Notes under the pieces: model-generated
What the model was told of the DNA's origin: nothing
What the model saw: the letters and a program-made list of their open reading frames with translations, nothing else
Database searches by the model: none
Position numbers and translations under genes: made by a program
In this document: positions 1 through 64,000 of the stretch, piece after piece
Layout of the letters: each line of letters begins with the position of its first letter
Numbering within the stretch: the first letter of the stretch is position 1
NCBI RefSeq assembly: GCF_016427505.1
Contig: NZ_JAELXS010000005.1
Location: 124,001 to 188,000 of the forward strand
Reading direction: 5' to 3'
From: Sphingomonas mollis
GTDB taxonomy: Bacteria > Pseudomonadota > Alphaproteobacteria > Sphingomonadales > Sphingomonadaceae
DNA: 64,000 nt

Positions 1-1
1 C

Positions 2-727
2 ATGATCGCCCTCGCCGCGCTGCCCGTCGCCACCCTGCCCGTCGCCGCCGCCGCGCAGGGGCAGCAGACCAGCATCCAGCCGATGATCCCGGCCAGCGGC
101 ACCGTGGTCGATGTGGTGGCGGAGGGTCGGACGACCCGCGTTCCCGATCTCGCCACGATCCGCGCCGGCGTCGTCACCCCCGGCGCCACCGCCGCGCAGG
201 CGCTGGCCGACAACGCCACCGCCATGGCCCGCGTGCTGGCCGCCCTGCGCAAGGCCGGTGTCGCCCCGCGCGATCTGGCCACCGCGACGGTGCAACTGGC
301 GCCGCAATATCGCTACGCCGAAAACCAGCCGCCGGTCATCACCGGTTATCAGGCGACGAACAGCGTGTCGGTCCGTTTCCGTGATGTCGCGCGATCGGGC
401 GCGATTCTCGATGCGCTGGTGAAGGAAGGCGCCAACCAGATCGACGGGCCGAACCTGTCGCTGGCCGAACCGGATGCGGCGCTGGACGAGGCGCGCGCCG
501 ATGCGGTGAAGCGCGCCCGCGCCCGTGCCGATCTCTATGCCCGCGCCGCCGGCCTGCGCGTCGTCCGCATCGTCTCGATCGCCGAGGCGGGACAGGACAG
601 CGGCGGCCCCGAACGTCCGGTGATGCTGATGGCCCGCGCGGCCAAGGCGGACGCCTCGACCGAGATCGCACCGGGTGAGAAGGACATCACCGCGACGCTG
701 CAGGTCCGCTTCCTGCTCGATCAGTAA
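2..727 (+). CDS. SIMPL domain (DUF541) periplasmic protein, 5' end probably outside window
   Basis: A 241-residue frame is visible. It opens with a hydrophobic Ala/Leu/Val-rich stretch ending in AAAAQ, which looks like the core and cleavage site of a signal peptide. No positively charged N-terminus is seen, so the true start probably lies left of base 1. The rest matches the SIMPL/DUF541 family: an early GTVVDVVAEG strand, a central Q-rich YQATNSVSVRF segment, and a C-terminal DITATLQVRF strand. SIMPL proteins are periplasmic or outer-membrane associated and poorly understood; some are linked to oxidative stress. A strong hairpin follows the stop codon. The family call is firm; the cellular role is not known. 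Confidence 0.85.
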   Translation: MIALAALPVATLPVAAAAQGQQTSIQPMIPASGTVVDVVAEGRTTRVPDLATIRAGVVTPGATAAQALADNATAMARVLAALRKAGVAPRDLATATVQLAPQYRYAENQPPVITGYQATNSVSVRFRDVARSGAILDALVKEGANQIDGPNLSLAEPDAALDEARADAVKRARARADLYARAAGLRVVRIVSIAEAGQDSGGPERPVMLMARAAKADASTEIAPGEKDITATLQVRFLLDQ

Positions 728-732
728 CGAAA

Positions 733-764
733 AAGGGGCCGCCCGGTCGCCCGGACGGCCCCTT
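733..764. terminator. Bidirectional rho-independent terminator
   Basis: A 14-bp inverted repeat with one mismatch (arms around AAGGGGCCG and CGGCCCCTT, 4-base loop) sits between the stop codons of two convergent genes. It has an A-run on the left and a T-run on the right, so it can serve both strands. Confidence 0.8.
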
Positions 765-798
765 TGGTCGATCCCGCCGAAGCGGCGGGATCAGTGCT

Positions 799-1056
799 TC
801 AGCGCACCCGGCCGCGACGGACCAGGTTCACGATCGCCAGCAGGATGACCGCACCCAGCAGCGACACCAGGAACGAGGTGACGTTCAGCGGCTGGTTGTT
901 GATCGACCCACCCGAGATGATGAGGCCGCCCAGAAACGCGCCGACGATGCCGACGATGATGTTCAGGAAGATGCCCTGCTGCGCATCGGTGCGCATGATG
1001 ATGCTGGCAAGCCAGCCGATGACGCCGCCGATGATCAGCCAAAGAATAATGCCCAT
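799..1056 (-). CDS. GlsB/YeaQ/YmgE family stress response membrane protein
   Basis: This 85-residue protein is almost entirely hydrophobic, with three predicted membrane segments: residues about 2-17, 29-48 and 58-78. It has the family's Gly-rich pattern (GGVIGWLASIIM, GIVGAFLGGLI) and ends in a short basic tail, RRGRVR. Family members (Pfam Transgly_assoc) are small inner-membrane proteins often induced by general or envelope stress; their biochemical role is unclear. The gene stands alone, convergent with the SIMPL gene and sharing its terminator. A GGAGGGA-like ribosome site precedes the ATG. Confidence 0.88.
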   Translation of the reverse strand: MGIILWLIIGGVIGWLASIIMRTDAQQGIFLNIIVGIVGAFLGGLIISGGSINNQPLNVTSFLVSLLGAVILLAIVNLVRRGRVR

Positions 1057-1221
1057 GTCCAGTCCCTCCGTTAAAGCCCGCGACCGGAGCGGGCGATGCC
1101 GGAATAACCTGTATTGCTCTATCTTGTTCCGGGTGCGGTTCGATTAGTGTCGACGTTTCGCGCACCGGGTCCAGGATCGGGACGACTTCGCCATCGTCGT
1201 CGTCGCCGTTCCCGTACCGGG

Positions 1222-1527
1222 TCAGTACTTCAGCTGGCGCTCGTACAGCGTGCGATAATGCTGGATGCGCGTGACGCGCAGGCCGGGCATCCCCGACCGG
1301 TCGATCGCCCGCTGCCACCCGGCGAATTCCTCCGCCGTCAACCCGTATCGATCGCATACCTCGTCCACCGACAGCAGCCCGCCGTTGACGGCAGCGACAA
1401 CCTCGGCCTTGCGGCGGACCACCCACCGGGTGGTGGAGGGCGGCGGCAGGGTATCGACCGTCAATGGCTCGCCCAGCGGGCCGATGACTTTGGCGGGACG
1501 AATCTTTTCGTTCTGGATCATGTTCAA
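1222..1527 (-). CDS. sciP: CtrA inhibitor SciP (DUF1153)
   Basis: This 101-residue protein matches SciP through most of its length: IGPLGEPLTVDTLPPPSTTR, RWVVRRKAEVVAAVNGG, SVDEVCDRYGLTAEEF and the C-terminal GLRVTRIQHYR. The central segment is a helix-turn-helix. In Caulobacter, SciP binds CtrA or its promoters during G1 and blocks transcription of CtrA-activated genes. CtrA itself is not in this window, but cpdR and trcR are. The gene is monocistronic, and the intergenic regions on either side are short. The residues after HYR (TLYERQLKY) form a short extra tail compared with the Caulobacter protein. Confidence 0.93.
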   Translation of the reverse strand: MNMIQNEKIRPAKVIGPLGEPLTVDTLPPPSTTRWVVRRKAEVVAAVNGGLLSVDEVCDRYGLTAEEFAGWQRAIDRSGMPGLRVTRIQHYRTLYERQLKY

Positions 1528-1621
1528 CCTCTGCCGGGGCTCCCGGCCCCCTCGAAACGCGTACTGGTGATGTATCCGGCGCTCCTGAAGAACGCCTGAA
1601 ACGCCACGGTAAACGAACCCT

Positions 1622-1882
1622 TCATCTGTCTTTCCACCGGCTTAGCCGGACCGCCACGCGCGGATTGAACGCGCCGTGCGTGGGTGCCAGCAATCCGCCG
1701 CCCATGACGGCGACCGCCGCCATCGGCCCGGTTCCCGGACCGGCCGGCGCCAGCCCCGACTGCACCACCGCGGTCGGGCTGGTCTCCTGTCGAGCCGACA
1801 GGTCGATCATCAGCGTGCCCAGGTCCTCGGGCAACGCGGCGATGTCGACGATGCCATCGAAAGAGGAGTGGGTCAGGTCCAA
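1622..1882 (-). CDS. Small hypothetical protein
   Basis: An 86-residue open frame that I do not recognise. It begins MDLTHSSFDGIVDIAALPED, continues with a Gly/Pro/Ala-rich middle (GPGTGPMAAVAVMGGGLLAP) and ends with basic RLSRWKDR. The start would be TTG, with a GGAGAT ribosome-site-like string about eight bases upstream. An overlapping frame on the other strand is equally open, so this could be non-coding DNA. It lies between sciP and mnmA and is transcribed in the same direction as sciP. Confidence 0.35.
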   Translation of the reverse strand: MDLTHSSFDGIVDIAALPEDLGTLMIDLSARQETSPTAVVQSGLAPAGPGTGPMAAVAVMGGGLLAPTHGAFNPRVAVRLSRWKDR

Positions 1883-2042
1883 TGCGGCGTATCTCCGGGT
1901 TCGTCGGATGAACGCTCTACACGCGGGGTCATGAAGGTCGGGTAAAGCCGCGGATAACCTATCGTGAACCTTCGTTTACGCCTGCGTGGCTGTCCTTTGT
2001 CGATTTGCACCGCCCTGTGCGCGCGCCTATGTGCGCGGGTCT

Positions 2043-3161
2043 ATGGACAACGGCATCGATCAGGACGGCGAATTCCAGCTCGACGACCCGCGCGGCAAGC
2101 GGATCGTGGTGGCGATGTCGGGCGGCGTCGACAGTTCGGTCGTCGCCGCGCTGGCGGTGCGGACGGGGGCGGAGGTGATCGGCGTCACCTTGCAATTGTA
2201 CGATCATGGCGAGGCGGTCGGCCGCGCCGGCGCCTGCTGCGCCGGCCGCGATATCCGCGATGCCCGCGCGGTGTGCGACCGTCTCGGCATCGCGCATTAC
2301 GTCTTCGACCATGAAAGCGCCTTCCGCACATCGGTCGTCGACAAGTTCGCCGACGAATATCTCGCCGGCCGCACGCCGATCCCGTGCGTGTCGTGCAACA
2401 CCGGCCCGAAATTCACCGACCTGCTGGGTCTGGCGCGCGAGCTGGGCGCCGATTGCCTCGCCACCGGTCATTACGTTCGCCGTGTGCCCGGCCCCGCTGG
2501 TGCCGAATTGCACCGCGGTGCCGACCCGGCCCGCGACCAGAGTTACTTCCTGTTCGCCACGACGCAGCCGCAACTCGACTATCTCCGCTTCCCGCTGGGC
2601 GGCCTGCCCAAGTCGCGCGTGCGGGAGATTGCGGCCGAACTGGGCCTCGGCGTCGCGGCCAAGCCCGACAGTCAGGATATCTGCTTCGTACCCGATGGCG
2701 ATTATGCCGGGCTGGTCCGCAAGCTGCGGCCCGATGCGGTATCGGGCGGCGACATCGTCGACCTGTCCGGCGAAAAGCTGGGCGAGCATCGCGGCCTGAT
2801 CCACTTTACCGTCGGCCAGCGCCGCGGGCTGGAGATCGGCGGCCATGCCGAACCGCTCTATGTCGTGCGGCTGGAACCCGCCACCGCCCGCGTCGTCGTC
2901 GGCCCGCGCCGCGCACTGGCGGTCGAGGCGGCGTCGCTGGAGAACGTCAACTGGATCGGCGGCGATCATGACGGCCCGCTGACCGCAAAGGTTCGATCGA
3001 TGGCCCGCCCGGTCCCGGCGCGCTTCGTCGACGGCCGGCTGTCGTTCGACACGCCTGAATATGGCGTCGCCCCCGGTCAGGCGGCGGTGCTGTATGCCGG
3101 TGAGCGGATATTGGGTGGCGGCTGGATCGCGGCCACCGAAGCGGCGCTGATCGCCGCGTGA
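2043..3161 (+). CDS. mnmA: tRNA-specific 2-thiouridylase MnmA
   Basis: This enzyme of 372 residues activates U34 of Lys, Glu and Gln tRNAs by adenylation and inserts sulfur to give s2U34 in the cytoplasm. The ATP-binding PP-loop SGGVDSS is at residues 26-32. The catalytic cysteine is C118 (VSCNTGPKF) and the second, persulfide-handling cysteine is C214 ([10 protein letters not shown]). GHYVRR and RDQSYFLF are further family motifs. The ATG at 2043 is preferred over an in-frame GTG at 1986, because the extra 19 residues are unlike the family. The gene is monocistronic. Confidence 0.96.
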
Positions 3162-3322
3162 TTCGAAGTTAGGGGCAAGGCGGGAGAGAGCGCCTGCACT
3201 GCGCTCGATCTCCCGCACCATCGTGTCGCCGGTGCCGGTTTTGACCGGCGGCTCCGCTCCGCATTCATATTTCTGATTGACGGCGCAACGACAGTGGCCG
3301 GTCGCTAGCGGAGTTGCGCACG

Positions 3323-3349
3323 AAAAAAAAGGGCCGGCAAAGCCGACCC
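3323..3349 (-). terminator. Rho-independent terminator
   Basis: On the minus strand GGGTCGGC, loop TTT, GCCGGCCC is followed by eight T residues. It ends either the pdxH-CDF-phzF operon, 110 bases downstream of its last stop, or the candidate small RNA described here. Confidence 0.85.
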
Positions 3350-3418
3350 GTAAAAGTTTTTAGGAGAGGATGCCTGAAAGGCACAGTCGTTGTGCAGCGC
3401 AGCGTATGATTTCGCAAG
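3323..3418 (-). ncRNA. Candidate small RNA with anti-Shine-Dalgarno-like CCTCTCCT
   Basis: Reading the minus strand, TTGCAA (3448-3453), a 17-base spacer and GATAAA (3425-3430) make a plausible sigma-70 promoter downstream of the phzF stop. A transcript starting near 3418 would carry a small TGCCT-TTC-AGGCA hairpin and a single-stranded CATCCTCTCCTAAAAAC segment. It would end in a GC-rich hairpin plus T8 at 3323-3349. No convincing reading frame covers it. The C-rich segment resembles loops of alphaproteobacterial sRNAs that pair with ribosome sites. The terminator is clear; the independent promoter is inference. Confidence 0.45.
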
Positions 3419-3462
3419 TGCAACTTTATCGCCTCCGATTGCACGAATTGCAATCGTGTCGG

Positions 3463-4260
3463 TCAGGGAAGCAGAAACGCGCCCTCGATCACCGTGACGC
3501 ATCGTCCGCCCAACACCACGCGGTCGTCCGCCAGCCGGCATGACAACCGTCCGCCGCGCTCGCTCGCCTGCCACGCGGTGAAGGCATCGCGTTCCAGCCG
3601 CGCCGCCCAATATGGCACGATCACCGCGTGCGCGCCGCCGGTCACCGGGTCCTCGTCGATCCCGAAACCGGGGGTGAAGGCGCGGCTGACGATATCGGTC
3701 GTGTCGCCCGGCGCGGTGACGATCACCAGCAACCGCCCCGCCGCCGCCAGTGCCCGCTGATCCGGATCGCATGCCCGCACCGCCGCCTCGTCGGCCAGCA
3801 CGACCACCGCATAACCGCCATCGTGCCACAGCGTCTCGACCGGATCGGTCACGCCCAGCGCCGCGACGATCGCCGGCAGCGGCTTCGGCGCCGGGGCAAG
3901 CGCGGGCAGCGCCATCAGATAACCCGTCCCCTCGCGTGCCACTTCCAGCACGCCGGATCGACGCGTGCGGAACCGCACCCGGTCGAGCGCGGTATCCGAT
4001 TGCAGCACGACATGCCCGCTCGCCAGCGTCGCATGACCGCACAGCGCGATCTCGGCGGCCGGCGTGAACCAGCGCAGCTCGAAATCCGCCTCGCCCGTCT
4101 CGTCCGGCAGGAAGAACGCCGTCTCCGACAGGTTGTTCTCCTGCGCGATCTTCAGCAGCAGCGTGTCGTCCAGCCAGGACGACAACGGCATCACCGCCGC
4201 CGGATTGCCCCCGAACGCCTCGTCGGCAAAGGCATCGACCTGAGTGAAGGGAAGCCGCAT
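3463..4260 (-). CDS. PhzF family isomerase/epimerase-like protein
   Basis: The 265-residue protein carries the PhzF/DapF-fold signatures. The N-terminal QVDAFADEAFGGNPAAV loop holds the family's conserved GNPAAV. LSETAFFLP supplies the conserved glutamate region, and ALCGHATLASGHV the glycine-rich cofactor-free active site. GFGIDEDPVTGGAHA is the second half-site. PhzF relatives catalyse proton shifts or epimerisations on small amino-acid-like substrates; the substrate here cannot be told from sequence. The ATG at 4260 follows the CDF stop by two bases, so it is the third gene of the pdxH operon. Eight extra upstream in-frame codons were rejected because they overlap the CDF gene. Confidence 0.9.
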   Translation of the reverse strand: MRLPFTQVDAFADEAFGGNPAAVMPLSSWLDDTLLLKIAQENNLSETAFFLPDETGEADFELRWFTPAAEIALCGHATLASGHVVLQSDTALDRVRFRTRRSGVLEVAREGTGYLMALPALAPAPKPLPAIVAALGVTDPVETLWHDGGYAVVVLADEAAVRACDPDQRALAAAGRLLVIVTAPGDTTDIVSRAFTPGFGIDEDPVTGGAHAVIVPYWAARLERDAFTAWQASERGGRLSCRLADDRVVLGGRCVTVIEGAFLLP

Positions 4261-4262
4261 CG

Positions 4263-5210
4263 TTACAACCTCTTGCCGAACCAATGGGGCGTCACATCCG
4301 CCTCGACCAGCGGATTGTCGGTATCCACATGGCCCTCGGGGTCCAGATGGATCAGCACCTCGACCTTCGGGAACGCACGCTTCAGGTTCATCTCGACCGC
4401 CTCGACCAGATCATGCGCCTGCGCGACCGTCAGGTTGCGGTCGACCTCCATATGGAACTGCGCGAAATCATGGCTACCCGACCGGCGTGTGCGAAAATCG
4501 TGGATGCCGCGCAGGCCTTCCTGCCGCGCCGCCACGTCCAGGAAACCGGCGCGCTGATCCTCCGGCCATTCCTTGTCCATCAACTGGTCGATCGCGTTGG
4601 ACGATGCCTGAAACGCGCCCCATGCCAGCCATAGCGCGATGACGATGCCGAAGATCGGGTCCGCCTTGGTGAATCCGAAATACTGATCCAGCACCAGCGC
4701 CACGATCACCGATCCGTTCAGCAGCACGTCCGACTGGTAATGGACATTGTCCGCCATGATCGCGACCGACCCGGTCTGGCGGATGATGCGCCGCTGATAC
4801 CAGAGCAGCACCACCGTCGCGCCGATCGCGATGATCGACACGCCGATGCCGAACTCCGCGTCCGCCGTCGGCGCGTGACTGCCAAACGCCTGCACCGCGC
4901 GCCAAGCGATGCCCGCCGCCGACGCGGTGATGAGCGCCACCTGAAACAGCGCCGCCAGCGCCTCCGCCTTGCCATGCCCGAACCGGTGGTCATGGTCCGC
5001 CGGCGTCGCCGCCAGCCGCACGCCATACAAGGTAACAAGCGAGGCGAGCAGATCGAGGCCCGTATCGGCCAGCGACCCCAGCATCGCGACCGACCCGGTG
5101 TGCCACGCGGCAAAACCCTTCAACCCCAGCAGGAACGTCGCCATCGCGACGCTCGCCAGCGCGGCCCGCGTCGCGTGGGGCATGAACCGGCGCTGTTCTT
5201 CGCGTGTCAT
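4263..5210 (-). CDS. Cation diffusion facilitator (CDF) divalent metal efflux transporter, FieF-like
   Basis: A 315-residue inner-membrane protein with six predicted membrane segments in the first 200 residues and a cytoplasmic C-terminal ferredoxin-like domain. The sequence shows [14 protein letters not shown] in helix 2, [15 protein letters not shown] in the loop, and [15 protein letters not shown] in helix 5. [11 protein letters not shown] and [20 protein letters not shown] form the C-terminal domain. CDF proteins export Zn, Fe, Co or similar ions in exchange for protons; the metal is not predictable here. It overlaps pdxH by four bases and is followed after two bases by phzF. Confidence 0.92.
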
Positions 5211-5785
5211 GGGAACAGCAACCCCTCGCTCCAGCCGGCACCGTCGCGCGTGAACAGACGCCGCTCATGCAGCCGGTGCGCGCGATCCTGCCAGAATTCG
5301 ATGCGTTCGGGCGCGACGACATACCCGCCCCAGAATGGCGGCCGTGGCACGTCCTGCCCCTCGAACCGCGCCGTCACCTCGGCCACGCGCGCCTCGAACG
5401 TCGCGCGGGAATCGAGCGGCCGCGACTGGTCGGACGCCCATGCCCCCAGTTGCGAATCCCGCCCGCGCGATGCGAAATAGGCGTCGGACTGCGCATCGGT
5501 CGCCAGCGTCACCGGCCCTTCGATCCGCACCTGCTTGCGCAGCGATTTCCAGTGGAACATCAATCCGGCGTGCATATTGGCCGCCAGCTCGCCCGCCTTG
5601 CGCCCCTCGCGATTGGTATAGAACACGAAGCCGTCGGGGCCGTGCCCCTTAAGCAACACCATCCGCACCGACGGACGCCCGTCGGCATCCGCGGTCGCCA
5701 GCGCCATCGCGTTGGAATCGTTGATTTCGGACGCTCTTGCCTCGGCATACCATGCGTCGAACAGGGCGATGGGATCGTCGGTCAT
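5207..5785 (-). CDS. pdxH: Pyridoxamine 5'-phosphate oxidase
   Basis: This 192-residue FMN enzyme oxidises pyridoxamine or pyridoxine 5'-phosphate to pyridoxal 5'-phosphate in the cytoplasm. Motifs seen are [19 protein letters not shown], the phosphate and FMN-binding [32 protein letters not shown], and the C-terminal signature [17 protein letters not shown] with RLHERR. The ATG at 5785 gives the normal family length; an in-frame extension of 38 residues upstream has no family similarity and overlaps the Ku promoter area. It is the first gene of a minus-strand operon with the CDF transporter and the PhzF protein, divergent from Ku. Confidence 0.95.
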
Positions 5786-5883
5786 GGCCGCCCCATAGCC
5801 GATCTTCGCGACCAACGGAACGAGTCCCCATTCACGTACATTGTCGCAACGGCATTGAGTAGTGCGCGAAACTGAGGTGGCAG

Positions 5884-6735
5884 ATGGCGGCACGGGCATA
5901 TTGGCAGGGACAGATCCGGCTCGCGCTGGTGTCGATCCCCGTCGAAATCTATTCCGCCACCAAGAGCGGCGCCGCGGTCCAGTTCCGCCAGATCCACGAA
6001 CCGTCGGGCAAGCCGATCTCGTATGAGAAGGTCGTCACCGGCGTCGGCCCGGTCGATGTCGACGAGATCGTGAAGGGCTATGAGGTCTCGAAGGGCGAAT
6101 ATGTCCTGCTGGAGCAGGACGAGATCGACGCGGTGAAGCTGGAATCGAAGAAGACGCTGGAATTGACCCAGTTCGTCGACGCGCACGAGATCGACGTCCT
6201 CTATTACGAGAAACCCTATTTCGTCGTCCCCGCCGACGATCTGGCCGAGGAAGCCTTCATCGTCCTGCGCGAGGCGCTTCGTCGGACCAAAAAGGTCGGG
6301 CTTGGCCAGCTCGCGATGCGCGGCCGCGAATATATCGTCAGCCTGAAACCCTGCGGGCGCGGACTGGTGATGGAGACGTTGCGCTACGCCGACGAGGTCA
6401 ACAAGGCGCAGGGGTATTTCCGCGAAATCCCCGACGACAAGCCCGACGCCGAACTGCTCGATCTGGCCGAGGCGCTGATCGACCGCAAGACCTCCGCCTT
6501 CGACCCCGCCAGCTTCCACGACCGCTATGTCGATGCGCTGAAGGCGCTGGTGGAGCGCAAGCGCAAGGCGAACGGCAAGAAGATCATCGAAGATAAGGAC
6601 AAGGGCGACACCGGCGGTTCCAACGTCGTCGACCTGATGGCGGCACTCCGCAAGTCGATGGGCGACAAGGCTGCGAAAAAGGCGCCGGCAAAGAAGGCAC
6701 CCGCCAAAAAAGCGCCCGTCAAAAAACGTGCATGA
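5884..6735 (+). CDS. ku: Non-homologous end-joining protein Ku
   Basis: A 283-residue bacterial Ku. The core begins [20 protein letters not shown] and continues through [39 protein letters not shown] and [20 protein letters not shown] Lys/Ala/Pro tail at residues about 260-283 contains repeated AKKAP units, a DNA-binding extension common in bacterial Ku. Ku homodimers thread onto double-strand DNA ends and recruit LigD. The ATG is preceded by GAGGTGG. It is followed after 80 bases by ligD on the same strand, the usual two-gene end-joining module. Confidence 0.96.
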
Positions 6736-6747
6736 CCCCCTCCATCC

Positions 6748-6812
6748 GTCACCCCAGCGAAAGCCGGGGTCTCTCCGCTACAGGGAGATGCAAGCCTCCG
6801 CCGGCATGACGG
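6748..6812. repeat. Palindromic intergenic repeat between ku and ligD
   Basis: An imperfect inverted repeat: CGTCACCCCAGCGAAAGCC on the left, and on the right the complement of a CGTCATGCCGGCGGAGGC-like arm. It ends just before the ligD ATG. The motif belongs to the CGTCA-CCC-GCGAA-GCCGGGGT class of short repeats common in sphingomonads. Confidence 0.6.
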
Positions 6813-6815
6813 CCA

Positions 6816-9335
6816 ATGGCTGACGCCCCCGCCGACCCCCTCGCCCTATACAACGCCAAACGGAACTTCACGAAGACCGCCGAACCCGCCGGCACGCTCG
6901 CCCCCGGCCACGGCAACAGCTTCATGGTCCAGAAGCACGACGCCACCCGCCTGCACTGGGACTTCCGCCTCGAAATCGACGGCGTCCTGAAAAGCTGGGC
7001 CGTCACCCGCGGCCCCAGCCTCGACCCCGCCGAAAAACGCCTCGCCGTCCGCACCGAGGATCATCCGCTCAGCTATGCCACGTTCGAGGGCACGATCCCC
7101 GCCGGCGAATATGGCGGCGGCACCGTGATGCTCTGGGATCGCGGCACCTGGTCGCCGATCAAGGGGAAGAGCGCGAAGGACCTCGACAAGGGCCATCTCC
7201 ACTTCGTCCTCGATGGCGAACGGATGAAGGGCGAATGGCTCCTGATCCGCCTGAAGGGCCGCCCCAAGGAAAAGCGCGAGAACTGGCTGCTCCGCAAGAT
7301 CGACGACGCCGAAGCCGGCGGCACCGACACGCTGGTCGAGGAAGCCCTGACCAGCATCTCGACCGGCCGCACGATGGCCGAAATAGCCGATGGAAAATCC
7401 TCCCCGGCAAGGAGTTCGAGGGTGGATCGCCCCCGGCGATCCAAGATTGTGCCGGGGGCACAATCGACCTCGAACTGGGGACCGCGCACGAAGCGCGTGG
7501 TGGAGGGGGGCCAGCCAAAAGCGGCGCGCTCCCGAAAAACCACCACGCCCCAATTTCGCGAACCGCAACTCTGCACCCTGGTCGACACCGTCCCCACCGG
7601 CACCGCCTGGTTGCACGAGATAAAATACGACGGCTACCGCGCCCTGATCGCCTTCGCCCACGTCAAGGCCAAGGTCCACACCCGCTCCGGTCTCGACTGG
7701 ACCGACAAGTTCCCCGCCATCGCGAAAGCAGCCGCCACCCTCCCCGGCACCGCGTTGATCGATGGCGAGATCGTGTCGTTCAAGGACGGCAAACCCGATT
7801 TCTCCACCCTGAAGAACGCCATCGCCGACAACGGCGCGATGACGATGTTCGCGTTCGACCTGATCGAACAGGACGGCGAGGATCTTGCCGACCTGCCCCT
7901 CACCACGCGCAAGGACCGCCTCCGCGCGCTGATCGGCGATGGCACCGACGAACTCCGCTATTCGGAACATGTCGTCGGCTCGGGCGAAAAACTGTTCGAC
8001 CAGATGTGCGCCGAGGGGATGGAGGGCATCGTCTCCAAACGCGCCGACAGCCCCTATCGCGGCGGCCGCAGCAAGGCGTGGCTGAAGGCGAAATGCATCC
8101 AGCGGCAGGAATTCGTGATCGTCGGCTGGCAACCCTCCACCAAGGGTCGCGGCTTCGCCTCGCTGTTGCTCGCCACCCATGACGACGGCGAATGGACCTA
8201 TCGCGGCAAAGTCGGCACCGGCTTCGACGCCGCCACCCTCGATGAAGTCGGCGCGAAGCTGAAACCTCTTGCCCGCAAGACCGCCACCGTCAAAGCACCC
8301 AAAGCCATGGTCCGCGGCGCGCACTGGGTATCGCCCGATCTTGTCGCCGAGGTCGCCTATGCGGAAATCACCCCCGACGGCATCCTCCGCCACGCCAGCT
8401 TCGTCGGCCTGCGCACCGACAAGCCCGCGACCGAGGTCGTGACCGAAACACCCGCCGCCCCGCCGGCCGACCCGAAACTCCCGAAAATCTCCAGCGCCGA
8501 TCGCCTGATCTTCCCCGACTCCGACGTCACCAAGGGCGATCTCGCCGCCTATTACGCCGCTGTCGCGCCCGTCATGCTGCCCTGGGCCGGCGACCGCCCG
8601 GTCAGCCTCGTCCGTTGTCCGCAAGGTCGCGCCCGCGCCTGTTTCTTCCAGAAGCACGACGCCGGCAGCTTCGGCGACATGGTCCATCAGGTGCCGATCC
8701 GCGAAAAGGACGGCTCCACCGAAAACTATCTCTATGTCGACGACGCCGCCGGCCTCGTCGCCTGCGTGCAGATGGGGTCGATCGAGTTCCACGGCTGGGG
8801 TGCCGCCAATGCCGCGCTGGAAAAGCCAGACCGCATGGTCTTCGATCTCGACCCCGACGAGGGCCTCGATTTCGCCGACACCAAAAAGGCCGCCGAGCAT
8901 CTGAAGGAACAGCTCGCCGAACTCGGCCTCGTCAGCTTTCCTTTATTGTCGGGCGGCAAGGGCGTGCACGTCGTCGTACCGCTGACCCCGCAGGCGGAAT
9001 GGCCCGCCGTGAAGGACTTCGCCAGCCGCTTCGCCCAGGCGCTGGCGCAGGCCGAACCCGACCGCTTCGTCGCCACCATGGCCAAGGCGAAGCGCAAGGG
9101 CCGGATCTTCATCGACTGGCTGCGCAACCAGCGCGGCAGCACCGCGATCATGCCCTATTCCGCCCGCGCCCGCGCCGGTGCCCCCGTCTCGGCCCCGGTA
9201 TCGTGGACCGAACTGCGCGACACCGACACCGCCGCCCGCTTCACCGTCCGCGACGCAAAGACCCTGATCGACCGCGCCGGCAGCCGCGCGTTGCAGGGAT
9301 GGGGCATCGCCAACCAGACGCTGCCCGATCTTTAG
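6816..9335 (+). CDS. ligD: Multifunctional DNA ligase D (phosphoesterase-ligase-polymerase)
   Basis: An 839-residue NHEJ enzyme with three domains. The 3'-phosphoesterase at about residues 30-155 has FMVQKHDATRLHWDFRLE and AGEYGGGTV. The ATP-dependent ligase is at about 250-540, with adenylated lysine K270 in EIKYDGYR and SKRADSPYRGG. The archaeo-eukaryotic primase-like polymerase is at about 565-830, with metal-binding Asp residues in VFDLDPDEG and LSGGKGVHVV. It acts with Ku to process and seal double-strand breaks. The linker at residues about 192-238 is encoded by an in-frame palindromic repeat and looks Arg/Ser/Pro-rich and disordered. The start ATG sits at the edge of another repeat, with no good ribosome site. 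Confidence 0.95.
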   Translation: MADAPADPLALYNAKRNFTKTAEPAGTLAPGHGNSFMVQKHDATRLHWDFRLEIDGVLKSWAVTRGPSLDPAEKRLAVRTEDHPLSYATFEGTIPAGEYGGGTVMLWDRGTWSPIKGKSAKDLDKGHLHFVLDGERMKGEWLLIRLKGRPKEKRENWLLRKIDDAEAGGTDTLVEEALTSISTGRTMAEIADGKSSPARSSRVDRPRRSKIVPGAQSTSNWGPRTKRVVEGGQPKAARSRKTTTPQFREPQLCTLVDTVPTGTAWLHEIKYDGYRALIAFAHVKAKVHTRSGLDWTDKFPAIAKAAATLPGTALIDGEIVSFKDGKPDFSTLKNAIADNGAMTMFAFDLIEQDGEDLADLPLTTRKDRLRALIGDGTDELRYSEHVVGSGEKLFDQMCAEGMEGIVSKRADSPYRGGRSKAWLKAKCIQRQEFVIVGWQPSTKGRGFASLLLATHDDGEWTYRGKVGTGFDAATLDEVGAKLKPLARKTATVKAPKAMVRGAHWVSPDLVAEVAYAEITPDGILRHASFVGLRTDKPATEVVTETPAAPPADPKLPKISSADRLIFPDSDVTKGDLAAYYAAVAPVMLPWAGDRPVSLVRCPQGRARACFFQKHDAGSFGDMVHQVPIREKDGSTENYLYVDDAAGLVACVQMGSIEFHGWGAANAALEKPDRMVFDLDPDEGLDFADTKKAAEHLKEQLAELGLVSFPLLSGGKGVHVVVPLTPQAEWPAVKDFASRFAQALAQAEPDRFVATMAKAKRKGRIFIDWLRNQRGSTAIMPYSARARAGAPVSAPVSWTELRDTDTAARFTVRDAKTLIDRAGSRALQGWGIANQTLPDL
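7395..7510. repeat. Nested palindromic repeat inside ligD
   Basis: The outer ends AAATCCTCCCCGGC (7395-7408) and GGTGGAGGGG (about 7499-7508) match the ends of the intergenic repeat at 13210-13263. Inside lies a second palindrome bounded by GTTCGAGG (7414-7421) and CCTCGAAC (7468-7475). It holds two hairpins, TGGATCGC/GCGATCCA (7423-7443) and ATTGTGCC/GGCACAAT (7446-7464). The whole element stays in frame with ligD and encodes the inter-domain linker. Confidence 0.75.
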
Positions 9336-9438
9336 GGGCATCGTCCCGTCAGAGCACGGACAGCGGCGAGCCGAACGATGACGCTTGCCGACTTTACCGT
9401 CGCGCTTATGACGCGTGCCTCATTCGGGGGAAATAATC

Positions 9439-10030
9439 ATGCGATATGCGATGGCGGCCATGGTCGCGCTTTTGATGTCGGCACCCGCCGATGCGGCCAC
9501 AATTATCCGCGCATTCGAGGTGACGGCCACCAGTTTCCGGAATTTCGACGGCAGTCCTGCGCCCTTCGCTTCGCTCGTCAGCACGTTCCAGTTGACCTAC
9601 GACGATGTCAACGGCAGTTTTTTTTGGCACGCCGGATCGCTTCCGGGCGATGACCGACGGCAAACCGGATACCGGTCCGTTTTCGGTCACGCCGACATTC
9701 GCCTACATGCCGCCATCGGCATTCTCGACGACACCGCGACTGGTGGTCGGTGGCGCCGTCAACGGGATCAATATGCTGGTGAACGGGACGAACGACTTCT
9801 TCCTCTCGTTCGATGCCAATCCTGCCGCGGCCGGTTACGCGATGATGAATTTCACGACGATGGCCGACCGGGTAGGATTTGTCGCCACCGACGCCAGGGT
9901 CGTCGAAGTGCCGGTGACGACTGCGGTTCCCGAACCATCCGTCTGGACGATGATGATCCTCGGTTTCGCAGCCATCGGTCTGGTGTTGCGGCGGCGATCG
10001 CTTTTCTGCCGGTCGGCCATCCACGCCTGA
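9439..10030 (+). pseudogene. PEPxxWA-CTERM secreted protein gene, split by a frameshift at a T8 tract
   Basis: Frame 1 starts at the ATG at 9439 after GGGGGAA. It encodes a signal peptide (AAMVALLMSAPADAA) and a domain beginning TIIRAFEVTATSF, running to DDVNGSFF. At T8 (9618-9625) the continuation moves to the next frame: GTPDRFRAMTDGKP and so on, ending in the sorting signal VPEPSVWTMMILGFAAIG and RRR. One T too many explains the break; deleting it gives one protein of about 196 residues. Such proteins are exported and processed by an exosortase system. It could be a true pseudogene, a slippage-controlled gene or a sequencing error. Confidence 0.75.
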
Positions 10031-10133
10031 TCCTCTTCTAGGCGACGTCAAGCCGGACGGGAAAACTACCGTTTTCGATGGCGGATATACCTGCGTTCTT
10101 GGGGATCGACCGGAAACGCCATATCTATGGTGC

Positions 10134-10616
10134 ATGAGGAAAGAATTCGACCTTCCCGACAGCGATCTGGCCGAACGCGCGTCATGGGCGCGGTTGATCG
10201 GGGATCATGACCGGATCGCGCGGATGTGCCGCGCGCTCGTTGCGGTGTCGGAGGAGCCGGTGTCCAGCCGCGGCAAGGCATCGGGCATGCTGGCGCGGCT
10301 GGCGGTCGTCGTCGCCGACCATCTCGGCGTCGAGCGCGAGGTGGTGGACATGACCGCCGTCGCGATGGCGGCCGATTACACGGCCGACACCGTCATCGAC
10401 ATGCAGGCGACGCTCGACCTGCTGAAACAGGACTGGAAGGCGTTCATCGCCCGCTGGCTGCCGACGATCGAGGCGGATGGCTGGTCGCAATTCGGCCGCG
10501 ACGCCGCGGCGATGCTGCCCCGACTGTCGCAACAGGTCGAACAGGAGAACCGTCTGCTCTACGACGGCGCCGTCCGGTACGGCATCATCGGGCTGGGCCA
10601 TAGCGTCGTGCATTGA
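10134..10616 (+). CDS. Hypothetical all-helical protein, weakly hemerythrin-like
   Basis: A 160-residue, mostly alpha-helical soluble protein without signal peptide. WARLIGDHDRIARMCRAL and MLARLAVVVADHLGVEREVV are laid out like helices 1 and 2 of HHE/hemerythrin domains, with His in each. The remaining iron-ligand histidines are not evident, so any metal site would be degenerate. I do not recognise a specific family. The next gene, about 100 bases downstream on the same strand, is the ATP-grasp/alpha-E fusion. The start ATG at 10134 follows a short spacer without a strong ribosome site. Confidence 0.65.
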   Translation: MRKEFDLPDSDLAERASWARLIGDHDRIARMCRALVAVSEEPVSSRGKASGMLARLAVVVADHLGVEREVVDMTAVAMAADYTADTVIDMQATLDLLKQDWKAFIARWLPTIEADGWSQFGRDAAAMLPRLSQQVEQENRLLYDGAVRYGIIGLGHSVVH

Positions 10617-10723
10617 TCCGGCCCCCGATCGCCGAAACAGGTTGCGCCTGAACCCGGTCCTGTGTGACCACGCCCGGCAATCACCGCACCCGACGATCGT
10701 AAAAGGACGTGCAAGCGACAGCC

Positions 10724-13201
10724 ATGGCGACGCAGCCCGCTCCCCCTGCCCCCGGCCAGTCGGCGCCGCTGTTCGATGCGCAGGTCCATGCCCGCCGCTG
10801 GATCGACGATTATATCGCCCGCGCGCCCCTCCACGATCTGTTGCGCAGCGGCCCCACCGCGCCGTGGCAGGCGATGCTGGAAGAGTTGGCCGCCGTCGCC
10901 TCCGACGATCTCGGCCATGCGCGAGAACGGGTTCAGCGGCACGCGACCGATATCGGCACCGGTTTCCGCATCATCGGCGATGGTGAGGAGCGGCCCTGGC
11001 CCGTCTCCCCGGTCCCGCTGCTGATCGACGCCGCCGAATGGACCGGTATCGCCGCTGGCGTCGCCCAGCGCGCCGAACTGCTGGAACGGGTCACCGCCGA
11101 TCTCTACGGCGCCGGCACGCTCGTCGCGAACGGCACGTTGCCCGCCGCGCTCGTCACCGGCAGCCCGCTGTTCCTGCGCCCGATGGTCGGTATCGATCCG
11201 CCCGGCGGCCATCATCTGCATTTCATCGGCGTCGATCTCGCTCGTGGCCCCGGCGGCGAGTGGCGGGTGCTGGCCGACCACCTCCGCGCCCCCGCCGGTG
11301 CCGGCTATGCGCTCGAAAACCGGCTCGCGGTCGCGCGCACGCTCGGCGGGTTGCAGGCCAAGCTGAACGTCCAGCGCCACGCGCCGTTCTTCGCCGCCTT
11401 CCGCGCCGGCATCGCCGCCGCCTGCCGCCGCACCGATCCGCGCATCGGCCTGCTGACCCCCGGCCGCTACAATCCGTCCTACCCTGAACAGGCGCACCTC
11501 GCCCGGTATCTCGGCCTGTTGCTGGTCGAGGGCGCGGACCTCGCCGCATTGGAGGGCAAGGTCTATGTCCGCACCATCGCCGGCCTGAAACGCATCGACG
11601 CGCTCTGGCGCCGGCTCGATCCGCGCCTGCTCGATCCGCTGGCGTTCGACACCCATTCGCAGATCGGCGTGCCCGGCCTGATCGACGCCTGGGCGGACGG
11701 CGAGGTCGTGCTCGCCAACGCCCCCGGCGCCGGCGCGCTGGAGGCCCCCGCCTTCGCCGCGTTCATGCCCACCCTGTCGCGCGCCGTGCTGGGCGAGACG
11801 TTGAAGCTGCCCACCATCGCCACGTGGTGGTGCGCGGGCGATGCGCAGCGCGCGCATGTCGAGGCGAACCTCGACACCCTCACCATCGCCCCCGCCTTCG
11901 GCCATCTGCCGCTCGGCCTCGCCGACCATGCCTCGCGCGCCGACCTGCTCGCCGATCTCGCCCGCCGGCCGCAGGATTATGTCGGGCAGGAGGAGGTCGC
12001 GCTGTCGACCATGCCCGTCGTCGTCGGCGACCGGCTGGAACCGCGCCCCTTCACGCTGCGCGTCTTCGCGGCGCGCGGGGCGGATGGCGAATGGGTGGTC
12101 ATGCCCGGCGGCTTCGGCCGGATCGGCGAACATCCTCAGGCCACCGCCGTGGCGATCGGCGAGGGACTGTGGTCGGCGGACGTCTGCATCCACGGCTCCG
12201 AACCCGTCGCCGCCATCTCGCTGCTGACCGCGCCCGATTCGCTGCACGTCCGCCGCAATCCCGGCACCCTGCCCAGCCGCGTCGCCGACAATTTCTATTG
12301 GCTCGGCCGCTATCTGGAACGGGGCGAGGCGCTGCTGGCGGCGATCCGCGTACTGCTCGGCAATTCGATCGACGTCGATGGCGGAGCGGTGCTGTCGCCG
12401 GCGACGGTCGGCAAGCTCGTCGGCCTGATCGTCGGCGCCGGCGGCGCGGCGCATCCGCCCGGCCTGTCGCGCGCGGCGCTGACCGCTTTCGCTCGCGCCG
12501 CGATGGAGGACGAAGGCTGGCAATCGGTCGCCGCCGTCAACCGCTACGCACGAGAGATCGGCGAGGCATCGCGCGACCGCCTGTCCGCCGATATGGTCCG
12601 CCTGCTGGAGGCGCCCTTTCCCACCCAGCGCGGGATGCTGGAACGCGCCGGCACGCTGCAGCGCCGTTACGCCGCCATCGCCGGGCTGTCGGCGGAACAC
12701 ATGGTCCGCAACGATGCATGGCGCTTCCACGATCTCGGCCGCCGGATCGAACGCGCCATGGCCACCGCCCGCGCGCTGCGCCTTTTCGGGATGAAGGACG
12801 ACACCGTCTCGACCCCCGACGACCTGTCGACGCTGCTCGATCTCGGCGACAGCCAGATCAGCTATCGCCAGCGTTATCCCACCGGCGTCGCCCGCGTGCC
12901 CGTCGTCGATCTCGTTGCGCTCGACCCCGGTAACCCGCGCAGCCTCGCCTTTCAGGCCGAGCGCATCGCGGAGCATCTGGCGAAGCTGCCGGTGCTGGGC
13001 GACGACGACATGGCCGAATCGCAACAGTCCCACGCCACCGCCCTTGCCGCGATCATCGCGACGGCGACGGCCGCCGACCTGAACCCCGACACGCTCGGCG
13101 ACGTCGAACGCCGTCTCGGCACCCTGTCGGAAGCCGTCGCCCGCCGTTACTTCCTGCAAGGCGCCGAACCGCTGCGCGCCGTAGGCCTGACGCTTGCGTG
13201 A
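10724..13201 (+). CDS. Circularly permuted ATP-grasp / alpha-E domain fusion protein
   Basis: About 825 residues. The N-terminal half (about 80-480) is the circularly permuted ATP-grasp domain (DUF404/407 group): GAGTLVANGTLPAALVTGS, HFIGVDLARGPGGEWRVLAD, GAGYALENRLAVART, GRYNPSYPEQAHLARYLG and PSRVADNFYWLGRYLERGE at the junction. The C-terminal half (about 510-820) is an alpha-E (DUF403) helical domain: RAGTLQRRYAAIAGL, DAWRFHDLGRRIERA and SQISYRQRYPTG. These families are predicted peptide-bond-forming or tagging enzymes of unknown substrate, usually with a transglutaminase, as here. A GTG at 10709 is an alternative start. Confidence 0.9.
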   Translation: MATQPAPPAPGQSAPLFDAQVHARRWIDDYIARAPLHDLLRSGPTAPWQAMLEELAAVASDDLGHARERVQRHATDIGTGFRIIGDGEERPWPVSPVPLLIDAAEWTGIAAGVAQRAELLERVTADLYGAGTLVANGTLPAALVTGSPLFLRPMVGIDPPGGHHLHFIGVDLARGPGGEWRVLADHLRAPAGAGYALENRLAVARTLGGLQAKLNVQRHAPFFAAFRAGIAAACRRTDPRIGLLTPGRYNPSYPEQAHLARYLGLLLVEGADLAALEGKVYVRTIAGLKRIDALWRRLDPRLLDPLAFDTHSQIGVPGLIDAWADGEVVLANAPGAGALEAPAFAAFMPTLSRAVLGETLKLPTIATWWCAGDAQRAHVEANLDTLTIAPAFGHLPLGLADHASRADLLADLARRPQDYVGQEEVALSTMPVVVGDRLEPRPFTLRVFAARGADGEWVVMPGGFGRIGEHPQATAVAIGEGLWSADVCIHGSEPVAAISLLTAPDSLHVRRNPGTLPSRVADNFYWLGRYLERGEALLAAIRVLLGNSIDVDGGAVLSPATVGKLVGLIVGAGGAAHPPGLSRAALTAFARAAMEDEGWQSVAAVNRYAREIGEASRDRLSADMVRLLEAPFPTQRGMLERAGTLQRRYAAIAGLSAEHMVRNDAWRFHDLGRRIERAMATARALRLFGMKDDTVSTPDDLSTLLDLGDSQISYRQRYPTGVARVPVVDLVALDPGNPRSLAFQAERIAEHLAKLPVLGDDDMAESQQSHATALAAIIATATAADLNPDTLGDVERRLGTLSEAVARRYFLQGAEPLRAVGLTLA

Positions 13202-13209
13202 AGCGATCC

Positions 13210-13395
13210 AGATCCTCCCCGGCACAGGGAGGGGGACCATCGGCAAAGCCGATGGTGGAGGGGGCTCACCGCGAACGCCACGCCTGCAAAAAGGCACCGG
13301 CCCGCGACAGCAGGTTCAGCCACCCGCCCGCCTGCGGTCACCCCCCTCCACCACCAGCTACGCTGGCGGTCCCCCTCCCCGTGCCGGGGAGGATT
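13210..13395. repeat. Head-to-head pair of palindromic repeat elements
   Basis: The unit GATCCTCCCCGGCACAGGGA, a variable stem ATCGGC-AAA-GCCGAT, then GGTGGAGGGGG lies at 13210-13263. An inverted copy, whose complement reads AATCCTCCCCGGCACGGGGA and ends GGTGGAGGGGGG, lies at 13346-13395. The 80-base middle is unremarkable. The pair fills the gap between the ATP-grasp and transglutaminase genes. Confidence 0.8.
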
Positions 13396-13402
13396 TAGGC
13401 AT

Positions 13403-14308
13403 ATGATCTACCACATCCGCCACATCACCCGCTTCGACTACGGCAATCAGGTGAAGTTCGCCCGCTGCAACCTGCGGCTCAAACCGATCGACTGGCCGGG
13501 CCAGCACCTTGAGGACTATACCCTCACCGTCGAACCCGTCGGTCGCCTCGGCCCCGCCCATGCCGAGGCGGGGCTGGCGAACGTCACGCGACTCGTCGTC
13601 GACACCCCCGTCCGCACCCTGTCGATCGAAAGCGCCGCGCGCGTCACCGTCGATCGCCTGATCCCGATCCCCGACGCCAGCGACCCGACGCTGGCGGACA
13701 TCGCGGCGTGGGCGCGCGCCAGCCACGACCTGTCCGCCGCCGGCCCGGCCAATTACATCTATCCCTCGCCCCTGATCCCGCTCGATCCAGAGATCGGCGA
13801 CTGGTGCGCGCAGGACCTGACCCCCGACCGCGGCTGTCTGGAGGCCGGGATGGCGCTGGCGCTTCGCATCCAGCGCGATTTCCAGTTCGACGGCACCGCG
13901 ACCTTCGTCGATACGCCGCCGCGCGACGCCTTTCGCCAGCGGCGCGGGGTGTGTCAGGATTTCGCGCAGATCATGATTACCGGGCTGCGCGCCGCCGGCC
14001 TGCCCGCCGCCTATGCCTCGGGCTATATCCGCACCATCCCGCCCCCCGGCCAGCCCCGCCTCGTCGGCGCGGACGCGACCCATGCCTGGGTGTTGCTGTG
14101 GTGCGGGCCGGTGCGCGGCTGGGTCGGCATCGATCCGACCAACGGCATCTGGATGGCCGGCGATCACATCGTCATGGCGGTCGGCCGCGACTATGCCGAA
14201 ATCGCCCCCGTCGATGGCGTCGTGCTGGGGTCGGGCGCGCAACAGATGGACGTCAGCGTCGATGTCGAACCGCTGGAGGGCGGGCTGTCCTACAGCACCG
14301 CTCCCTGA
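13403..14308 (+). CDS. Transglutaminase-like cysteine peptidase family protein
   Basis: A 301-residue protein with an N-terminal beta-sandwich (bacterial transglutaminase-like N domain: YHIRHITRFDYGNQVKFARC) and a transglutaminase core at about 160-260. The catalytic triad is visible: C184 in RRGVCQDFAQ, H227 in DATHAWVL, D244 in WVGIDPTNG. A conserved GLPAAYASGYIR precedes the His. There is no signal peptide. Members of this family are found beside circularly permuted ATP-grasp and alpha-E genes and are predicted to cleave or crosslink the peptides those enzymes make. The ATG lies eight bases after a palindromic repeat. Confidence 0.92.
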   Translation: MIYHIRHITRFDYGNQVKFARCNLRLKPIDWPGQHLEDYTLTVEPVGRLGPAHAEAGLANVTRLVVDTPVRTLSIESAARVTVDRLIPIPDASDPTLADIAAWARASHDLSAAGPANYIYPSPLIPLDPEIGDWCAQDLTPDRGCLEAGMALALRIQRDFQFDGTATFVDTPPRDAFRQRRGVCQDFAQIMITGLRAAGLPAAYASGYIRTIPPPGQPRLVGADATHAWVLLWCGPVRGWVGIDPTNGIWMAGDHIVMAVGRDYAEIAPVDGVVLGSGAQQMDVSVDVEPLEGGLSYSTAP

Positions 14309-14352
14309 TATCATCCGATCGCCCCCGGTCCGTCCAGTCGGGGGCGAAGCGT

Positions 14353-14393
14353 CGGAAAGTCACACTCCACCCCGTCCACGGTGTGACTTTCCG
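14353..14393. repeat. Perfect 13-bp inverted repeat
   Basis: CGGAAAGTCACAC (14353-14365) and GTGTGACTTTCCG (14381-14393) are perfect complements around a 15-base loop, TCCACCCCGTCCACG. It lies between the converging ends of the transglutaminase gene and the small gene at 14408-14662. There is no T-run, so it is either a rho-assisted stop or a repeat element. Confidence 0.7.
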
Positions 14394-14407
14394 TTGTCGA
14401 AGGCCGG

Positions 14408-14662
14408 TTACCCCCCGGTCACCGCATTGGGATTGCCCGTCTTGTCGTCGTTCTCGCCACCCGGCCCGGAATAATCCATCTCGGTCTGGCCGCCATGTTT
14501 CAAGAAGCCCTCGTTCTTCTCCTTCTTGCCGGTCTGCGGGTTGGGATAGGCACCCCCGCCGCTCTCGCCGCCCGCACCCTTGGCCGGCGCGTCCTCGATC
14601 CCGTCGGGGCGGGTGCCGGGGCTGTCCTGCCCACTGGCCTGCATCGGTTGCTTGTCGGTCAT
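14408..14662 (-). CDS. Small hydrophilic Gly-rich hypothetical protein
   Basis: An 84-residue, soluble and probably disordered protein rich in Gly, Asp, Asn, Lys and Pro. It contains GGGAYPNPQTGKKEKNEGF, HGGQTEMDYSGPG and a GNPNAVTGG end. No domain is recognised; proteins of this kind are seen as lineage-restricted hypotheticals in sphingomonads. The ATG at 14662 has GAGGAGAA eight bases upstream, which decides it over longer frames. It is divergent from the dnaJ-like gene. Confidence 0.7.
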   Translation of the reverse strand: MTDKQPMQASGQDSPGTRPDGIEDAPAKGAGGESGGGAYPNPQTGKKEKNEGFLKHGGQTEMDYSGPGGENDDKTGNPNAVTGG

Positions 14663-14762
14663 GTTGGCTTCTCCTCGGTCGTTCAACGCACCAGCAACCA
14701 ACCGCGTTGCGCCGGGCGCACGACTGCCCCACATAGGCCGGTAACACACATAGGACCCGTGA

Positions 14763-15728
14763 ATGGCCGATCCCTACAAGACCCTCGGTGTCGCCCGCAC
14801 CGCTACCGAGGCCGACATCAAGAAGGCATATCGCAAGCTCGCCAAAGAGCTTCATCCCGACCGCAACAAGGATAATCCCAAGGCGTCGGAGCGGTTCAGC
14901 CAGGTCACCAACGCCTATGACCTCCTGTCCGACAAGGACAAGCGCGCCCGCTTCGATCGCGGCGAGATCGACGGCGACGGCAATCCCGCCTCGCCCTTCG
15001 GCGGCGGCTTCGGCGGCGGAGCGACCGGTCGTCCCGGTTACGGCCCGCCGCCGGGTGGCGGTTTCCGCAGCCAGGGGTTCGACTTTCCTGGCGGTGGCGA
15101 CACCGGCGACATGAGCGATATCTTCGAGGGACTGTTCGGCGGCGGCACCCGTGCCGCCGGCGGCGGTTTCCAGGGCGGCTTCGGCCGCCGCCAGCCGCCG
15201 CCCAAGGGTGCCGACATCCAGTACAAGCTGCAGGTCTCGTTCACCGACGCGGCGACCCTCGCCCCCCAGCGGGTGACGCTGGGCGACGGCAAGGCGATCG
15301 AGGTGAAGCTGCCCGCCGGTCTCCAGTCCGGCACCCAGATGCGCCTGTCGGGCAAGGGCGAACCCGGTGCCGGCGGCGCCGGTGACGCCATCGTCACGAT
15401 CGAGGTCCAGCCGCATCGCTTCTTCGAACGCGACGGTGACGATGTCCGCCTCGACCTGCCCATTGCGCTGGGCGAGGCGGTGCTGGGCGCCAAGGTGAAG
15501 GCACCGACGGTCGAGAATGCCGTCATGCTCACGATTCCCGCCGGCACCTCGTCGGGCCGCACGCTCCGGTTGAAGGGCAAGGGTTTCCACAAAAAGGGCG
15601 GCGGTCGCGGCGATCAGCTGGTGACGTTGCTGGTCAACGTCCCCGCCGACGATGCGGCCCTGCGCGAGTTCGTGGAGGGCTGGCCTGGCCGCGACGGGGG
15701 GAACCCGCGCGCCTCCATGGGCGTCTAA
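14763..15728 (+). CDS. DnaJ-like co-chaperone (type B, CbpA-like)
   Basis: A 321-residue J-protein. The J domain at residues about 3-68 contains YKTLGVARTATEADIKKAYR and the HPD motif in ELHPDRNKD. A Gly/Phe-rich linker (residues about 75-145, FGGGFGGGATG) follows. The C-terminal substrate-binding domain at about 150-310 has no zinc-finger repeats, so this is not the main DnaJ. It stimulates an Hsp70 ATPase and delivers clients. It is the first gene of a packed plus-strand operon with the BrkB-like, fabI, GNAT and aroC genes; the next start is seven bases after its stop. Confidence 0.92.
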   Translation: MADPYKTLGVARTATEADIKKAYRKLAKELHPDRNKDNPKASERFSQVTNAYDLLSDKDKRARFDRGEIDGDGNPASPFGGGFGGGATGRPGYGPPPGGGFRSQGFDFPGGGDTGDMSDIFEGLFGGGTRAAGGGFQGGFGRRQPPPKGADIQYKLQVSFTDAATLAPQRVTLGDGKAIEVKLPAGLQSGTQMRLSGKGEPGAGGAGDAIVTIEVQPHRFFERDGDDVRLDLPIALGEAVLGAKVKAPTVENAVMLTIPAGTSSGRTLRLKGKGFHKKGGGRGDQLVTLLVNVPADDAALREFVEGWPGRDGGNPRASMGV

Positions 15729-15735
15729 AGCCCCC

Positions 15736-16695
15736 GTGGACGATAATGATGATCTCACCCCGGAATCGCGCGCGCATCACCGCGCCCGCGCCAAATTCGA
15801 TCGCCAGCTGGCGAAGGTCAGACCCGGCAGCTATGCGTTCGAAGTACTGAAGCGGGCCGCGCTGGGTGTGTTCAACGACGGTTTCACCCATGCCGGCAAC
15901 CTCGCCTATCTGGCGTTGATGACGCTCTTCCCGTTCTTCATCACCGCCGCGGCGGTGCTGTCGCTGCTGGGCCAGAGCGAGGAGACGGTGCGGGCGGTGG
16001 ACGGTTTCCTGCACGTCCTGCCGCCCGACGTCGCCAGCCTGCTCCAGAAACCGATTTCGGACGTGCTGGCGGCGCGGACCGGCAATCTGTTGTGGCTTGG
16101 CGGTCTGGTCGGCCTCTGGACGGTCAGTGGCTTCGTCGAGACGATCCGCGACATCTTCCACCGCGCCTATGGCCTGAAGGCGACCGCCGCCTTCTGGAAA
16201 TCGCGCCTGTCGTCGTCGGGCGTCATCATCCTGTCGGTCATCGTCGCGCTGTTCGCCTTCGTGGCGCAAGGCGTGCTGACCGCCGCCGAACAGTTCGTCT
16301 ATCGCCTGCTGCCCTTCGCCCAGGATTGGGTCGGCCTGATCGGCCTGTCGCGGTTCATTCCCGGCCTCATCATGTTCGGCGCGCTGTACATGCTGTTCTA
16401 TTCGGTCACCCCGTCCAAGTACCGCTATACCGACAGCCGCAAATGGCCGGGTGCCGCCTTCACGACGGTCTGGTGGGTCAGCATGACCGCGCTGTTGCCC
16501 ATCGTGCTGGGCCAATTGGGCGGGTATGACCTGACCTATGGCAGCCTGGCAGGCGTGATCGTGATGCTGTTGTTCTTCTACATCATCGGCTTGGGACTGG
16601 TTTTTGGCGCTCATCTGAACGCAGCACTGGCGGAACCGCCCGAACCGGCGCTAAACGACACCGCGATGACAACGGCAGAGGCACAGGCGGCGTGA
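15736..16695 (+). CDS. YihY/BrkB family inner-membrane protein
   Basis: A 319-residue protein with about six membrane helices. Family motifs are FNDGFTHAGNLAYLALMTLFP near residue 38, VLSLLGQSE, GLWTVSGFVETIRDIFHRAY, and YRYTDSRKWPGAAFTTVWW. The family was once described as RNase BN or BrkB; it is now regarded as membrane proteins of uncertain function. The GTG at 15736 is preferred, since it follows the dnaJ-like stop and starts at the usual point of the family. The stop overlaps the fabI start by four bases (GTGA). Confidence 0.88.
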   Translation: MDDNDDLTPESRAHHRARAKFDRQLAKVRPGSYAFEVLKRAALGVFNDGFTHAGNLAYLALMTLFPFFITAAAVLSLLGQSEETVRAVDGFLHVLPPDVASLLQKPISDVLAARTGNLLWLGGLVGLWTVSGFVETIRDIFHRAYGLKATAAFWKSRLSSSGVIILSVIVALFAFVAQGVLTAAEQFVYRLLPFAQDWVGLIGLSRFIPGLIMFGALYMLFYSVTPSKYRYTDSRKWPGAAFTTVWWVSMTALLPIVLGQLGGYDLTYGSLAGVIVMLLFFYIIGLGLVFGAHLNAALAEPPEPALNDTAMTTAEAQAA

Positions 16696-17495
16696 ACGGA
16701 TTGATGGCAGGCAAGCGGGGACTCATCATGGGTCTCGCAAACGACAAGTCGCTGGCCTGGGGCATTGCGAAGTACCTGTCAGAGGCCGGGGCGGAACTCG
16801 CCTTCTCCTATCAGGGAGCGGCGATGGAAAAGCGCGTGCGGCCACTGGCGGAGCAACTGGGTGTCGCCCGCCTGTTCGATTGCGACGTCGCCGACATGGC
16901 CGCGCTGGACGCCACCTTTGCCGCAATCGCCGAGGAATGGCCGACGATCGATTTCGTCGTTCACGCCATCGGCTTTTCGGACAAGTCGCAGCTGCGCGGT
17001 CGCTATTACGACACCACGCTCGACAATTTCCTGATGACGATGAACATCTCCGCCTACAGCCTTGTCGCCGTCGCCCAGCGCGCGCGCAAGCTGATGCCGG
17101 AGGGTGGTTCGATCCTGACGCTGACCTATTATGGCGCCGAAAAGGTCATCCCGCATTACAACGTGATGGGCGTCGCCAAGGCCGCGCTGGAAACCAGCGT
17201 GAAGTATCTCGCGGTCGATCTGGGGCCGGAGAACATTCGCATCAATGCGATCTCCGCCGGTCCGATCCAGACGCTGGCGGCACGCGGCATCGGCGATTTC
17301 AACTACATCCTGAAGTGGAACGAGCTGAACAGCCCGCTCCGCCGCACCGTGACGATCGAGGATGTCGGCGGCGCCGGCCTGTACCTGCTGTCCGATCTGG
17401 CCAGCGGCGTGACCGGCGAGATCCACCACGTCGATGCCGGTTACAACGTGATCGGCATGAAGGCCGAGGACGCACCCGACATCGCGCTGGCCTGA
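16692..17495 (+). CDS. fabI: Enoyl-[acyl-carrier-protein] reductase (NADH), FabI
   Basis: A 267-residue short-chain reductase that performs the last reduction of each fatty-acid elongation cycle. It has the FabI-type cofactor loop GLANDKSLAWGIAKYL and FSYQGAAMEKRVRPLA. VVHAIGFSDKSQLRG follows, and the catalytic tyrosine and lysine are Y156 and K163 (YNVMGVAK), the same numbers as in E. coli FabI. NAISAGPIQTLAARGI is the substrate loop. The start is a GTG overlapping the previous stop; a second in-frame ATG lies five codons later. Its stop overlaps the next ATG. Confidence 0.97.
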   Translation: MNGLMAGKRGLIMGLANDKSLAWGIAKYLSEAGAELAFSYQGAAMEKRVRPLAEQLGVARLFDCDVADMAALDATFAAIAEEWPTIDFVVHAIGFSDKSQLRGRYYDTTLDNFLMTMNISAYSLVAVAQRARKLMPEGGSILTLTYYGAEKVIPHYNVMGVAKAALETSVKYLAVDLGPENIRINAISAGPIQTLAARGIGDFNYILKWNELNSPLRRTVTIEDVGGAGLYLLSDLASGVTGEIHHVDAGYNVIGMKAEDAPDIALA

Positions 17496-18019
17496 TGCTT
17501 GCCATCCGCCCCGCCGCGCCCGGCGATGTCGCCGCGATCGACGACCTGTTGCTTGCCAGCTTCCCGGCGCCAGCCGAAGCACGCCTGATCGGCGACCTGT
17601 GTGCCGAGGGTGATATGGTCCTGCTGCTCGTGGCGGCGGAAGAAGGCAGCGGGCAGATCGCCGGCGTCGCAGCATTCAGCCGGATGGACGTGTCGGTGGC
17701 GGATCGATCCGTCCCCTCGGTCGCCCTGGCGCCGGTCGCTGTCGCCGGCGATCATCGGCGACAGGGTGTGGCGGAGGCATTGGTCACCGCCGGGATGGAG
17801 CGGCTGGAGGCGGAGGGCGTCGTGTTATGCTTCGTGCTCGGTGATCCCGCCTTCTATACCCGGTTCGGGTTCGATCCGCTGTGCGCAAAGGGTTTCGCGT
17901 CGCCCTATGCCGGCGATTATCTGATGGCGACGGCGTTGCAGGGCGGTTTGATGCCCTGCGGCGTGCGCGGCGAGGCGCGACATGCCGCCGCCTTCGCCCG
18001 GTTGGGACAATCCGCATGA
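17495..18019 (+). CDS. GNAT family N-acetyltransferase
   Basis: A 174-residue acetyltransferase of the YhbS type. It begins [20 protein letters not shown], has the acetyl-CoA-binding motif [19 protein letters not shown], and [13 protein letters not shown], a signature of YhbS-like enzymes. The acceptor is unknown. ATGA overlap with fabI upstream and aroC downstream places it firmly in the operon. Confidence 0.88.
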
Positions 18020-19083
18020 GCTGGAACAGCTTCGGCCGCGTGCTGCGTTTCACGACCTGGGGCGAAAGCCATGGCCCGGCGATCGGTGCGGTCGTCGATG
18101 GCTGCCCGCCGGGAATCGCCCTGACCGAGGCCGATATCCAGCCATGGCTCGACAAGCGCCGCCCCGGCACCTCGCGCTTCACCACGCAGCGGCGCGAGCC
18201 GGACGAGGTCCGCATCCTGTCCGGCGTGTTCGACGGCTGCACCACCGGCACGCCGATCAGTCTGATGATCGAGAATGTCGACCAGCGGTCGAAGGATTAT
18301 TCCGAGGTCGCCAAGGCATATCGCCCCGGCCACGCCGATTACGCCTATGACGCCAAATACGGCTTCCGCGACCATCGCGGCGGCGGCCGGTCCTCCGCCC
18401 GCGAAACCGCCAGTCGCGTGGCGGCCGGGGCGGTCGCCCGTCTCGTCATCCCGCAGGTTCGGGTCCGCGCGTGGGTAGAGGCGATCGGCGGCGACACCAT
18501 CGACCCAGCCCGCTTCGATGCTGGCGAGATCGACCGCAATCCCTTTTTCTGCCCCGATCCCGAAGCCGCCCGCCGCTGGGAGGCGTTGGTCGATGAAGCG
18601 CGCAAGGCCGGTTCGTCGCTCGGCGCGGTCATTGCCTGCGAAGCGACCGGCGTCCCTGCCGGCTGGGGCGCGCCGCTCTATGCCAAGCTGGATGCCGAAC
18701 TCGCCGCCGCCTGCATGGGCATCAACGCGGTGAAGGGCGTGGAGATCGGCGACGGTTTCGCGGCCGCCAGCCTGTCCGGCGAACAGAATGCCGACCCGAT
18801 GCGCCCCGGCGCCGACGGCCCCGAATTTCTCGCCAATCACGCCGGTGGCATCGCCGGTGGGATTGCGACGGGACAGCCCATCCGCCTGCGCGTCGCGTTC
18901 AAACCGACCAGCTCGATTTTGACGCCGGTCGAGACCATCACCCGCGAGGGTGACGCGACCGAGATCATGACCAAGGGTCGTCACGACCCCTGTGTCGGCA
19001 TCCGCGGCGTTCCCGTCGTCGAAGCGATGGTCGCGCTCGTCCTGGCGGATCAGGCGTTACTTCACCGTGCCCAATGCGGCTGA
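18016..19083 (+). CDS. aroC: Chorismate synthase
   Basis: This 355-residue FMN-dependent lyase converts EPSP to chorismate, the last shikimate step. Signatures are [18 protein letters not shown] at the N-terminus, [38 protein letters not shown] with [15 protein letters not shown], and [18 protein letters not shown] at the C-terminus. It is the last gene of the dnaJ-like/brkB/fabI/GNAT operon and starts by ATGA overlap with GNAT. EPSP synthase (aroA), which makes its substrate, lies at 51.6 kb. Confidence 0.97.
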
Positions 19084-19146
19084 CCATACGGAACGTCTGC
19101 CGGTAGCAAGTCGTTCTACCTCTGACAAAAATTAGGAGAGAACATC

Positions 19147-19614
19147 ATGCGTATCACCCTCCCCCTTGCCGCGATCATGCTGGCCGTCCCGGCGATCGCC
19201 ACCGCCCAGACCGGATCGACCACCACCGGATCGACCGCCACCGGATCGGCGGGCAGCACCGTCGGCAGCATGCCCGGCCAGACGACCGGTACCCTCAGCA
19301 CCGGCACGTCCGGAACCCTCGGCACCAATCCGATGGGTACCGGTACAATGGGTACGGGAACGACGGCGACCGGTACGACGGGCGTCGGCACCACGCCCGG
19401 TACGCAAGGCCAGACCACCCGCTCGACCCGCACTCGTCGTGGTAGCACGACGCAGACGCCCGGCGGTGTCGGCGCGACCGTCAATGGCGGTGCCACGGTC
19501 AACACGCCGGGAGCGGCCGGTAACTATGGTGGGACCACCACGGGATCGACGACGCCGGGCAGCACGACGACGACCGGAACCTCGACCACCGTCACCACCC
19601 CCGGCCCACGTTAA
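19147..19614 (+). CDS. Thr/Gly/Ser-rich low-complexity secreted protein
   Basis: A 155-residue protein with a clear signal peptide (MRITLPLAAIMLAVPAIATA, then Q). The mature part is nearly all Thr, Gly, Ser, Pro and Ala in irregular TGS, GTGT and TTGT units. There is one basic patch (RSTRTRRGS at about residues 91-99) and no recognisable domain or membrane anchor. AGGAGAG lies seven bases before the ATG. I do not know its function; an envelope or surface role is likely from the signal peptide. It is followed by a strong hairpin shared with the convergent acyl-CoA ligase gene. Confidence 0.8.
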   Translation: MRITLPLAAIMLAVPAIATAQTGSTTTGSTATGSAGSTVGSMPGQTTGTLSTGTSGTLGTNPMGTGTMGTGTTATGTTGVGTTPGTQGQTTRSTRTRRGSTTQTPGGVGATVNGGATVNTPGAAGNYGGTTTGSTTPGSTTTTGTSTTVTTPGPR

Positions 19615-19623
19615 ATAATGGCA

Positions 19624-19652
19624 GGCGACCGGGGCTTCATGCCCCGGTCGCC
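19624..19652. terminator. Hairpin shared by convergent genes
   Basis: GGCGACCGGGGC and GCCCCGGTCGCC form a perfect 12-bp stem with loop TTCAT. It lies just after the Thr/Gly-rich protein stop and covers the stop codon and last codons of the acyl-CoA ligase on the other strand. There is no long T-run. Confidence 0.65.
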
Positions 19653-21334
19653 TCGGCCAACACCTCCGCCAGTAAATCCTTCCGGCTCAACTTGCCGATC
19701 ATCGTCTTTGGCATGCTGGACCGAACGATGACCCGATCGACCCTCTCGTGGCGCCCCAGTTGCGGATTGAGCCAGCCGCACAGCGCCTCTTCCGTCACCA
19801 CCGCGTCGTCGTTCAGCGTTACGAATGCCCGTGGTCGCTCGCCGCGATAGGCGTCCGGCATGCCGATCACCAACGCCTCTTTCACCGCCGGGTGATGATA
19901 AAGCACCGCCTCGATCTGGCTGGGAAAGACCTTGAAGCCACTGACGGCGATCATATCCTTCAACCGGTCGACGATCGTCACGAACCCCTCGGCATCGATC
20001 ACGCCGACATCGCCGGTCCGCAGCCATCGGTCGCCCGCTGCATCGACGACGAACACCGCTTCATCGGCATCCGGCCGGTTCCAGTACCCCTTCATGATCT
20101 GCGGCCCACGCACGACGATCTCACCGGGCTCGCCCGGCGCGGCAGACCGGGTGGGGTCTTCCTTGTCCACCAGTCGCAGGTCCGTGCCGGGAACCGGTTG
20201 TCCGATCGTGCCGTCCTTGCCCCCCGTTTCATACGGGTTGCACGACACGACCCCGGAACTCTCCGACAGTCCATATCCTTCGACCAGCGCCGCCCCCGTC
20301 ACCGCCCGGAACCGCGCCTTCAGTTCGGCCGCGAGCGGCGCGCCGCCTGAAATGCAGAGTCGGAGCGACGAGAAATCCGTCGTGGCGGTTTTGGGATGAT
20401 CCAATAGCGCCTGATACATCGTCGGTACGCCCGGCAGCGACGTCGCCTGCGTCCGCTGAAGCGCGGCCAGCACCTGCCCGGCATCGAATCGTGGCAGCAA
20501 CACGATCTCGCCGCCGGTCACGATCGTCCGGTTCAGCACGCATGTATTGGCGAAGACGTGGAACAGCGGCAGCACGCCGAGGATGCGGTCGGTGATCTGC
20601 CCCCGCTCGGGATCGAGACCCGCAACCTGCACCGCATTGGCCGCCAGATTGCGGTGGGTCAGCATCGCCCCCTTGGGCGTGCCGGTGGTGCCGCCCGTGT
20701 ACTGGATCAGCGCGACGTCGCGATCGGGATCGATCGACGGCGTGGCGCACGTCCCCTTGTTGGCGATCAATCGCGAGAAGGCGGTGACGCGCGGGTCGTT
20801 CGGGGTCTTCGCAACCTCGCGCCGACGCCACAATCGATAGATCAGCGACTTGGCCGGCGGCAGCGCCCCCGCCACCGACCCGACCACCAGCCGTTCCAGC
20901 GCGCTTCGTTCCAGCACCGCTATAGCTGTTGGCAACAAGGCGGTCGCCGACAGCGTGAACAACAACCGCGTCCCCGAATCGGCCACCTGATCGGCCAGCT
21001 CCGCCACCGTATAGAGCGGCGAGAAATTGACGACCGTCGCGCCCAGTTTCAGGATGCCGTAATAGGCGGCCAGATAATGCGGCACGTTCGGCAGGAACAA
21101 TCCGATCCGGTCGCCGGGGCCATACCCCATCGCCGCCAGCCCGCACGCTACCCGGTTCGCGCCGTCATGCGTCTCGGCATAGCTGTAACGCCGGCCGAGA
21201 AAATCGATCAGCGGCGCCGATCCGTGCCGCGCCGCCGCGTCGTTGAACAGATCGACCATCGACCGTTCATCGGGCACGTCGCCCCATGGCACGGGGTGGC
21301 GATAATGGGTTGCCCAGGGTCGTTCGTCGCTCAT
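19637..21334 (-). CDS. Long-chain-fatty-acid--CoA ligase (AMP-binding family)
   Basis: A 565-residue adenylate-forming enzyme that activates fatty acids to acyl-CoA. Motifs are the phosphate loop YTGGTTGTPKGAMLTHRN, GYGLSESSGVVSCNP, GEIVVRGPQIMKGYWNRPD, the hinge WLRTGDVGVIDAEGF with VDRLKDMIAVSGFKVFP, and the catalytic C-terminal lysine region MPKTMIGKLSRKDLL. It resembles FadD more than short-chain ligases. It stands alone on the minus strand. A few bases separate its ATG from the end of the next minus-strand gene, but a gap of about 45 bases argues against strict coupling. Confidence 0.93.
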   Translation of the reverse strand: MSDERPWATHYRHPVPWGDVPDERSMVDLFNDAAARHGSAPLIDFLGRRYSYAETHDGANRVACGLAAMGYGPGDRIGLFLPNVPHYLAAYYGILKLGATVVNFSPLYTVAELADQVADSGTRLLFTLSATALLPTAIAVLERSALERLVVGSVAGALPPAKSLIYRLWRRREVAKTPNDPRVTAFSRLIANKGTCATPSIDPDRDVALIQYTGGTTGTPKGAMLTHRNLAANAVQVAGLDPERGQITDRILGVLPLFHVFANTCVLNRTIVTGGEIVLLPRFDAGQVLAALQRTQATSLPGVPTMYQALLDHPKTATTDFSSLRLCISGGAPLAAELKARFRAVTGAALVEGYGLSESSGVVSCNPYETGGKDGTIGQPVPGTDLRLVDKEDPTRSAAPGEPGEIVVRGPQIMKGYWNRPDADEAVFVVDAAGDRWLRTGDVGVIDAEGFVTIVDRLKDMIAVSGFKVFPSQIEAVLYHHPAVKEALVIGMPDAYRGERPRAFVTLNDDAVVTEEALCGWLNPQLGRHERVDRVIVRSSMPKTMIGKLSRKDLLAEVLAEATGA

Positions 21335-21379
21335 TTACATCAGTGTAAGCAAGCTTGTGCGAGCGTCAATCCGGGCCGA

Positions 21380-23083
21380 TCACGCCGCGACCGGAGAGGT
21401 CGTCGCATCGCGGGCCCGGTCGCGTCCCGCCGCCTTTGCCGCGTACAAGGCCCGATCGGCATCGCGATACAGCGCCTTCCAATCCGCCTCGCGCAGCAAC
21501 GGCCCGGTGCAGGTGCCGATGCTGCACGTCACCGTCAGGTCGAACGGCATGCGGGCATGCCGTAACGCATGGAGGATCGCCGGTCCGTCGATTCCCGGCC
21601 CGGCCCCGGCCCCGGCCCCGGCATCGGCATCCCCGACGACGGCGAATTCCTCGCCACCGATCCGCGCGACCAGTGCCCCCGCCGGCACGGCCGCCGACAG
21701 TGCCCGCGCGAACGAGCGCAGCACCTCGTCACCGCCATCGTGCCCGATGGTTTCGTTGATGTGCTTGAAATGGTCCAGATCGGCGATCAGCAGCGTCTGT
21801 GCCCCCGGACGTCCGATCGCCTGCCGCAGGAAGGCACGGCGATTGAACAATCCGGTCAGCGGGTCGACATCCGCCAATTCGCGCGCCACCACTTCCTGCT
21901 CGCGCGCCTGATCGCGTTCCCGACTGAGCAGCCTGATGCGATAGGCGATGCCCAGACTCGACAACACAGCCTCCAGCGCCATCGCCAGGATCGTCGAATG
22001 ATCTGTCCAGATATGCCAGCGGACCAGTCCGAACGACGACGCTATGCGGAAGCATCCCATGACGATCGGTACGCCCCAGGCGATCGCGAACAGCCACAGA
22101 TAATTGCTCCGCCGCCGCCACGCCTGTACCAGAATAGCCAACACGACGATCGCCAGCAGCAGGAAGCTGATCGTCACGGCATTATCCAGCGCGTTGATAT
22201 GCCATGGCGCCAGCAAGGCGAAGATCGCCGTCGAGCCGACGAGCGCCACCATCACCAGGTCGGTCGCCCATGCGAGCCAGCCGGCGAACACCCGCCTTTC
22301 GAAAAAGAACCGGGCGAACAGCAGGACGGACGCGCCCGATGTCCCGAGGAAAAATCCGGCCAGACGCAATCGCAGTTCGTTGTCGATTCCCGGCCACCAC
22401 AGCCCGATCGCACCCGACGACATGATCGAATAACAGATCAGCGACAGCAGCATCAGGCAATAGACGGGCTGGAACCCCTGCCGCAACGCCGCCCATAGCG
22501 CGAGGTTATAGACGATGAGCGCCACCGCCATGCCGGCGAAACTGGCATAGAAGATCGCGAAGAGCAGCTCGGTCCGATCGCCCTCCGGCCGATCGACGAG
22601 GGTGGGCTCCACCAGAACACCGCGCATGTTGCCGGCGCCGCGAATATGCCAGAGCAGGCGGACGGGCGGCGCCGCCCGCTCTGCCAGCGGCATCCGGATC
22701 ATACCGCCCGGCCGCAGAAACTGCCCGGTCGTCCGGCTGGTGAAGCTGGACCGCTCGATCGCTCCGTCCGCGTACAGGGTGTAGAGCGTGGTCCGTTCCC
22801 GCCACATGCCGGCGAAACGGACGGAGAACGGCGGATGATCGGCCGTCAGGTCAGGCAATGGCTGGGACAACAGCCAGAAATCGCCTCGACCAAAATGTTT
22901 TTGGGGCGTGACGCAATCGAACCGGCCGGGATCGACGAACAGCGCCTGCGGCGTCATGCCCGGCGCGGCGCGGATCATACACACGGAGAGCGATGTGCTG
23001 GCGGTGGCGGGACCGGCGGTTACGGCACAGGCGAGCAGCGTCAGCCACCCCCAGAATACCAGCCGCGTTACCCGTCCCATCAT
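21380..23083 (-). CDS. 7TM-DISM sensor diguanylate cyclase
   Basis: About 567 residues. It has a signal peptide (LVFWGWLTLLACAVTA), then a periplasmic beta-rich sensing region (about 30-185) like the 7TMR-DISM extracellular domain. Seven membrane helices (about 190-385) follow, then a short coiled coil (RDQAREQEVVARELADV), then a GGDEF domain with DPLTGLFNRRAF and the active-site GGEEF at about 476. It makes cyclic di-GMP. No RxxD inhibitory site precedes GGEEF. The domain carries an Ala/Gly repeat (DADAGAGAGAGPG) just after the active site. Two adjacent ATG codons (23083, 23080) are possible starts. Confidence 0.9.
   Translation of the reverse strand: MMGRVTRLVFWGWLTLLACAVTAGPATASTSLSVCMIRAAPGMTPQALFVDPGRFDCVTPQKHFGRGDFWLLSQPLPDLTADHPPFSVRFAGMWRERTTLYTLYADGAIERSSFTSRTTGQFLRPGGMIRMPLAERAAPPVRLLWHIRGAGNMRGVLVEPTLVDRPEGDRTELLFAIFYASFAGMAVALIVYNLALWAALRQGFQPVYCLMLLSLICYSIMSSGAIGLWWPGIDNELRLRLAGFFLGTSGASVLLFARFFFERRVFAGWLAWATDLVMVALVGSTAIFALLAPWHINALDNAVTISFLLLAIVVLAILVQAWRRRSNYLWLFAIAWGVPIVMGCFRIASSFGLVRWHIWTDHSTILAMALEAVLSSLGIAYRIRLLSRERDQAREQEVVARELADVDPLTGLFNRRAFLRQAIGRPGAQTLLIADLDHFKHINETIGHDGGDEVLRSFARALSAAVPAGALVARIGGEEFAVVGDADAGAGAGAGPGIDGPAILHALRHARMPFDLTVTCSIGTCTGPLLREADWKALYRDADRALYAAKAAGRDRARDATTSPVAA
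21595..21623. repeat. GGCCCC hexanucleotide tandem repeat in the GGDEF coding region
   Basis: About four units of GGCCCC (one is a base short) encode the Ala-Gly run after the GGEEF motif of the diguanylate cyclase. Changes by whole units keep the frame. Confidence 0.8.
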
Positions 23084-23137
23084 GGGTTCCCGTTGTACCA
23101 ACGGTTCTCTTGATGGAAGGTCAACGCGGCAGAAATA

Positions 23138-23169
23138 AGGGCGGGAAGCCATGACCGGCTTCCCGCCCT
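23138..23169 (-). terminator. Terminator of clpA
   Basis: A perfect 13-bp stem (AGGGCGGGAAGCC / GGCTTCCCGCCCT, 6-base loop) begins five bases after the clpA stop on the minus strand and is followed by TTATTTCTG. Confidence 0.75.
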
Positions 23170-23173
23170 ACCA

Positions 23174-25492
23174 TTATTTGGCCTCGACTGCTTCGGTCTT
23201 GCCGCCCTTCTTGCGCGGCTTCTTCGGCGCGGCGGGCTCGATCGCGAAGGACAATTGCCCGTCCTTCATCCGCACCGTGACCTCGCCACCATGGACCAGC
23301 TTGCCGAACAACAGTTCCTCGGCGAGCGGCTGTTTGATCTTCTCCTGGATCAGGCGACCCATCGGACGGGCGCCGTACAGCTTGTCGTAACCCTTTTCGG
23401 TCAGCCACGCCTTGGCCGCGTCGTCGAGATTGATGTGGACATTACGATCCGCCAGCTGAAGTTCCAGCTGGAGGATGAACTTGTCCACCACCCGCGCGAC
23501 GACATCGGTCGGCAGATAGCCGAACGGCACCACCGCATCGAGCCGGTTGCGAAACTCCGGCGTGAACATCTTCTGGACCGCCTGCTCGTCCTCACCCTCG
23601 CGGGTCAGGTTGCCGAAACCGAGCGTCTCGCGCGCCATGTCGGCGGCGCCGGCATTGGTCGTCATGATCAGGATCGTGTTGCGGAAATCGACCGACTTGC
23701 CGTGCTGATCGGTCAGGCGACCGTTATCCATCACCTGCAACAGGATGTTGAACAGATCCGGATGCGCCTTTTCGATCTCGTCGAGCAGCAGCACGCAATG
23801 CGGGTTCTGGTCGACCGCATCGGTCAATAGACCGCCCTGATCGAACCCGACATAGCCCGGCGGCGCCCCGATCAACCGGCTGACCGAGTGCCGCTCCATA
23901 TATTCGGACATGTCGAACCGCTGGAGCGGAATGCCCAGGATCGTCGCCAACTGCTTGGCGACCTCGGTCTTGCCGACGCCGGTGGGACCGGTGAACAGAT
24001 AATTGCCGATCGGCTTTTCCGGATCGCGCAATCCTGCCCGGCTCAGCTTGATCGCCGAGGACAGTTTCTCGATCGCCGAATTCTGGCCGAACACCACCCG
24101 CTTCAGGTCGGTTTCGAGCGACTCCAGCGCCTTCTTGTCGTCGGTCGATACGCTCTTCGGCGGGATGCGCGCCATCGTCGCGATGACCTGCTCGATCTCG
24201 CGCGAGGTGATCGTCTTCTTGCGCTTGGCGACCGGCACCAGCATCTGCATCGCGCCGACCTCATCGATCACGTCGATCGCCTTGTCCGGCAGCTTGCGGT
24301 CGTTGATATAGCGCGCCGATAGCTCGACCGCCGATTTGATCGCATCGGGGGTGTATTTCACCTTGTGGTGATCCTCGAACGCCGAGCGCAGGCCGGCAAG
24401 GATCTTGATCGTATCCTCGATCGTCGGCTCGTTCACGTCGATCTTCTGGAACCGGCGCAGCAGCGCGCGATCCTTTTCGAAGTGATTACGGAATTCCTTG
24501 TACGTCGTCGAGCCGATGCAGCGGATCGATCCGCCCGACAGCGCCGGCTTCAGCAGGTTCGACGCATCCATCGCTCCGCCGCTCGTCGCGCCCGCGCCGA
24601 TCACCGTGTGGATCTCGTCGATGAACAGCACCGCGTGGGGCAGCTTCTCAAGCTCGTTGACGACCGCCTTCAGCCGCTCCTCGAAATCGCCGCGATAGCG
24701 GGTGCCGGCCAGCAATGCGCCCATGTCGAGCGAATAGATGACCGCCTCCAGCAACACGTCCGGCACGTCGCCCTCGACGATCTTGCGCGCCAGACCTTCC
24801 GCGATCGCCGTTTTGCCGACACCGGGATCGCCCACGTACAGCGGGTTGTTCTTCGACCGGCGGCACAGGATCTGGATCGTGCGATCGACCTCCGGCCCAC
24901 GCCCGATCAGCGGATCAACCTTGCCGATCTTCGCCTTCTCGTTGAGATCGACGGTGAATTGCTTGAGCGCGCTTTCCGTCTTGCCCTTCTCCTGTCCCTT
25001 GGCCGGCTTTTCCTCCTCCGCGCCCTTCGGCGTCGGAGTCTCGGCGGTGGCACCACCCTTGCCGACACCATGGCTGATAAAGCTGACGGCATCGAGTCGG
25101 CTCATATCCTGCTGTTGCAGGAAATAGACGGCATAGCTTTCGCGCTCGCTGAACAGGGCCACGAGCACGTTGGCACCCGTCACCTCGTCGCGACCCGACG
25201 ACTGTACATGCAGGATCGCGCGCTGCACGACGCGCTGGAACCCGCTGGTCGGCGACGGATCGGTGGCCGCATCGACCTTCAGCGCGTCGAGTTCGGTGTC
25301 GAGATAATGCGCGACCGTGGTCTTCAGTTCGCCGAGATCGACATGGCACGCGGTCATCACCTTCGACGCATGCTCGTCATCGATCAGCGCGAGCAGCAGG
25401 TGTTCCAGCGTCGCATATTCGTGCCGGCGGGACGAGGCAGCCTCGAGCGCCTTGTGCAGCGTGGTCTCGAGCGCGGGAGCGAAAGAGGGCAT
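23174..25492 (-). CDS. clpA: ATP-dependent Clp protease ATP-binding subunit ClpA
   Basis: A 772-residue AAA+ unfoldase that feeds substrates to ClpP. The Clp N domain spans residues about 1-145 ([18 protein letters not shown]). AAA1 has Walker [16 protein letters not shown] and Walker [19 protein letters not shown]2 has [15 protein letters not shown] and [15 protein letters not shown], followed by a D2-small domain ([22 protein letters not shown]). There is no middle coiled-coil domain, so it is ClpA and not ClpB. The C-terminus adds a Lys-rich tail, [10 protein letters not shown]. The adaptor gene clpS, commonly next to clpA, is not adjacent here. Confidence 0.96.
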
Positions 25493-25602
25493 TTACGATA
25501 CTCCAGTCGGACCCGAAGCCGGGTCCTTTCGATCTATGTCGGAACGCCCTGCCCCCGCATCAAGCACCCCCGCCCGGATCGGCCGTTCGGGAGCGCCCCG
25601 GG

Positions 25603-25797
25603 TCACTGGCGAAACAGCGCATCGGCATGGGCGCGGTGATCGACGGCGCGCTCCCGGTGGCGCCGGCTGCGGGCGATCTCGCCCTCTAGCGCGGCGATCC
25701 GCGCATCCAGTTCGGTGACGGACAGCGGATCGAGGTCCTGCCTGACCAACCGGGTCAGCGGATCGCTCGGCGTCGACGTGGCATCGTCCAGCTCCAT
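25603..25797 (-). CDS. DUF1192 domain-containing small protein
   Basis: A 64-residue protein. DLDPLSVTELDARIAALEGEI is the core of DUF1192, followed by basic SRRHRERAVDHRA and a short C-terminus. The middle is likely a coiled coil. The family is confined largely to Alphaproteobacteria; its function is unknown. The ATG at 25797 gives normal length. It lies divergent from the quinone oxidoreductase, a neighbour often seen beside DUF1192 genes. Confidence 0.85.
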   Translation of the reverse strand: MELDDATSTPSDPLTRLVRQDLDPLSVTELDARIAALEGEIARSRRHRERAVDHRAHADALFRQ

Positions 25798-25865
25798 GCG
25801 ACAGAGCGTTGACCGGCGGCGGGGCGATGTCAATAACGGCGGCGACACCGTGATGAGGCTGACCG

Positions 25866-26867
25866 ATGGATGCGATCCCCCCGACGATGAAGGCGATCGA
25901 CCCGGCGGAGCCCGGCGGGCCGGAGGTATTGCAGGTCGTCGACCGGCCCGTCCCCCATCCCGGCGAGGGCGAAGTGCTGGTCCGCATCGCCGCGATCGGC
26001 GTCAACCGGCCCGAGGTGATGCAGCGCGAGGGCAAATATCCCCCGCCCCCCGGCGCGTCGTCGATCCTGGGTATGGAGTTCGCCGGCACGATCGTCGCGG
26101 TCGGCGACGGCGTGATGGCCGAGGTGATCGGCCAGCCGGTCTGCGCGCTGGTATCGGGGGGTGCCTATGCCGAATATGCCGTCGCGCCCTATGGCCAGTG
26201 CCTGCCGGTGCCGGAAAGCCTGTCGATGGTCGAGGCGGCGGCGATGCCGGAAACGCTGTTCACCGTGTGGACCAACCTGTTCGAACGGGCCTATGCGGTC
26301 GAGGGTGATACCGTGCTGGTTCATGGCGGCACGTCCGGCATCGGCACGATGGCGATCGGACTCGGCAAGCTGTTCGGCCTGACGACGATCGTCACCGCGG
26401 GCAGCGACGACAAATGCGAAGCCGCCCGGCGCCTCGGCGCCGATCACGCGATCAATTACCGCAGCGAGGATTTCGTCGAGCGGGTCCGCGCGATCACAGA
26501 CGGTCGCGGCGTGCAGGTGGTGCTCGACATGGTCGGCGGCGATTATGTGCCGCGCAACATCCAGTGCCTGGCCGACGATGGCCGCCACGTCTCGATCGCG
26601 GTGCAGCGCGGGGCTTCCGCGACGATCCCGTTGTTCGAGATCATGAAGCGGCGCCTGACCCTGACCGGATCGACGCTCAGGGCGCGCAGCGTCGCGTTCA
26701 AGTCGCTGGTCGCCGACGAGATCGCGCGCAGCGTCTGGCCGGCGGTAGAAGCAGGTCGCCTGAAACCGGCGATCGACCGCACCTTCCCCTTCGCCGATGT
26801 CGCGGACGCGCATCGGCGGATGGAGGCGGGCGACCATGTCGGCAAGATCGTGCTGACCCTGCCCTGA
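25866..26867 (+). CDS. NAD(P)H-quinone oxidoreductase, zinc-independent MDR family (PIG3-like)
   Basis: A 333-residue medium-chain reductase. The N-terminal GroES-like fold has IGVNRPEVMQREGKYPPPPG and LGMEFAGTIVAVG. The Rossmann fold has VLVHGGTSGIGTMAIGLGKL and AARRLGADHAINYRSEDF. The catalytic-zinc cysteines and histidine of alcohol dehydrogenases are absent, as in quinone reductases. RTFPFADVADAHRRMEAGDHVGKIVL is the C-terminal family signature. It probably reduces quinones or enones with NADPH. A second ATG seven codons later (25887) fits family starts equally well. Confidence 0.9.
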   Translation: MDAIPPTMKAIDPAEPGGPEVLQVVDRPVPHPGEGEVLVRIAAIGVNRPEVMQREGKYPPPPGASSILGMEFAGTIVAVGDGVMAEVIGQPVCALVSGGAYAEYAVAPYGQCLPVPESLSMVEAAAMPETLFTVWTNLFERAYAVEGDTVLVHGGTSGIGTMAIGLGKLFGLTTIVTAGSDDKCEAARRLGADHAINYRSEDFVERVRAITDGRGVQVVLDMVGGDYVPRNIQCLADDGRHVSIAVQRGASATIPLFEIMKRRLTLTGSTLRARSVAFKSLVADEIARSVWPAVEAGRLKPAIDRTFPFADVADAHRRMEAGDHVGKIVLTLP

Positions 26868-26886
26868 CGATCACCCGCTCACGGAA

Positions 26887-27144
26887 TCAGTTGCTGTCGG
26901 AGTCGTCGTCGCCACCGGTGGTCGCGACCAGCACGATCGCGGCCAGACCGGCGAGGATGCCGATATTGATGAGTGTCGCGGTGCCGCCCGCGGCGATCTT
27001 GCTGCCACGCACGGTCGGCGAAGCGGCGCGTGCCTTGGCCACCGACAGCGATGCCGCCGGACTGGCGGGTGCTGCGATCGCCGGCGTCGCGGCGAGGGTG
27101 AAGGCGGCGGCGGTTGCGACCAGGCCCTTGAAGATGTTCGTCAT
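26887..27144 (-). CDS. Small exported membrane-anchored protein with acidic tail
   Basis: An 85-residue protein: a signal peptide (ATAAAFTLAATPAIAA), a short basic linker (KARAASPTVRGSKIAAGG), one membrane helix (LINIGILAGLAAIVLVA) and an acidic C-terminus, GGDDDSDSN. The domain is unrecognised, but the pattern of signal peptide, helix and acidic end is typical of a sphingomonad family of unknown function. It ends 19 bases from the convergent oxidoreductase stop. On the other side it is divergent from trcR. Confidence 0.72.
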   Translation of the reverse strand: MTNIFKGLVATAAAFTLAATPAIAAPASPAASLSVAKARAASPTVRGSKIAAGGTATLINIGILAGLAAIVLVATTGGDDDSDSN

Positions 27145-27344
27145 GATGATCCCCTTTTGCTTGTCATGCAGGCGCCACGGTTCGTGTCCGCCGCACGCAT
27201 GTCAACGCCCGACCTGAGGCACGAAGGTTGCAGAACCGTGACGGTGATGGCTTTGTCGGCGGGGCGTGGCTCTGGTGTCACAATCCTCGTTTTGCCCGAC
27301 TCCTTGCCCCGAGAGGCCATTCGCACTAAGTCGGAACCATACGA

Positions 27345-27379
27345 GGCCGCTCCGGGAAGGGGCGGCCCTTTCTGTTTTT
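27345..27379 (+). promoter_or_regulatory. Terminator-like hairpin in the trcR leader
   Basis: GGCCGCTCC (27345-27353), loop GGGAA, GGGGCGGCC (27359-27367), then CTTTCTGTTTTT. It lies only 15 bases before the trcR GTG and just ahead of its GGAG ribosome site. It could end a short upstream transcript or attenuate trcR. Confidence 0.6.
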
Positions 27380-27393
27380 ACGGAGTTCCCCCC

Positions 27394-28080
27394 GTGGCCC
27401 AGCCGCTCATGCCCCACGCGACCGCTTCCTGGCTGGTCGACAACACCTCGCTCTCGTTCGAGCAGATCGCGGAATTCTGCGGCCTTCACATCCTGGAAGT
27501 GCAGGCGATCGCCGACGATACCGCCGCGACCAAGCTGACCGGCCGCGATCCGGTGCGCGCGCATGAGGTGACGCAGGACGAGATCGACAAGGGTCAGGCC
27601 GATCCCGACTACAAGTTGAAGATGACCAAGGGTCCGGAACAGGTCCGCCGTACCAAGGGTCCGCGCTATACTCCGGTGTCCAAGCGTCAGGACAAGCCGG
27701 ATGGCATCGCCTGGATCATCCGCAATCATCCCGAGATTTCGGACGGCGCGATCGGCAATCTGATCGGCACCACCCGCACGACGATCGCCGCGATCCGCGA
27801 CCGCAGCCATTGGAACATCGCCAACATCACCCCCAAGGACCCGGTCACGCTGGGCCTGACCTCGCAGCGGGAACTGGATGCCGCCGTCGGCAAGGCGTCG
27901 AAGGCAACCGGCGACGAGCCGCAGCCGACCGACACCCGTCTGGAAGGCGATCGCGAGGCGCTGATCGCGCAGTTGCAGGCCGAACGCGTGAACGCGTCGC
28001 GCGACACCGACTCGGCGCTGCACGGCGGCGATGCCGCATCGCAGGCCCGCGCGCTGTTCGACGACCCGTTCAAACGCTGA
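27394..28080 (+). CDS. trcR: Cell-cycle transcriptional regulator TrcR (DUF1013)
   Basis: A 228-residue protein of the DUF1013 family. It begins VAQPLMPHATASWLVDNTSL, with a helix-turn-helix-like FEQIAEFCGLHILEVQAIAD. GRDPVRAHEVTQDEI follows, and a second HTH, GIAWIIRNHPEISDGAIGNLIG with TTRTTIAAIRDRSHWN. The C-terminus is charged and probably disordered. DUF1013 proteins are conserved through Alphaproteobacteria, and the family has been named for a cell-cycle transcription regulator. The GTG at 27394 is chosen for its GGAG ribosome site eight bases upstream and the family N-terminus; the open frame upstream has no similarity. Confidence 0.9.
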   Translation: MAQPLMPHATASWLVDNTSLSFEQIAEFCGLHILEVQAIADDTAATKLTGRDPVRAHEVTQDEIDKGQADPDYKLKMTKGPEQVRRTKGPRYTPVSKRQDKPDGIAWIIRNHPEISDGAIGNLIGTTRTTIAAIRDRSHWNIANITPKDPVTLGLTSQRELDAAVGKASKATGDEPQPTDTRLEGDREALIAQLQAERVNASRDTDSALHGGDAASQARALFDDPFKR

Positions 28081-28110
28081 TCCACCAGGCGCCTGCGGGC
28101 GTGGTTGCGT

Positions 28111-28152
28111 CCTCTCGCGTTGGGTTTAAGCTGCCGCCCAACGAACGAGAGG
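28111..28152 (+). promoter_or_regulatory. Leader hairpin sequestering the ribosome site of the dienelactone hydrolase gene
   Basis: CCTCTCGCGTTGGG (28111-28124) pairs with CCCAACGAACGAGAGG (28137-28152), with a two-base bulge. The right arm contains GAGAGG, the only good ribosome site for the ATG at 28163, so the folded RNA would hide it. A plain role as trcR stop hairpin is possible, but there is no T-run. Confidence 0.55.
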
Positions 28153-28162
28153 AATGCGACCG

Positions 28163-29032
28163 ATGTGCGACGAACTGACCGCGCAGGATAATCAACGAAC
28201 CGGCGCGACTCGGCGCGAATTCGGCATCGGTATGAGCGTGGCGAGTCTCGCGATGCTGTTGCCCAGCCCCGCCGACGCACTGACCGTCACCGGGCGCGAC
28301 GTGACGGTCGCCACCGCCGACGGCACTGCCGATGCTTATTACATCGCCCCCGCCAGCGGCCGTCATCCGGCGGTGCTGATGTGGCCCGACATCATGGGCC
28401 TGCGCCCCGCGTTCCAGCAGATGGCGCGGCGGCTTGCCGAGTCGGGTTATGCCGTGCTGGTCGTGAACCAGTTCTACCGATCGACCAAAGCGCCTTTCGT
28501 GAAGCCCGGCGAATCGTTCGACCAGCCGGCGGTGCGTGAACGGATCACGCCGTGGCGCGCGACGTTGACGCCCGCGGCCACCACCAGCGACGCCGCCGCC
28601 TTCGTCGCGTGGCTCGACAAGCAGCCGCAGGTCGATACGCGGCGCGGGATGGCGGTGACGGGATATTGCATGGGCGGCCCGATGATGATGCGCACCGCCG
28701 CCACGCATCCCGCCCGCGTCCGGGCGGGGGCGTCGTTCCACGGCGCGGGACTGGTCGGCGATGCCGCCGATGCGCCGGACAAGCTGATCCCCCGCATGAA
28801 GGGCGGCTATCTGATCGCGATCGCCACCAACGACGACCAGCGCGCGCCGGGCGACAAGGACGTGCTGCGCGCCGCCTTCGCTGCGGCTAAATTGCCGGCG
28901 GAGATCGAGGTGTATGAGGGCGCGATGCACGGTTGGTGCCCGCCCGACAGCAAGGCATATAACCAGCCCCAGGCCGAACGCGCCTGGACCCGTCAACTCG
29001 CCCTGTTCACCCGGCAACTAGGAAAGGCATGA
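28163..29032 (+). CDS. Dienelactone hydrolase family protein with Tat-type signal
   Basis: A 289-residue alpha/beta hydrolase. The N-terminus has a twin-arginine motif, TRREFGIGMS, followed by a hydrophobic stretch and a PADA cleavage region, so it is probably exported folded to the periplasm. The dienelactone hydrolase core has VLMWPDIMGLRPAFQQMARR, the nucleophile C169 in TGYCMGGPMM, an Asp in IATNDDQRAPG, and the catalytic His in EGAMHGWCPPD. The substrate is unknown. GST follows after three bases, suggesting an operon. The ATG at 28163 is preferred over 28154, which abuts the ribosome site. Confidence 0.9.
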   Translation: MCDELTAQDNQRTGATRREFGIGMSVASLAMLLPSPADALTVTGRDVTVATADGTADAYYIAPASGRHPAVLMWPDIMGLRPAFQQMARRLAESGYAVLVVNQFYRSTKAPFVKPGESFDQPAVRERITPWRATLTPAATTSDAAAFVAWLDKQPQVDTRRGMAVTGYCMGGPMMMRTAATHPARVRAGASFHGAGLVGDAADAPDKLIPRMKGGYLIAIATNDDQRAPGDKDVLRAAFAAAKLPAEIEVYEGAMHGWCPPDSKAYNQPQAERAWTRQLALFTRQLGKA

Positions 29033-29035
29033 TCG

Positions 29036-29659
29036 ATGGCGCTTACCTTCTATACCAATCCGCAATCGCGCGGCCGGATCGCCCGGTGGATGCTGGAAGA
29101 GGTCGGCGTGCCGTACGAGACGGTCGTGCTGGACTATCAAGGCAGCATGAAGGGCGATGACTATCGCGCGATCAACCCGATGATGAAGGTTCCCGCCATC
29201 GTCCACGACGGCCAGGTCGTGACCGAGGGCGCGGCGATCTGCGCCTATCTGGCCGACGCCTTTCCCGATGCCGGTCTGGCCCCGACACCGGCAGAGCGGG
29301 CGGACTATTACCGCTGGCTGTTCTTCGCGGCGGGGCCGCTGGAGGCTGCGGTCACCGACCGGTCGATGAAGGTCGAACCCACCGCCGAGCAACAGCGCAT
29401 GGCTGGATATGGCAATTTCGACCTGACCGCATCGGTGCTGGAGCAGGCGGTCGGCCGTCATCCCTATATCGCCGGCGACCGCTTCACGGCGGCGGACGTG
29501 TATGTCGGCTCCGGCGTGTCGTGGTACACGCAGTTCGGGCTGATCCCAAAGACGCCGGTGATGGCCGCCTATCTGGAACGCATCCTGTCGCGCCCGGCCT
29601 ATAAGCGGGCGGGCGAACTGGACGACGCGGCGGCGGCCGGGGTCGGACAGTCAGGCTAA
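29036..29659 (+). CDS. Glutathione S-transferase family protein
   Basis: A 207-residue protein. The thioredoxin-fold N domain begins LTFYTNPQSRGRIARWMLEE with a possible active-site Ser11 or Tyr6, then MMKVPAIVHDGQVVTEGAAICAYL with the cis-Pro and glutathione-contacting E-G-A. The C-terminal helical domain contains AGDRFTAADVYVGSGV, the usual GST folding motif. Substrate and role are not clear. It is co-oriented with the dienelactone hydrolase, with a three-base gap and a GAAAGG ribosome site. Confidence 0.93.
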   Translation: MALTFYTNPQSRGRIARWMLEEVGVPYETVVLDYQGSMKGDDYRAINPMMKVPAIVHDGQVVTEGAAICAYLADAFPDAGLAPTPAERADYYRWLFFAAGPLEAAVTDRSMKVEPTAEQQRMAGYGNFDLTASVLEQAVGRHPYIAGDRFTAADVYVGSGVSWYTQFGLIPKTPVMAAYLERILSRPAYKRAGELDDAAAAGVGQSG

Positions 29660-29758
29660 GGTCAGGCCGCCCGCAACGTACCATGACCGGAACAATCCGG
29701 ACCGTCGGCGATTGATCCCGCTTGGCCCTCGGGTCATCCACCACAGGGGTTATCCACG

Positions 29759-30028
29759 ATGAAGAAGATGTTCGTTCTCGGTATGGCAGCCGGCCTCGTC
29801 TCCCTGTCCGCCTGCAACTCGACGCCGACCGAGCAGGCCGCCGACAACATCGAGGCGAACAGCGAAGCCGTGGCCGACAATCTGGAAGAGGCCGCCGACA
29901 ACGCGACGACCGAAACCGGCGAAGCAGCGCTGGAAAACCGGGCCGATGCGGTTCGCGCGACCGGCCAGAATCAGGCCGAGGACATGCGTACCAATGATCC
30001 GGATACGAACCTCGCCAACGGCATGTGA
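29759..30028 (+). CDS. Small putative lipoprotein
   Basis: An 89-residue protein with an N-terminal lipoprotein signal, MKKMFVLGMAAGLVSLSAC, cleaved before Cys19. The rest is Ala, Asn, Glu and Asp-rich and helical (ADNIEANSEAVADNLEEAAD, with heptad-like spacing). It looks like an acidic, extended coiled coil anchored to the membrane. Small proteins of this type are common in sphingomonads; function unknown. Confidence 0.82.
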   Translation: MKKMFVLGMAAGLVSLSACNSTPTEQAADNIEANSEAVADNLEEAADNATTETGEAALENRADAVRATGQNQAEDMRTNDPDTNLANGM

Positions 30029-30086
30029 TCGCCGGCGCAAAGTTTCACGAATAGGTCGAGCTGCTCCCAAGCGTGGCTCGAACCGG

Positions 30087-30117
30087 AAGGGCGTTCGAGA
30101 TCACTCGGGCGCCCTTT
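30087..30117 (+). terminator. Terminator-like hairpin after the lipoprotein gene
   Basis: AAGGGCG (30087-30093) and CGCCCTTT (30110-30117) flank a partly paired loop, followed by TCGCG. It separates the small lipoprotein gene from the ATP-grasp gene. Confidence 0.5.
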
Positions 30118-30210
30118 TCGCGTTTCCGGGGATTGCCATCCACTTGATCGCAAAACCCTGGAAATGCGCCACTGCCTGCGACAACAGGTCGGGGAAACAG
30201 GAGAACGATT

Positions 30211-31293
30211 TTGCCATCAGCGCCCGTCGCCGTCCTCTTTCAGGCCCTGCCGCCACCGTTGATCGACGGCCTTCGCAAGGATGCGAAGCCGGGCGGTTAT
30301 TCCGATGGCGGCGCCGATATCGCGTTTGCCCTGCGGTCGGCGGGCCTGCAGGTCGTGACGCCGGCGGCCTCGCCCAATCCAGCGGCGGCGCTCGACTGGG
30401 TGTTTCCCGACACGGTCGAGGGCATCAATGCCGCACGTACCGCCGGGGCGGCGACCTTATGGGCCAATACCGTGCTGTTTGCCGGTCATCCGCTCGAAGA
30501 TGTGATGGGCGATGTCGATATCGTCGGGCAATTGCCCCGTGCGATGCAGGCGTTCGACGACAAGTTCGAGACGAACCGGGCGCTGACCGCCGCCGACTTG
30601 CCGACCGCGCGATCCTTCCTGCTGGCCGGCACCGCGCGTGAGGGTGTGCGTGCGCTGGCCGATATCGACCGGGCGTGCGCCGACATGGCGATGGTCTTCC
30701 CATTGATCGTCAAACCCGTGCGCGGACGCGGCAGTCAGGGTGTGACGCTGGTCCATGATCTGAGCGCATTGCGTACCGCCGCCTCCGCCCTGATCGACGC
30801 GGCGACCTTTGGCGACATGCTGATGGTGGAGGAGTATCTGGACGGCGAGGAGATGACGGTCACGGTCATGCCCCCTGCCGCCCCCAGACCGGACGGAACG
30901 CACGGTTCCCACCATTGGGCGCTGCGGCCGGTGATCCGCTTCGACCAGCGGGACGGCGTCGCCCCCTATAATGGCGATGTGCCCGTTTCCGCCAACAGCG
31001 TCGCGCTGGCCGCCGGGCGCCTGCGGGAACCGTCGGTGACCGCGATGATCGATGCGTGCACCGCCGCCGCCGCACTGGTCGATGCGCGTACGGCGATCCG
31101 GATCGATTGCCGGGCGGATCGCCATGGCCGGTTCAAGCTGTTCGACCTGAACATGAAGCCGAACATGACCGGCCCCGGCCGGCCGGGCCGTGACGATCAG
31201 GATTGCCTGTCGGCGATCGCTGCCCGCGCGGACGGGTGGGCGTATGTCGATCTGCTCAGGGCGATGCTGGCGGCCACCTGGCGGCAGCGCTGA
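30211..31293 (+). CDS. Orphan ATP-grasp ligase-like protein
   Basis: A 360-residue protein with an ATP-grasp fold resembling D-alanine--D-alanine ligases and carboxylate-amine ligases. FPLIVKPVRGRGSQGVTLVHD is the ATP-binding lysine and Gly-rich loop, MLMVEEYLDGEEMTVTVMPP follows, and LFDLNMKPNMTGPGRPGR holds the metal-binding Asn/Asp and Arg region. It lacks the other D-Ala ligase signatures, so the acid and amine substrates are unknown. The TTG start is supported by AGGAGA six bases upstream, with no nearer ATG. It is monocistronic. Confidence 0.85.
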   Translation: MPSAPVAVLFQALPPPLIDGLRKDAKPGGYSDGGADIAFALRSAGLQVVTPAASPNPAAALDWVFPDTVEGINAARTAGAATLWANTVLFAGHPLEDVMGDVDIVGQLPRAMQAFDDKFETNRALTAADLPTARSFLLAGTAREGVRALADIDRACADMAMVFPLIVKPVRGRGSQGVTLVHDLSALRTAASALIDAATFGDMLMVEEYLDGEEMTVTVMPPAAPRPDGTHGSHHWALRPVIRFDQRDGVAPYNGDVPVSANSVALAAGRLREPSVTAMIDACTAAAALVDARTAIRIDCRADRHGRFKLFDLNMKPNMTGPGRPGRDDQDCLSAIAARADGWAYVDLLRAMLAATWRQR

Positions 31294-31346
31294 CGGGTGA
31301 TCGAGAAAGACGGACCTGGAGCACGATGATGTCAGGCGGACCGGTT

Positions 31347-31423
31347 CGTCATTGCGAGCGTAGCGAAGCAACCCAGAGCGTCACGCGGTTCCCTCTGTTG
31401 CTTTACTCTGCGCGCAATGACGG
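31347..31423. repeat. Palindromic intergenic repeat (GCGAGCGTAGCGAAGCAA family)
   Basis: CGTCATTGCGAGCGTAGCGA on the left and GCGCGCAATGACG on the right face each other across about 35 bases, with GCAACCCAGAG and CTCTGTTGC inside. The same motif is at 50723-50798. It fills the gap between the ATP-grasp gene and the DUF1289 gene. Confidence 0.75.
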
Positions 31424-31435
31424 TTGCTGAAGTCG

Positions 31436-31666
31436 TTACTTTCCAGCCGCTGACGATCGGTATGCACCGTCGGCCAACATCGCCATCCGCGCCGGCAGCG
31501 CCGCGCGGATGGCACGGCGTTCGGCGGAGGGCTTGGCACTCCAGTTGGAAATTTCGCCAATTGTGCGACCGCAGCCGCGGCACCAGCCGGTCGCATCGTC
31601 CAGCGCGCAGATGTTGACGCAGGGGCTGGCGATGCTGGCCGGTTCGGCCGGCACGATCTCGATCAC
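31436..31666 (-). CDS. DUF1289 domain-containing protein
   Basis: A 76-residue protein with the DUF1289 pattern: SPCVNICALDDATGWCRGCG, then RTIGEISNWSAKPSAERRAI. The four Cys residues probably bind a metal ion. Function unknown; the family is widespread in Proteobacteria. The start overlaps the DEAD helicase stop by four bases, so the two genes are cotranscribed. Confidence 0.9.
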   Translation of the reverse strand: MIEIVPAEPASIASPCVNICALDDATGWCRGCGRTIGEISNWSAKPSAERRAIRAALPARMAMLADGAYRSSAAGK

Positions 31667-33144
31667 GCGTCGATGGGTGTGCGGTTCAGGACCACCTTCA
31701 GGAAATCGGGGATCGGGCCGTTCCAGCCGCCATCGTCAGGCTCCTCGCGATACTGCCGCGAGTCCTGGCGCTGTTCGGTACGCGGCTGACGGTCCTCCGT
31801 GCGGGAAGGACGCGCATCGCGGGGGGCATCGCGGCGGGGCGCACGCGCCGGGCGTTCGGCACGGGCCTCGACCGCCGGTGCTTCCTCGACCGGTGCCGTG
31901 GCGACGGGCGCATCGATGGCTCCCGAAGGAGCGCGATCCGCCCGGTTGCGACCACCGCGACGCGGGCGCTCGCGGGCGGGTTCCTGCTCCGACGCCGGTT
32001 CGCCCCCCGCAGTGCGAGCTGCTTCGGGCACGGCGAGACGCGGAATCTTCTGGCCGGTCAGCTTTTCGATGTTCTCGACATTCTCGGCATCGTCGGGCGC
32101 GATGAACGTATAGGCGGTGCCGGTCGCCCCGGCCCGGCCGGTACGGCCGATGCGGTGGACGTAATCGTCCGGGTGCCAGGGCGCATCGAAGTTGAACACC
32201 GTGCTGACGCCCTTGATGTCCAGCCCGCGCGCCGCGACGTCGGACGCGACGAGGATGTTGATGTGGCCGTCCTTGAACAGATCGAGTTCGGCGATCCGCT
32301 GCGCCTGTTCCATGTCGCCATGGATTTCGCCCGACTTGAACCCGGCCTGCTTCAGGCTTTTGTTCAGTTCGCGCACCGTCGTCTTGCGGTTACAGAAGAC
32401 GATCGCGTTGGTCACCTCTTCCTGTGCCAGGATCTGGCGCAGGCGTTCGCGCTTGTCGACCGACGAACCCTTAACCGGCACCAGCCACTGGGTGATGTTG
32501 ATGTTGGTCGATGCCGGCCGCGCGACCTCGATCATCTTGGGATTGTCGAGAAACTTGTCGGCCAGCCGCTTGATCGGCGCGGGCATGGTCGCGGAAAACA
32601 ACAGCGTCTGACGCTGTTTGGGCAGCTTGGTGCAGATCTCCTCGATATCGGGGATGAACCCCATGTCGAGCATCCGATCCGCCTCGTCGATCACCAACAT
32701 CGAACAGCCGGTCAGCAGGATGTTGCCGCGCCCGAACAGGTCCATCAGGCGGCCGGGAGTGGCGATCAGGACGTCGACGCCCTTCTCCAGCGCCTTGATC
32801 TGGTCGCCCATCGACACGCCACCGATCAGCAGCGCCATCGACAGCTTGCTGTTGGCGCCATATTTCTCGAAATTCTCGGCCACCTGCGCGGCGAGTTCGC
32901 GCGTCGGTTCCAGGATCAGGCTGCGCGGCATCCGTGCGCGGCTGCGCCCGTGCGCCAGGATGTCGATCATCGGCAGCACGAAGCTGGCCGTCTTGCCCGT
33001 CCCCGTCTGGGCGATGCCGATGATGTCGCGCATCATCAGCACCGGGGGGATCGCCGCCGCCTGGATCGGGGTCGGCTCGGTATAGCCAGCCTCGGTTACG
33101 GCTTGCAGGAGTTCGTCGGAAAGGCCGAGATCGGCGAAGGGCAT
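31663..33144 (-). CDS. DEAD-box RNA helicase, RhlE-like
   Basis: A 493-residue RNA helicase. Motifs in order are YTEPTPIQAAAIPPV (Q motif), AQTGTGKT (I), PTRELAAQV (Ia), TPGRLMDL, DEAD (II), SAT (III), VASDVAARGLDI and HRIGRTGRAG (VI). The last about 110 residues are Arg, Glu, Ala and Pro-rich and disordered (RPRRGGRNR, DARPSRTEDRQPRTEQRQ), as in many RhlE-like helicases. It probably remodels RNA or ribosome intermediates. The ATG at 33144 gives the usual RhlE start MPFADLGLSDELL. It forms an overlapping pair with DUF1289. Confidence 0.94.
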   Translation of the reverse strand: MPFADLGLSDELLQAVTEAGYTEPTPIQAAAIPPVLMMRDIIGIAQTGTGKTASFVLPMIDILAHGRSRARMPRSLILEPTRELAAQVAENFEKYGANSKLSMALLIGGVSMGDQIKALEKGVDVLIATPGRLMDLFGRGNILLTGCSMLVIDEADRMLDMGFIPDIEEICTKLPKQRQTLLFSATMPAPIKRLADKFLDNPKMIEVARPASTNINITQWLVPVKGSSVDKRERLRQILAQEEVTNAIVFCNRKTTVRELNKSLKQAGFKSGEIHGDMEQAQRIAELDLFKDGHINILVASDVAARGLDIKGVSTVFNFDAPWHPDDYVHRIGRTGRAGATGTAYTFIAPDDAENVENIEKLTGQKIPRLAVPEAARTAGGEPASEQEPARERPRRGGRNRADRAPSGAIDAPVATAPVEEAPAVEARAERPARAPRRDAPRDARPSRTEDRQPRTEQRQDSRQYREEPDDGGWNGPIPDFLKVVLNRTPIDA

Positions 33145-33254
33145 GCAGTTGTCCGGAATGAGGGTGCGTGTGGCGCACCCGGTGCAGCTTGCGGGCTTGC
33201 CCAACTGCCCGCGAAAGTCAAGATAAAGAGCAAATCCGCGGTGTCGGGATCGCC

Positions 33255-33704
33255 CTATCGCCGCGCCACCAGCACCTTGAACGAATCGATCTCGCACCGG
33301 GCGCCGGAGCGGACGCGGATGGCGTCTCGATCCGCGCAGATGCGGCCATCGCCGCCGGGCCGGATATAAAGCCCGGAATAGAAATCGACCGAGCGGCAAT
33401 CGTTATCCAGCCGCGCGCGCATCCAGCTGCCATCCGCCAGCAACAGGTCGACCGACGACGGCGCGACGATCGCAGCGGCCGCGACAGCGGCGGTGTCGAG
33501 GCATTTGGGGCCTTTGCGCTCCTGCCACCCCTTGCCCGGCTGCGGCCGGGATACCGGCGCGGCAAGGGGCATGCGTGGCACCCGGATCGTGATCCGTTCA
33601 TGGATAACGATCTGCGCCACGGCCGGGCTCACCGGCTCCGCCATCGCGACCGCGAGCGGCGCCGACAGCGCGATCAGGGAGGTGGGAATGGCGGGATGGT
33701 GCAT
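33255..33704 (-). CDS. Conserved hypothetical exported protein
   Basis: A 149-residue protein with a signal peptide (SLIALSAPLAVAMA), a Pro/Arg-rich middle, and a conserved C-terminal block: DGSWMRARLDNDCRSVDFYS, GLYIRPGGDGRICADRD and RSGARCEIDSF. Cys pairs in this block could form disulfides in the periplasm. The pattern of a short hypothetical with a GDGRICADRD end recurs in sphingomonads; no function is known. The ATG at 33704 is chosen because it opens a signal peptide; longer frames run over the divergent oxidase start. Confidence 0.7.
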   Translation of the reverse strand: MHHPAIPTSLIALSAPLAVAMAEPVSPAVAQIVIHERITIRVPRMPLAAPVSRPQPGKGWQERKGPKCLDTAAVAAAAIVAPSSVDLLLADGSWMRARLDNDCRSVDFYSGLYIRPGGDGRICADRDAIRVRSGARCEIDSFKVLVARR

Positions 33705-33792
33705 GGATCGATGACCTACATGACCGGTGGCTGTTGAATAGGCGATTAACCCGGCCGTCGTTGCCAGCGCGAGCATGGGATCGTAGCGGACC

Positions 33793-35250
33793 ATGATGAC
33801 GAGCCGCATCACGCCCCCGCAACAGGCCATGATCGACGAACTGGCGCCGCTGCTCGACGCGGCGGCGATCGTCACCGATCGCGACATGATCGCGCCGTGG
33901 GAGCGCGACTGGCGCCGCCGCTTCCACGGCCATGCCCCCGCCCTGCTGGCGCCGCGTTCGACCGATCAGGTGGTGGCGATCGTCCGCGCCGCCGCCCGCC
34001 ACCGCGTGCCGCTGGTGGCGCAGGGCGGCAACAGCTCGATGGTCGGCGGCGCGACGCCGCCGGTCGACGGGTCGGCGCTGTTGCTGTCGCTGCGCCGGAT
34101 GAACGCGATCCGGACGCTGGATGCGGAGGCCGGGCGCGTGGTGGCGGAGGCGGGGGTGATCCTGCAGACGATGAACGATGCCGCGCTGGTGGCCGGCTGG
34201 CGCTTTCCGCTGACGCTGGGCGCGCGGGGGACGGCGACGATCGGCGGGCTGGTGTCGACCAATGCCGGCGGCACGCAGGTGCTGCGCTTCGGCACGATGC
34301 GCGGGCTGGTGCTGGGCGTGGAGGCGGTGATGGCCGATGGCAGCGTGCATGACGGTCTGCCCGCGCTGGCGAAGGACAATCGCGGCTATAATCTCGACCA
34401 GTTGCTGATCGGGGCGGAGGGGACGCTGGGCATCGTCACCGCCGCCACGCTGAAACTGGTGCCGGCGATTGCGGCGCGCGGGGTCGCCTGGGCCGGGGTC
34501 GCCGATCCCACGGCGGCGCTGGCGCTGCTGCGACGGTTCCAGCGGGCCGGCGATACGGTGGAGAGTTTCGAGATATTGCCGGCCGATACGCTGGCGGCGG
34601 CGCTGGCGCATGTACCGGACAGTCGCGCGCCGATCGCCGGCCATCATCCCTGGCACCTGCTGATCGAGGCGACCGCCGCCTCCGCCGGACAGGAGGCGCC
34701 CGCCGCATTGCTGGAACGCGTGCTCGCCGCCGCCATAGCAGACGGGCTGGTCGCCGATGCCACGATCGCCGCCAGCGAGGCGCAGGCGACCGCGTTCTGG
34801 ACCCTGCGCGATTCGCTGTCCGATGCGGAGCGGGCGCGCGGGCCGGCGGTGCAGCACGACATCGCGGTGCCGGTATCGGCGATGCCGCGCTTCATGGTCG
34901 ATGCGGCGGCGGCGTGCGACGCGCGCTTTCCCGGCACGCACGCATCCGGCTTCGGCCATCTCGGCGACGGCAACATCCATTTCCATGTCCGTGCACCTGC
35001 CGGCGTCGATCGCGACCGCTGGTATGCGGAGGATGCGCCCGACATTACCCGCTTCGTCCACGACCTCGTCACCGACGCGGGCGGCACGATCTCGGCGGAG
35101 CATGGCATCGGCCAGATGAAGGCGGCCGAACTCGCCCGCCTCGCCCCGCCGGGCCGGCTGGCGGCGCTCACCGCGATCAAGGCCGCGCTCGACCCGCTGG
35201 GCATCCTGAACCCCGGCAAGCTCCTTGCCCCGAACTCGTCGGCGGCCTAG
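33793..35250 (+). CDS. FAD-binding oxidase, D-2-hydroxyacid dehydrogenase family
   Basis: A 485-residue flavoprotein of the GlcD/D-lactate dehydrogenase group. The FAD domain has PLVAQGGNSSMVGGATP, GARGTATIGGLVSTNAGGTQ, LRFGTMRGLVLGVE and GAEGTLGIVTAATLKLVP. The C-terminal cap has SGFGHLGDGNIHFHV with conserved His residues, and GTISAEHGIGQMKAAEL. It probably oxidises a D-2-hydroxyacid such as 2-hydroxyglutarate or lactate and passes electrons to a flavoprotein or quinone. The start is one of two adjacent ATG codons (33793, 33796). It is monocistronic. Confidence 0.92.
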   Translation: MMTSRITPPQQAMIDELAPLLDAAAIVTDRDMIAPWERDWRRRFHGHAPALLAPRSTDQVVAIVRAAARHRVPLVAQGGNSSMVGGATPPVDGSALLLSLRRMNAIRTLDAEAGRVVAEAGVILQTMNDAALVAGWRFPLTLGARGTATIGGLVSTNAGGTQVLRFGTMRGLVLGVEAVMADGSVHDGLPALAKDNRGYNLDQLLIGAEGTLGIVTAATLKLVPAIAARGVAWAGVADPTAALALLRRFQRAGDTVESFEILPADTLAAALAHVPDSRAPIAGHHPWHLLIEATAASAGQEAPAALLERVLAAAIADGLVADATIAASEAQATAFWTLRDSLSDAERARGPAVQHDIAVPVSAMPRFMVDAAAACDARFPGTHASGFGHLGDGNIHFHVRAPAGVDRDRWYAEDAPDITRFVHDLVTDAGGTISAEHGIGQMKAAELARLAPPGRLAALTAIKAALDPLGILNPGKLLAPNSSAA

Positions 35251-35313
35251 AGCCTCGCCCCATCCGGCGCGGGCGGGGGGCCTGCGCGTATATCCAGTCT
35301 GGAGTCTTCGTCC

Positions 35314-36087
35314 ATGGCCAGCGCGCCGCAACTGCCGCTCTTCTACAACGGTCTCGAACCGCTTTCGAGCGAGACGCATGCCAATTACCGTGTCCGTCCG
35401 CAGGATACCGCCCCCTATCTGGTCGGCCAGCACGCGATCCCCGTCACGGTGGACGAATTCCCGCTGGTGCAGCGCCACATGCCGATCGTCTTCTCGATCG
35501 GTGACGATGCCATTCCACTGGCGCTGATGGGCCTGAACGAGGGCACCAACGTGTTCGTCGACGACGCCGGCAAGCTGACCGAGAGCGCGTTCTACGTCCC
35601 CGCCTATATCCGCCGCTATCCGTACATGCTGGCCCGCCTGCGCCCGGATGCCGAGGAGCTGTCGCTGTGCTTCGACCCGACGTCGGAGACGATCGGCGCG
35701 TTCGACGACGGCGAGCTGCTGTTCGAAAACGGTCAGCCGAGCGAGTTGACCAAGCAGATCCTGGGTTTCAACGAAACCTTCGAACAGGCCGGTCAGCGCA
35801 CCCAGCAATTCATGCGCGAACTGCGCGAGCTGGACCTGTTGATGGACGGCGAAGTCACGATCCAGATGGACGGCAACGATCAGCCGTTCGTCTATCGCGG
35901 TTTCCAGATGGTCAACGAAGAGAAGCTGGCCGGCCTGCGCGGCGACCAGCTGCGCAAGATGAGCCAGTCGGGCATGCTGCCGCTGCTCTATGCGCACCTG
36001 TTCTCGCTGTCGCTGATGCGCGACATCTTCGCGAAGCAGGCGCAGCGCGGCCAGGCGCCGCAGCCGCAACTTCAGCCCGCCCTCTGA
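35314..36087 (+). CDS. SapC family protein
   Basis: A 257-residue protein of the SapC family. NYRVRPQDTAPYLVGQHAIP and VDEFPLVQRHMPIVFSIGDD form the N-terminal conserved part, then YVPAYIRRYPYMLARLRP, ETFEQAGQRTQQFMRELREL and FQMVNEEKLAGLRGDQLRKM. The family is named after a Campylobacter S-layer export protein, but its role elsewhere is unknown. There is no signal peptide or membrane helix, so it is cytoplasmic. A GC-rich hairpin follows. Confidence 0.9.
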   Translation: MASAPQLPLFYNGLEPLSSETHANYRVRPQDTAPYLVGQHAIPVTVDEFPLVQRHMPIVFSIGDDAIPLALMGLNEGTNVFVDDAGKLTESAFYVPAYIRRYPYMLARLRPDAEELSLCFDPTSETIGAFDDGELLFENGQPSELTKQILGFNETFEQAGQRTQQFMRELRELDLLMDGEVTIQMDGNDQPFVYRGFQMVNEEKLAGLRGDQLRKMSQSGMLPLLYAHLFSLSLMRDIFAKQAQRGQAPQPQLQPAL

Positions 36088-36094
36088 CCGATCC

Positions 36095-36128
36095 GGCGAG
36101 GGCCGCCGCCCACCCGGCGGCCCTCGCC
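36095..36128 (+). terminator. GC-rich hairpin after sapC-like gene
   Basis: GGCGAGGGCCGCCG (36095-36108) and CGGCGGCCCTCGCC (36115-36128) form a perfect 14-bp stem with a six-base loop. It lacks a T-run, so termination may need Rho. Confidence 0.6.
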
Positions 36129-36207
36129 ACCCCACCCCCTTGCCATCGCGAGGGATTAGGGGTTCTCTGGCCCGGTCGCGTCGCGCCCGCCAGGAGAACC
36201 CCCGCGC

Positions 36208-36750
36208 ATGAGCACTCATCCCGATACCGTCGCCCGTTATTCGCGCGTCGCGATGTGGTTCCACTGGACCATAGCCGTCTTCGTCATCGCCAATCTGGCG
36301 ATCGGCCTGCTCCACGACAGCGTGCTGGGTTTCGCCTTCCCGATCCACAAGGCGCTGGGCATCACCGTGCTGGTGCTGACCGCCGCCCGGCTGGCATGGC
36401 GGCTGGCGCACAAGGCACCGCCGCTGCCCGCGCATACCCCGGCATGGGAACGCGGCGCGGCGCATGCCACGCACTGGGCGCTGTACCTGTTGATGATCGC
36501 CCTGCCCGTCACCGGCTGGCTGATGGTGTCGGGCAGCGCCCAGCGCCGGCCCCTCACATGGTTCGGCCTGTTCGACATCCCGTATCTGCCGGTCGGGAAG
36601 GCCGCGGGCGGTTTCGGCCACGAATCGCATGAGATACTGGGTTGGGTGATGCTGGCGCTGGTGGTGCTCCATATCGGTGCCGCACTGCGCCATCGCCTGA
36701 TCCTGCGCGACCATGTGCTGGCCCGGATGGCCCCGGCGCTCGATCGCTAA
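36208..36750 (+). CDS. Cytochrome b561 family protein
   Basis: A 180-residue inner-membrane protein with four helices. Haem-ligand histidines are seen in VAMWFHWTIAVFVIANL, FPIHKALGITVL, GAAHATHWALYLLMIALPVT, and HESHEILGWVMLALVVLHIG. It accepts electrons from quinol and passes them to a periplasmic partner or superoxide; the partner is not known. A pentad of Arg/Pro residues (APPLPAHTP) links helices 2 and 3. It is monocistronic, with a GGAGAA ribosome site ten bases before the ATG. Confidence 0.92.
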   Translation: MSTHPDTVARYSRVAMWFHWTIAVFVIANLAIGLLHDSVLGFAFPIHKALGITVLVLTAARLAWRLAHKAPPLPAHTPAWERGAAHATHWALYLLMIALPVTGWLMVSGSAQRRPLTWFGLFDIPYLPVGKAAGGFGHESHEILGWVMLALVVLHIGAALRHRLILRDHVLARMAPALDR

Positions 36751-36825
36751 GCCGTTCGACAGGCCCGGCAAAAAGTTTTTTACGCATCGGGCTTGAACAA
36801 AAATGCGGAAAGTCCATTTATGACC

Positions 36826-36935
36826 CGTACGGCTTTCGTGTCCCCCCTTTCGCGAGGCCGTACGACACGCTTTTAGCGTGTCTCCTCCCTGAACCTTGGC
36901 CACCTCGTGCGGACTACCGCGCGGGGTGGTTTTTT
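36826..36935 (+). ncRNA. Candidate small RNA with anti-Shine-Dalgarno CTCCTCCC segment
   Basis: TTGAAC (36793-36798) and ATTTATG (36816-36822) give a possible promoter. The RNA would hold CGTACGGC/GCCGTACG (36826-36864), a short hairpin GACACGC-TTTTA-GCGTGTC (36864-36882), an unpaired CTCCTCCC (36882-36889) and a 13-bp terminator stem with T6 at 36900-36935. No reading frame is seen. It lies 76 bases after the cytochrome b561 stop and before the convergent amidohydrolase gene. The structure and terminator are directly visible; an independent transcript is inference. Confidence 0.55.
36900..36935 (+). terminator. Strong rho-independent terminator
   Basis: CCACCTCGTGCGG, loop ACTA, CCGCGCGGGGTGG (two G-U pairs), then six T residues. 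It ends the candidate small RNA 12 bases before the 3' end of the convergent amidohydrolase gene. Confidence 0.9.
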
Positions 36936-36947
36936 ATGGATGGCCGG

Positions 36948-37811
36948 TCACTCGGCGGCTATCGCGATCGGTCCGGCGCCCGCGCCTGCTTCATCCGCCA
37001 GCACGTCGATCAGTCGCCGGACCAGCGCCGCGGTCGCACCCAGCCCCGGCCCCGGCAGGTCGAGCCGGTCGTCGAGATACAGGCTGCGGTCCAGTTCGAT
37101 CTGGATGGCGTGGATACGCAGCGACGGCCGCCCATGCCGTTCGGTGATGTCACCCCCGGCATAAGGCCGGTTGCGTCCGCAGGAGACGCCGGCCGCCATG
37201 ACCGCCGCCTCCAGCCGCGCAACGAAGCGTGCCCCCGCCGATCGGCCGAACCGGTCGCCGATCACCACCTGCGGCTCGCCCACCGCCAGCGGCGGCATCG
37301 AATGCAGGTCGAGCAGCACCGCCACCCCGAACTTCGCCCGCGCCGCCCGCAACAGCCCCTGCAAGGCGGCATGATAGGGTCGATGATCGACGGCAATGCG
37401 CTCCTCGATCGCCGCACCGGTGAACCGGCCGCGCCACAAATCCCCCGCCCCGCTCACCCGTCGCGGGACCAGCCCCAGTCCGCTACGCAGGCGGGGGGAT
37501 GGTGGCACCGGCCGACCGGCGCACGCGCCTTCATCGACCCGCGGATCGCGCTCCTGCTCCGCCCGGTTCAGGTCGATCCACGCCCGCCCGCGCCGCTGGA
37601 CCAGCATCGTCTCGACGCCGCGTGCGCCGCACGCCACCGCATCGACATACCGGTCCTCCAGCCCCACCAGCGCGGCGACCGGCACCCGCAATGCGGCGAG
37701 CAGCGCCGGCGGATACTCGCGTCCGGCGTGCGGAACCGATATGATGACGGGCGATACGGGGTCGCCGCTGCCCCACCGATCGAAACTTCCCTGATCGACA
37801 CCGCGCTCCAT
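36948..37811 (-). CDS. N-formylglutamate amidohydrolase family protein
   Basis: A 287-residue hydrolase (FGase family, relatives of HutG and other zinc peptidases). It shows VIISVPHAGREYPP with the metal-ligand His, then GLEDRYVDAVA, RAWIDLNRAEQERDP, DHRPYHAALQGLL, VLLDLHSMPPL with a second metal ligand, and NRPYAGGDITERHGRP. It may remove formyl or other small groups from glutamate-like substrates; the true substrate is uncertain. No histidine-degradation genes are nearby. It is divergent from cpdR. Confidence 0.88.
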   Translation of the reverse strand: MERGVDQGSFDRWGSGDPVSPVIISVPHAGREYPPALLAALRVPVAALVGLEDRYVDAVACGARGVETMLVQRRGRAWIDLNRAEQERDPRVDEGACAGRPVPPSPRLRSGLGLVPRRVSGAGDLWRGRFTGAAIEERIAVDHRPYHAALQGLLRAARAKFGVAVLLDLHSMPPLAVGEPQVVIGDRFGRSAGARFVARLEAAVMAAGVSCGRNRPYAGGDITERHGRPSLRIHAIQIELDRSLYLDDRLDLPGPGLGATAALVRRLIDVLADEAGAGAGPIAIAAE

Positions 37812-37904
37812 TGGGCGCAGCGTAAGGCCGGCACCGCGATATTTCGACTATAATTCTTTAACCTGGCCCGCCCTATGCGCGCTGTTCAACGAAAAGGCGC
37901 CGAC

Positions 37905-38282
37905 ATGATCCGAATCCTGCTGGCCGAGGACGACCAGGTCATGCGCGAATATCTGGCGCGGGCGCTGGAGCGTTCCGGTTACCGCGTTACCTCGGTCGAT
38001 CGCGGCACCGCGGCGATGCCACTGTTGCAGACCGAGACGTTCGATCTGCTACTGACCGACATCGTGATGCCGGAGATGGACGGCATCGAACTGGCCCAAC
38101 GCGCGAACGAGATCGCGCCGACGATGCGCGTCATGTTCATCACCGGCTTCGCCGCCGTCACGCTGAAGGCCGGACAGGCGATGCCGAACGCCCGAATCCT
38201 GTCCAAACCCTTCCATCTGCGCGAGCTGGTGATGGAGGTGGACCGCCTGTTCGAACAGGATAGTGCCAACGGCATCAATTGA
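37905..38282 (+). CDS. cpdR: Single-domain response regulator CpdR
   Basis: A 125-residue receiver without an output domain. MIRILLAEDDQVMREYLARA gives the acidic pair D9/D10. The phospho-acceptor is D52 (LLLTDIVMPEMDG), followed by MFITGFAAVTLKAG and the switch lysine in LSKPFHLRELV. In Caulobacter, unphosphorylated CpdR recruits substrates to the ClpXP protease, controlling proteolysis in the CtrA pathway; phosphorylation turns it off. The ATG at 37905 is chosen over an upstream start because it opens the receiver domain. It is followed by tRNA-Val. Confidence 0.93.
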   Translation: MIRILLAEDDQVMREYLARALERSGYRVTSVDRGTAAMPLLQTETFDLLLTDIVMPEMDGIELAQRANEIAPTMRVMFITGFAAVTLKAGQAMPNARILSKPFHLRELVMEVDRLFEQDSANGIN

Positions 38283-38327
38283 AGGCTTGCACGATCCCGG
38301 ACCTCCGGCTAGTGCCCCGCCCAGAGT

Positions 38328-38402
38328 GGGCGTGTAGCTCAGTGGTAGAGCACTGTGTTGACATCGCAGGGGTCGCAAGTTCAATCCTTGCCACGCCCAC
38401 CA
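38328..38402 (+). tRNA. tRNA-Val (GAC)
   Basis: The acceptor arms GGGCGTG and CACGCCC pair fully. The anticodon stem CTGTG/CGCAG (one G-U pair) holds a seven-base loop, TTGACAT, so the anticodon is GAC. The T arm is GCAAG-TTCAATC-CTTGC, and CCA is encoded. It lies 45 bases after the cpdR stop. Confidence 0.97.
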
Positions 38403-38404
38403 TC

Positions 38405-38446
38405 AAAAAGCCCCGGTAGCTCGACTGAGCAACCGGGGCTTTTTTA
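38405..38446 (+). terminator. Terminator of tRNA-Val
   Basis: AAAAAGCCCCGGT (38405-38417) and ACCGGGGCTTTTTT (38432-38445) make a long stem with an A-run and T-run on the two sides, so it may serve both strands. Confidence 0.9.
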
Positions 38447-38740
38447 TTGTCCGACGGGGGTTCGCGGTCGGGCGATGGGATGGGCGCCGTTCCACGCATC
38501 CACCGCATCGCGCGGGGCGCCGATGCGACCGCGCCGGCCGCAGGAGAAACATTGCACCGCAAAGGTCGCGGTCGGTCGCTCGCCACTCTGGCGTCGTTCG
38601 CTGACGCCGACGAAGCTGCGCTTGCCGCAGCGGACGCAAGGGTGCGCGCGGACGAGTTCGGCGGTCATCAGGTTGCGATCGGTTTGCAGCTGGATCATCC
38701 GGCTAGCCATAGCATGCATGTTGCAGTGCAGCATGGTCAT
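38444..38740 (-). CDS. Lar-like (restriction alleviation type) small zinc-ribbon protein
   Basis: About 98 residues. The core HPCVRCGKRSFVGVSERR, VQCFSCGRRGR and DAVDAWNGAH has two CxxCG pairs and a terminal A-x-x-x-W-N, the layout of the Lar restriction-alleviation family (PF14354-like), often carried by phages and plasmids. The N-terminal part is Met/His-rich and uncertain; an ATG at 38668 is an alternative start. It lies directly downstream of tRNA-Val and ends in its terminator. The function in this strain cannot be told. Confidence 0.6.
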   Translation of the reverse strand: MTMLHCNMHAMASRMIQLQTDRNLMTAELVRAHPCVRCGKRSFVGVSERRQSGERPTATFAVQCFSCGRRGRIGAPRDAVDAWNGAHPIARPRTPVGQ

Positions 38741-38844
38741 ATCGGATCGTCCGATCACGTCCTCTACCCGGCTCGACCGGAAACAGGCGTTCTGCCGTCG
38801 GAACATCGCACGACTTCTTCCGTCAGGCCGAAGTCATCCAGCTT

Positions 38845-40248
38845 TCAGCCCAGCCAACCACCCTTGAAGCCCGCCAGCGTCAACCCACGCCGGATATGCG
38901 GGTTACGGCGCATCACTTCCCAGACGAAGCCGGTGCGGTGGTTCTCGATCATCGCCACGATCGGCCCCTGATCGATGCCGAGATAATCGCCATCGACCCA
39001 GCCGATACCGGGGACGATCCGGCCATGCTTCAGCGGTTCGTGCGGTGCGGTCAGGGTGGGGTTGAAGGAGTCGAGGAAACCATAACGACTGTAGATGCCT
39101 GCACCGTAGCGGGCATGCATCGCGCGGATCGTCGGCTCCACGATCTCGGGCGCGAAGGCGATCGATCCCAGCGCCGCGGTGGGGGCGATGGTGCCGTCGT
39201 CGCGTTCGCCGGGGCCGCGCGCAGAATAGCTGAAATACTCACGGGCATCGTCGCCCTGCCCGGTGCGGAAATCGCCGGGGCCGTCGCATGCGGTCAGGCC
39301 CCAGCAATCGGCGCCATATCCCGCCCAGCGGCCGGGATTGGCGACCGCATAATTCCGCTGGTGATAGGTCGCGCGGCAGCTGTTCTCGAAATAATCGATA
39401 CCCCTGGTCGCGATATAGGGATCGCGGATACCCCGGAAGTCGATCCAGACATGGCTGTACTGATGGCCGAACATCGGCGCGAAATGCAGATGTGCCTGAT
39501 CGCCGGTGCCGGTCCAACTGGCGTCGAACCGCTCGGTCAGGCGCGGCCACGTCTCGGGCGGCAACGGATGCGTCGGCGAAGCAAGGCCGAGCACATACAG
39601 GATCATCCCCTCGTTATAGATGTTCCAGTCGCTGGGGATGAACCCCGTCTCCGGATGCCAGCCCATCGACACGAACGGCGGACGCGGCACGATCCAGCTC
39701 CAGTCGACCGCCCGGTACAGTTGCTCCGCCAGCGCGCGGATGCGGACCTCGTCCGGGTGGTCGCCGTCATAAAAGCTCTGCGCGAACAACACGCCGCCCA
39801 GCAGCAGCGCGGTGTCGATCGTCGACAACTCGCACCGCGCGAACCGCTGACCCTTCGTCACGCCGAGGAAGTGGTAGAAGAAACCCTTGTAACCGCTGGC
39901 GCCGGTCGGCTCCGGCCCCTGCGGCGCCCCGGCGAAGAACTGCAATGTCGTCAGCGTCCGCGCCCGCGCCGCCTCGCGCGTGACCCAGCCATGCTTCACG
40001 CCGATGGGATACGCGGTCAGCGCGAACCCCACCGCCGCGATCGAGGCGAAGGACGGCGTCGGCCAGCGATCCATCGCCAGCCCGGTGGCGGGATCGGTCG
40101 TCTCCCAGAAGAAGCGAAAGGCGCGCTCCTGAATGTCGGTCAGCAGATCGGGGGAGTGGCCCGTGGCACGTCGGGTCGTGACACAGCCGGTCAGCATCAT
40201 GGCCAGCGTCGACGTACCGGCAGCGAGGAAGTGGCGACGATCGATCAC
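38845..40248 (-). CDS. GH144-like glucoamylase-family lipoprotein
   Basis: A 467-residue secreted protein of the Glycoamylase family (PF10091), which includes GH144 endo-beta-1,2-glucanases. The N-terminus is a lipoprotein signal with MIDRRHFLAAG and the lipobox MMLTGC, so it is probably anchored in the outer membrane. Conserved segments are RAFRFFWETTDPATGLAMDR, GASGYKGFFYHFLG, CELSTIDTALLLGGVLFAQ, DWNIYNEGMILYVLGLASP, HYQYSHVW-like HQYSHVWIDFRG and SYGFLDSFN-like RYGFLDSFNPTL. The start is GTG. It is the third gene after lacI and the TonB receptor. Confidence 0.87.
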   Translation of the reverse strand: MIDRRHFLAAGTSTLAMMLTGCVTTRRATGHSPDLLTDIQERAFRFFWETTDPATGLAMDRWPTPSFASIAAVGFALTAYPIGVKHGWVTREAARARTLTTLQFFAGAPQGPEPTGASGYKGFFYHFLGVTKGQRFARCELSTIDTALLLGGVLFAQSFYDGDHPDEVRIRALAEQLYRAVDWSWIVPRPPFVSMGWHPETGFIPSDWNIYNEGMILYVLGLASPTHPLPPETWPRLTERFDASWTGTGDQAHLHFAPMFGHQYSHVWIDFRGIRDPYIATRGIDYFENSCRATYHQRNYAVANPGRWAGYGADCWGLTACDGPGDFRTGQGDDAREYFSYSARGPGERDDGTIAPTAALGSIAFAPEIVEPTIRAMHARYGAGIYSRYGFLDSFNPTLTAPHEPLKHGRIVPGIGWVDGDYLGIDQGPIVAMIENHRTGFVWEVMRRNPHIRRGLTLAGFKGGWLG

Positions 40249-40269
40249 GAATGGCCTTCGGGCAAAAGG

Positions 40270-40298
40270 AGGCCGGGGCGGACGGTGCCGCCCCGGCG
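40270..40298 (-). terminator. Hairpin between the TonB receptor and GH144 genes
   Basis: On the minus strand CCGGGGCGG, a six-base loop and CCGCCCCGG form a stem just after the TonB receptor stop. It is followed by CCTCCTTTTGC and then the GH144 start. It may lower expression of the downstream gene or protect the receptor mRNA. Confidence 0.5.
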
Positions 40299-40305
40299 AG
40301 GCAGA

Positions 40306-43300
40306 TCAGAAGCTGAACCCGGCGGACAGCTTGACCGTCCGCGGCGGATTGCCGCCGATGCTGTATCCGGTCCGTTGACGATAGACGGTCGGCGAGGCAG
40401 CATCGACCACGTTGTCGTTGGGATCGTTGTTGTATTCCGTATAGTTGCGATCGTTCATCGCGTTGATGATGTCGACGCGCAGGCGGATACGGGCCTGATC
40501 GTTAACGAACCCGATCGGAATGTATTTGGTAAAAGCCAGATCGAGCTGGCGCCGACCCCACCGATCGCCCAGCGAATAGACCTCGGTCCCGACGACGGTG
40601 CGTCCGAACGGGTTGGCAGTATCTTGGATCGCCTTTTGATAACGGGGCGATTCGATCTGGAATTTGCCCGACATCGACACGCCGATCGGCAGATCGACGC
40701 TGGCTGCGGTGACGAACCGGTGGCGCGGCACGCCTGACGACCGCAGAGTCGGGTAATCGTTGATCGACGGGAAATCGAGCGAGAAGGTTTCGCCGAACTG
40801 CCGATTCTCGACTGCATCGGTATAGGTATAGGTGGCGTCGATGCTCCACGGCGACGCGGCCGAATACGACTTGGTCAACTTGACGTAGGCAGCATTGGAC
40901 TTTGTCTCCAGGCCGTTGTCACCGATAATGATCGCGCCATATCCCGGCGGTGGCGAACCGAAGGGCGAACTGGGCGTATCGGTAGGATTGGCTGGATCGT
41001 TGAAGAAGAACGATCCATCGGCCCGGCGATTGCCGAGCAGATAGACAAAACCGTCCTTGCTTTCGATGTGCGTGTAGCCGACTTCCACTTCGACTGCCCG
41101 CACCCGGTGACGCACACCCAAGCTCAGCTGGTCCGAATACGGCACCTTCAGATCATTGTTGATGAAGCGTAATTCGCGCCCGCCGCCGACAGTTTGTGCC
41201 GCCAGAATATCGCGGCCAGCCTGTGTCAGATAAACAGGATTATAAGCGATGCAAGTCAGCCCCGGATCGCAGGGGTTCTGGGAATTATTGCCGATAAAGT
41301 TGAATTCCCGTGTCCGGAACGCGCCCTGGCTAAGTTCCTGCTGAAGGAAATCGAACTGATTGCGATCGTAGGACCGGCCGACACCACCGAACACGGTGAA
41401 ACGGCCCTGCTCGTCGAGGCGATAGGTGAAGCCGATCCGCGGCTGGAACGCACCCTTGAACGCCTTACGCTTGCTGCCGTCGGTGATGTAATCGTTTATG
41501 TTGTAATCAGCGTTGACCAAGTTCGGGTAGTTGGCGACCGACACCGCAGCCAGATTCTCGGCAGGTGTGACGTAATCGAGATAGGCGGGCGTCCGCTCGT
41601 AATCCCAACGCAAGCCGAGGTTAAGCGTCAACCGATCGCTGATGTCCCAGTCATCCTGCAAGTAGATGCCAAACTGAAAATTGTTGGATTTCACGACCGA
41701 ATTGCCGGACGTTCCCGGTGCGCCGAACTGGACGCGGTACGGAACCGTGTCGTTGAAGCCGGTCTGGCTGAACAGGTTGACATCGTAGGTATAGAGCGGA
41801 TTGAGCAGATTCTGTTCGAGCGAGTTGAGCTTGACCCACTTGGTCTTCACCCCCGCCTTGATCGTGTGACGGTCGATGCCGGTCCAGGTGAAATCGTCCT
41901 GGACCGTCCATCCCTTCTGGCCCTTGTCCTGATAATTGGAGCCGCCGCCGATGCGGAAAAGGTCGAACCGCGTCACGCCGCCGTTATTGCGGATCGTCGA
42001 TTGGAACAGCGAGCTGTTCGCAAACAGGGCCGGCGTCGGCGCCCAGCTGACATCCTCGTACGACACACGGAAATCGTTGATCCAGTTGGCGGCGGTATGC
42101 TGCCACCGACCCATCGCGCGCAGTTCGTCGACCTTGGTCGGGCTGGCGGTTTCCACCGCCGCGATGCCGCTGTTGACGCCGGTGTTCGATTCCTTGCGAT
42201 ACTTGCCGGTGAATTCGATCAGGTCGCCGTCGGTCGGCACGATATCGATCTTGCCGAAATACAGGTCCTCCTTGAACGTCGAGCTGACCGTGCCGAAGAG
42301 GTTCTGATATTGCGCGGGCAGCGAGGCGACGGTGATGCCGTTGCCGGGCAGGATATCGACCGGGAAGGCCCGCCGCTTGCCTTCATAACTGGCGAAGAAG
42401 TGCATCACGTCCTTGATGATCGGACCGCCCAGCGCGCCGCCGAACTGCTGGTCCTTGGTCTTCACCTTGGCGATCGGGGTCGGGAAGATTTCGGTCGGGC
42501 GTTTGTCGCGCAGCGACTGGTTGGTGTAATCGTAGAAGCCCTCACCGTGGAATTCGTTGGTGCCCGACTTGGTCAGCGCAACGATCGCGACCGAGCTGAC
42601 CTGATCGAACTCCGCCTTGTAATTGGAACTGAGCACCTGATACTCGCCGATCGCGAGCTGCGGGAACGGGTTGCCGGGGCTGGAATCCTGCCCGGTGATA
42701 CCGTTCTTCAGGACATAGTCCTTCTGGCTGACGCCATCGATGAAGACATTGACGGTGCGGCTGTCCTGCGCGCCGCCCTGAATCCGCGCCGCACCGCCGC
42801 TGTTCTCCTCCACGAAGCGCACACCCGGCGCAAGGTCGGCGAAGGCGAGGAAGTTACGGCTGTTCTGCGGCAGCTGGTCGATCAGCCGCTGCGTGATCGT
42901 GGTGCCGACGGTGCCGCCCGACAGCGAGCGGATACGGCTGCCGGTGACGACGATCTCGTCGCTGTTCGACGTGGTCGATCCGACCACCGTCTCCTCCGTC
43001 GCGGGCTGGGCCGGCGCGGCGGGAGCGGACAGGTCGAGGTCCAGACCGGCGTTCTGGCCGACCTGCAGGGTGAACGCGTCCGAATTGCGCGTGCCGTTCT
43101 TCAGCTGGATTTCAAGCGTGTACGTGCCCGCCCGGATCGACGCGAAATTGTAGGAACCGTCCGCCCCGGCGACGACCGTGCGACGATACCCCGTCGATGC
43201 CTCGACCGCGGATACCTGCTGCACCGGATTGTCGGCGGTCGAGGTGATGCGGCCGCGCAGCGACGCCTGCCCGACCTGCGCCGCGACCGGCACCGGCATC

Positions 43301-43371
43301 AACATCGCACCGCCGGCGAGCGTGGTGGCGGCAATCAGCGCCGCACGGAGCATCGTCCTGGTCATCATCAT
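40306..43371 (-). CDS. TonB-dependent receptor with carboxypeptidase-regulatory-like domain
   Basis: About 1021 residues. A signal peptide (MLRAALIAATTLAGGAM) is followed by a carboxypeptidase-regulatory-like beta-sandwich (GRITSTADNPVQQV to GLDLDLS) at residues about 35-115. The TonB box region EIVVTGSRIR and a plug domain (QRLIDQLPQNSRNFLAFADLAPG) come next. The outer-membrane barrel ends in the terminal aromatic KLSAGFSF. It takes up large ligands, probably oligosaccharides given the neighbours. No SusD-type partner is seen. Three ATG codons in a row (43371, 43368, 43365) overlap the lacI stop, so the two genes are translationally coupled. Confidence 0.93.
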   Translation of the reverse strand: MMMTRTMLRAALIAATTLAGGAMLMPVPVAAQVGQASLRGRITSTADNPVQQVSAVEASTGYRRTVVAGADGSYNFASIRAGTYTLEIQLKNGTRNSDAFTLQVGQNAGLDLDLSAPAAPAQPATEETVVGSTTSNSDEIVVTGSRIRSLSGGTVGTTITQRLIDQLPQNSRNFLAFADLAPGVRFVEENSGGAARIQGGAQDSRTVNVFIDGVSQKDYVLKNGITGQDSSPGNPFPQLAIGEYQVLSSNYKAEFDQVSSVAIVALTKSGTNEFHGEGFYDYTNQSLRDKRPTEIFPTPIAKVKTKDQQFGGALGGPIIKDVMHFFASYEGKRRAFPVDILPGNGITVASLPAQYQNLFGTVSSTFKEDLYFGKIDIVPTDGDLIEFTGKYRKESNTGVNSGIAAVETASPTKVDELRAMGRWQHTAANWINDFRVSYEDVSWAPTPALFANSSLFQSTIRNNGGVTRFDLFRIGGGSNYQDKGQKGWTVQDDFTWTGIDRHTIKAGVKTKWVKLNSLEQNLLNPLYTYDVNLFSQTGFNDTVPYRVQFGAPGTSGNSVVKSNNFQFGIYLQDDWDISDRLTLNLGLRWDYERTPAYLDYVTPAENLAAVSVANYPNLVNADYNINDYITDGSKRKAFKGAFQPRIGFTYRLDEQGRFTVFGGVGRSYDRNQFDFLQQELSQGAFRTREFNFIGNNSQNPCDPGLTCIAYNPVYLTQAGRDILAAQTVGGGRELRFINNDLKVPYSDQLSLGVRHRVRAVEVEVGYTHIESKDGFVYLLGNRRADGSFFFNDPANPTDTPSSPFGSPPPGYGAIIIGDNGLETKSNAAYVKLTKSYSAASPWSIDATYTYTDAVENRQFGETFSLDFPSINDYPTLRSSGVPRHRFVTAASVDLPIGVSMSGKFQIESPRYQKAIQDTANPFGRTVVGTEVYSLGDRWGRRQLDLAFTKYIPIGFVNDQARIRLRVDIINAMNDRNYTEYNNDPNDNVVDAASPTVYRQRTGYSIGGNPPRTVKLSAGFSF

Positions 43372-44390
43372 ATTCCCCTGCTGTTCCCGGTTGTCGGGCT
43401 GTTGTTGATTCCGGTGGTCTCGCGCTCGATCAGCACCGGCGCGCGATGTTCGACGGCGCGGTCGTCCTCGCCCGCGACGATGCCGGCGAGGCGCGCGACG
43501 GCGCGTTCGCCGATGCCGGCGATGTCGATGCGCAGCGTGGTGAGCGATGGCGAGATCAGGCGGGCGAGCGGCACGTCGTCGAACCCGGCGACGGCGATCC
43601 GGCCCGGCACGTCGATGCCGGCCCGGCGCAGCGTCATCAGCACGCCGATCGCCATCATGTCGTTGGCGGCGAACACCGCATCGACCTCGGCCCCCTCGGC
43701 GATCAGCCGTTCGGCAACCGCGACGCCGGCTTCCTCCATGAAGCTGCCCTGCTCCACCCGTGGCGCCAGCCCGGCGGCGACCATCGCGGTGCGATATCCC
43801 TCGACCCGTTCGTCGGCATCGATATTGCCCGCAGGACCAGCGATGTGGACGATGCGGCGATATCCGCAGGCGACCAGATGCTCGACCATCGCCACCGCGC
43901 CCGCCGCATTGTCGACCCGCATCTCGGCGCGCGCCTGATGATGGGGGGCGCAATTGACCAGCACGGCGGGGATGCCCGGCGGCAGATGGCCGAACAGCCG
44001 GTCGGGATCGATATGCGGCGCCATCACCACCAGCCCGTCGACTCGCCCGCGCATCGTGTGCAGCGCCTCGATCCCGCGTGCCGGATCGTCGTGCATATTC
44101 GACAGCAACAGTTGCAAGCCGCGCGCCGACGCCTCGCGGTCCATGCCGCGCAGCAATTCGGAAAAGAACTCTCCGTGCAGGTCGGGCAGCACCACGCCGA
44201 TCGCGCCCGATCGCGCGAGGCTCAGGCTGCGCGCGCCGGCATGGGGGACGTAGCCAAGCAACGCGGCGGCCGCCTGCACCTTCGCCTTTAGCGCCGGCCG
44301 CACATTCTCATGCCCGTTCAGCACGCGTGACACGGACGCCACCGATACGGCGGCCTCACGCGCGACATCGCGGATCGTGGCATGGGGCAT
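43368..44390 (-). CDS. LacI family transcriptional regulator
   Basis: A 340-residue sugar-responsive repressor. The HTH (ATIRDVAREAAVSVASVSRV) and hinge helix region (LNGHENVRPALKAKVQAAA) are followed by a periplasmic-binding-like domain (IGVVLPDLHGEFFSELLRG, VDAVFAANDMMAIGVLM, VAGFDDVPLARLISPSLTTL). It probably represses the glycan locus and releases DNA on binding a sugar. A perfect palindrome at 44474-44489 lies 84 bases upstream. The ATG at 44390 (MPHATIRDV) is the usual start. Its stop overlaps the TonB receptor start. Confidence 0.93.
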   Translation of the reverse strand: MPHATIRDVAREAAVSVASVSRVLNGHENVRPALKAKVQAAAALLGYVPHAGARSLSLARSGAIGVVLPDLHGEFFSELLRGMDREASARGLQLLLSNMHDDPARGIEALHTMRGRVDGLVVMAPHIDPDRLFGHLPPGIPAVLVNCAPHHQARAEMRVDNAAGAVAMVEHLVACGYRRIVHIAGPAGNIDADERVEGYRTAMVAAGLAPRVEQGSFMEEAGVAVAERLIAEGAEVDAVFAANDMMAIGVLMTLRRAGIDVPGRIAVAGFDDVPLARLISPSLTTLRIDIAGIGERAVARLAGIVAGEDDRAVEHRAPVLIERETTGINNSPTTGNSRGI

Positions 44391-44473
44391 TCGCCGTCGC
44401 ATCCTCTCGCAACCCATCATGGCGACGGGCCGTTTTCCCTGTCGATCCGGACGCACCGGTGCGATCAGGCTTG

Positions 44474-44489
44474 ATGTAACCGGTTACAT
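44474..44489. promoter_or_regulatory. LacI-type operator palindrome
   Basis: ATGTAACCGGTTACAT is a 16-base perfect palindrome with the central CG and TGTAA/TTACA half-sites usual for LacI-family operators. It lies between the divergent lacI gene and the GH3 gene, so it could control both. Confidence 0.8.
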
Positions 44490-44568
44490 GAACCTAAAAG
44501 GGCGTTCAATACGCAAATGCAACAGATGGCCCGCCCAGTGGCCGAAATGTCACAGATGGAGGATGAGG

Positions 44569-46857
44569 ATGACCGAGCAGCGCATCTCGCGACGTGCCCT
44601 GATGATCGGCGGCGGCGTCGTGGCCGCCTGGGCGAGCAGCCCGGCGCGCGCCCTGCTGGCACAGGCAGGCACCGCCGCGCTGCCCGCATCGGTCGAGGCG
44701 CTGGTCGCGCAGATGACGGTCGAGGAAAAGGCTGGGCAGCTGACGCTGATGGCCGCGACCTGGGCGGGCGGCGCCGCGACCGCGCTGAACCCGATCGCCG
44801 CCACCGCCAGCTTCGACGAGCAGTTGGCCGAGGTGAAGGCGGGCCGCCTGACCGGCGTCTTCAACGGCAACGGCGCCACCATGGCGCGGCGGATGCAGAC
44901 CGTCGCGATGCGCGAGCAACGGCTGAAGATTCCGCTGCTGTTCGCCGCCGACATCATCCACGGCTTCCGCACCGTCTTCCCGATGCCGCTGGCCGAGGCG
45001 GGCAGTTTCGAGCCCGACCTCGCCGAACGCACCGCCCGGGCGGCGGCGGTCGAGGCATCGGCGGCCGGCATCGACTGGACCTTCGCGCCGATGGTCGACA
45101 TCGCCCGCGACCAGCGCTGGGGCCGCGGGATCGAGGGCGCGGGCGAGGACGTGCTGCTCGGCCGGATGATGGCCGATGCACGGGTGCGCGGCTTTCAGGG
45201 CAGGCGCGGCCTGACCGCCGACGATGCGGTGATGAGCTGCGCCAAGCATTTCGCGGCCTATGGCGCGGGGGAGGCAGGCCTCGATTACAACAGCGTCGAC
45301 GTGTCCGAACGCACGCTGCGCGACGTGTATTTCCCGCCGTTCCAGGCGGCGTTCGCGGCCGGTTCCGGCACGACGATGGCCTCGTTCAACGAACTGTCCG
45401 GCGTCCCCGCCACCGCCAATCCGTGGTTGCTCGACACCGTGTTGCGCGACGAGTGGAATTTCGATGGGCTGGTCGTGTCCGACTATACCGGCGACATGGA
45501 GCTGATCGATCACGGCTTCGCCGCCGACGCGCGCGAGGCGACGAAGCTGGCCTTCATGGCCGGTGTCGACATGAGCATGCAGTCGGGTTTCTACATCGCC
45601 CACCTCCCCGATCTGGTCGCCAGGGGCGAGGTGCCGATGGCGCGGCTGGATCAGGCGGTGCGCCGGGTGCTGGCGCTGAAGGTGCGGCTCGGCCTGTTCG
45701 ACAACCCGTTCCGCCGCATCGACCCGAAGCGCGAAACGACACGCGTACGCACCAAGGCGCATCTGGCGCTGGCACGCGAGGCGGGACGGCGATCGATCGT
45801 GATGCTGAAGAACGACGGCGACCTGCTGCCCCTGCCCCGATCGGGCAAGCGCATCGCGCTGATCGGGCCGTTCGCCTCGGGGCAACAGAATCTGATCGGC
45901 CCATGGAACGTCTATGGATCGGATGCCGATGCGGTCGATCTGTTGACCGGCGTCCGCGCCGCGCTGGCCGATCCGTCGCTGGTCACCGCGACCGCCGGCG
46001 CCGGCGTCAATGCGGTTCTGCCCGGCGGGATCGAGGCGGCGGTGGCGGCGGCGCGGGCGGCCGACATCGTGGTGCTGTCGATCGGCGAGAGCCAGGACAT
46101 GTCGGGCGAGGCGCAATCGCGCACCGACATCGTCGTACCGGCCGCGCAGGTCGCACTGGCCGAGGCGGTGGCGGCGACCGGCAAACCGATCGTCGTCGTC
46201 CTGCGCAACGGCCGCGCACTGGTGCTGGACGGCGCGGTGCGCAACGCGCCGGCTATTCTGGTGACGTGGTTCCTGGGCTCGCAATCCGGACCGGCGATCG
46301 CCGACATCCTGTTCGGGGTCGAGGGGCCATCGGCACGCCTGCCGGTCAGCTTTCCGCATGCGACCGGGCAGGAACCCTATCATTACGATCACAAGAGCAC
46401 TGGTCGCCCCAATGGTCCGGGCGAGCTGAAACCGTTCAAGGCGCATTATCGCGGGCTTCCGAACACGGCGGCGTTCCCGTTCGGCCACGGCCTCACCTAT
46501 GGCCGGATCGAATATAGCGCGCTCGGCGTCGGCGACGGCCGCCTGACCGCCAGCGGCGCGCTGACGGTCACGGCCACGATCGCCAATCGCGGCACCCGCG
46601 TGGCCGAGGAAGTGGTGCAGCTCTACATCCAGGACGTCACCGCCAGCATCACCCGCCCGGTGCGCCAGCTAAAGGCGTTCCAAAAGATCAGGCTGGCCGC
46701 CGGCGCGCAGCAGACGGTGTCGTTCACCCTTCGCCACGACGACCTGACGTTCATCGGACTGGACCTGAAACCCACCGTCGAACCCGGCCGCTTCCGCCTG
46801 TGGGTCGCCCCTTCGGCCGAAGCCGAGGGCGTTGCGGGCGAGTTCACGCTGGTCTGA
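44569..46857 (+). CDS. GH3 family beta-glucosidase (BglX-like), Tat-exported
   Basis: About 762 residues. The N-terminus has RISRRALMIGGG, a twin-arginine-type signal, so it acts in the periplasm. The GH3 barrel has ADIIHGFRTVFPMPLAEAGS, FAPMVDIARDQRWGRGIEG, and KHFAAYGAGEAGLDYNSVD. The nucleophile is D305 in GLVVSDYTGDME (Tyr instead of the usual Trp after the Asp). The C-terminal domains have SIGESQDMSGEAQSRTDI and a fibronectin-III-like end. It probably splits glucosyl linkages of oligosaccharides taken up by the TonB receptor. The ATG at 44569 has GGAGG six bases upstream. Confidence 0.94.
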   Translation: MTEQRISRRALMIGGGVVAAWASSPARALLAQAGTAALPASVEALVAQMTVEEKAGQLTLMAATWAGGAATALNPIAATASFDEQLAEVKAGRLTGVFNGNGATMARRMQTVAMREQRLKIPLLFAADIIHGFRTVFPMPLAEAGSFEPDLAERTARAAAVEASAAGIDWTFAPMVDIARDQRWGRGIEGAGEDVLLGRMMADARVRGFQGRRGLTADDAVMSCAKHFAAYGAGEAGLDYNSVDVSERTLRDVYFPPFQAAFAAGSGTTMASFNELSGVPATANPWLLDTVLRDEWNFDGLVVSDYTGDMELIDHGFAADAREATKLAFMAGVDMSMQSGFYIAHLPDLVARGEVPMARLDQAVRRVLALKVRLGLFDNPFRRIDPKRETTRVRTKAHLALAREAGRRSIVMLKNDGDLLPLPRSGKRIALIGPFASGQQNLIGPWNVYGSDADAVDLLTGVRAALADPSLVTATAGAGVNAVLPGGIEAAVAAARAADIVVLSIGESQDMSGEAQSRTDIVVPAAQVALAEAVAATGKPIVVVLRNGRALVLDGAVRNAPAILVTWFLGSQSGPAIADILFGVEGPSARLPVSFPHATGQEPYHYDHKSTGRPNGPGELKPFKAHYRGLPNTAAFPFGHGLTYGRIEYSALGVGDGRLTASGALTVTATIANRGTRVAEEVVQLYIQDVTASITRPVRQLKAFQKIRLAAGAQQTVSFTLRHDDLTFIGLDLKPTVEPGRFRLWVAPSAEAEGVAGEFTLV

Positions 46858-46903
46858 GGGAACGCTCGCAAAACAGCGCGGGAATAGGCAATTTCGACAA
46901 GAC

Positions 46904-46995
46904 GTTCCCCGGCGGAGGCCGGGGTCCAGTTGGGTGAACGATTGTGAAGACTTACTACCGCCATCCCAACTGGACCCCGGCCTCCGCCGGAGAAC
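46904..46995. repeat. Palindromic intergenic repeat (GTTCCCCGGCG family)
   Basis: GTTCCCCGGCGGAGGCCGGG on the left and CCCGGCCTCCGCCGGAGAAC on the right are inverted copies extended by GTCCAGTTGGG and CCCAACTGGAC, with a 31-base loop. It lies between the convergent ends of the GH3 and transporter genes. The same motif is at 50653-50860. Confidence 0.85.
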
Positions 46996-47023
46996 AACCA
47001 TTCGTCGGGTACGTATCGGCAGA

Positions 47024-48355
47024 TCACCCCCGCCCCAACCCAGCCACGATCGCATCATGCGTCTCCCGGCGCAGCGGATTGGCGACCATCGCCACCATCG
47101 ACACGGCGATCGCCACCGCCGGCCCGACGATCATCAGCCAGCCGATGCCGGCGACCGCCGCCGGCCCCTGCACCGTCCCGCCGGCATAGCCGATCGCATC
47201 GTACACACCGCCGATCACCGCCGCCGCCATCGCCAGCGCCCCCTTCTGCACCAGCGCCGACACGCCGAACGCGATCGCCTCCACCCGCAGCCCTTGCGTC
47301 GCCTCCCCATATTCGACCGTGTCGGGCAGCATCGCCCAACCGGCCAGGCTGAACCCGGCAAAGGCGATCTGCATCCCCAGCAGGAACAGCCGCGTCGTCC
47401 CCTCGCCCGCCGCCGACATCGCAAAGCCCGCCGCACAGGCCAGCCCGACCAGCCCCGCCACGAACCATGCCGATCGCGCGCCCCGCCGCGTCGCCCACCA
47501 TGTCCACAGCGGTACGACCACCACGCCGACCAGCCCCATCATCGCCAGCGTCCCCGGCCCCGCCCCCGGATCGCCGACCACATGCGCGAAATAATAGAGG
47601 ACCGACTGGTTGAGCAGCGCCGCCGCGATCCCGCCCGCCGCCATCGCCGCGTTCAGCGTCACGAACGCCCGGTTACTCCCCAGCACGCGCAGGCACGCCG
47701 CCACCGACACCCGCTCGACGGCGGCCACCGGCAACACCTCCGGCGTCGACGCCGCGACCATCAACAACACAGGCGTAGCCACCGCCGCGAACACCGCCGC
47801 CGCCACGAGATAACCTCCCGGCGACACACCATCGCCGATCCGGGCCGCGATCCACGGCGTGCCCAGCGCCACGATCGTCGCCGCCGCCGCGCCGAACAGC
47901 ATCCGCGCGCCGGCGATGAACGTACGGTCGCCGCTGTCCTGCGTAATCCGCGTGCTCCACGCCGCATAGGGCACGTTGACCAGCGCATAGAGACTGCGGA
48001 ACGCGATATGCGCCACCAGCGCCGCCGCCACCGGCTCGTCCACTATGGCGGGCGCGCCGTACAGCAACACGAACGCCACCCCCAGCGGGATCGTCCCGCC
48101 CGCGATCAGCGTCCGGTATCGATAGCGGCCCCGCTGCGCGACGATCCCAACCGCCAGATCGGCCAGCCCGTCCCAGATCGCCCCGATCATATAGATCAGC
48201 CCGGCCACCCCCGGCGCCAGCCCCAGCACATCGGTGTAGAAGAACAGCAGGTACAGCGTGACGCTCTGCCAATAGAGATTGCACGCGAAGTCGCCCGATC
48301 CGAACAGCACCAGCCGCCAGCGGGCAGGACGCGGCGGCGCCGTGTTGTGGTTCAC
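47024..48355 (-). CDS. MFS (GPH family) sugar:cation symporter
   Basis: A 443-residue inner-membrane protein with about 12 helices. It belongs to the glycoside-pentoside-hexuronide group: GSGDFACNLYWQSVTLYLLF, the GPH-typical FYTDVLGLAPGVAGLIYMIG with AIWDGLADLAVG, RYRYRTLIAGGTIPLG and MLPDTVEYGEATQGLRVEA. It imports the sugar product of the glycan locus with a cation. The GTG start at 48355 overlaps the SGNH hydrolase stop by four bases. Confidence 0.9.
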   Translation of the reverse strand: MNHNTAPPRPARWRLVLFGSGDFACNLYWQSVTLYLLFFYTDVLGLAPGVAGLIYMIGAIWDGLADLAVGIVAQRGRYRYRTLIAGGTIPLGVAFVLLYGAPAIVDEPVAAALVAHIAFRSLYALVNVPYAAWSTRITQDSGDRTFIAGARMLFGAAAATIVALGTPWIAARIGDGVSPGGYLVAAAVFAAVATPVLLMVAASTPEVLPVAAVERVSVAACLRVLGSNRAFVTLNAAMAAGGIAAALLNQSVLYYFAHVVGDPGAGPGTLAMMGLVGVVVVPLWTWWATRRGARSAWFVAGLVGLACAAGFAMSAAGEGTTRLFLLGMQIAFAGFSLAGWAMLPDTVEYGEATQGLRVEAIAFGVSALVQKGALAMAAAVIGGVYDAIGYAGGTVQGPAAVAGIGWLMIVGPAVAIAVSMVAMVANPLRRETHDAIVAGLGRG

Positions 48356-49242
48356 CGACCGCAGGCGCCGTCGGTCGCCGTCGCCCGCTGCGCTACCTTC
48401 TGTAACGCCACCGCGAGAGCAGGTGCGATGCCCAGATCGGCCGCCGCCGCCTCGCCAGCGCCCAGCGTCCGCGGATCGCGGCCGGTGATGCTCGCGAACA
48501 GCATCAGCGCTTCCAGATAATAGCCGGCAGCACTCGCGTGATAATGATCGTCGGTCCACAGATCGACCTGCCCGGGCGCAGTCCCGTCATACGGATCGCC
48601 GTCCGCCACGCCGGTGCGGATCGCACAGGTAAACGCCTGCCCCACCGGCACCACGTCCTTCACCGCCGGTCCCGCCGCCTTCGCCGCCCGGTCATAGGCA
48701 CGACGCAGATCGACCGCCATCGCGCCGATCGGCCGCCCCGACCACGGGCTGCCCGGTCGATAGACGAGGTCGGGGCGCGACCATGTCGCCGTCAATCGTA
48801 TCGACACCTTCGGATTGCGCGCGCGGAACAGCGTCGCCAGCGCCTTCGTGTCCGCGATCGTCCGCGTCGCATCGCCCGGCTTGCCCGCATCCAGCGTGCT
48901 GTATTCCTGCAGGACGACCTGATCCCACGCCCGGTCGATCACCGCCCGCCGCTCGTTCAGGTGCCAGCCCAGACTGCGACCGCCACCCGTCTCCAGCGCC
49001 ACGGTATAATCCAGCCCCGCCTGTTCGGTGAAGCGCTTGAAGATCGCCGGCACACCGCCGACCCCCTCGCCGTTCAGGTCCTCGACGCTGCCCGGCCGAT
49101 AATGCCACGCCGCCGATCCCGCGCCGAAGGTGAAGCTGTTGCCGACGAACAGGATCGTCTCCGCCCGCACAGGCATCGCCGCGAAGGACAGGAGCACCGC
49201 CGCGATGCGGATCAGATGCGTGGGAAAGCTGGATCGGATCAT
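48352..49242 (-). CDS. SGNH/GDSL hydrolase family exported protein
   Basis: A 296-residue protein with a signal peptide (IRIAAVLLSFAAMPVRA). The SGNH blocks are TILFVGNSFTFGAG with the nucleophile serine, a glycine block (GRSLGWHLNERR), an Asn/Gln region (WDQVVLQEYST), and DDHYHASAAGYYLEAL with the catalytic Asp and His. Such enzymes often remove acyl groups from polysaccharides. It is coupled to the sugar transporter by overlap, so it probably deacylates a substrate before or during use. Confidence 0.85.
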   Translation of the reverse strand: MIRSSFPTHLIRIAAVLLSFAAMPVRAETILFVGNSFTFGAGSAAWHYRPGSVEDLNGEGVGGVPAIFKRFTEQAGLDYTVALETGGGRSLGWHLNERRAVIDRAWDQVVLQEYSTLDAGKPGDATRTIADTKALATLFRARNPKVSIRLTATWSRPDLVYRPGSPWSGRPIGAMAVDLRRAYDRAAKAAGPAVKDVVPVGQAFTCAIRTGVADGDPYDGTAPGQVDLWTDDHYHASAAGYYLEALMLFASITGRDPRTLGAGEAAAADLGIAPALAVALQKVAQRATATDGACGR

Positions 49243-49327
49243 GCCCCCTCCTACCCGGCCGCCGCCGCCACGTGTAGAGGCACGCCACCGGCCGCGTGGC
49301 CGGCGACGGAACGACGAGGTGGATTCG

Positions 49328-50626
49328 ATGCAGGCACAATCCGCGATCGTCCTGGGTCTGGATTTCGGCACTACCAACAGCGTGCTCGCCGAATCGACCG
49401 ACGCAAACACCGCCGATCTGGTGATGCTGAACGGACCGGAGGCCGCCGACCCCGTCTTCCGCTCCGCGCTGTGCTTTTGGCACGAGGAAACCGCCCGCGG
49501 CGGCATCGCGGTCGAGGCTGGGCCATGGGCGATCGCCGAATATCTCGATTACCCGGAGGGCAGCCGCTTCATCCAGTCGTTCAAGTCGGTCGCCGCCAGC
49601 CCGACCTTCGAACACGCCACCGTGTTCGAGCGGCGCTATCGCTTCGAGGATCTCGGCCGATCCTTCGTGGAGCGCATGGCCGCCCATGCCGATGGCGCGC
49701 TGGGCCGAAAGATCGCGCGCGTCGTCGTCGGCCGCCCCGTCCATTATGCCGGCCACCGCCCCGATGCGGCGCTCGCCCGTCAGCGCTACGACGCGATGTT
49801 CGGCGCACTCGGGGCAGAGATCAGCTATGTCTACGAACCCGTCGGCGCGGCGTTCAGCTACGCCTCGCGGATCGAGGAGCCGGCGACGATCCTGGTGGCC
49901 GATTTCGGCGGCGGCACCAGCGATTTCTCCGGCGTCCGCATTGCCGCCCCCGGTTCGCCGCAACGCTGCACGCCGCTGGGCCATGCCGGCCTCGGCATCG
50001 CCGGCGACCGATTCGACCAGCGCATCGTCGACCGGCTGGTCATGCCGCTGCTGGGCAAGGGCGGCTCCTATCGATCGTTCGACAAGATACTCGACATCCC
50101 CTCGGGCCATTTCACCGATTTCGCCGACTGGTCGCGCCTCGCGCTGATGCGCAACCGCCGCACGCTCGCCGAACTGGAGAAGCTGCGCCGCGCCGCGCTT
50201 GACCCCGATGCGATCGGGCGGATGATCGCGGTGATCGAACGCGAACTGGGCTATCGCCTCTACGACGCGGTCGGCCGGGTGAAGCGCACGCTATCGACCG
50301 CCGACGCGACGACCTTCGCGTTCGACGGCGACGATTTCACGATCGAGGCATCGGTGACGCGCGACGAATTCGAATCGTGGATCGCCCCGGACATCGCCCG
50401 GATCGAAGCGACGATCGATCAGGTGCTGACCAGCGCCGGCCTCGCGGCATCGGATATCGACCGTGTCTTCCTGACCGGCGGCACCTCCCTCACCCCCCGC
50501 ATCCGCCGCGTCTTCACCGACCGGTTCGGCGACGACCTGATCGCCACCGGCGGCGAGCTCACCTCGATCGCACATGGACTGGCGCTGATCGGCCAGCAGG
50601 ACGATCTGGCGGCATGGACGGTGTGA
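49328..50626 (+). CDS. Hsp70 family protein, YegD-like
   Basis: A 432-residue ATPase-domain Hsp70. IVLGLDFGTTNSVLAES is phosphate loop 1, VVVGRPVHYAGHRPDAALAR, SYVYEPVGAAFSYASR, the second loop ILVADFGGGTSDFSGVRI, and VFLTGGTSLTPRIRRVF the adenosine motif. It lacks a full-length peptide-binding domain and lid; this matches YegD-type proteins of unknown function rather than DnaK. The ATG at 49328 opens the family start. It is divergent from the SGNH hydrolase gene, with an 85-base gap. Confidence 0.9.
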   Translation: MQAQSAIVLGLDFGTTNSVLAESTDANTADLVMLNGPEAADPVFRSALCFWHEETARGGIAVEAGPWAIAEYLDYPEGSRFIQSFKSVAASPTFEHATVFERRYRFEDLGRSFVERMAAHADGALGRKIARVVVGRPVHYAGHRPDAALARQRYDAMFGALGAEISYVYEPVGAAFSYASRIEEPATILVADFGGGTSDFSGVRIAAPGSPQRCTPLGHAGLGIAGDRFDQRIVDRLVMPLLGKGGSYRSFDKILDIPSGHFTDFADWSRLALMRNRRTLAELEKLRRAALDPDAIGRMIAVIERELGYRLYDAVGRVKRTLSTADATTFAFDGDDFTIEASVTRDEFESWIAPDIARIEATIDQVLTSAGLAASDIDRVFLTGGTSLTPRIRRVFTDRFGDDLIATGGELTSIAHGLALIGQQDDLAAWTV

Positions 50627-50652
50627 TTTTATTGGGTCGCCGATTGAGCAAC

Positions 50653-50860
50653 GTTGTTCCCCGGCGAAGGCCGGGGTCCAGTCGGGTGGCGGCTGAGATT
50701 AAGACTCAGTGATCCACCGCGTCGTCGTTGCGAGCGTAGCGAAGCAATCCAGCGTTACGCATGTGACGCTGGATTGCTTCGCTACGCTCGCAACGACGGA
50801 AATCAGCTCGATGGCCATTCAAGCCTTCCCAACCGGACCCCGGCTCCCGTGGGGGAACAA
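50653..50860. repeat. Nested palindromic repeats
   Basis: The outer arms GTTGTTCCCCGGCGAAGGCC (50653 onward, extended by GGGGTCCAGTCGGG) and CCCAACCGGACCCCGG to GGGGGAACAA (50829-50860) match the repeat at 46904-46995. Between them lies a complete second palindrome, CGTCGTTGCGAGCGTAGCGA to TCGCTACGCTCGCAACGACG (50723-50798), of the family at 31347. It seems one element inserted into another. Confidence 0.85.
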
Positions 50861-50955
50861 GGATGTGGCGATGGCGGGCCAACAGGCGCGTGCGATGACT
50901 GACGGCAACATCGACATCGATGATACCAACCAACCGGCGCTCTAACTGAAAATGA

Positions 50956-50979
50956 AAAAAGCGACGCCCTATGGGCCCC
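50956..50979 (-). terminator. Terminator of tRNA-Ala
   Basis: On the minus strand GGCCCATAGGGCGTCGC forms a short GCCC/GGGC hairpin followed by six T residues, about 50 bases after the tRNA 3' end. Confidence 0.6.
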
Positions 50980-51029
50980 ACAAAAACCGGATCACGCCAC
51001 GGCGCAACCAACGGTCACCCGAACAGGAA

Positions 51030-51105
51030 TGGTGGAGCCGAGGGGGATCGAACCCCTGACCTTTCGCATGCCATGCGAACGCTCTCCCAGCTGAGCTACG
51101 GCCCC
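51030..51105 (-). tRNA. tRNA-Ala (GGC)
   Basis: Minus-strand GGGGCCGTAGCTCAGCTGGG opens the tRNA. The anticodon stem TTCGC/GCGAA closes loop ATGGCAT with anticodon GGC. The T arm AGGGG-TTCGATC-CCCCT and an encoded CCA end follow. The acceptor stem contains one G-T pair. Confidence 0.97.
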
Positions 51106-51189
51106 ATCCTGTCGGGAAGGCGGCCCCACTAGCGGGCCGCTTCCGGCTTGGCAAGCGGCGTTTTTCACACCGCCTGCCAGCCCGTCACA

Positions 51190-51513
51190 TCAATGTTCGT
51201 CTTCGTCCGTGGGCGTTTCCACGCCCAGGTCGTCGTCGCCGCCCAGATCGACCTCATCATCGGCAGAGGGTTCTTCGTCCTCGCCGGTGATCGCGCCGAT
51301 ATCCTCTTCCTCGCCCTCCAGATCCGCATCCGGCTTGGCCTGGTCGGGCTTGGCCTGCTCGAACGGCAGGGGCTGCTTGGACTTCAGGATCGGCTCCGGC
51401 TCCCACGCATAGCTGCAATTGATGCAGGTGACGGGGTCGTCCTTTGCGAGATCGTAGAAACGCGTCGCGCATTTCGGGCACGTACGCTTCGTGCCCCATT
51501 CCGGCTTGATCAT
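51190..51513 (-). CDS. TIGR02300 family protein (FYDLN acid domain)
   Basis: A 107-residue protein. The N-terminus MIKPEWGTKRTCPKCATRFY followed by DLAKDDPVTCINCSYAW has two CxxC pairs, probably a zinc ribbon. The remaining half is strongly acidic (DLEGEEEDIGAITGEDEEPS, DDEVDLGGDDD). The family is conserved in Alphaproteobacteria, without known function. The ATG at 51513 is chosen because it opens the zinc-ribbon domain. It is divergent from aroA, a neighbour pairing I would expect in sphingomonads. Confidence 0.92.
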   Translation of the reverse strand: MIKPEWGTKRTCPKCATRFYDLAKDDPVTCINCSYAWEPEPILKSKQPLPFEQAKPDQAKPDADLEGEEEDIGAITGEDEEPSADDEVDLGGDDDLGVETPTDEDEH

Positions 51514-51623
51514 GCCGTGTCTTGCCTTTCGGAATTGGGTTATCGCGGCCGAAGGTGGCCCCTCGCCCGTAACATGGCGGGTGCCTTGCCATACGGCAAC
51601 CCGGCTGTCAAAGCGCGCCGCGA

Positions 51624-52958
51624 ATGTCACATGCCGCACCCCAACCCCGCCGGATCGATGCGCAAGGGCCGCTGACGGGCACCGTCGCGGTGCCGGGCGA
51701 CAAGTCGATCAGCCACCGTTCGCTGATGCTCTCCGCCCTCGCCGTCGGTGAAAGCCGGATCGAGGGGCTGCTGGAAGGAGAGGATGTGCTTGCCACCGCC
51801 GCCGCGATGCGGGCGATGGGCGCGACGATCGACCGCGGCGACGATGGCGTGTGGCGGGTCAGCGGCGTCGGCGTCGGCGGCCTGCTGCAACCGGCCGGGG
51901 CACTCGACATGGGCAACTCCGGCACATCGACCCGGTTGCTGATGGGGCTGGTCGCCAGCCATCCGATCACCGCGACGTTCACCGGCGATGCATCGCTGTC
52001 GGGCCGGCCGATGGGCCGCGTCATCGAACCGCTGGCCCGGATGGGCGCGGACATCACCGCCTCCCCCGGCGGCCGCCTGCCGCTGATGCTGCGCGGGCTG
52101 ACGCCGGCGGTGCCGATTGAATACACGCTGCCGGTCGCCTCGGCGCAGGTGAAGTCGGCGATCCTGCTGGCGGGCCTGAACACCCCCGGCATCACCCGCG
52201 TCATCGAACCGGTCGCCACGCGCGATCATTCGGAACGGATGCTGGCCGGCTTCGGCGCAAATCTCACCGTCACGCCGTCGCCCGCCGGCCGGATCATCGA
52301 AATCCATGGCGAGGCGGAATTGAAGCCGCAGTCGATCACCGTCCCCGGCGATCCCTCGTCGGCGGCGTTCTGGCTGGTGGCCGCATCGGTGGTGCCGGGA
52401 TCGGACATCGTCGTTACCAATGTCGGGCTGAACCCGACACGCACCGGCCTGATCGCCGCGCTCCGTCTGATGGGTGCGGATATCGAGGAAGTGGACGCCC
52501 GCACCGTCGGTGGCGAGCCGGTCGCCGACCTGCGCGTCCGCCACGCCGCGCTGACCGCGATCGACGTGCCGGCCGAGATCGCGCCGAGCATGATCGACGA
52601 ATATCCCGTCCTGTTCGTCGCCGCCGCCTTCGCCGCCGGCCGCACTACCGCCCGCGGCGCCCACGAACTGCGCGTCAAGGAATCGGACCGCATCGCCACC
52701 ATGGCCACCGCGCTTGCCGCCTGCGGCGTGCAGGTCGAGGAGCATGAGGACGGCCTGTCGATCGACGGCACCGGCGGCGATGCGATCCCCGGCGGTGCGA
52801 CCATCGCGTCGAAGCTGGATCACCGCATCGCGATGAGCATGACCGTCGCCGGCCTCCACGCCGTCCGCCCGGTGACGATCGATGATATCGGCCCGGTCGC
52901 GACCAGCTATCCCGGCTTCTACGCGTCGCTCGACCGCCTGATCGCGGGGCCGGCATGA
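51624..52958 (+). CDS. aroA: 3-phosphoshikimate 1-carboxyvinyltransferase (EPSP synthase)
   Basis: A 444-residue shikimate pathway enzyme that joins PEP to shikimate 3-phosphate. Signatures are [85 protein letters not shown] and [20 protein letters not shown]. Its order of residues around GNSGTS fits the class with GDKSISHR. The stop overlaps the cmk start by four bases (ATGA). Chorismate synthase, the next enzyme, is at 18.0 kb. Confidence 0.97.
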
Positions 52959-53587
52959 TTATCGCGGTCGACGGGCCGGCCGCCAGCGGCAAGGGGACGA
53001 TCGCCCGCGCGCTCGCCCGGCATTATGCCATCCCGCATCTGGATACCGGCCTGCTCTATCGCGCCGTCGCCGCCAATGTCCGCGCCATGGACCTCGATCC
53101 GGCGGTGGAGGCCGATGCCGTCGCCGCCTGCGATTTCGACGATGCGATGCTCGCCGATCCGGTGCTGCGCGATGACGCGACGGGGCAGCTTGCCTCGATC
53201 GTGTCGGCGCATCCGCTGGTCCGTGCCTCGCTGCTCCAGCGGCAGAAGCGGTTCGCCTATCAGCCCGGCGGCGCGGTACTGGATGGTCGCGACATCGGCA
53301 CGGTGATCGCACCGGATGCGGACGCCAAGCTGTTCGTCCGCGCCACGCCCCAGATTCGCGCCCGCCGCCGCCATGCCGAATTGCAGGCGAACGGCTCGAC
53401 GATCAGCTTCGACCGCGTTCTCACCGATATTCGTTCCCGCGACCTGCGCGATTCGGGCCGCGCCGCCGCGCCGCTGGTCCAGGCGGTCGATGCCGCCACG
53501 CTCGACACCAGTTTCCTGTCGATCGAGGCATCGGTGCAACGCGCGATCGCCCTTGTCGAATTGGGCAGGACCGGTGCCAAAGATTAA
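52955..53587 (+). CDS. cmk: Cytidylate kinase
   Basis: A 210-residue kinase that phosphorylates CMP and dCMP. The P-loop is [40 protein letters not shown] is the nucleotide-binding part, [19 protein letters not shown] the Asp-containing CMP-binding motif, and [14 protein letters not shown] with [13 protein letters not shown] the lid and C-terminus. It follows aroA by ATGA overlap. In many bacteria rpsA comes next; here a PEP-CTERM gene intervenes. Confidence 0.96.
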
Positions 53588-53703
53588 CGGCAGCACTGAT
53601 TAACCAGTTTCTGTTTCAGACGGGGATTTTGCGACGCTACAGGCCGATTGATTCGCCACCGGAACATTGGGAATGAGACCTCAACAACCGAGGGACATTC
53701 AAC

Positions 53704-54471
53704 ATGAACAAGATTTTTCAGATCGGTCTGACCGCAGCCGCCATCACTGCCGCCATGCCCGCACAGGCGACCGATTTCATCGTCAACACGACCAGCGCGG
53801 GGACCGGTTCGCCGATTGCCGCAAATGGCAATGTTTTCAATTATACCGCGACAACCGGCAAGGAAACGCTGAGCGTCAAGGCGACTGCGTGGTCGCTGGA
53901 ACTCGACGGCTCGCTCAAGACGGCACAACTCGCCTCGTTCGGGACGAACGGTCTGGGCGTTTATCAGCAGGATGAGCGTCGGGATGGCGCCTATCACCAG
54001 ATCGATAACAGGAACGGCTGGGAATTCGTTGTTCTGCAGTTCAGTCAGGACGTCACGCTGCTTTCCGGCGTGCTGAACGCTTATCAGCTGGTCGATCGCA
54101 ACTATACGGACAACGATGCCTATCTCGGCTGGAACAAGCTGACGGGCGCCTGGGACCAGAACCTGACGGCTACAAGCCTCGCGAATATTGGTCAGAGCAT
54201 CAAATCGATCAACACGAACGGGCAGGGCGCATCGACTCCCAACCAGACGTTCAACCTGGCGTCGTCGGCGGTCGGCAACATCTGGGTCATCGGTGGCTCG
54301 GTCGACGGCCCGGATGGTCTGAACGACGCCTTCAAGCTGGCGCAGCTGACCGTTCGCACGGTATCGGCCGTGCCCGAACCGGCCACCTGGGCGATGATGC
54401 TCGTCGGGTTCGGCATGGTCGCCGGCGCCGCTCGCTACCGTCGTCGCAAGACCGGCGCGGTCTTCGCCTGA
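53704..54471 (+). CDS. PEPxxWA-CTERM sorting domain-containing protein
   Basis: A 255-residue exported protein. A signal peptide (IGLTAAAITAAMPAQA) is followed by a beta-rich unknown domain with several Asn/Gly/Thr-rich strands (WSLELDGSLKTAQLASFGTN, YTDNDAYLGWNKLTGAWDQN). The C-terminal signal VPEPATWAMMLVGFGMV with RYRRR is the PEPxxWA-CTERM type, recognised by an exosortase-like system. The domain is not one I can name. It lies between cmk and rpsA with its own leader. AGGGAC is six bases before the ATG. Confidence 0.88.
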   Translation: MNKIFQIGLTAAAITAAMPAQATDFIVNTTSAGTGSPIAANGNVFNYTATTGKETLSVKATAWSLELDGSLKTAQLASFGTNGLGVYQQDERRDGAYHQIDNRNGWEFVVLQFSQDVTLLSGVLNAYQLVDRNYTDNDAYLGWNKLTGAWDQNLTATSLANIGQSIKSINTNGQGASTPNQTFNLASSAVGNIWVIGGSVDGPDGLNDAFKLAQLTVRTVSAVPEPATWAMMLVGFGMVAGAARYRRRKTGAVFA

Positions 54472-54481
54472 CATAGCCATC

Positions 54482-54567
54482 GGCCGTCCGTGGCGACACG
54501 GACGGCCGGACGCCCGATAACGCGGGCGATCAAAGCCGGCATGCCCGATTGCGGCATGCCGGCTTTT
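54482..54567 (+). terminator. Double terminator hairpin after the PEP-CTERM gene
   Basis: The first stem is GGCCGTCCGTG/CACGGACGGCC (54482-54507, loop GCGA). The second is AAGCCGGCATGCC/GGCATGCCGGCTTTT (54533-54567), ending in T4. The pair should isolate rpsA from the genes upstream. Confidence 0.8.
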
Positions 54568-54611
54568 GCATTATAAGGACAACATCCAGCGGGCAGGCGC
54601 TCGCGGAGGCA

Positions 54612-54720
54612 GGCGCGGAAGGTCGATCCTTCACGCGCCCTTTTCGCATACGCGTCTAGCCCCTCCGCCTGTGCCCGTTCGCCGGGTGCCGCAATCGACA
54701 CGGGGTCGTTGCGGCTTTTT
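54612..54720 (+). promoter_or_regulatory. Structured rpsA leader with two terminator-like hairpins
   Basis: GGCGCGGAAGG/CCTTCACGCGCC (54612-54639, loop TCGAT, one bulge) is followed by CTTTT. CCGCAATCGAC/GTCGTTGCGG (54689-54714) is followed by CTTTTT. Both precede the rpsA ATG at 54782. They could attenuate rpsA or let S1 regulate its own mRNA. Confidence 0.55.
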
Positions 54721-54781
54721 GGCCAAGACCATCGGACCCAACCGATTGGCCGGAAACAACGTTCGAGGAACTACTCTTTTT

Positions 54782-56503
54782 ATGGCAACCCAGGTTCAGC
54801 CCACCCGCGACGATTTCGCGGCGATGCTCGATGACATGTTCGGCGGCGCCGACAGCTTCGAGGGGCGCGTGGTGCACGGCACCGTCACCGCGATCGAAAA
54901 CGACATGGCCGTCATCGACGTCGGTCTGAAGTCGGAAGGCCGCGTGCCGCTCCGCGAATTCGCCCCCGCCCCCGGCCAGAAGGCCGAGCTGAAAGTCGGT
55001 GACGAAGTCGAAGTCTATGTCGACCGCGTCGAGAACATGCACGGCGAAGCGATGCTGTCGCGCGACCGCGCCCGTCGCGAAGCCGCATGGGACAAGCTGG
55101 AACTCGAATTCTCGAAGTCGGCCCGCGTCGAGGGCACGATCTTCGGCCGCGTCAAGGGCGGTTTCACCGTCGACCTGTCCGGCGCCGTGGCGTTCCTGCC
55201 CGGTTCGCAGGTCGACATCCGCCCGGTACGTGACGTCACGCCGCTGATGGATATCCCCCAGCCGTTCCAGATCCTGAAGATGGACCGCAAGCGCGGCAAC
55301 ATCGTCGTGTCGCGTCGTGCCGTGCTGGAAGAGACCCGCGCCGAGCAGCGTTCGGGCCTCATCATGAGCCTGGCCGAGGGTCAGATCATCGAGGGCGTCG
55401 TCAAGAACATCACCGATTACGGTGCGTTCGTCGATCTGGGCGGCATCGATGGCCTGCTGCACGTCACCGATCTCAGCTACAAGCGCGTCAACCACCCGTC
55501 CGAGATGATCAACATCGGCGACACGGTGAAGGTGCAGATCATCCGCATCAACAAGGACACGCAGCGCATCAGCCTCGGCATGAAGCAGCTCGAATCCGAT
55601 CCGTGGGATGGCGCATCGGCCAAGTATCCGGTCGGCGCCAAGCTGTCGGGCCGCGTCACGAACATCACCGAATATGGTGCGTTCGTCGAGCTGGAAGCCG
55701 GTATCGAGGGCCTGGTCCACGTGTCGGAAATGTCCTGGACCAAGAAGAACGTCCATCCCGGCAAGATCGTCTCGACCTCGCAGGAAGTCGATGTCGTCGT
55801 GCTGGAAGTCGATCAGGACAAGCGCCGTATCTCGCTGGGCCTGAAGCAGGCGCAGGCCAATCCGTGGGAGGCGTTCGCGTCGGCCCATCCGATCGGCTCG
55901 ACCGTCGAGGGCGAAGTCAAGAACGCCACCGAATTCGGCCTGTTCATCGGTCTGGACAACGACGTCGACGGTATGGTCCACATGTCGGACATCGCCTGGG
56001 GCGTGTCGGGCGAGGACGCACTGGCGCTGCATCGCAAGGGTGAAACCGTTCAGGCGATCGTGCTCGACATCGATGCCGAAAAGGAGCGCATCTCGCTGGG
56101 CATGAAGCAGCTTGAGCGTGGCGGTCCGGCCGCCGGCGGCGTCGCCGCTGCGGGCGATCGTCTGGGCAAGAGCCAGGTCGTCACCGTCACTGTCCTCGAA
56201 GTCCGCGATGCGGGCCTCGAAGTGCAGGCGGGCGACGATGGCGCCGCGGGCTTCATCAAGCGCACCGATCTCGGCCGCGACCGCGACGAGCAGCGTCCGG
56301 AGCGTTTCCAGGTCGGCCAGAAGTTCGACGCGATGGTGACCGGTTTCGACCGTTCGAAGAAGCCGACCTTCTCGGTCAAGGCGATGCAGATCGCCGAGGA
56401 GAAGCAGGCCGTGGCGCAGTACGGCTCGTCCGATTCGGGTGCGTCGCTCGGCGACATCCTGGGCGCCGCGCTGAAGGCCCAGAACGACCAGTCGAAGAAG
56501 TAA
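54782..56503 (+). CDS. rpsA: 30S ribosomal protein S1
   Basis: A 573-residue RNA-binding protein with six S1 domains. Typical blocks are GTVTAIENDMAVIDVGLKSE, EGTIFGRVKGGFTVDLSG, EGVVKNITDYGAFVDLGGID, SGRVTNITEYGAFVELEAGI, EGEVKNATEFGLFIGLDNDV and VTVLEVRDAGLEVQAGDDG. It helps the ribosome unfold and bind mRNA leaders and is essential. The ATG at 54782 has GAGGAA about 13 bases upstream. The long in-frame stretch before it is the leader. A rho-independent terminator follows the stop. Confidence 0.97.
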   Translation: MATQVQPTRDDFAAMLDDMFGGADSFEGRVVHGTVTAIENDMAVIDVGLKSEGRVPLREFAPAPGQKAELKVGDEVEVYVDRVENMHGEAMLSRDRARREAAWDKLELEFSKSARVEGTIFGRVKGGFTVDLSGAVAFLPGSQVDIRPVRDVTPLMDIPQPFQILKMDRKRGNIVVSRRAVLEETRAEQRSGLIMSLAEGQIIEGVVKNITDYGAFVDLGGIDGLLHVTDLSYKRVNHPSEMINIGDTVKVQIIRINKDTQRISLGMKQLESDPWDGASAKYPVGAKLSGRVTNITEYGAFVELEAGIEGLVHVSEMSWTKKNVHPGKIVSTSQEVDVVVLEVDQDKRRISLGLKQAQANPWEAFASAHPIGSTVEGEVKNATEFGLFIGLDNDVDGMVHMSDIAWGVSGEDALALHRKGETVQAIVLDIDAEKERISLGMKQLERGGPAAGGVAAAGDRLGKSQVVTVTVLEVRDAGLEVQAGDDGAAGFIKRTDLGRDRDEQRPERFQVGQKFDAMVTGFDRSKKPTFSVKAMQIAEEKQAVAQYGSSDSGASLGDILGAALKAQNDQSKK

Positions 56504-56510
56504 GACGAAG

Positions 56511-56539
56511 GGGCCGGAGGAAACTCCGGCCCTTTTTTT
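56511..56539 (+). terminator. Terminator of rpsA
   Basis: GGGCCGGAG, loop GAAA, CTCCGGCCC and seven T residues. Confidence 0.92.
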
Positions 56540-56622
56540 ACATTCGAGTGCCGAATCAATCTATTCGGCATTAAAGTTGACTTGTATCAATCGCCGGAAG
56601 TGTGATCGCCGGGGGGTAGACG

Positions 56623-56901
56623 TTGATTCGTTCGGAATTGGTACAGCGGCTCAGTGACGAGCATCGCACGCTCAGCCCACGCGAGGTGGAAACCATTGTG
56701 TCCACCTTCTTCGACGAGATCACCAGCCGTCTGGCCGACGGTGGTCGCGTCGAAATCCGCGGCTTCGGCGCCTTCTCGACCCGGCCACGCGACGCCCGCA
56801 CGGGCCGCAATCCCCGGACCGGCGAGACGGTGGACGTCGATGCCAAGCGGGTTCCCTATTTCAAACCCGGCAAGGAAATGCGCGCCCGTCTCAACGTCTG
56901 A
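56623..56901 (+). CDS. ihfB: Integration host factor subunit beta
   Basis: A 92-residue HU/IHF family DNA-bending protein. [61 protein letters not shown] and [16 protein letters not shown] show the beta-type pattern of IHF, with the intercalating proline in GRNPRTG. It forms a heterodimer with IHF alpha. The start is TTG at 56623 with GGGGGG six bases upstream; no suitable ATG exists. It is separated from rpsA by a terminator and has its own promoter region. Confidence 0.93.
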
Positions 56902-56953
56902 GCGTCTGCGCGCTTGACGTTGCGGCCGGCATCGGGCTTTCCCATGCCGGTGC

Positions 56954-57037
56954 GCGGACGTGGCGAAACCGGTAGACGCAGCGGACTTAAAATCCGCTTC
57001 CCCTGGAGTGCGGGTTCGAGTCCCGCCGTCCGCACCA
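56954..57037 (+). tRNA. tRNA-Leu (TAA)
   Basis: GCGGACG and CGTCCGC acceptor arms pair fully. The anticodon stem GCGGA/TCCGC encloses loop CTTAAAA, with anticodon TAA. There is a long variable arm (TTCCCCTGGAGT), the T arm GCGGG-TTCGAGT-CCCGC, and an encoded CCA. The next gene starts two bases after the CCA. Confidence 0.97.
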
Positions 57038-57039
57038 TC

Positions 57040-58464
57040 ATGCTTGCCCTGCCGCTGTTGATCGGCGCCTGCGACCGTCGCCGCGATACCGGGGCGGTGG
57101 TGGTCAGCGCGATCGGCGAGGCACCGGCCTATACCGCGACCGAGATACCGCTTCGCGATACGCCATCACGCCTGTTGATCGATGCGACCGCGCAGGGGCT
57201 GGTCCGGTTCGATGCGGCTGGCCAGATCGAACCCGGCCTCGCCGAACGCTGGACAGTGCTGGACGACGGCGCGAGCTACATCTTCCGCCTGCGCGGAGCC
57301 TATTGGACCGGTGGCGACCGGGTAACCGCCGAACAGGTCGTCCGGCTCTTGCGGCGCCGCATCGCGGCGCGCGACAATCCGCTGGCGCCGTTCCTGACCG
57401 CTATCGACGAGATCGTGGTGATGACGCCGCAGGTGATCGAAATCCGTCTCGCCCGCCCCCGCCCCGACCTGTTGAAGCTGTTCGCCCAGCCCGACATGGC
57501 GCTGCTGCGATCGCCACCGCCGACGGGCAGCGGCCCGCTGCGCATCGTGTCGGCCTCCGCCACCCCGCTGCTCCGTCCCGCCTTCGATCCCGGCCGCGCC
57601 GATCCCGACGATCAGGCCGAACTGCAACCCGAACAGGATGTCCGGCTGATCGGCGAGCGGGCATCGCACGCCATCCTGCGCTTCGCGGCGCGGCGATCCG
57701 ATCTCGTCAGCGGCGGCACCTATGCCGATTGGCCGTTGCTCGCGGGCGTCGACCTGCCCCGCACCGCCGCCCGGATCGATCCCGCCGTCGGTCTTTTTGG
57801 TATCGCCATCATCAACCGCGACGGTTTTCTGGCCGATCCGGCGAATCGCATCGCCTTGTCGGAGGCGATCGATCGCACTGCTCTCGTCGCGGCGATCGCA
57901 CCGGGATGGGACGCGGTCGATCGTATCCTGCCCGATACGCTCGATTCAGCCGCGCCGCCGCAAATCCCCGATTGGAGCCTGCTGACCCTCGACCAGCGCC
58001 GCGCCGCCGCCCGCGCGCGCGTGGCGGCATGGAGCGGCGGCCCGATCCGCCTTCGCCTCGCCCTGTCGCGCAGTCCGGGTGCGACCCTCCTACACGGTCA
58101 GCTCGCGGCCTCGTTCGCCACCATCGGCATCGCCCTCGACCGGGTGGACGCGGATGCCGAGGCCGATCTCCTCCTGATCGACGCGGTCGCCCCCTATGAC
58201 AGTGCGCGCTGGTATCTCGCCACCGCGTGCATGGCCTGCGGGGATCAGGCGCAGCAGGCGCTGGACGCCGCCCGGCTGGCCCCGACACCCGCCGAACGCG
58301 GCACCCGGATCGCCGCCGCCGATGCCGCGCTGTCCGCCGATGCCGGGTTCATCCCGCTGGCCCGGCCGCTGCGCTGGTCGCTCGTCGCGCCCCGGCTGGC
58401 CGCGTGGCAGGCGAACAGCCGTGCCTGGCACCCGTTGAACCGTCTGCGCCCCGACCCCACCTGA
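57040..58464 (+). CDS. ABC transporter substrate-binding lipoprotein, peptide-binding family (SBP_bac_5)
   Basis: About 474 residues. MLALPLLIGAC looks like a very short lipoprotein signal (lipobox IGAC), without the usual basic start. The body matches the dipeptide/oligopeptide-binding fold: LIDATAQGLVRFDAAGQIEP, LAERWTVLDDGASYIFRLRG, YWTGGDRVTAEQVVRLLRRR, IALSEAIDRTALVAAI and a C-terminal FIPLARPLRWSLVAP. No permease or ATPase genes are near. The ATG sits two bases after tRNA-Leu; an in-frame start upstream would run through the tRNA. DUF4112 follows after five bases. Confidence 0.8.
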   Translation: MLALPLLIGACDRRRDTGAVVVSAIGEAPAYTATEIPLRDTPSRLLIDATAQGLVRFDAAGQIEPGLAERWTVLDDGASYIFRLRGAYWTGGDRVTAEQVVRLLRRRIAARDNPLAPFLTAIDEIVVMTPQVIEIRLARPRPDLLKLFAQPDMALLRSPPPTGSGPLRIVSASATPLLRPAFDPGRADPDDQAELQPEQDVRLIGERASHAILRFAARRSDLVSGGTYADWPLLAGVDLPRTAARIDPAVGLFGIAIINRDGFLADPANRIALSEAIDRTALVAAIAPGWDAVDRILPDTLDSAAPPQIPDWSLLTLDQRRAAARARVAAWSGGPIRLRLALSRSPGATLLHGQLAASFATIGIALDRVDADAEADLLLIDAVAPYDSARWYLATACMACGDQAQQALDAARLAPTPAERGTRIAAADAALSADAGFIPLARPLRWSLVAPRLAAWQANSRAWHPLNRLRPDPT

Positions 58465-58469
58465 TCGTC

Positions 58470-58877
58470 ATGACACCCAACGCCGCCCTGTTCGACCAGC
58501 TGCCGATCGGCCGCGATCCCGCCTCGGTTCGACGCCGGGTGGAGGCATTGGAAAAGCTGCTGGAGCGCAGTTTCACCATGCCGGGGATCAACCGGCCGTT
58601 CGGCCTCGACTTCCTGATCGGCCTCGTCCCCGTCGTCGGCGATGCACTCGCCGCGCTGATGGGCACATGGCTGGTCTGGGAAGCGCGCAATCTCGGCATG
58701 TCGAAATTCCAGATCGCGCGCATGATGGGCAATGTCGGCTTCGATGCGATACTTGGCGTCGTCCCATTCGTCGGCGACGCCGCCGATTTCTTCTTCCGGT
58801 CGAACACCCGCAACCTGCGGATTATCCACCGTCACCTCGACAAGCATCACCCCGGCACGGTCACGATCGACCGCTAA
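58470..58877 (+). CDS. DUF4112 domain-containing small membrane protein
   Basis: A 135-residue protein: an N-terminal soluble part (SVRRRVEALEKLLERSFTMP), then GLDFLIGLVPVVGDALAALM, a short linker (NLGMSKFQIARMMGNVGFDA) and GVVPFVGDAADFFFRSNTRN. These two PxVGD repeats define DUF4112 and sit in two membrane-associated helices. Function unknown. Its stop overlaps the stop of the convergent RNase T2 gene by four bases. Confidence 0.9.
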   Translation: MTPNAALFDQLPIGRDPASVRRRVEALEKLLERSFTMPGINRPFGLDFLIGLVPVVGDALAALMGTWLVWEARNLGMSKFQIARMMGNVGFDAILGVVPFVGDAADFFFRSNTRNLRIIHRHLDKHHPGTVTIDR

Positions 58878-59593
58878 CGCTCCCCGCGCCAGATCCTGAC
58901 GGGCGCGCTGGGGGCCAGCCCGCCCTGATGCGCCGGACAGGTTCGATAGCGGAACCGCTTGTCCAGACAGATCCACACCTCGTCCAGCCAGCCCTGCCTG
59001 TCGGCGGTGACACGCATCATCGTCGGCTGCAGCCCCGGATTGGCGCGCGCGATCGCCGTCGCCAGCCCCAGCGCCGTCAACGGCCGCCGCGACAGCGCAT
59101 CCATGTCCGGATAGCGCAGCCGCCCGTACAATGCCGTCGACTGCCCGAAATACCGCGCCGGCGAATACCCCGCCATGCAGGTGCCGTGCTTCGCCCATTC
59201 GTGCTGCATCAATTGCGCCGAGGGCGTCGAGCATAGATGCGCGCTCACCACCCGCGTCGGCAGCAGCGGCGTCGACCGGCAATATTGCGGCCAGTCCTTT
59301 CCTGTTCCATCGGGCCACAAGCCGTGCAGCGTGAAGCCGAACCGGTTGCCCCCGCCACACTGGAACGCCGCCGACTCGCGGTCGCCATTCTCGCGGCAAT
59401 ATTGCGGCGCCCAGGTGATCGCCAGGGTATAGCTGCCGATCGGCAGCACCCGGCGCGGCTGGCTGGACGAGGGAAGATCGGGCCGGATCGCCGGCACCCC
59501 GTCCGGCGCCGAACAGCTATACGCCTGCGCGCCCGCCACCGCCGGCACCGCCGCCATCAGCGCGCCGAACACGATCGACGATAGCCGCATCAT
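58874..59593 (-). CDS. Ribonuclease T2 family protein
   Basis: A 239-residue secreted endoribonuclease. The signal peptide is SIVFGALMAAVPAVAGA. The catalytic blocks are CAS I (FGFTLHGLWPDGTG) and CAS II (QHEWAKHGTCMAGY), each with the catalytic His, and many Cys for disulfides. It cuts RNA with little base preference through a 2',3'-cyclic phosphate. It probably scavenges RNA in the periplasm. The start overlaps the stop of the preceding gene (TGATG), so translation is coupled. Confidence 0.95.
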   Translation of the reverse strand: MMRLSSIVFGALMAAVPAVAGAQAYSCSAPDGVPAIRPDLPSSSQPRRVLPIGSYTLAITWAPQYCRENGDRESAAFQCGGGNRFGFTLHGLWPDGTGKDWPQYCRSTPLLPTRVVSAHLCSTPSAQLMQHEWAKHGTCMAGYSPARYFGQSTALYGRLRYPDMDALSRRPLTALGLATAIARANPGLQPTMMRVTADRQGWLDEVWICLDKRFRYRTCPAHQGGLAPSAPVRIWRGER

Positions 59594-60006
59594 ACGAGAT
59601 CTTCCGTCGTATCGTCGCTCATGCTGGCGAACCATGCCCGCGCATTCGGCCGGAACAGCAGGACCATGGCGATAACGCTCGACAATGTCTGGATCGTCGT
59701 CAGCACGCCGAACAGGCCCGCCGCCACCACCCCGCCCGATATCTGGAACAGGAAACCGACGACGTTGATCGCGGTCAGCGCCGTCAGCAGCCACAGCGCC
59801 ACCCGGCTCCCCCGCCGCGTCGCGAGCAACAGCAGCAGGATCGTCAGGCCGATCACCACCACGTTGATCGTCGCCGCCAGCACCGGCCCGCCAACCGACG
59901 CCGCCTCCTGCCAGCCCATCACCGCCAGCGCGATCGTCATCACGATCGACGCGGCATAGACCTGCTCGCCCAGTATCACCGATTTCGGCCGCATCGCATC
60001 CCCCAT
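59590..60006 (-). CDS. Four-helix hypothetical membrane protein
   Basis: A 138-residue protein with four predicted membrane helices: about 18-33, 42-62, 71-92 and 98-117 (VVVIGLTILLLLLATRRGS, LWLLTALTAINVVGFLFQI). The cytoplasmic C-terminus is acidic, SMSDDTTEDLV. I do not recognise it. It follows nadC by 71 bases and overlaps RNase T2, so nadC, this gene and RNase T2 may form one transcript. Confidence 0.75.
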   Translation of the reverse strand: MGDAMRPKSVILGEQVYAASIVMTIALAVMGWQEAASVGGPVLAATINVVVIGLTILLLLLATRRGSRVALWLLTALTAINVVGFLFQISGGVVAAGLFGVLTTIQTLSSVIAMVLLFRPNARAWFASMSDDTTEDLV

Positions 60007-60077
60007 GTTCGACCACGACGATAGCCCAGCACCCGCACTACGCAACCGACCTTGCGCCGAAGTGCCGGGGCGGGCCA

Positions 60078-60932
60078 TCAGATCGCGGTGAAATCCAGCC
60101 CGATGTCGACCGCCGGCGCCGACTGGGTCAGGCGACCGACGCTGATATAGGTCACGCCCGTCTCCGCGATCGCGCGGATCGTCTCCAGCCTGACCCCGCC
60201 CGATGCCTCGGTCGGCACCCGGCCGCCCACCATCGCCACCGCCCGGCGCAGCGCCGCGGCGTCCATATTGTCTAGCAGCAGGTGCGTCGCGCCCGCGTCC
60301 AGCGCGGGGACGATCTGGTCGATCCGGTCGACCTCGACGATGATCCGCGCGATCCCCGCCTGCACGGCGCGCGCCACCGCCGCCGCGACGCCGCCCGCCA
60401 CCGCGACGTGATTGTCCTTGATCATCGCCGCGTCCCACAACCCCATGCGGTGGTTGGTCGCCCCGCCCATCCGCGTCGCGTATTTTTCCAGCAGGCGCAG
60501 GCCGGGGATCGTCTTGCGCGTATCGAGCAGGGTCGCGCCCGTGCCCGCGATCGCCTCGACATGCGCCGCGGTCAGCGTCGCGACGCCCGACAGATGCTGC
60601 ACCGTGTTCAGCGCCGATCGCTCCGCCGTCAGCAGCGCCCGCGCCCGGCCGACGATCCGCAGCAACTCCGTGCCCGCCGCCACCCGGTCGCCATCCGTCA
60701 CCAGCCGCTCGATCGCGACATCGGGGTCCAGCGCGCGGAAGAACGCCTCGGCGATCTCGATCCCCGCCACCGTCATCGCATCGCGGCTGGCCATCACCCC
60801 GGCAAAGCGTGCGTCCGCCGGGATCACCGCATCGGACGTCACGTCGCCACCCCCGAATCCCCCCCCGCCCATATCCTCCGCCAGCGTGGCGGCGACGAAC
60901 GCATCGAGGTCGAACGGGGCAGGCAACGGCAT
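60078..60932 (-). CDS. nadC: Nicotinate-nucleotide diphosphorylase (carboxylating)
   Basis: A 284-residue enzyme that joins quinolinate and PRPP to give nicotinate mononucleotide, releasing CO2 (NAD synthesis). Motifs are LAEDMGGGGFGGGDVTSDAV, ALLTAERSALNTVQHLSGVA, LLDTRKTIPGLRLLEKYATR, GGATNHRMGLWDAAMIKDNH and EASGGVRLETIRAIAETGV. The ATG at 60932 opens the usual start. nadA, which makes quinolinate, is 1.4 kb away across the GGDEF gene; nadB is not in the window. Confidence 0.96.
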   Translation of the reverse strand: MPLPAPFDLDAFVAATLAEDMGGGGFGGGDVTSDAVIPADARFAGVMASRDAMTVAGIEIAEAFFRALDPDVAIERLVTDGDRVAAGTELLRIVGRARALLTAERSALNTVQHLSGVATLTAAHVEAIAGTGATLLDTRKTIPGLRLLEKYATRMGGATNHRMGLWDAAMIKDNHVAVAGGVAAAVARAVQAGIARIIVEVDRIDQIVPALDAGATHLLLDNMDAAALRRAVAMVGGRVPTEASGGVRLETIRAIAETGVTYISVGRLTQSAPAVDIGLDFTAI

Positions 60933-61149
60933 CGCGGGGGACTTTCCGGCAAGGGTCCGGCCGTGACACATCCGCCACGCCCCGTCCGTAAATGACGACG
61001 GGGCACGGAAATGTCATGACGGTCGTCGCACCGTCTAGCGTCCGATCGCAAGTTCGGACAGGTTGTCCGCAACCTAATATCAATACGATCCCGCTACCGA
61101 GCATGCGGGGCATTCGGTCAGGACGACGCAGGGCGTGTTACGCAGTTCG

Positions 61150-62277
61150 ATGGGTTTCAGTGCGCCGCGGCTAGCCATTACCCGGTGGCTCGCCTTTCCG
61201 GGATGCGACACGCCCGCCGAACTGCACCCGGCGTTGCTGGGGACGTTGTTCGGCACGCTGACGGTATTCTTCGCGGCGCTGGTCAACTCGGTGCTCGTCA
61301 CCGGTGTCGTCGCGTTTCATGAGGGCAGCGCCCCCTTTATCGGCTGGTTCGTGGTGGAGGTTGCGATCTGCACCGCCCGGCTGGCGGTGCTGGCCGTCTC
61401 GCTGCACCGCGCCGGGCGCGGGCGATCGACACCTACCGACCTGCATCTCTGGATGTCGGTGCTATGGGCGCTCAGCATCGGCTATGGCGGGTTCATCACG
61501 ATCACCGCGGGCGACTGGGTATCGACCGTCATCGTATGCCTGTCGTCGGCGGCAATGGCGGGCGGCGCATGCCTGCGCAATTACGCGGCGCCGCGCTTCG
61601 TCGTGCTGCTGCTGACCTGCAATCTAGTGCCATGCTGCCTCGCTGCCATCCTGTCCGACCAGCCGGCCTTGCTGGTGCTGCTGGTGCAGACGCCGCTCTT
61701 CATGGTCGGTATGACGGCGGGCGCGTTCCGCCTGAACCGCGCACTGGTCGCGACGATGCAGGCGGAAAGCGCGATGGTGCATCTGGCGCTGCACGATCCG
61801 CTGACCGGCCTGCTCAACCGGACCGGGCTGGAACAGGGATTTGCCGGCCGCGCGGGCGACGCGCTGTGCTACATCGATCTCGACGGGTTCAAGCGGATCA
61901 ACGACCGTTACGGCCATGCCGCCGGTGACGGCCTGCTCCAGACCGTCGCCGACCGGCTGCGTCAGGTCGCCGGGCCGGATGCGCTGGTCACGCGGATCGG
62001 CGGGGACGAATTCGTCGTCATCGCCGCCGATCATGACAATCACAGCGCGATCGCGCTCGGCAACGACATCGCCGCCGTATTGCGGGAACCCCATGCGATC
62101 GCCGGCGATCTCGTGGTGTCGGGCGCCAGCATCGGCATCGCCGTGCACGATGGCGGGGTCAGGCCGCTGGCCGACCTGATGGCCCGCGCCGACCGCAGCC
62201 TGTACCGCGTAAAGGCGATGGGCGGCGGCGCCCGCCTCGCCGATCCGGAACGGCAGGACGAACTCCTGCCGTTCTGA
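61150..62277 (+). CDS. Membrane-bound diguanylate cyclase (GGDEF)
   Basis: About 375 residues. An N-terminal region with about six membrane helices (TLFGTLTVFFAALVNSVLV, LWALSIGYGGFITITAGDW) is followed by a GGDEF domain: DPLTGLLNRTGLEQGF, CYIDLDGFKRINDRYGHAAG and the active-site IGGDEFVVIAA at residues 284-288. It makes cyclic di-GMP. There is no RxxD inhibitory site before GGDEF. The signal sensed by the membrane part is unknown. A GTG five codons earlier (61135) is an alternative start. It stands alone between nadC and nadA. Confidence 0.9.
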   Translation: MGFSAPRLAITRWLAFPGCDTPAELHPALLGTLFGTLTVFFAALVNSVLVTGVVAFHEGSAPFIGWFVVEVAICTARLAVLAVSLHRAGRGRSTPTDLHLWMSVLWALSIGYGGFITITAGDWVSTVIVCLSSAAMAGGACLRNYAAPRFVVLLLTCNLVPCCLAAILSDQPALLVLLVQTPLFMVGMTAGAFRLNRALVATMQAESAMVHLALHDPLTGLLNRTGLEQGFAGRAGDALCYIDLDGFKRINDRYGHAAGDGLLQTVADRLRQVAGPDALVTRIGGDEFVVIAADHDNHSAIALGNDIAAVLREPHAIAGDLVVSGASIGIAVHDGGVRPLADLMARADRSLYRVKAMGGGARLADPERQDELLPF

Positions 62278-62283
62278 ACGCCA

Positions 62284-63282
62284 TCAGTCGCCGGTTAGTG
62301 TCGCCGGTCCCAGATCGCCTTGCCCCACCGTGCCGCCCGCCATCGCCAGCATCGCATCGAGGCTCTTTTTGGCACGCAGCCGCAGCCCCTCCTCCATCTC
62401 GATCCGGGGTTCGAGATCACGAAGCGCCACGTACAGCTTCTCCATCGTGTTCAGCGCCATGTACGGGCAGATGTTGCAGTTACAGTTCCCGTCCGCCCCC
62501 GGCGCACCGATGAAGTGCTTGGTGGGCATTGCCCGCTCCATCTGATGAATGATGTGCGGCTCGGTCGCGACGATCAGCGTGTCGCCCGGCATCGCATTGG
62601 CATATTCCAGGATACCGCGCGTCGACCCGACATAATCGGCATGGTCCAGGATGATCGCAGGGCACTCCGGATGCGCCGCGATCGGCGCGCCGGGATGCTG
62701 CGCCTTCAGCTTCAGCAGCTCGGTTTCCGAAAACGCCTCGTGCACGATGCACACACCCGGCCACAACAGCATGTCGCGGCCCGTCTTGCGAGCCAGATAG
62801 CCGCCCAGATTGCGATCGGGGCCGAAGATGATCTTCTGGTCGAGCGGAATCTTGGCGAGGATAGCCTCCGCCGACGACGACGTGACGATCACGTCCGACA
62901 GCGCCTTCACCTCGGCCGAACAGTTGATGTACGTCAGCGCGATGTGATCGGGATGCTTCGCACGGAACGCGGCGAACTGTTCGGGCGGGCAGCTATCCTC
63001 CAGCGAGCAGCCGGCGTCCATGTCGGGCAGCACGACGATCTTCTGCGGGCTCAGGATCTTGGCCGTCTCCGCCATGAAGCGCACGCCGCAAAACGCGATC
63101 ACATCGGCATCGGTCGCCTGCGCCTTTTTCGACAGGTCGAGGCTGTCACCGACGAAATCGGCGATGTCCTGCAATTCCGGCTTCTGGTAATAATGCGCCA
63201 GGATCACCGCATTGCGCTCCTTGCGGAGCCGGTCGATCTCGGCCCGCAGGTCGAGCCCGGTGAAGTTGGTCGTCAATTCCAT
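62284..63282 (-). CDS. nadA: Quinolinate synthase NadA
   Basis: A 332-residue 4Fe-4S enzyme that condenses iminoaspartate with dihydroxyacetone phosphate to quinolinate. Signatures are ILAHYYQKPELQDIADFVGD, IAFCGVRFMAETAKILSPQK, VTYINCSAEVKA-like LTYINCSAEVKAL, FGPDRNLGGYLARKTGRD, HPECPAII and CNCNICPYMALNTMEKLY. The conserved cysteines of the iron-sulfur cluster are present. The start follows the DUF4230 stop by 28 bases, so the two may be cotranscribed. Confidence 0.97.
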   Translation of the reverse strand: MELTTNFTGLDLRAEIDRLRKERNAVILAHYYQKPELQDIADFVGDSLDLSKKAQATDADVIAFCGVRFMAETAKILSPQKIVVLPDMDAGCSLEDSCPPEQFAAFRAKHPDHIALTYINCSAEVKALSDVIVTSSSAEAILAKIPLDQKIIFGPDRNLGGYLARKTGRDMLLWPGVCIVHEAFSETELLKLKAQHPGAPIAAHPECPAIILDHADYVGSTRGILEYANAMPGDTLIVATEPHIIHQMERAMPTKHFIGAPGADGNCNCNICPYMALNTMEKLYVALRDLEPRIEMEEGLRLRAKKSLDAMLAMAGGTVGQGDLGPATLTGD

Positions 63283-63310
63283 CGATCGTCTCCGCCCGCG
63301 TCGGTTGCGG

Positions 63311-64000
63311 CTATTGCCTGTTCCCTAGCACTTCCGCCAGCGAGCGCGAGACATCCCAACGCTCATCGGTGGTCGTCGGATCATCGGCGAAGCGCACCTG
63401 CACCTTCGCATCCAGCCCGGCGGCGCGCAGCGGCAGCGCGAAACTGCGTTCCACCGCGCGGCGCGTGGCGTCCTTGGCCAGCCGCATCGTCGTCGGCTCG
63501 CGCGCCTGCCGCAGCAGTTCGGCCTGTCCGGCACGGCGGTTGGCGGCGTCCAGTCGCGATTCGGCGTCGGTGAAGGTCGTCAGCACGCCGCCCGATCCAT
63601 ATTCGCGCGTCGCCGCCAGATCGACCTGCGGACCATCCACCTCGACCGCCGGCAACCGCACCGACAGCGTCTTGGTGGCGGCATCCCACGCCACGTCGCG
63701 CTCGGTCAGCTTGCCCAGATCGACCTCGTACCGCACCGAGCCCGGCATGATGAGCGTCTTCTCGGTCGAAAAACCGAGCTGCGACTGGCGCGAGGTGACG
63801 ACCGCGACATAGCGCGCCGCGAACGCCGACAGCCGGTTCTGTTCGCGCAGCCCTTGCAGGCTCGCGCTCGCGATCGTCGTCGGATCGGGGGTCAGCCGGT
63901 CGGCGACGTAACGCTGCACCCCCAGCAGCGCGAGCAGGACCGCCAGCACCAGCAGGATGACGACGCCGGTCGCCTTCGCCAGAAACGATCCGGCCCCGCC
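63311..64000 (-). CDS. DUF4230 domain-containing protein, 5' end outside window
   Basis: At least 230 residues are visible, and the frame stays open to the right edge, so the start is missing. The N-terminal part holds a membrane helix (VVILLVLAVLLALLGVQ). The rest is DUF4230: AARYVAVVTSRQSQLGFSTE, MPGSVRYEVDLGKLTERDVA and TKTLSVRLPAVEVDGPQVDL. The C-terminus ends in a helical stretch, TRRAVERSFALPLRAAGL. The family is a periplasmic or membrane-anchored unknown. Confidence 0.85.
   Translation of the reverse strand, partial: GGAGSFLAKATGVVILLVLAVLLALLGVQRYVADRLTPDPTTIASASLQGLREQNRLSAFAARYVAVVTSRQSQLGFSTEKTLIMPGSVRYEVDLGKLTERDVAWDAATKTLSVRLPAVEVDGPQVDLAATREYGSGGVLTTFTDAESRLDAANRRAGQAELLRQAREPTTMRLAKDATRRAVERSFALPLRAAGLDAKVQVRFADDPTTTDERWDVSRSLAEVLGNRQ

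Follow-up and report, generated by a model that had tools for sequence, protein, structure and literature searches.

Gene content and domain architecture of the locus

The window, by which we mean the whole stretch of 64,000 nucleotides of Sphingomonas mollis DNA that was analysed, carries on its forward strand a gene in which a circularly permuted (CP) ATP-grasp domain, apparently a pseudo-enzyme, is fused to an Alpha-E domain (positions 10724..13201, as judged from the open frame, Pfam and an AF2 model). The gene runs from an ATG at 10724 to a stop at 13201, with a GTG at 10709 as a possible alternative start, and its single open frame of 825 aa confirms an earlier note on this DNA, which had described two domains fused in one chain of about 825 residues. 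We defined the fusion family by PF14403 followed by PF04168 within one open frame, both above their curated cut-offs. The window protein has this architecture, with the ATP-grasp-fold domain PF14403 at residues 98-467 (11015..12124, forward strand; E 3e-125, 418 bits against a cut-off of 32) and the Alpha-E domain PF04168 at residues 516-810 (12269..13153, forward strand; E 3e-59, 202 bits against a cut-off of 20.8). The W-x-G-R and ER motifs of the Alpha-E domain are retained. A search of NCBIfam with the fused protein and the products of the genes on either side of it assigned no family.

The AF2 model of the fused protein (pLDDT 86.5, pTM 0.82) suggests that a glutathione-synthetase-like (ATP-grasp) fold is preserved. 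The top structural match of the predicted ATP-grasp domain was 3n6x, the solved structure of a putative glutathionylspermidine synthase of Methylobacillus flagellatus (Z 42.0, rmsd 3.5 over 433 residues, around 30% identity), and glutathione synthetases matched the same predicted model with Z of about 24-26. Unlike the window protein, 3n6x possesses Glu-Asp-Asn and Lys...Gly-Ser-Gly-Gly motifs, and is a 474-residue chain without a fused Alpha-E domain. The Alpha-E part of the model, taken from the full chain, matched helical proteins at Z below 10, which is under the informative level of the search tool.

Downstream, at 13403..14308 of the same strand, lies a transglutaminase gene of 301 aa containing Bact_transglu_N (PF08379) and Transglut_core (PF01841) domains. 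The Cys-His-Asp triad, previously proposed to be intact, is present as Cys184, His227 and Asp244 in the aligned places. An inverted repeat now lies between the fused gene and the transglutaminase gene.

Loss of ATP-grasp residues across the fused family

We compared the window protein with fused and separate ATP-grasp homologues from a class sample of 290 genomes. The fused set comprised all 54 other fused loci among the matches listed and the window's own, 55 in total, and separate ATP-grasp loci were taken from those same fused-positive genomes where positions were listed, and from the fused-negative genomes described below. All 94 separate proteins retain the Glu and Asn of an E-x-N motif, a Lys, and the His and Asp of an H-x-D motif, which we take, from knowledge of the superfamily and not from a ligand-bound CP structure, to be the ATP and Mg ligands. 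In the alignment, the window protein has Ala184-Asp185-His186 (11273..11281) at the E-x-N place, whose first and third positions are Glu and Asn in 94/94 separate homologues, so that the presumed Mg ligands are lost. Ala389 (11888..11890) stands at the place of the presumed ATP-binding Lys, the Gly-rich loop after it being lost too, and Pro442-Phe443-Thr444 (12047..12055) occupies the His-x-Asp place; all three sites are on the forward strand. The combination that we took to mark a competent ligase, of E-x-N, the acidic residue of H-x-D, and the Lys with its Gly-rich loop, is therefore missing.

These losses extend throughout the fused family. None of the 55 fused proteins of the class sample retains the E, N, H or D, and the Lys is still found in ten. 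Among 80 named fused loci, the N, K, H and D are absent from all, the E is present in one, and the E-x-N pair in none (0/80). Of 106 columns that are near-invariant in separate proteins, 29 are retained in no more than one in five fused proteins, and these include the E, N and K, the loop Gly, H-x-D and DDK. Identical motif changes were identified in fused proteins encoded on one Betaproteobacteria and one Acidobacteriota plasmid. In a tree of the 55 fused and 94 separate rows, the fused sequences form a single clade, requiring one change, with a support of 100, albeit by a quick tree method that carries a long-branch warning.

Since E-x-N, Lys and H-x-D are lost across the fused family and retained in 94/94 separate proteins, the fused protein is probably not a stand-alone ligase, and the label "ATP-grasp" appears to fit its fold and not its catalytic residues. 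Sequences annotated as "circularly permuted type 2 ATP-grasp protein" thus include a branch that is apparently non-catalytic. The earlier note had seen in the locus itself a possible peptide-tagging module, and had named inactive ATP-binding residues as evidence that would count against it; such residues are found, at the sequence level, in the window protein and in the whole fused family, and this part of the proposal is not supported. That the fused protein itself works as an ATP-dependent peptide ligase, with the transglutaminase as a second amide-forming step in a self-contained tagging module, is very unlikely. Family membership by Pfam, the intact transglutaminase triad and the published prediction for these families (Iyer 2009, as cited in PMC5666114, PMC6376114 and PMC3597751) speak for such a ligase, but the 29 poorly retained columns and the absence of the E-x-N pair from all 55 and all 80 fused proteins speak against it. 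No mention of an inactive or degenerate ATP-grasp was found in the papers searched, although Iyer 2009 may contain such a note on the fused branch.

The fused gene is under purifying selection, with dN/dS values of 0.17-0.32 against five named relatives, and the fusion is a widespread, conserved subfamily that is present beyond the window's genome. The region of the old pocket is itself conserved and not decayed: Trp180 (51/55), Gly194 (54/55), Glu340 (49/55) and Trp369 (54/55) are near-invariant and specific to fused proteins, and Arg replaces the lost Asn in 46/55. This could mean that the old active site has taken on a new catalytic role that is ATP-independent, which would make the fused domain more than an adaptor. 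We consider this improbable, as no new catalytic set was found by eye, the window protein has Ala and His at both key places, and the conserved residues are equally compatible with ligand binding.

Conserved and non-conserved neighbours of the fused gene

A transglutaminase gene lies 3' of the fused gene in all 55 loci of the class sample, with the catalytic Cys in 55/55 and the full Cys-His-Asp triad in 54/55. For the 80 named fused loci 78 transglutaminases were found, every one of which (78/78) has the full triad.

The association with the upstream gene is not conserved. A hemerythrin-like gene at 10134-10616 (Hemerythrin, 28.5 bits against a cut-off of 25.3) had been suggested to belong to the module, but homologues occur in 0/54 other fused loci of the class sample and 0/80 named loci, and we rejected it as a member. 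The fused locus of S. parapaucimobilis has pdxH upstream.

As the earlier note had stated, there is no Anbu-type peptidase beside the window locus, nor did we find one beside the canonical ATP-grasp locus on contig C18 of the same genome. A search of the whole genome with an alphaproteobacterial Anbu query gave no match at E 1e-3, an empty answer that is weak on its own. This protein query was used in place of the PF00227 profile, which picked out a single frame of 197 aa, on a different contig, and which is unsound as a test for Anbu because an Anbu of a canonical locus scored 18.6 against a cut-off of 22.4 bits.

Most fused relatives possess a further gene, encoding a transglutaminase-DUF2126 protein (a putative amidoligase), as the first of a three-gene operon of transglutaminase-DUF2126, fused ATP-grasp-Alpha-E and transglutaminase, which we identified in Alphaproteobacteria and on one Betaproteobacteria and one Acidobacteriota plasmid. 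The window genes correspond to the second and third genes of this operon, with the same degenerate motifs and an intact transglutaminase, whereas the first gene is absent from the window locus, from its genome and from the genus sample (0/61 genomes, 55 of them with a completeness of 90% or more and a contamination of 5% or less; the search did match one control genome, that of Synechococcus elongatus). The window's genus has lost the transglutaminase-DUF2126 subunit. Our literature search returned no text on DUF2126.

The absence of this subunit, the missing catalytic residues and the inverted repeat might together suggest a paralogue that is decaying or evolving neutrally and no longer has a function. 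We regard this as extremely unlikely, given the dN/dS values, the presence of the fused gene in 55/61 genus genomes, its open frame and the same motif changes across phyla; decay was rejected on the dN/dS values and the breadth of occurrence.

Co-occurrence with the canonical ATP-grasp system

The CP ATP-grasp, Alpha-E, transglutaminase and Anbu operon has been predicted to be a peptide-synthesis or tagging system (Iyer 2009, as cited in PMC5666114 and PMC6376114); our literature search on these families found no reported substrate. The window resembles this canonical operon in having the same three families, which co-occur with a transglutaminase adjoining ATP-grasp and Alpha-E. It differs in that the domains are fused, the ATP-grasp residues are lost, no Anbu was found, and the ATP-grasp sequences fall in a separate clade. 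In P. putida, the Anbu and ATP-grasp genes are up by about 4 log2 units when nitrate replaces ammonium (PMC8050072).

The genome-wide co-occurrence of the families, which the earlier note had put forward as a check, is strong: besides the transglutaminase of all 55 fused loci, a separate ATP-grasp locus with an adjoining Alpha-E gene was examined in 53/55 fused-positive genomes of the class sample. The fused gene is thus almost confined to genomes with an intact ATP-grasp/Alpha-E set, on which it appears to depend. Within the genus, 54 of the 55 fused-positive genomes have a separate ATP-grasp among the matches listed, the exception being G437. In seven of the 55 class loci (L087, L094, L100, L102, L103, L106 and L115), intact ATP-grasp and Alpha-E genes come after the fused operon on the same strand. 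In most genomes, however, the fused locus is not linked to the canonical one. This holds for the window's genome too, where the canonical ATP-grasp/Alpha-E locus lies on another contig, C18, and its transglutaminase lacks the catalytic Cys.

We compared the canonical transglutaminases of fused-positive and fused-negative genomes. From the 73 class genomes that have PF14403 and lack a fused gene, 39 were picked by hand, in roughly list order, as the class fused-negative set. A family sample added 20 canonical loci from 34 further fused-positive genomes, picked by hand from the listed positions and mostly near the window's clade, and a fused-negative set of the first 30 genomes in list order, two already in the class sample being passed over. 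"No fused gene" means none among the matches listed, so that a very divergent one could be missed. The count of Cys residues was made without L320 (from genus genome G428), which aligned as a fragment and whose stretch without Cys, judged by eye, would favour a take-over by the fused operon's enzyme; without two pieces of the frame-broken L353, in which the Cys is present; and without L369, L010 and L113, which are other transglutaminases. L324 has no canonical transglutaminase.

The canonical catalytic Cys is lost in 15/36 fused-positive and 0/58 other rows, fused-negative being judged among the matches listed. The loss thus arose independently about eight times (8 changes on the tree, 6 or more of them required by branches with good support), a count that is fairer than Fisher's test (p 6e-8), because the genomes are related. 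A coarser per-family test gave p 0.003, which is rough, the families having been counted by hand. An adjoining, Cys-intact canonical transglutaminase was identified in 11/53 fused-positive and 30/39 fused-negative genomes examined, while 9/39 of the latter also lack an adjoining canonical transglutaminase, again among the matches listed. The canonical operon's transglutaminase is thus often absent or Cys-less where the fused operon is present. The Cys is intact in 21/36 fused-positive rows, and take-over is therefore not universal.

A proposed two-subunit accessory module

The ATP part of the fusion has lost its working residues and its partner transglutaminase has kept its own, and the fusion is therefore most likely a docking subunit for a related, intact machine whose genes lie elsewhere in the genome. 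Our preferred reading, which we hold to be about evenly poised between right and wrong, is that the window locus is a two-subunit accessory module, supplying a transglutaminase and a non-catalytic adaptor to the canonical CP-ATP-grasp/Alpha-E/transglutaminase system. The intact ATP-grasp, here that of C18, would perform the ATP-dependent step, in which an amine or amino acid is joined to a peptide or protein carboxyl group. The fused pseudo-ligase may bind the active ligase, or the substrate or product of that ligase, with the Alpha-E domain of the fused protein as the probable contact. It would pass the substrate on to the papain-fold transglutaminase encoded downstream, where the amide may be transferred or hydrolysed. 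In most relatives the transglutaminase-DUF2126 protein might be the third subunit that completes the module. More tentatively, the pseudo-ligase may work in trans with the active ligase, such that a single amide-modifying machine is built from two unlinked operons, with its one working transglutaminase coming from the fused operon and the canonical one kept as a pseudoenzyme.

The ATP-grasp of Y. bercovieri frees phosphate from ATP, a precedent for ATP turnover by an intact ATP-grasp, and in the available text of the same study no specific interaction was detected between Anbu and the other proteins of the canonical operon (PMC6376114). The latter result counts against the accessory-module reading, as do the mostly unlinked loci, the Lys kept in 10/55 and the Glu in 1/80 fused proteins, genome G437, the intact Cys in 21/36 rows, and the 9/39 fused-negative genomes without an adjoining transglutaminase.

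If the two operons do work in trans in this way, the locus would belong to a bacterial protein- or peptide-modification complex defined by a dead-ligase adaptor. The pattern would assign ATP chemistry to the separate ATP-grasp, thiol chemistry to the transglutaminase of the fused operon and binding to the fused protein, and mark lineages with a natural loss of each step, narrowing the broad prediction of 2009 to a few single-gene experiments.

The transglutaminase could alternatively be an editing hydrolase that removes what the canonical ATP-grasp adds, which we consider unlikely. The papain-like fold of the Transglut_core family is in keeping with hydrolysis, and glutathionylspermidine synthetase/amidase, with its opposing activities, provides a model. 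However, Transglut_core proteins can form amides too, and on this view the canonical copies, with their frequent loss of Cys, would have given up editing. Similar oppositions are described in Pseudomonas, where RimB removes additions made by RimK, and where losing either the ATP-grasp RloC or the inactive transglutaminase RloB rescues the loss of the paired proteases (available text of PMC12239564). Compared by description only, the Pseudomonas rlo operon (RloA protease, RloB and RloC) differs from the canonical operon of the window's genome in the 24% identity of RloC to RimK, the seven membrane helices of RloB and its secreted proteases, and resembles it in pairing a dead transglutaminase with an ATP-grasp (PMC12239564).

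The fused gene and its transglutaminase partner

The fused gene (10724-13201, forward strand) begins with ATG, with an alternative GTG start at 10709, and encodes 825 residues. Pfam places the CP ATP-grasp domain (PF14403, residues 98-467) and the Alpha-E domain (PF04168, residues 516-810) in one frame, confirming the fusion of about 825 residues read by the earlier note. The transglutaminase follows at 13403-14308 on the same strand, with two Pfam domains and the intact triad (Cys184, His227 and Asp244) that had also been claimed for it. The nearest named relatives are from Sphingomonas, at up to 78% identity, which makes that genus the very likely source of the window. Between the two genes stands a long inverted repeat (13212-13394) with 61-nt arms that are 84% complementary and an RNA fold z-score of -10; it looks like an inserted palindromic element. 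In S. parapaucimobilis, by contrast, the genes overlap by 4 nt.

Loss of ligase residues in a conserved branch

Among solved structures, the top sequence match of the fused protein was 3n6x (E 1e-60), whose Leu-Glu-Asp-Asn is replaced by Leu-Ala-Asp-His in the window protein, and whose Val-Lys and Gly-rich loop are replaced by Ile-Ala and a dissimilar loop. The window's genome and the class sample supplied 55 fused and 94 separate ATP-grasp proteins, which we aligned. E, N, H and D were conserved in 94/94 separate versus 0/55 fused proteins, Lys in 94/94 versus 10/55, and the two Gly of the loop in 94 and 93 of the 94 versus 4 and 6 of the 55. We take these residues to be Mg2+/ATP ligands, applying knowledge of the ATP-grasp superfamily to the alignment and not a ligand-bound structure from the family. 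Of 106 columns near-invariant in the separate proteins, 29 are retained in at most one-fifth of the fused proteins and 31 in at least nine-tenths. Among 80 fused loci from named organisms, N, K, H and D are retained in none and E in one; fused proteins of one Acidobacteriota and one Betaproteobacteria plasmid have also lost E, N, H and D, with Lys retained in the former. At the level of sequence, the ligase residues of the fused branch have been lost, and the suggestion that the fusion is an active ATP-grasp ligase is not upheld.

An AlphaFold2 model built from 67 fused sequences (mean pLDDT 86.5, pTM 0.82) matched 3n6x with Z 42.0 across 433 residues, and glutathione synthetases with Z of about 24-26. 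The dN/dS of the window's fused gene was 0.17 to 0.32 against five named relatives, and 0.30 against genome G009. In a tree of 149 ATP-grasp domains, made by a quick method and carrying a long-branch warning, a single branch with support of 100 sets the fused proteins apart from the separate ones. The retained fold, low dN/dS and single supported branch point to a conserved branch that looks non-catalytic, and not to a decaying gene. Trp180, Gly194, Glu340 and Trp369 are near-invariant and specific to the fused proteins, suggesting that ligand binding may persist at the old ATP-grasp site.

Neighbours of the fused operon

A Cys-bearing transglutaminase lies downstream of the fused gene in 55/55 class loci, with the full triad in 54/55; a full-triad transglutaminase was found in 78/80 named loci, and at L250 and L266, which make up the remainder, the contig ends at that place. 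A transglutaminase-DUF2126 protein of about 1100 residues is encoded upstream, in the same orientation, in 41/55 class loci (at most 400 nt away in 37 of the 41), and in 51 of the 70 named loci whose upstream sequence extends for 3.5 kb or more. No such gene was found at the window locus or in the 17 Sphingomonas/Stakelama-group named loci (L240-L258) with that much upstream sequence, and PF09899 is absent from 61/61 genus genomes, including that of the window; S. jatrophae (L259) retains the gene.

The hemerythrin-like gene just upstream of the window's fused gene, previously proposed as a possible member, was found in 0/54 other class fused loci and 0/80 named loci, and we do not regard it as part of the module. 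In S. parapaucimobilis its place is occupied by pdxH, while the genes further downstream (small gene, DnaJ, YihY, FabI, acetyltransferase, aroC) follow an order similar to that of the window, where DnaJ and the enoyl reductase were identified by Pfam match and the remaining genes by eye only. One S. parapaucimobilis record (L372, NZ_CP155752.1), of 395 kb and labelled a plasmid, carries the fused operon with fabI and aroC. The window also encodes a small PEP-CTERM-motif protein (9605-10030) and a putative non-homologous end-joining pair (5884-9335), comprising a 283-residue Ku-like gene, recognised by eye, and then a LigD-type DNA ligase.

Co-occurrence with the canonical set

On contig C18, the window's genome encodes a separate ATP-grasp with intact motifs, an Alpha-E protein and a transglutaminase with its catalytic Cys replaced. 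Judged by their motifs, the two loci are complementary, with a predicted dead ligase and intact transglutaminase in the window versus a predicted intact ligase and dead transglutaminase on C18.

Among the matches listed, the fused gene occurs in 55/290 class and 36/149 family genomes; in the genus it occurs in 55/61. A separate ATP-grasp locus with an adjoining Alpha-E gene is present in 53 of the 55 fused-positive class genomes (53/53 examined), in agreement with the genome-wide co-occurrence that the earlier note had proposed as a check; for the other two (G172 and G194) a second match is listed. Separate ATP-grasp is listed in 54/55 fused-positive genus genomes, the exception being G437. 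In 7/55 class loci, intact ATP-grasp and Alpha-E genes lie on the same strand downstream of the fused operon.

Another protein-tagging enzyme, of the ATE family (arginyl/leucyl-tRNA-protein transferase, PF04376/PF04377; name taken from a representative in L140), is encoded at 9964-10737 of locus L003 and near other canonical loci; in 16 genomes, including that of the window, it shares the compared stretch with canonical ATP-grasp and Alpha-E genes. At two loci (L145 in G106 and L149 in G003), the transglutaminase adjoining the canonical ATP-grasp/Alpha-E genes is not of the canonical type but of that found in the fused operon, and it has the Cys. The genome of locus L010 encodes, at 6151-7970, a third Bact_transglu_N-type transglutaminase and, after it, a second Transglut_core protein.

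Cys loss in the canonical transglutaminase

Among the matches listed in the class sample, the canonical transglutaminase is Cys-less in 7/18 fused-positive versus 0/30 other genomes. Within the window's own family, we then compared 20 canonical loci from fused-positive genomes with 30 fused-negative genomes (29 matched), and Cys was lost in 8/18 resolvable fused-positive rows versus 0/29 others. Pooled on one tree, 15/36 fused-positive and 0/58 other rows are Cys-less, with 8 changes to this state, at least 6 of them forced by well-supported branches. The replacing residues vary (Pro, Gly, Tyr, Ser, Ala, Thr and Val), which fits repeated and independent loss. In the window's genome, dN/dS against G009 was 0.47 for the Cys-less canonical transglutaminase, 0.20 for the separate ATP-grasp and 0.33 for the fused-operon transglutaminase, the first being under weaker constraint than the other two. 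An intact canonical transglutaminase adjoins ATP-grasp in 11/53 fused-positive versus 30/39 other genomes examined. Against a simple account of Cys loss, however, Cys is retained in 21/36 fused-positive rows, and an adjacent canonical transglutaminase is also absent in 9/39 fused-negative genomes.

A possible division of labour

The families and their predicted tagging system were already known (Iyer 2009, as cited in PMC5666114, PMC6376114 and PMC3597751). In the literature searched, which did not extend to the key 2009 paper of Iyer, we found no statement that the fused branch is catalytically dead and no mention of its tracking the loss of the canonical transglutaminase; public records hold the branch under an ordinary automatic name.

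What we observe is the loss of the ligase residues, the constraint on the fused gene, its linkage to a transglutaminase, its dependence on the canonical set, and Cys loss from the canonical transglutaminase. Beyond these, the ATP step could be carried out by the canonical ATP-grasp, with the fused protein acting as a putative adaptor for substrate or ligase, and the fused-operon transglutaminase might provide the thiol step for both sets, forming or cleaving an amide. Published work supports this indirectly: phosphate release from ATP has been found for a canonical ATP-grasp (PMC6376114), one Pseudomonas pathway uses an inactive transglutaminase and an ATP-grasp (PMC12239564), and in nitrogen-limited P. 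putida the expression of Anbu and ATP-grasp genes rises (PMC8050072).
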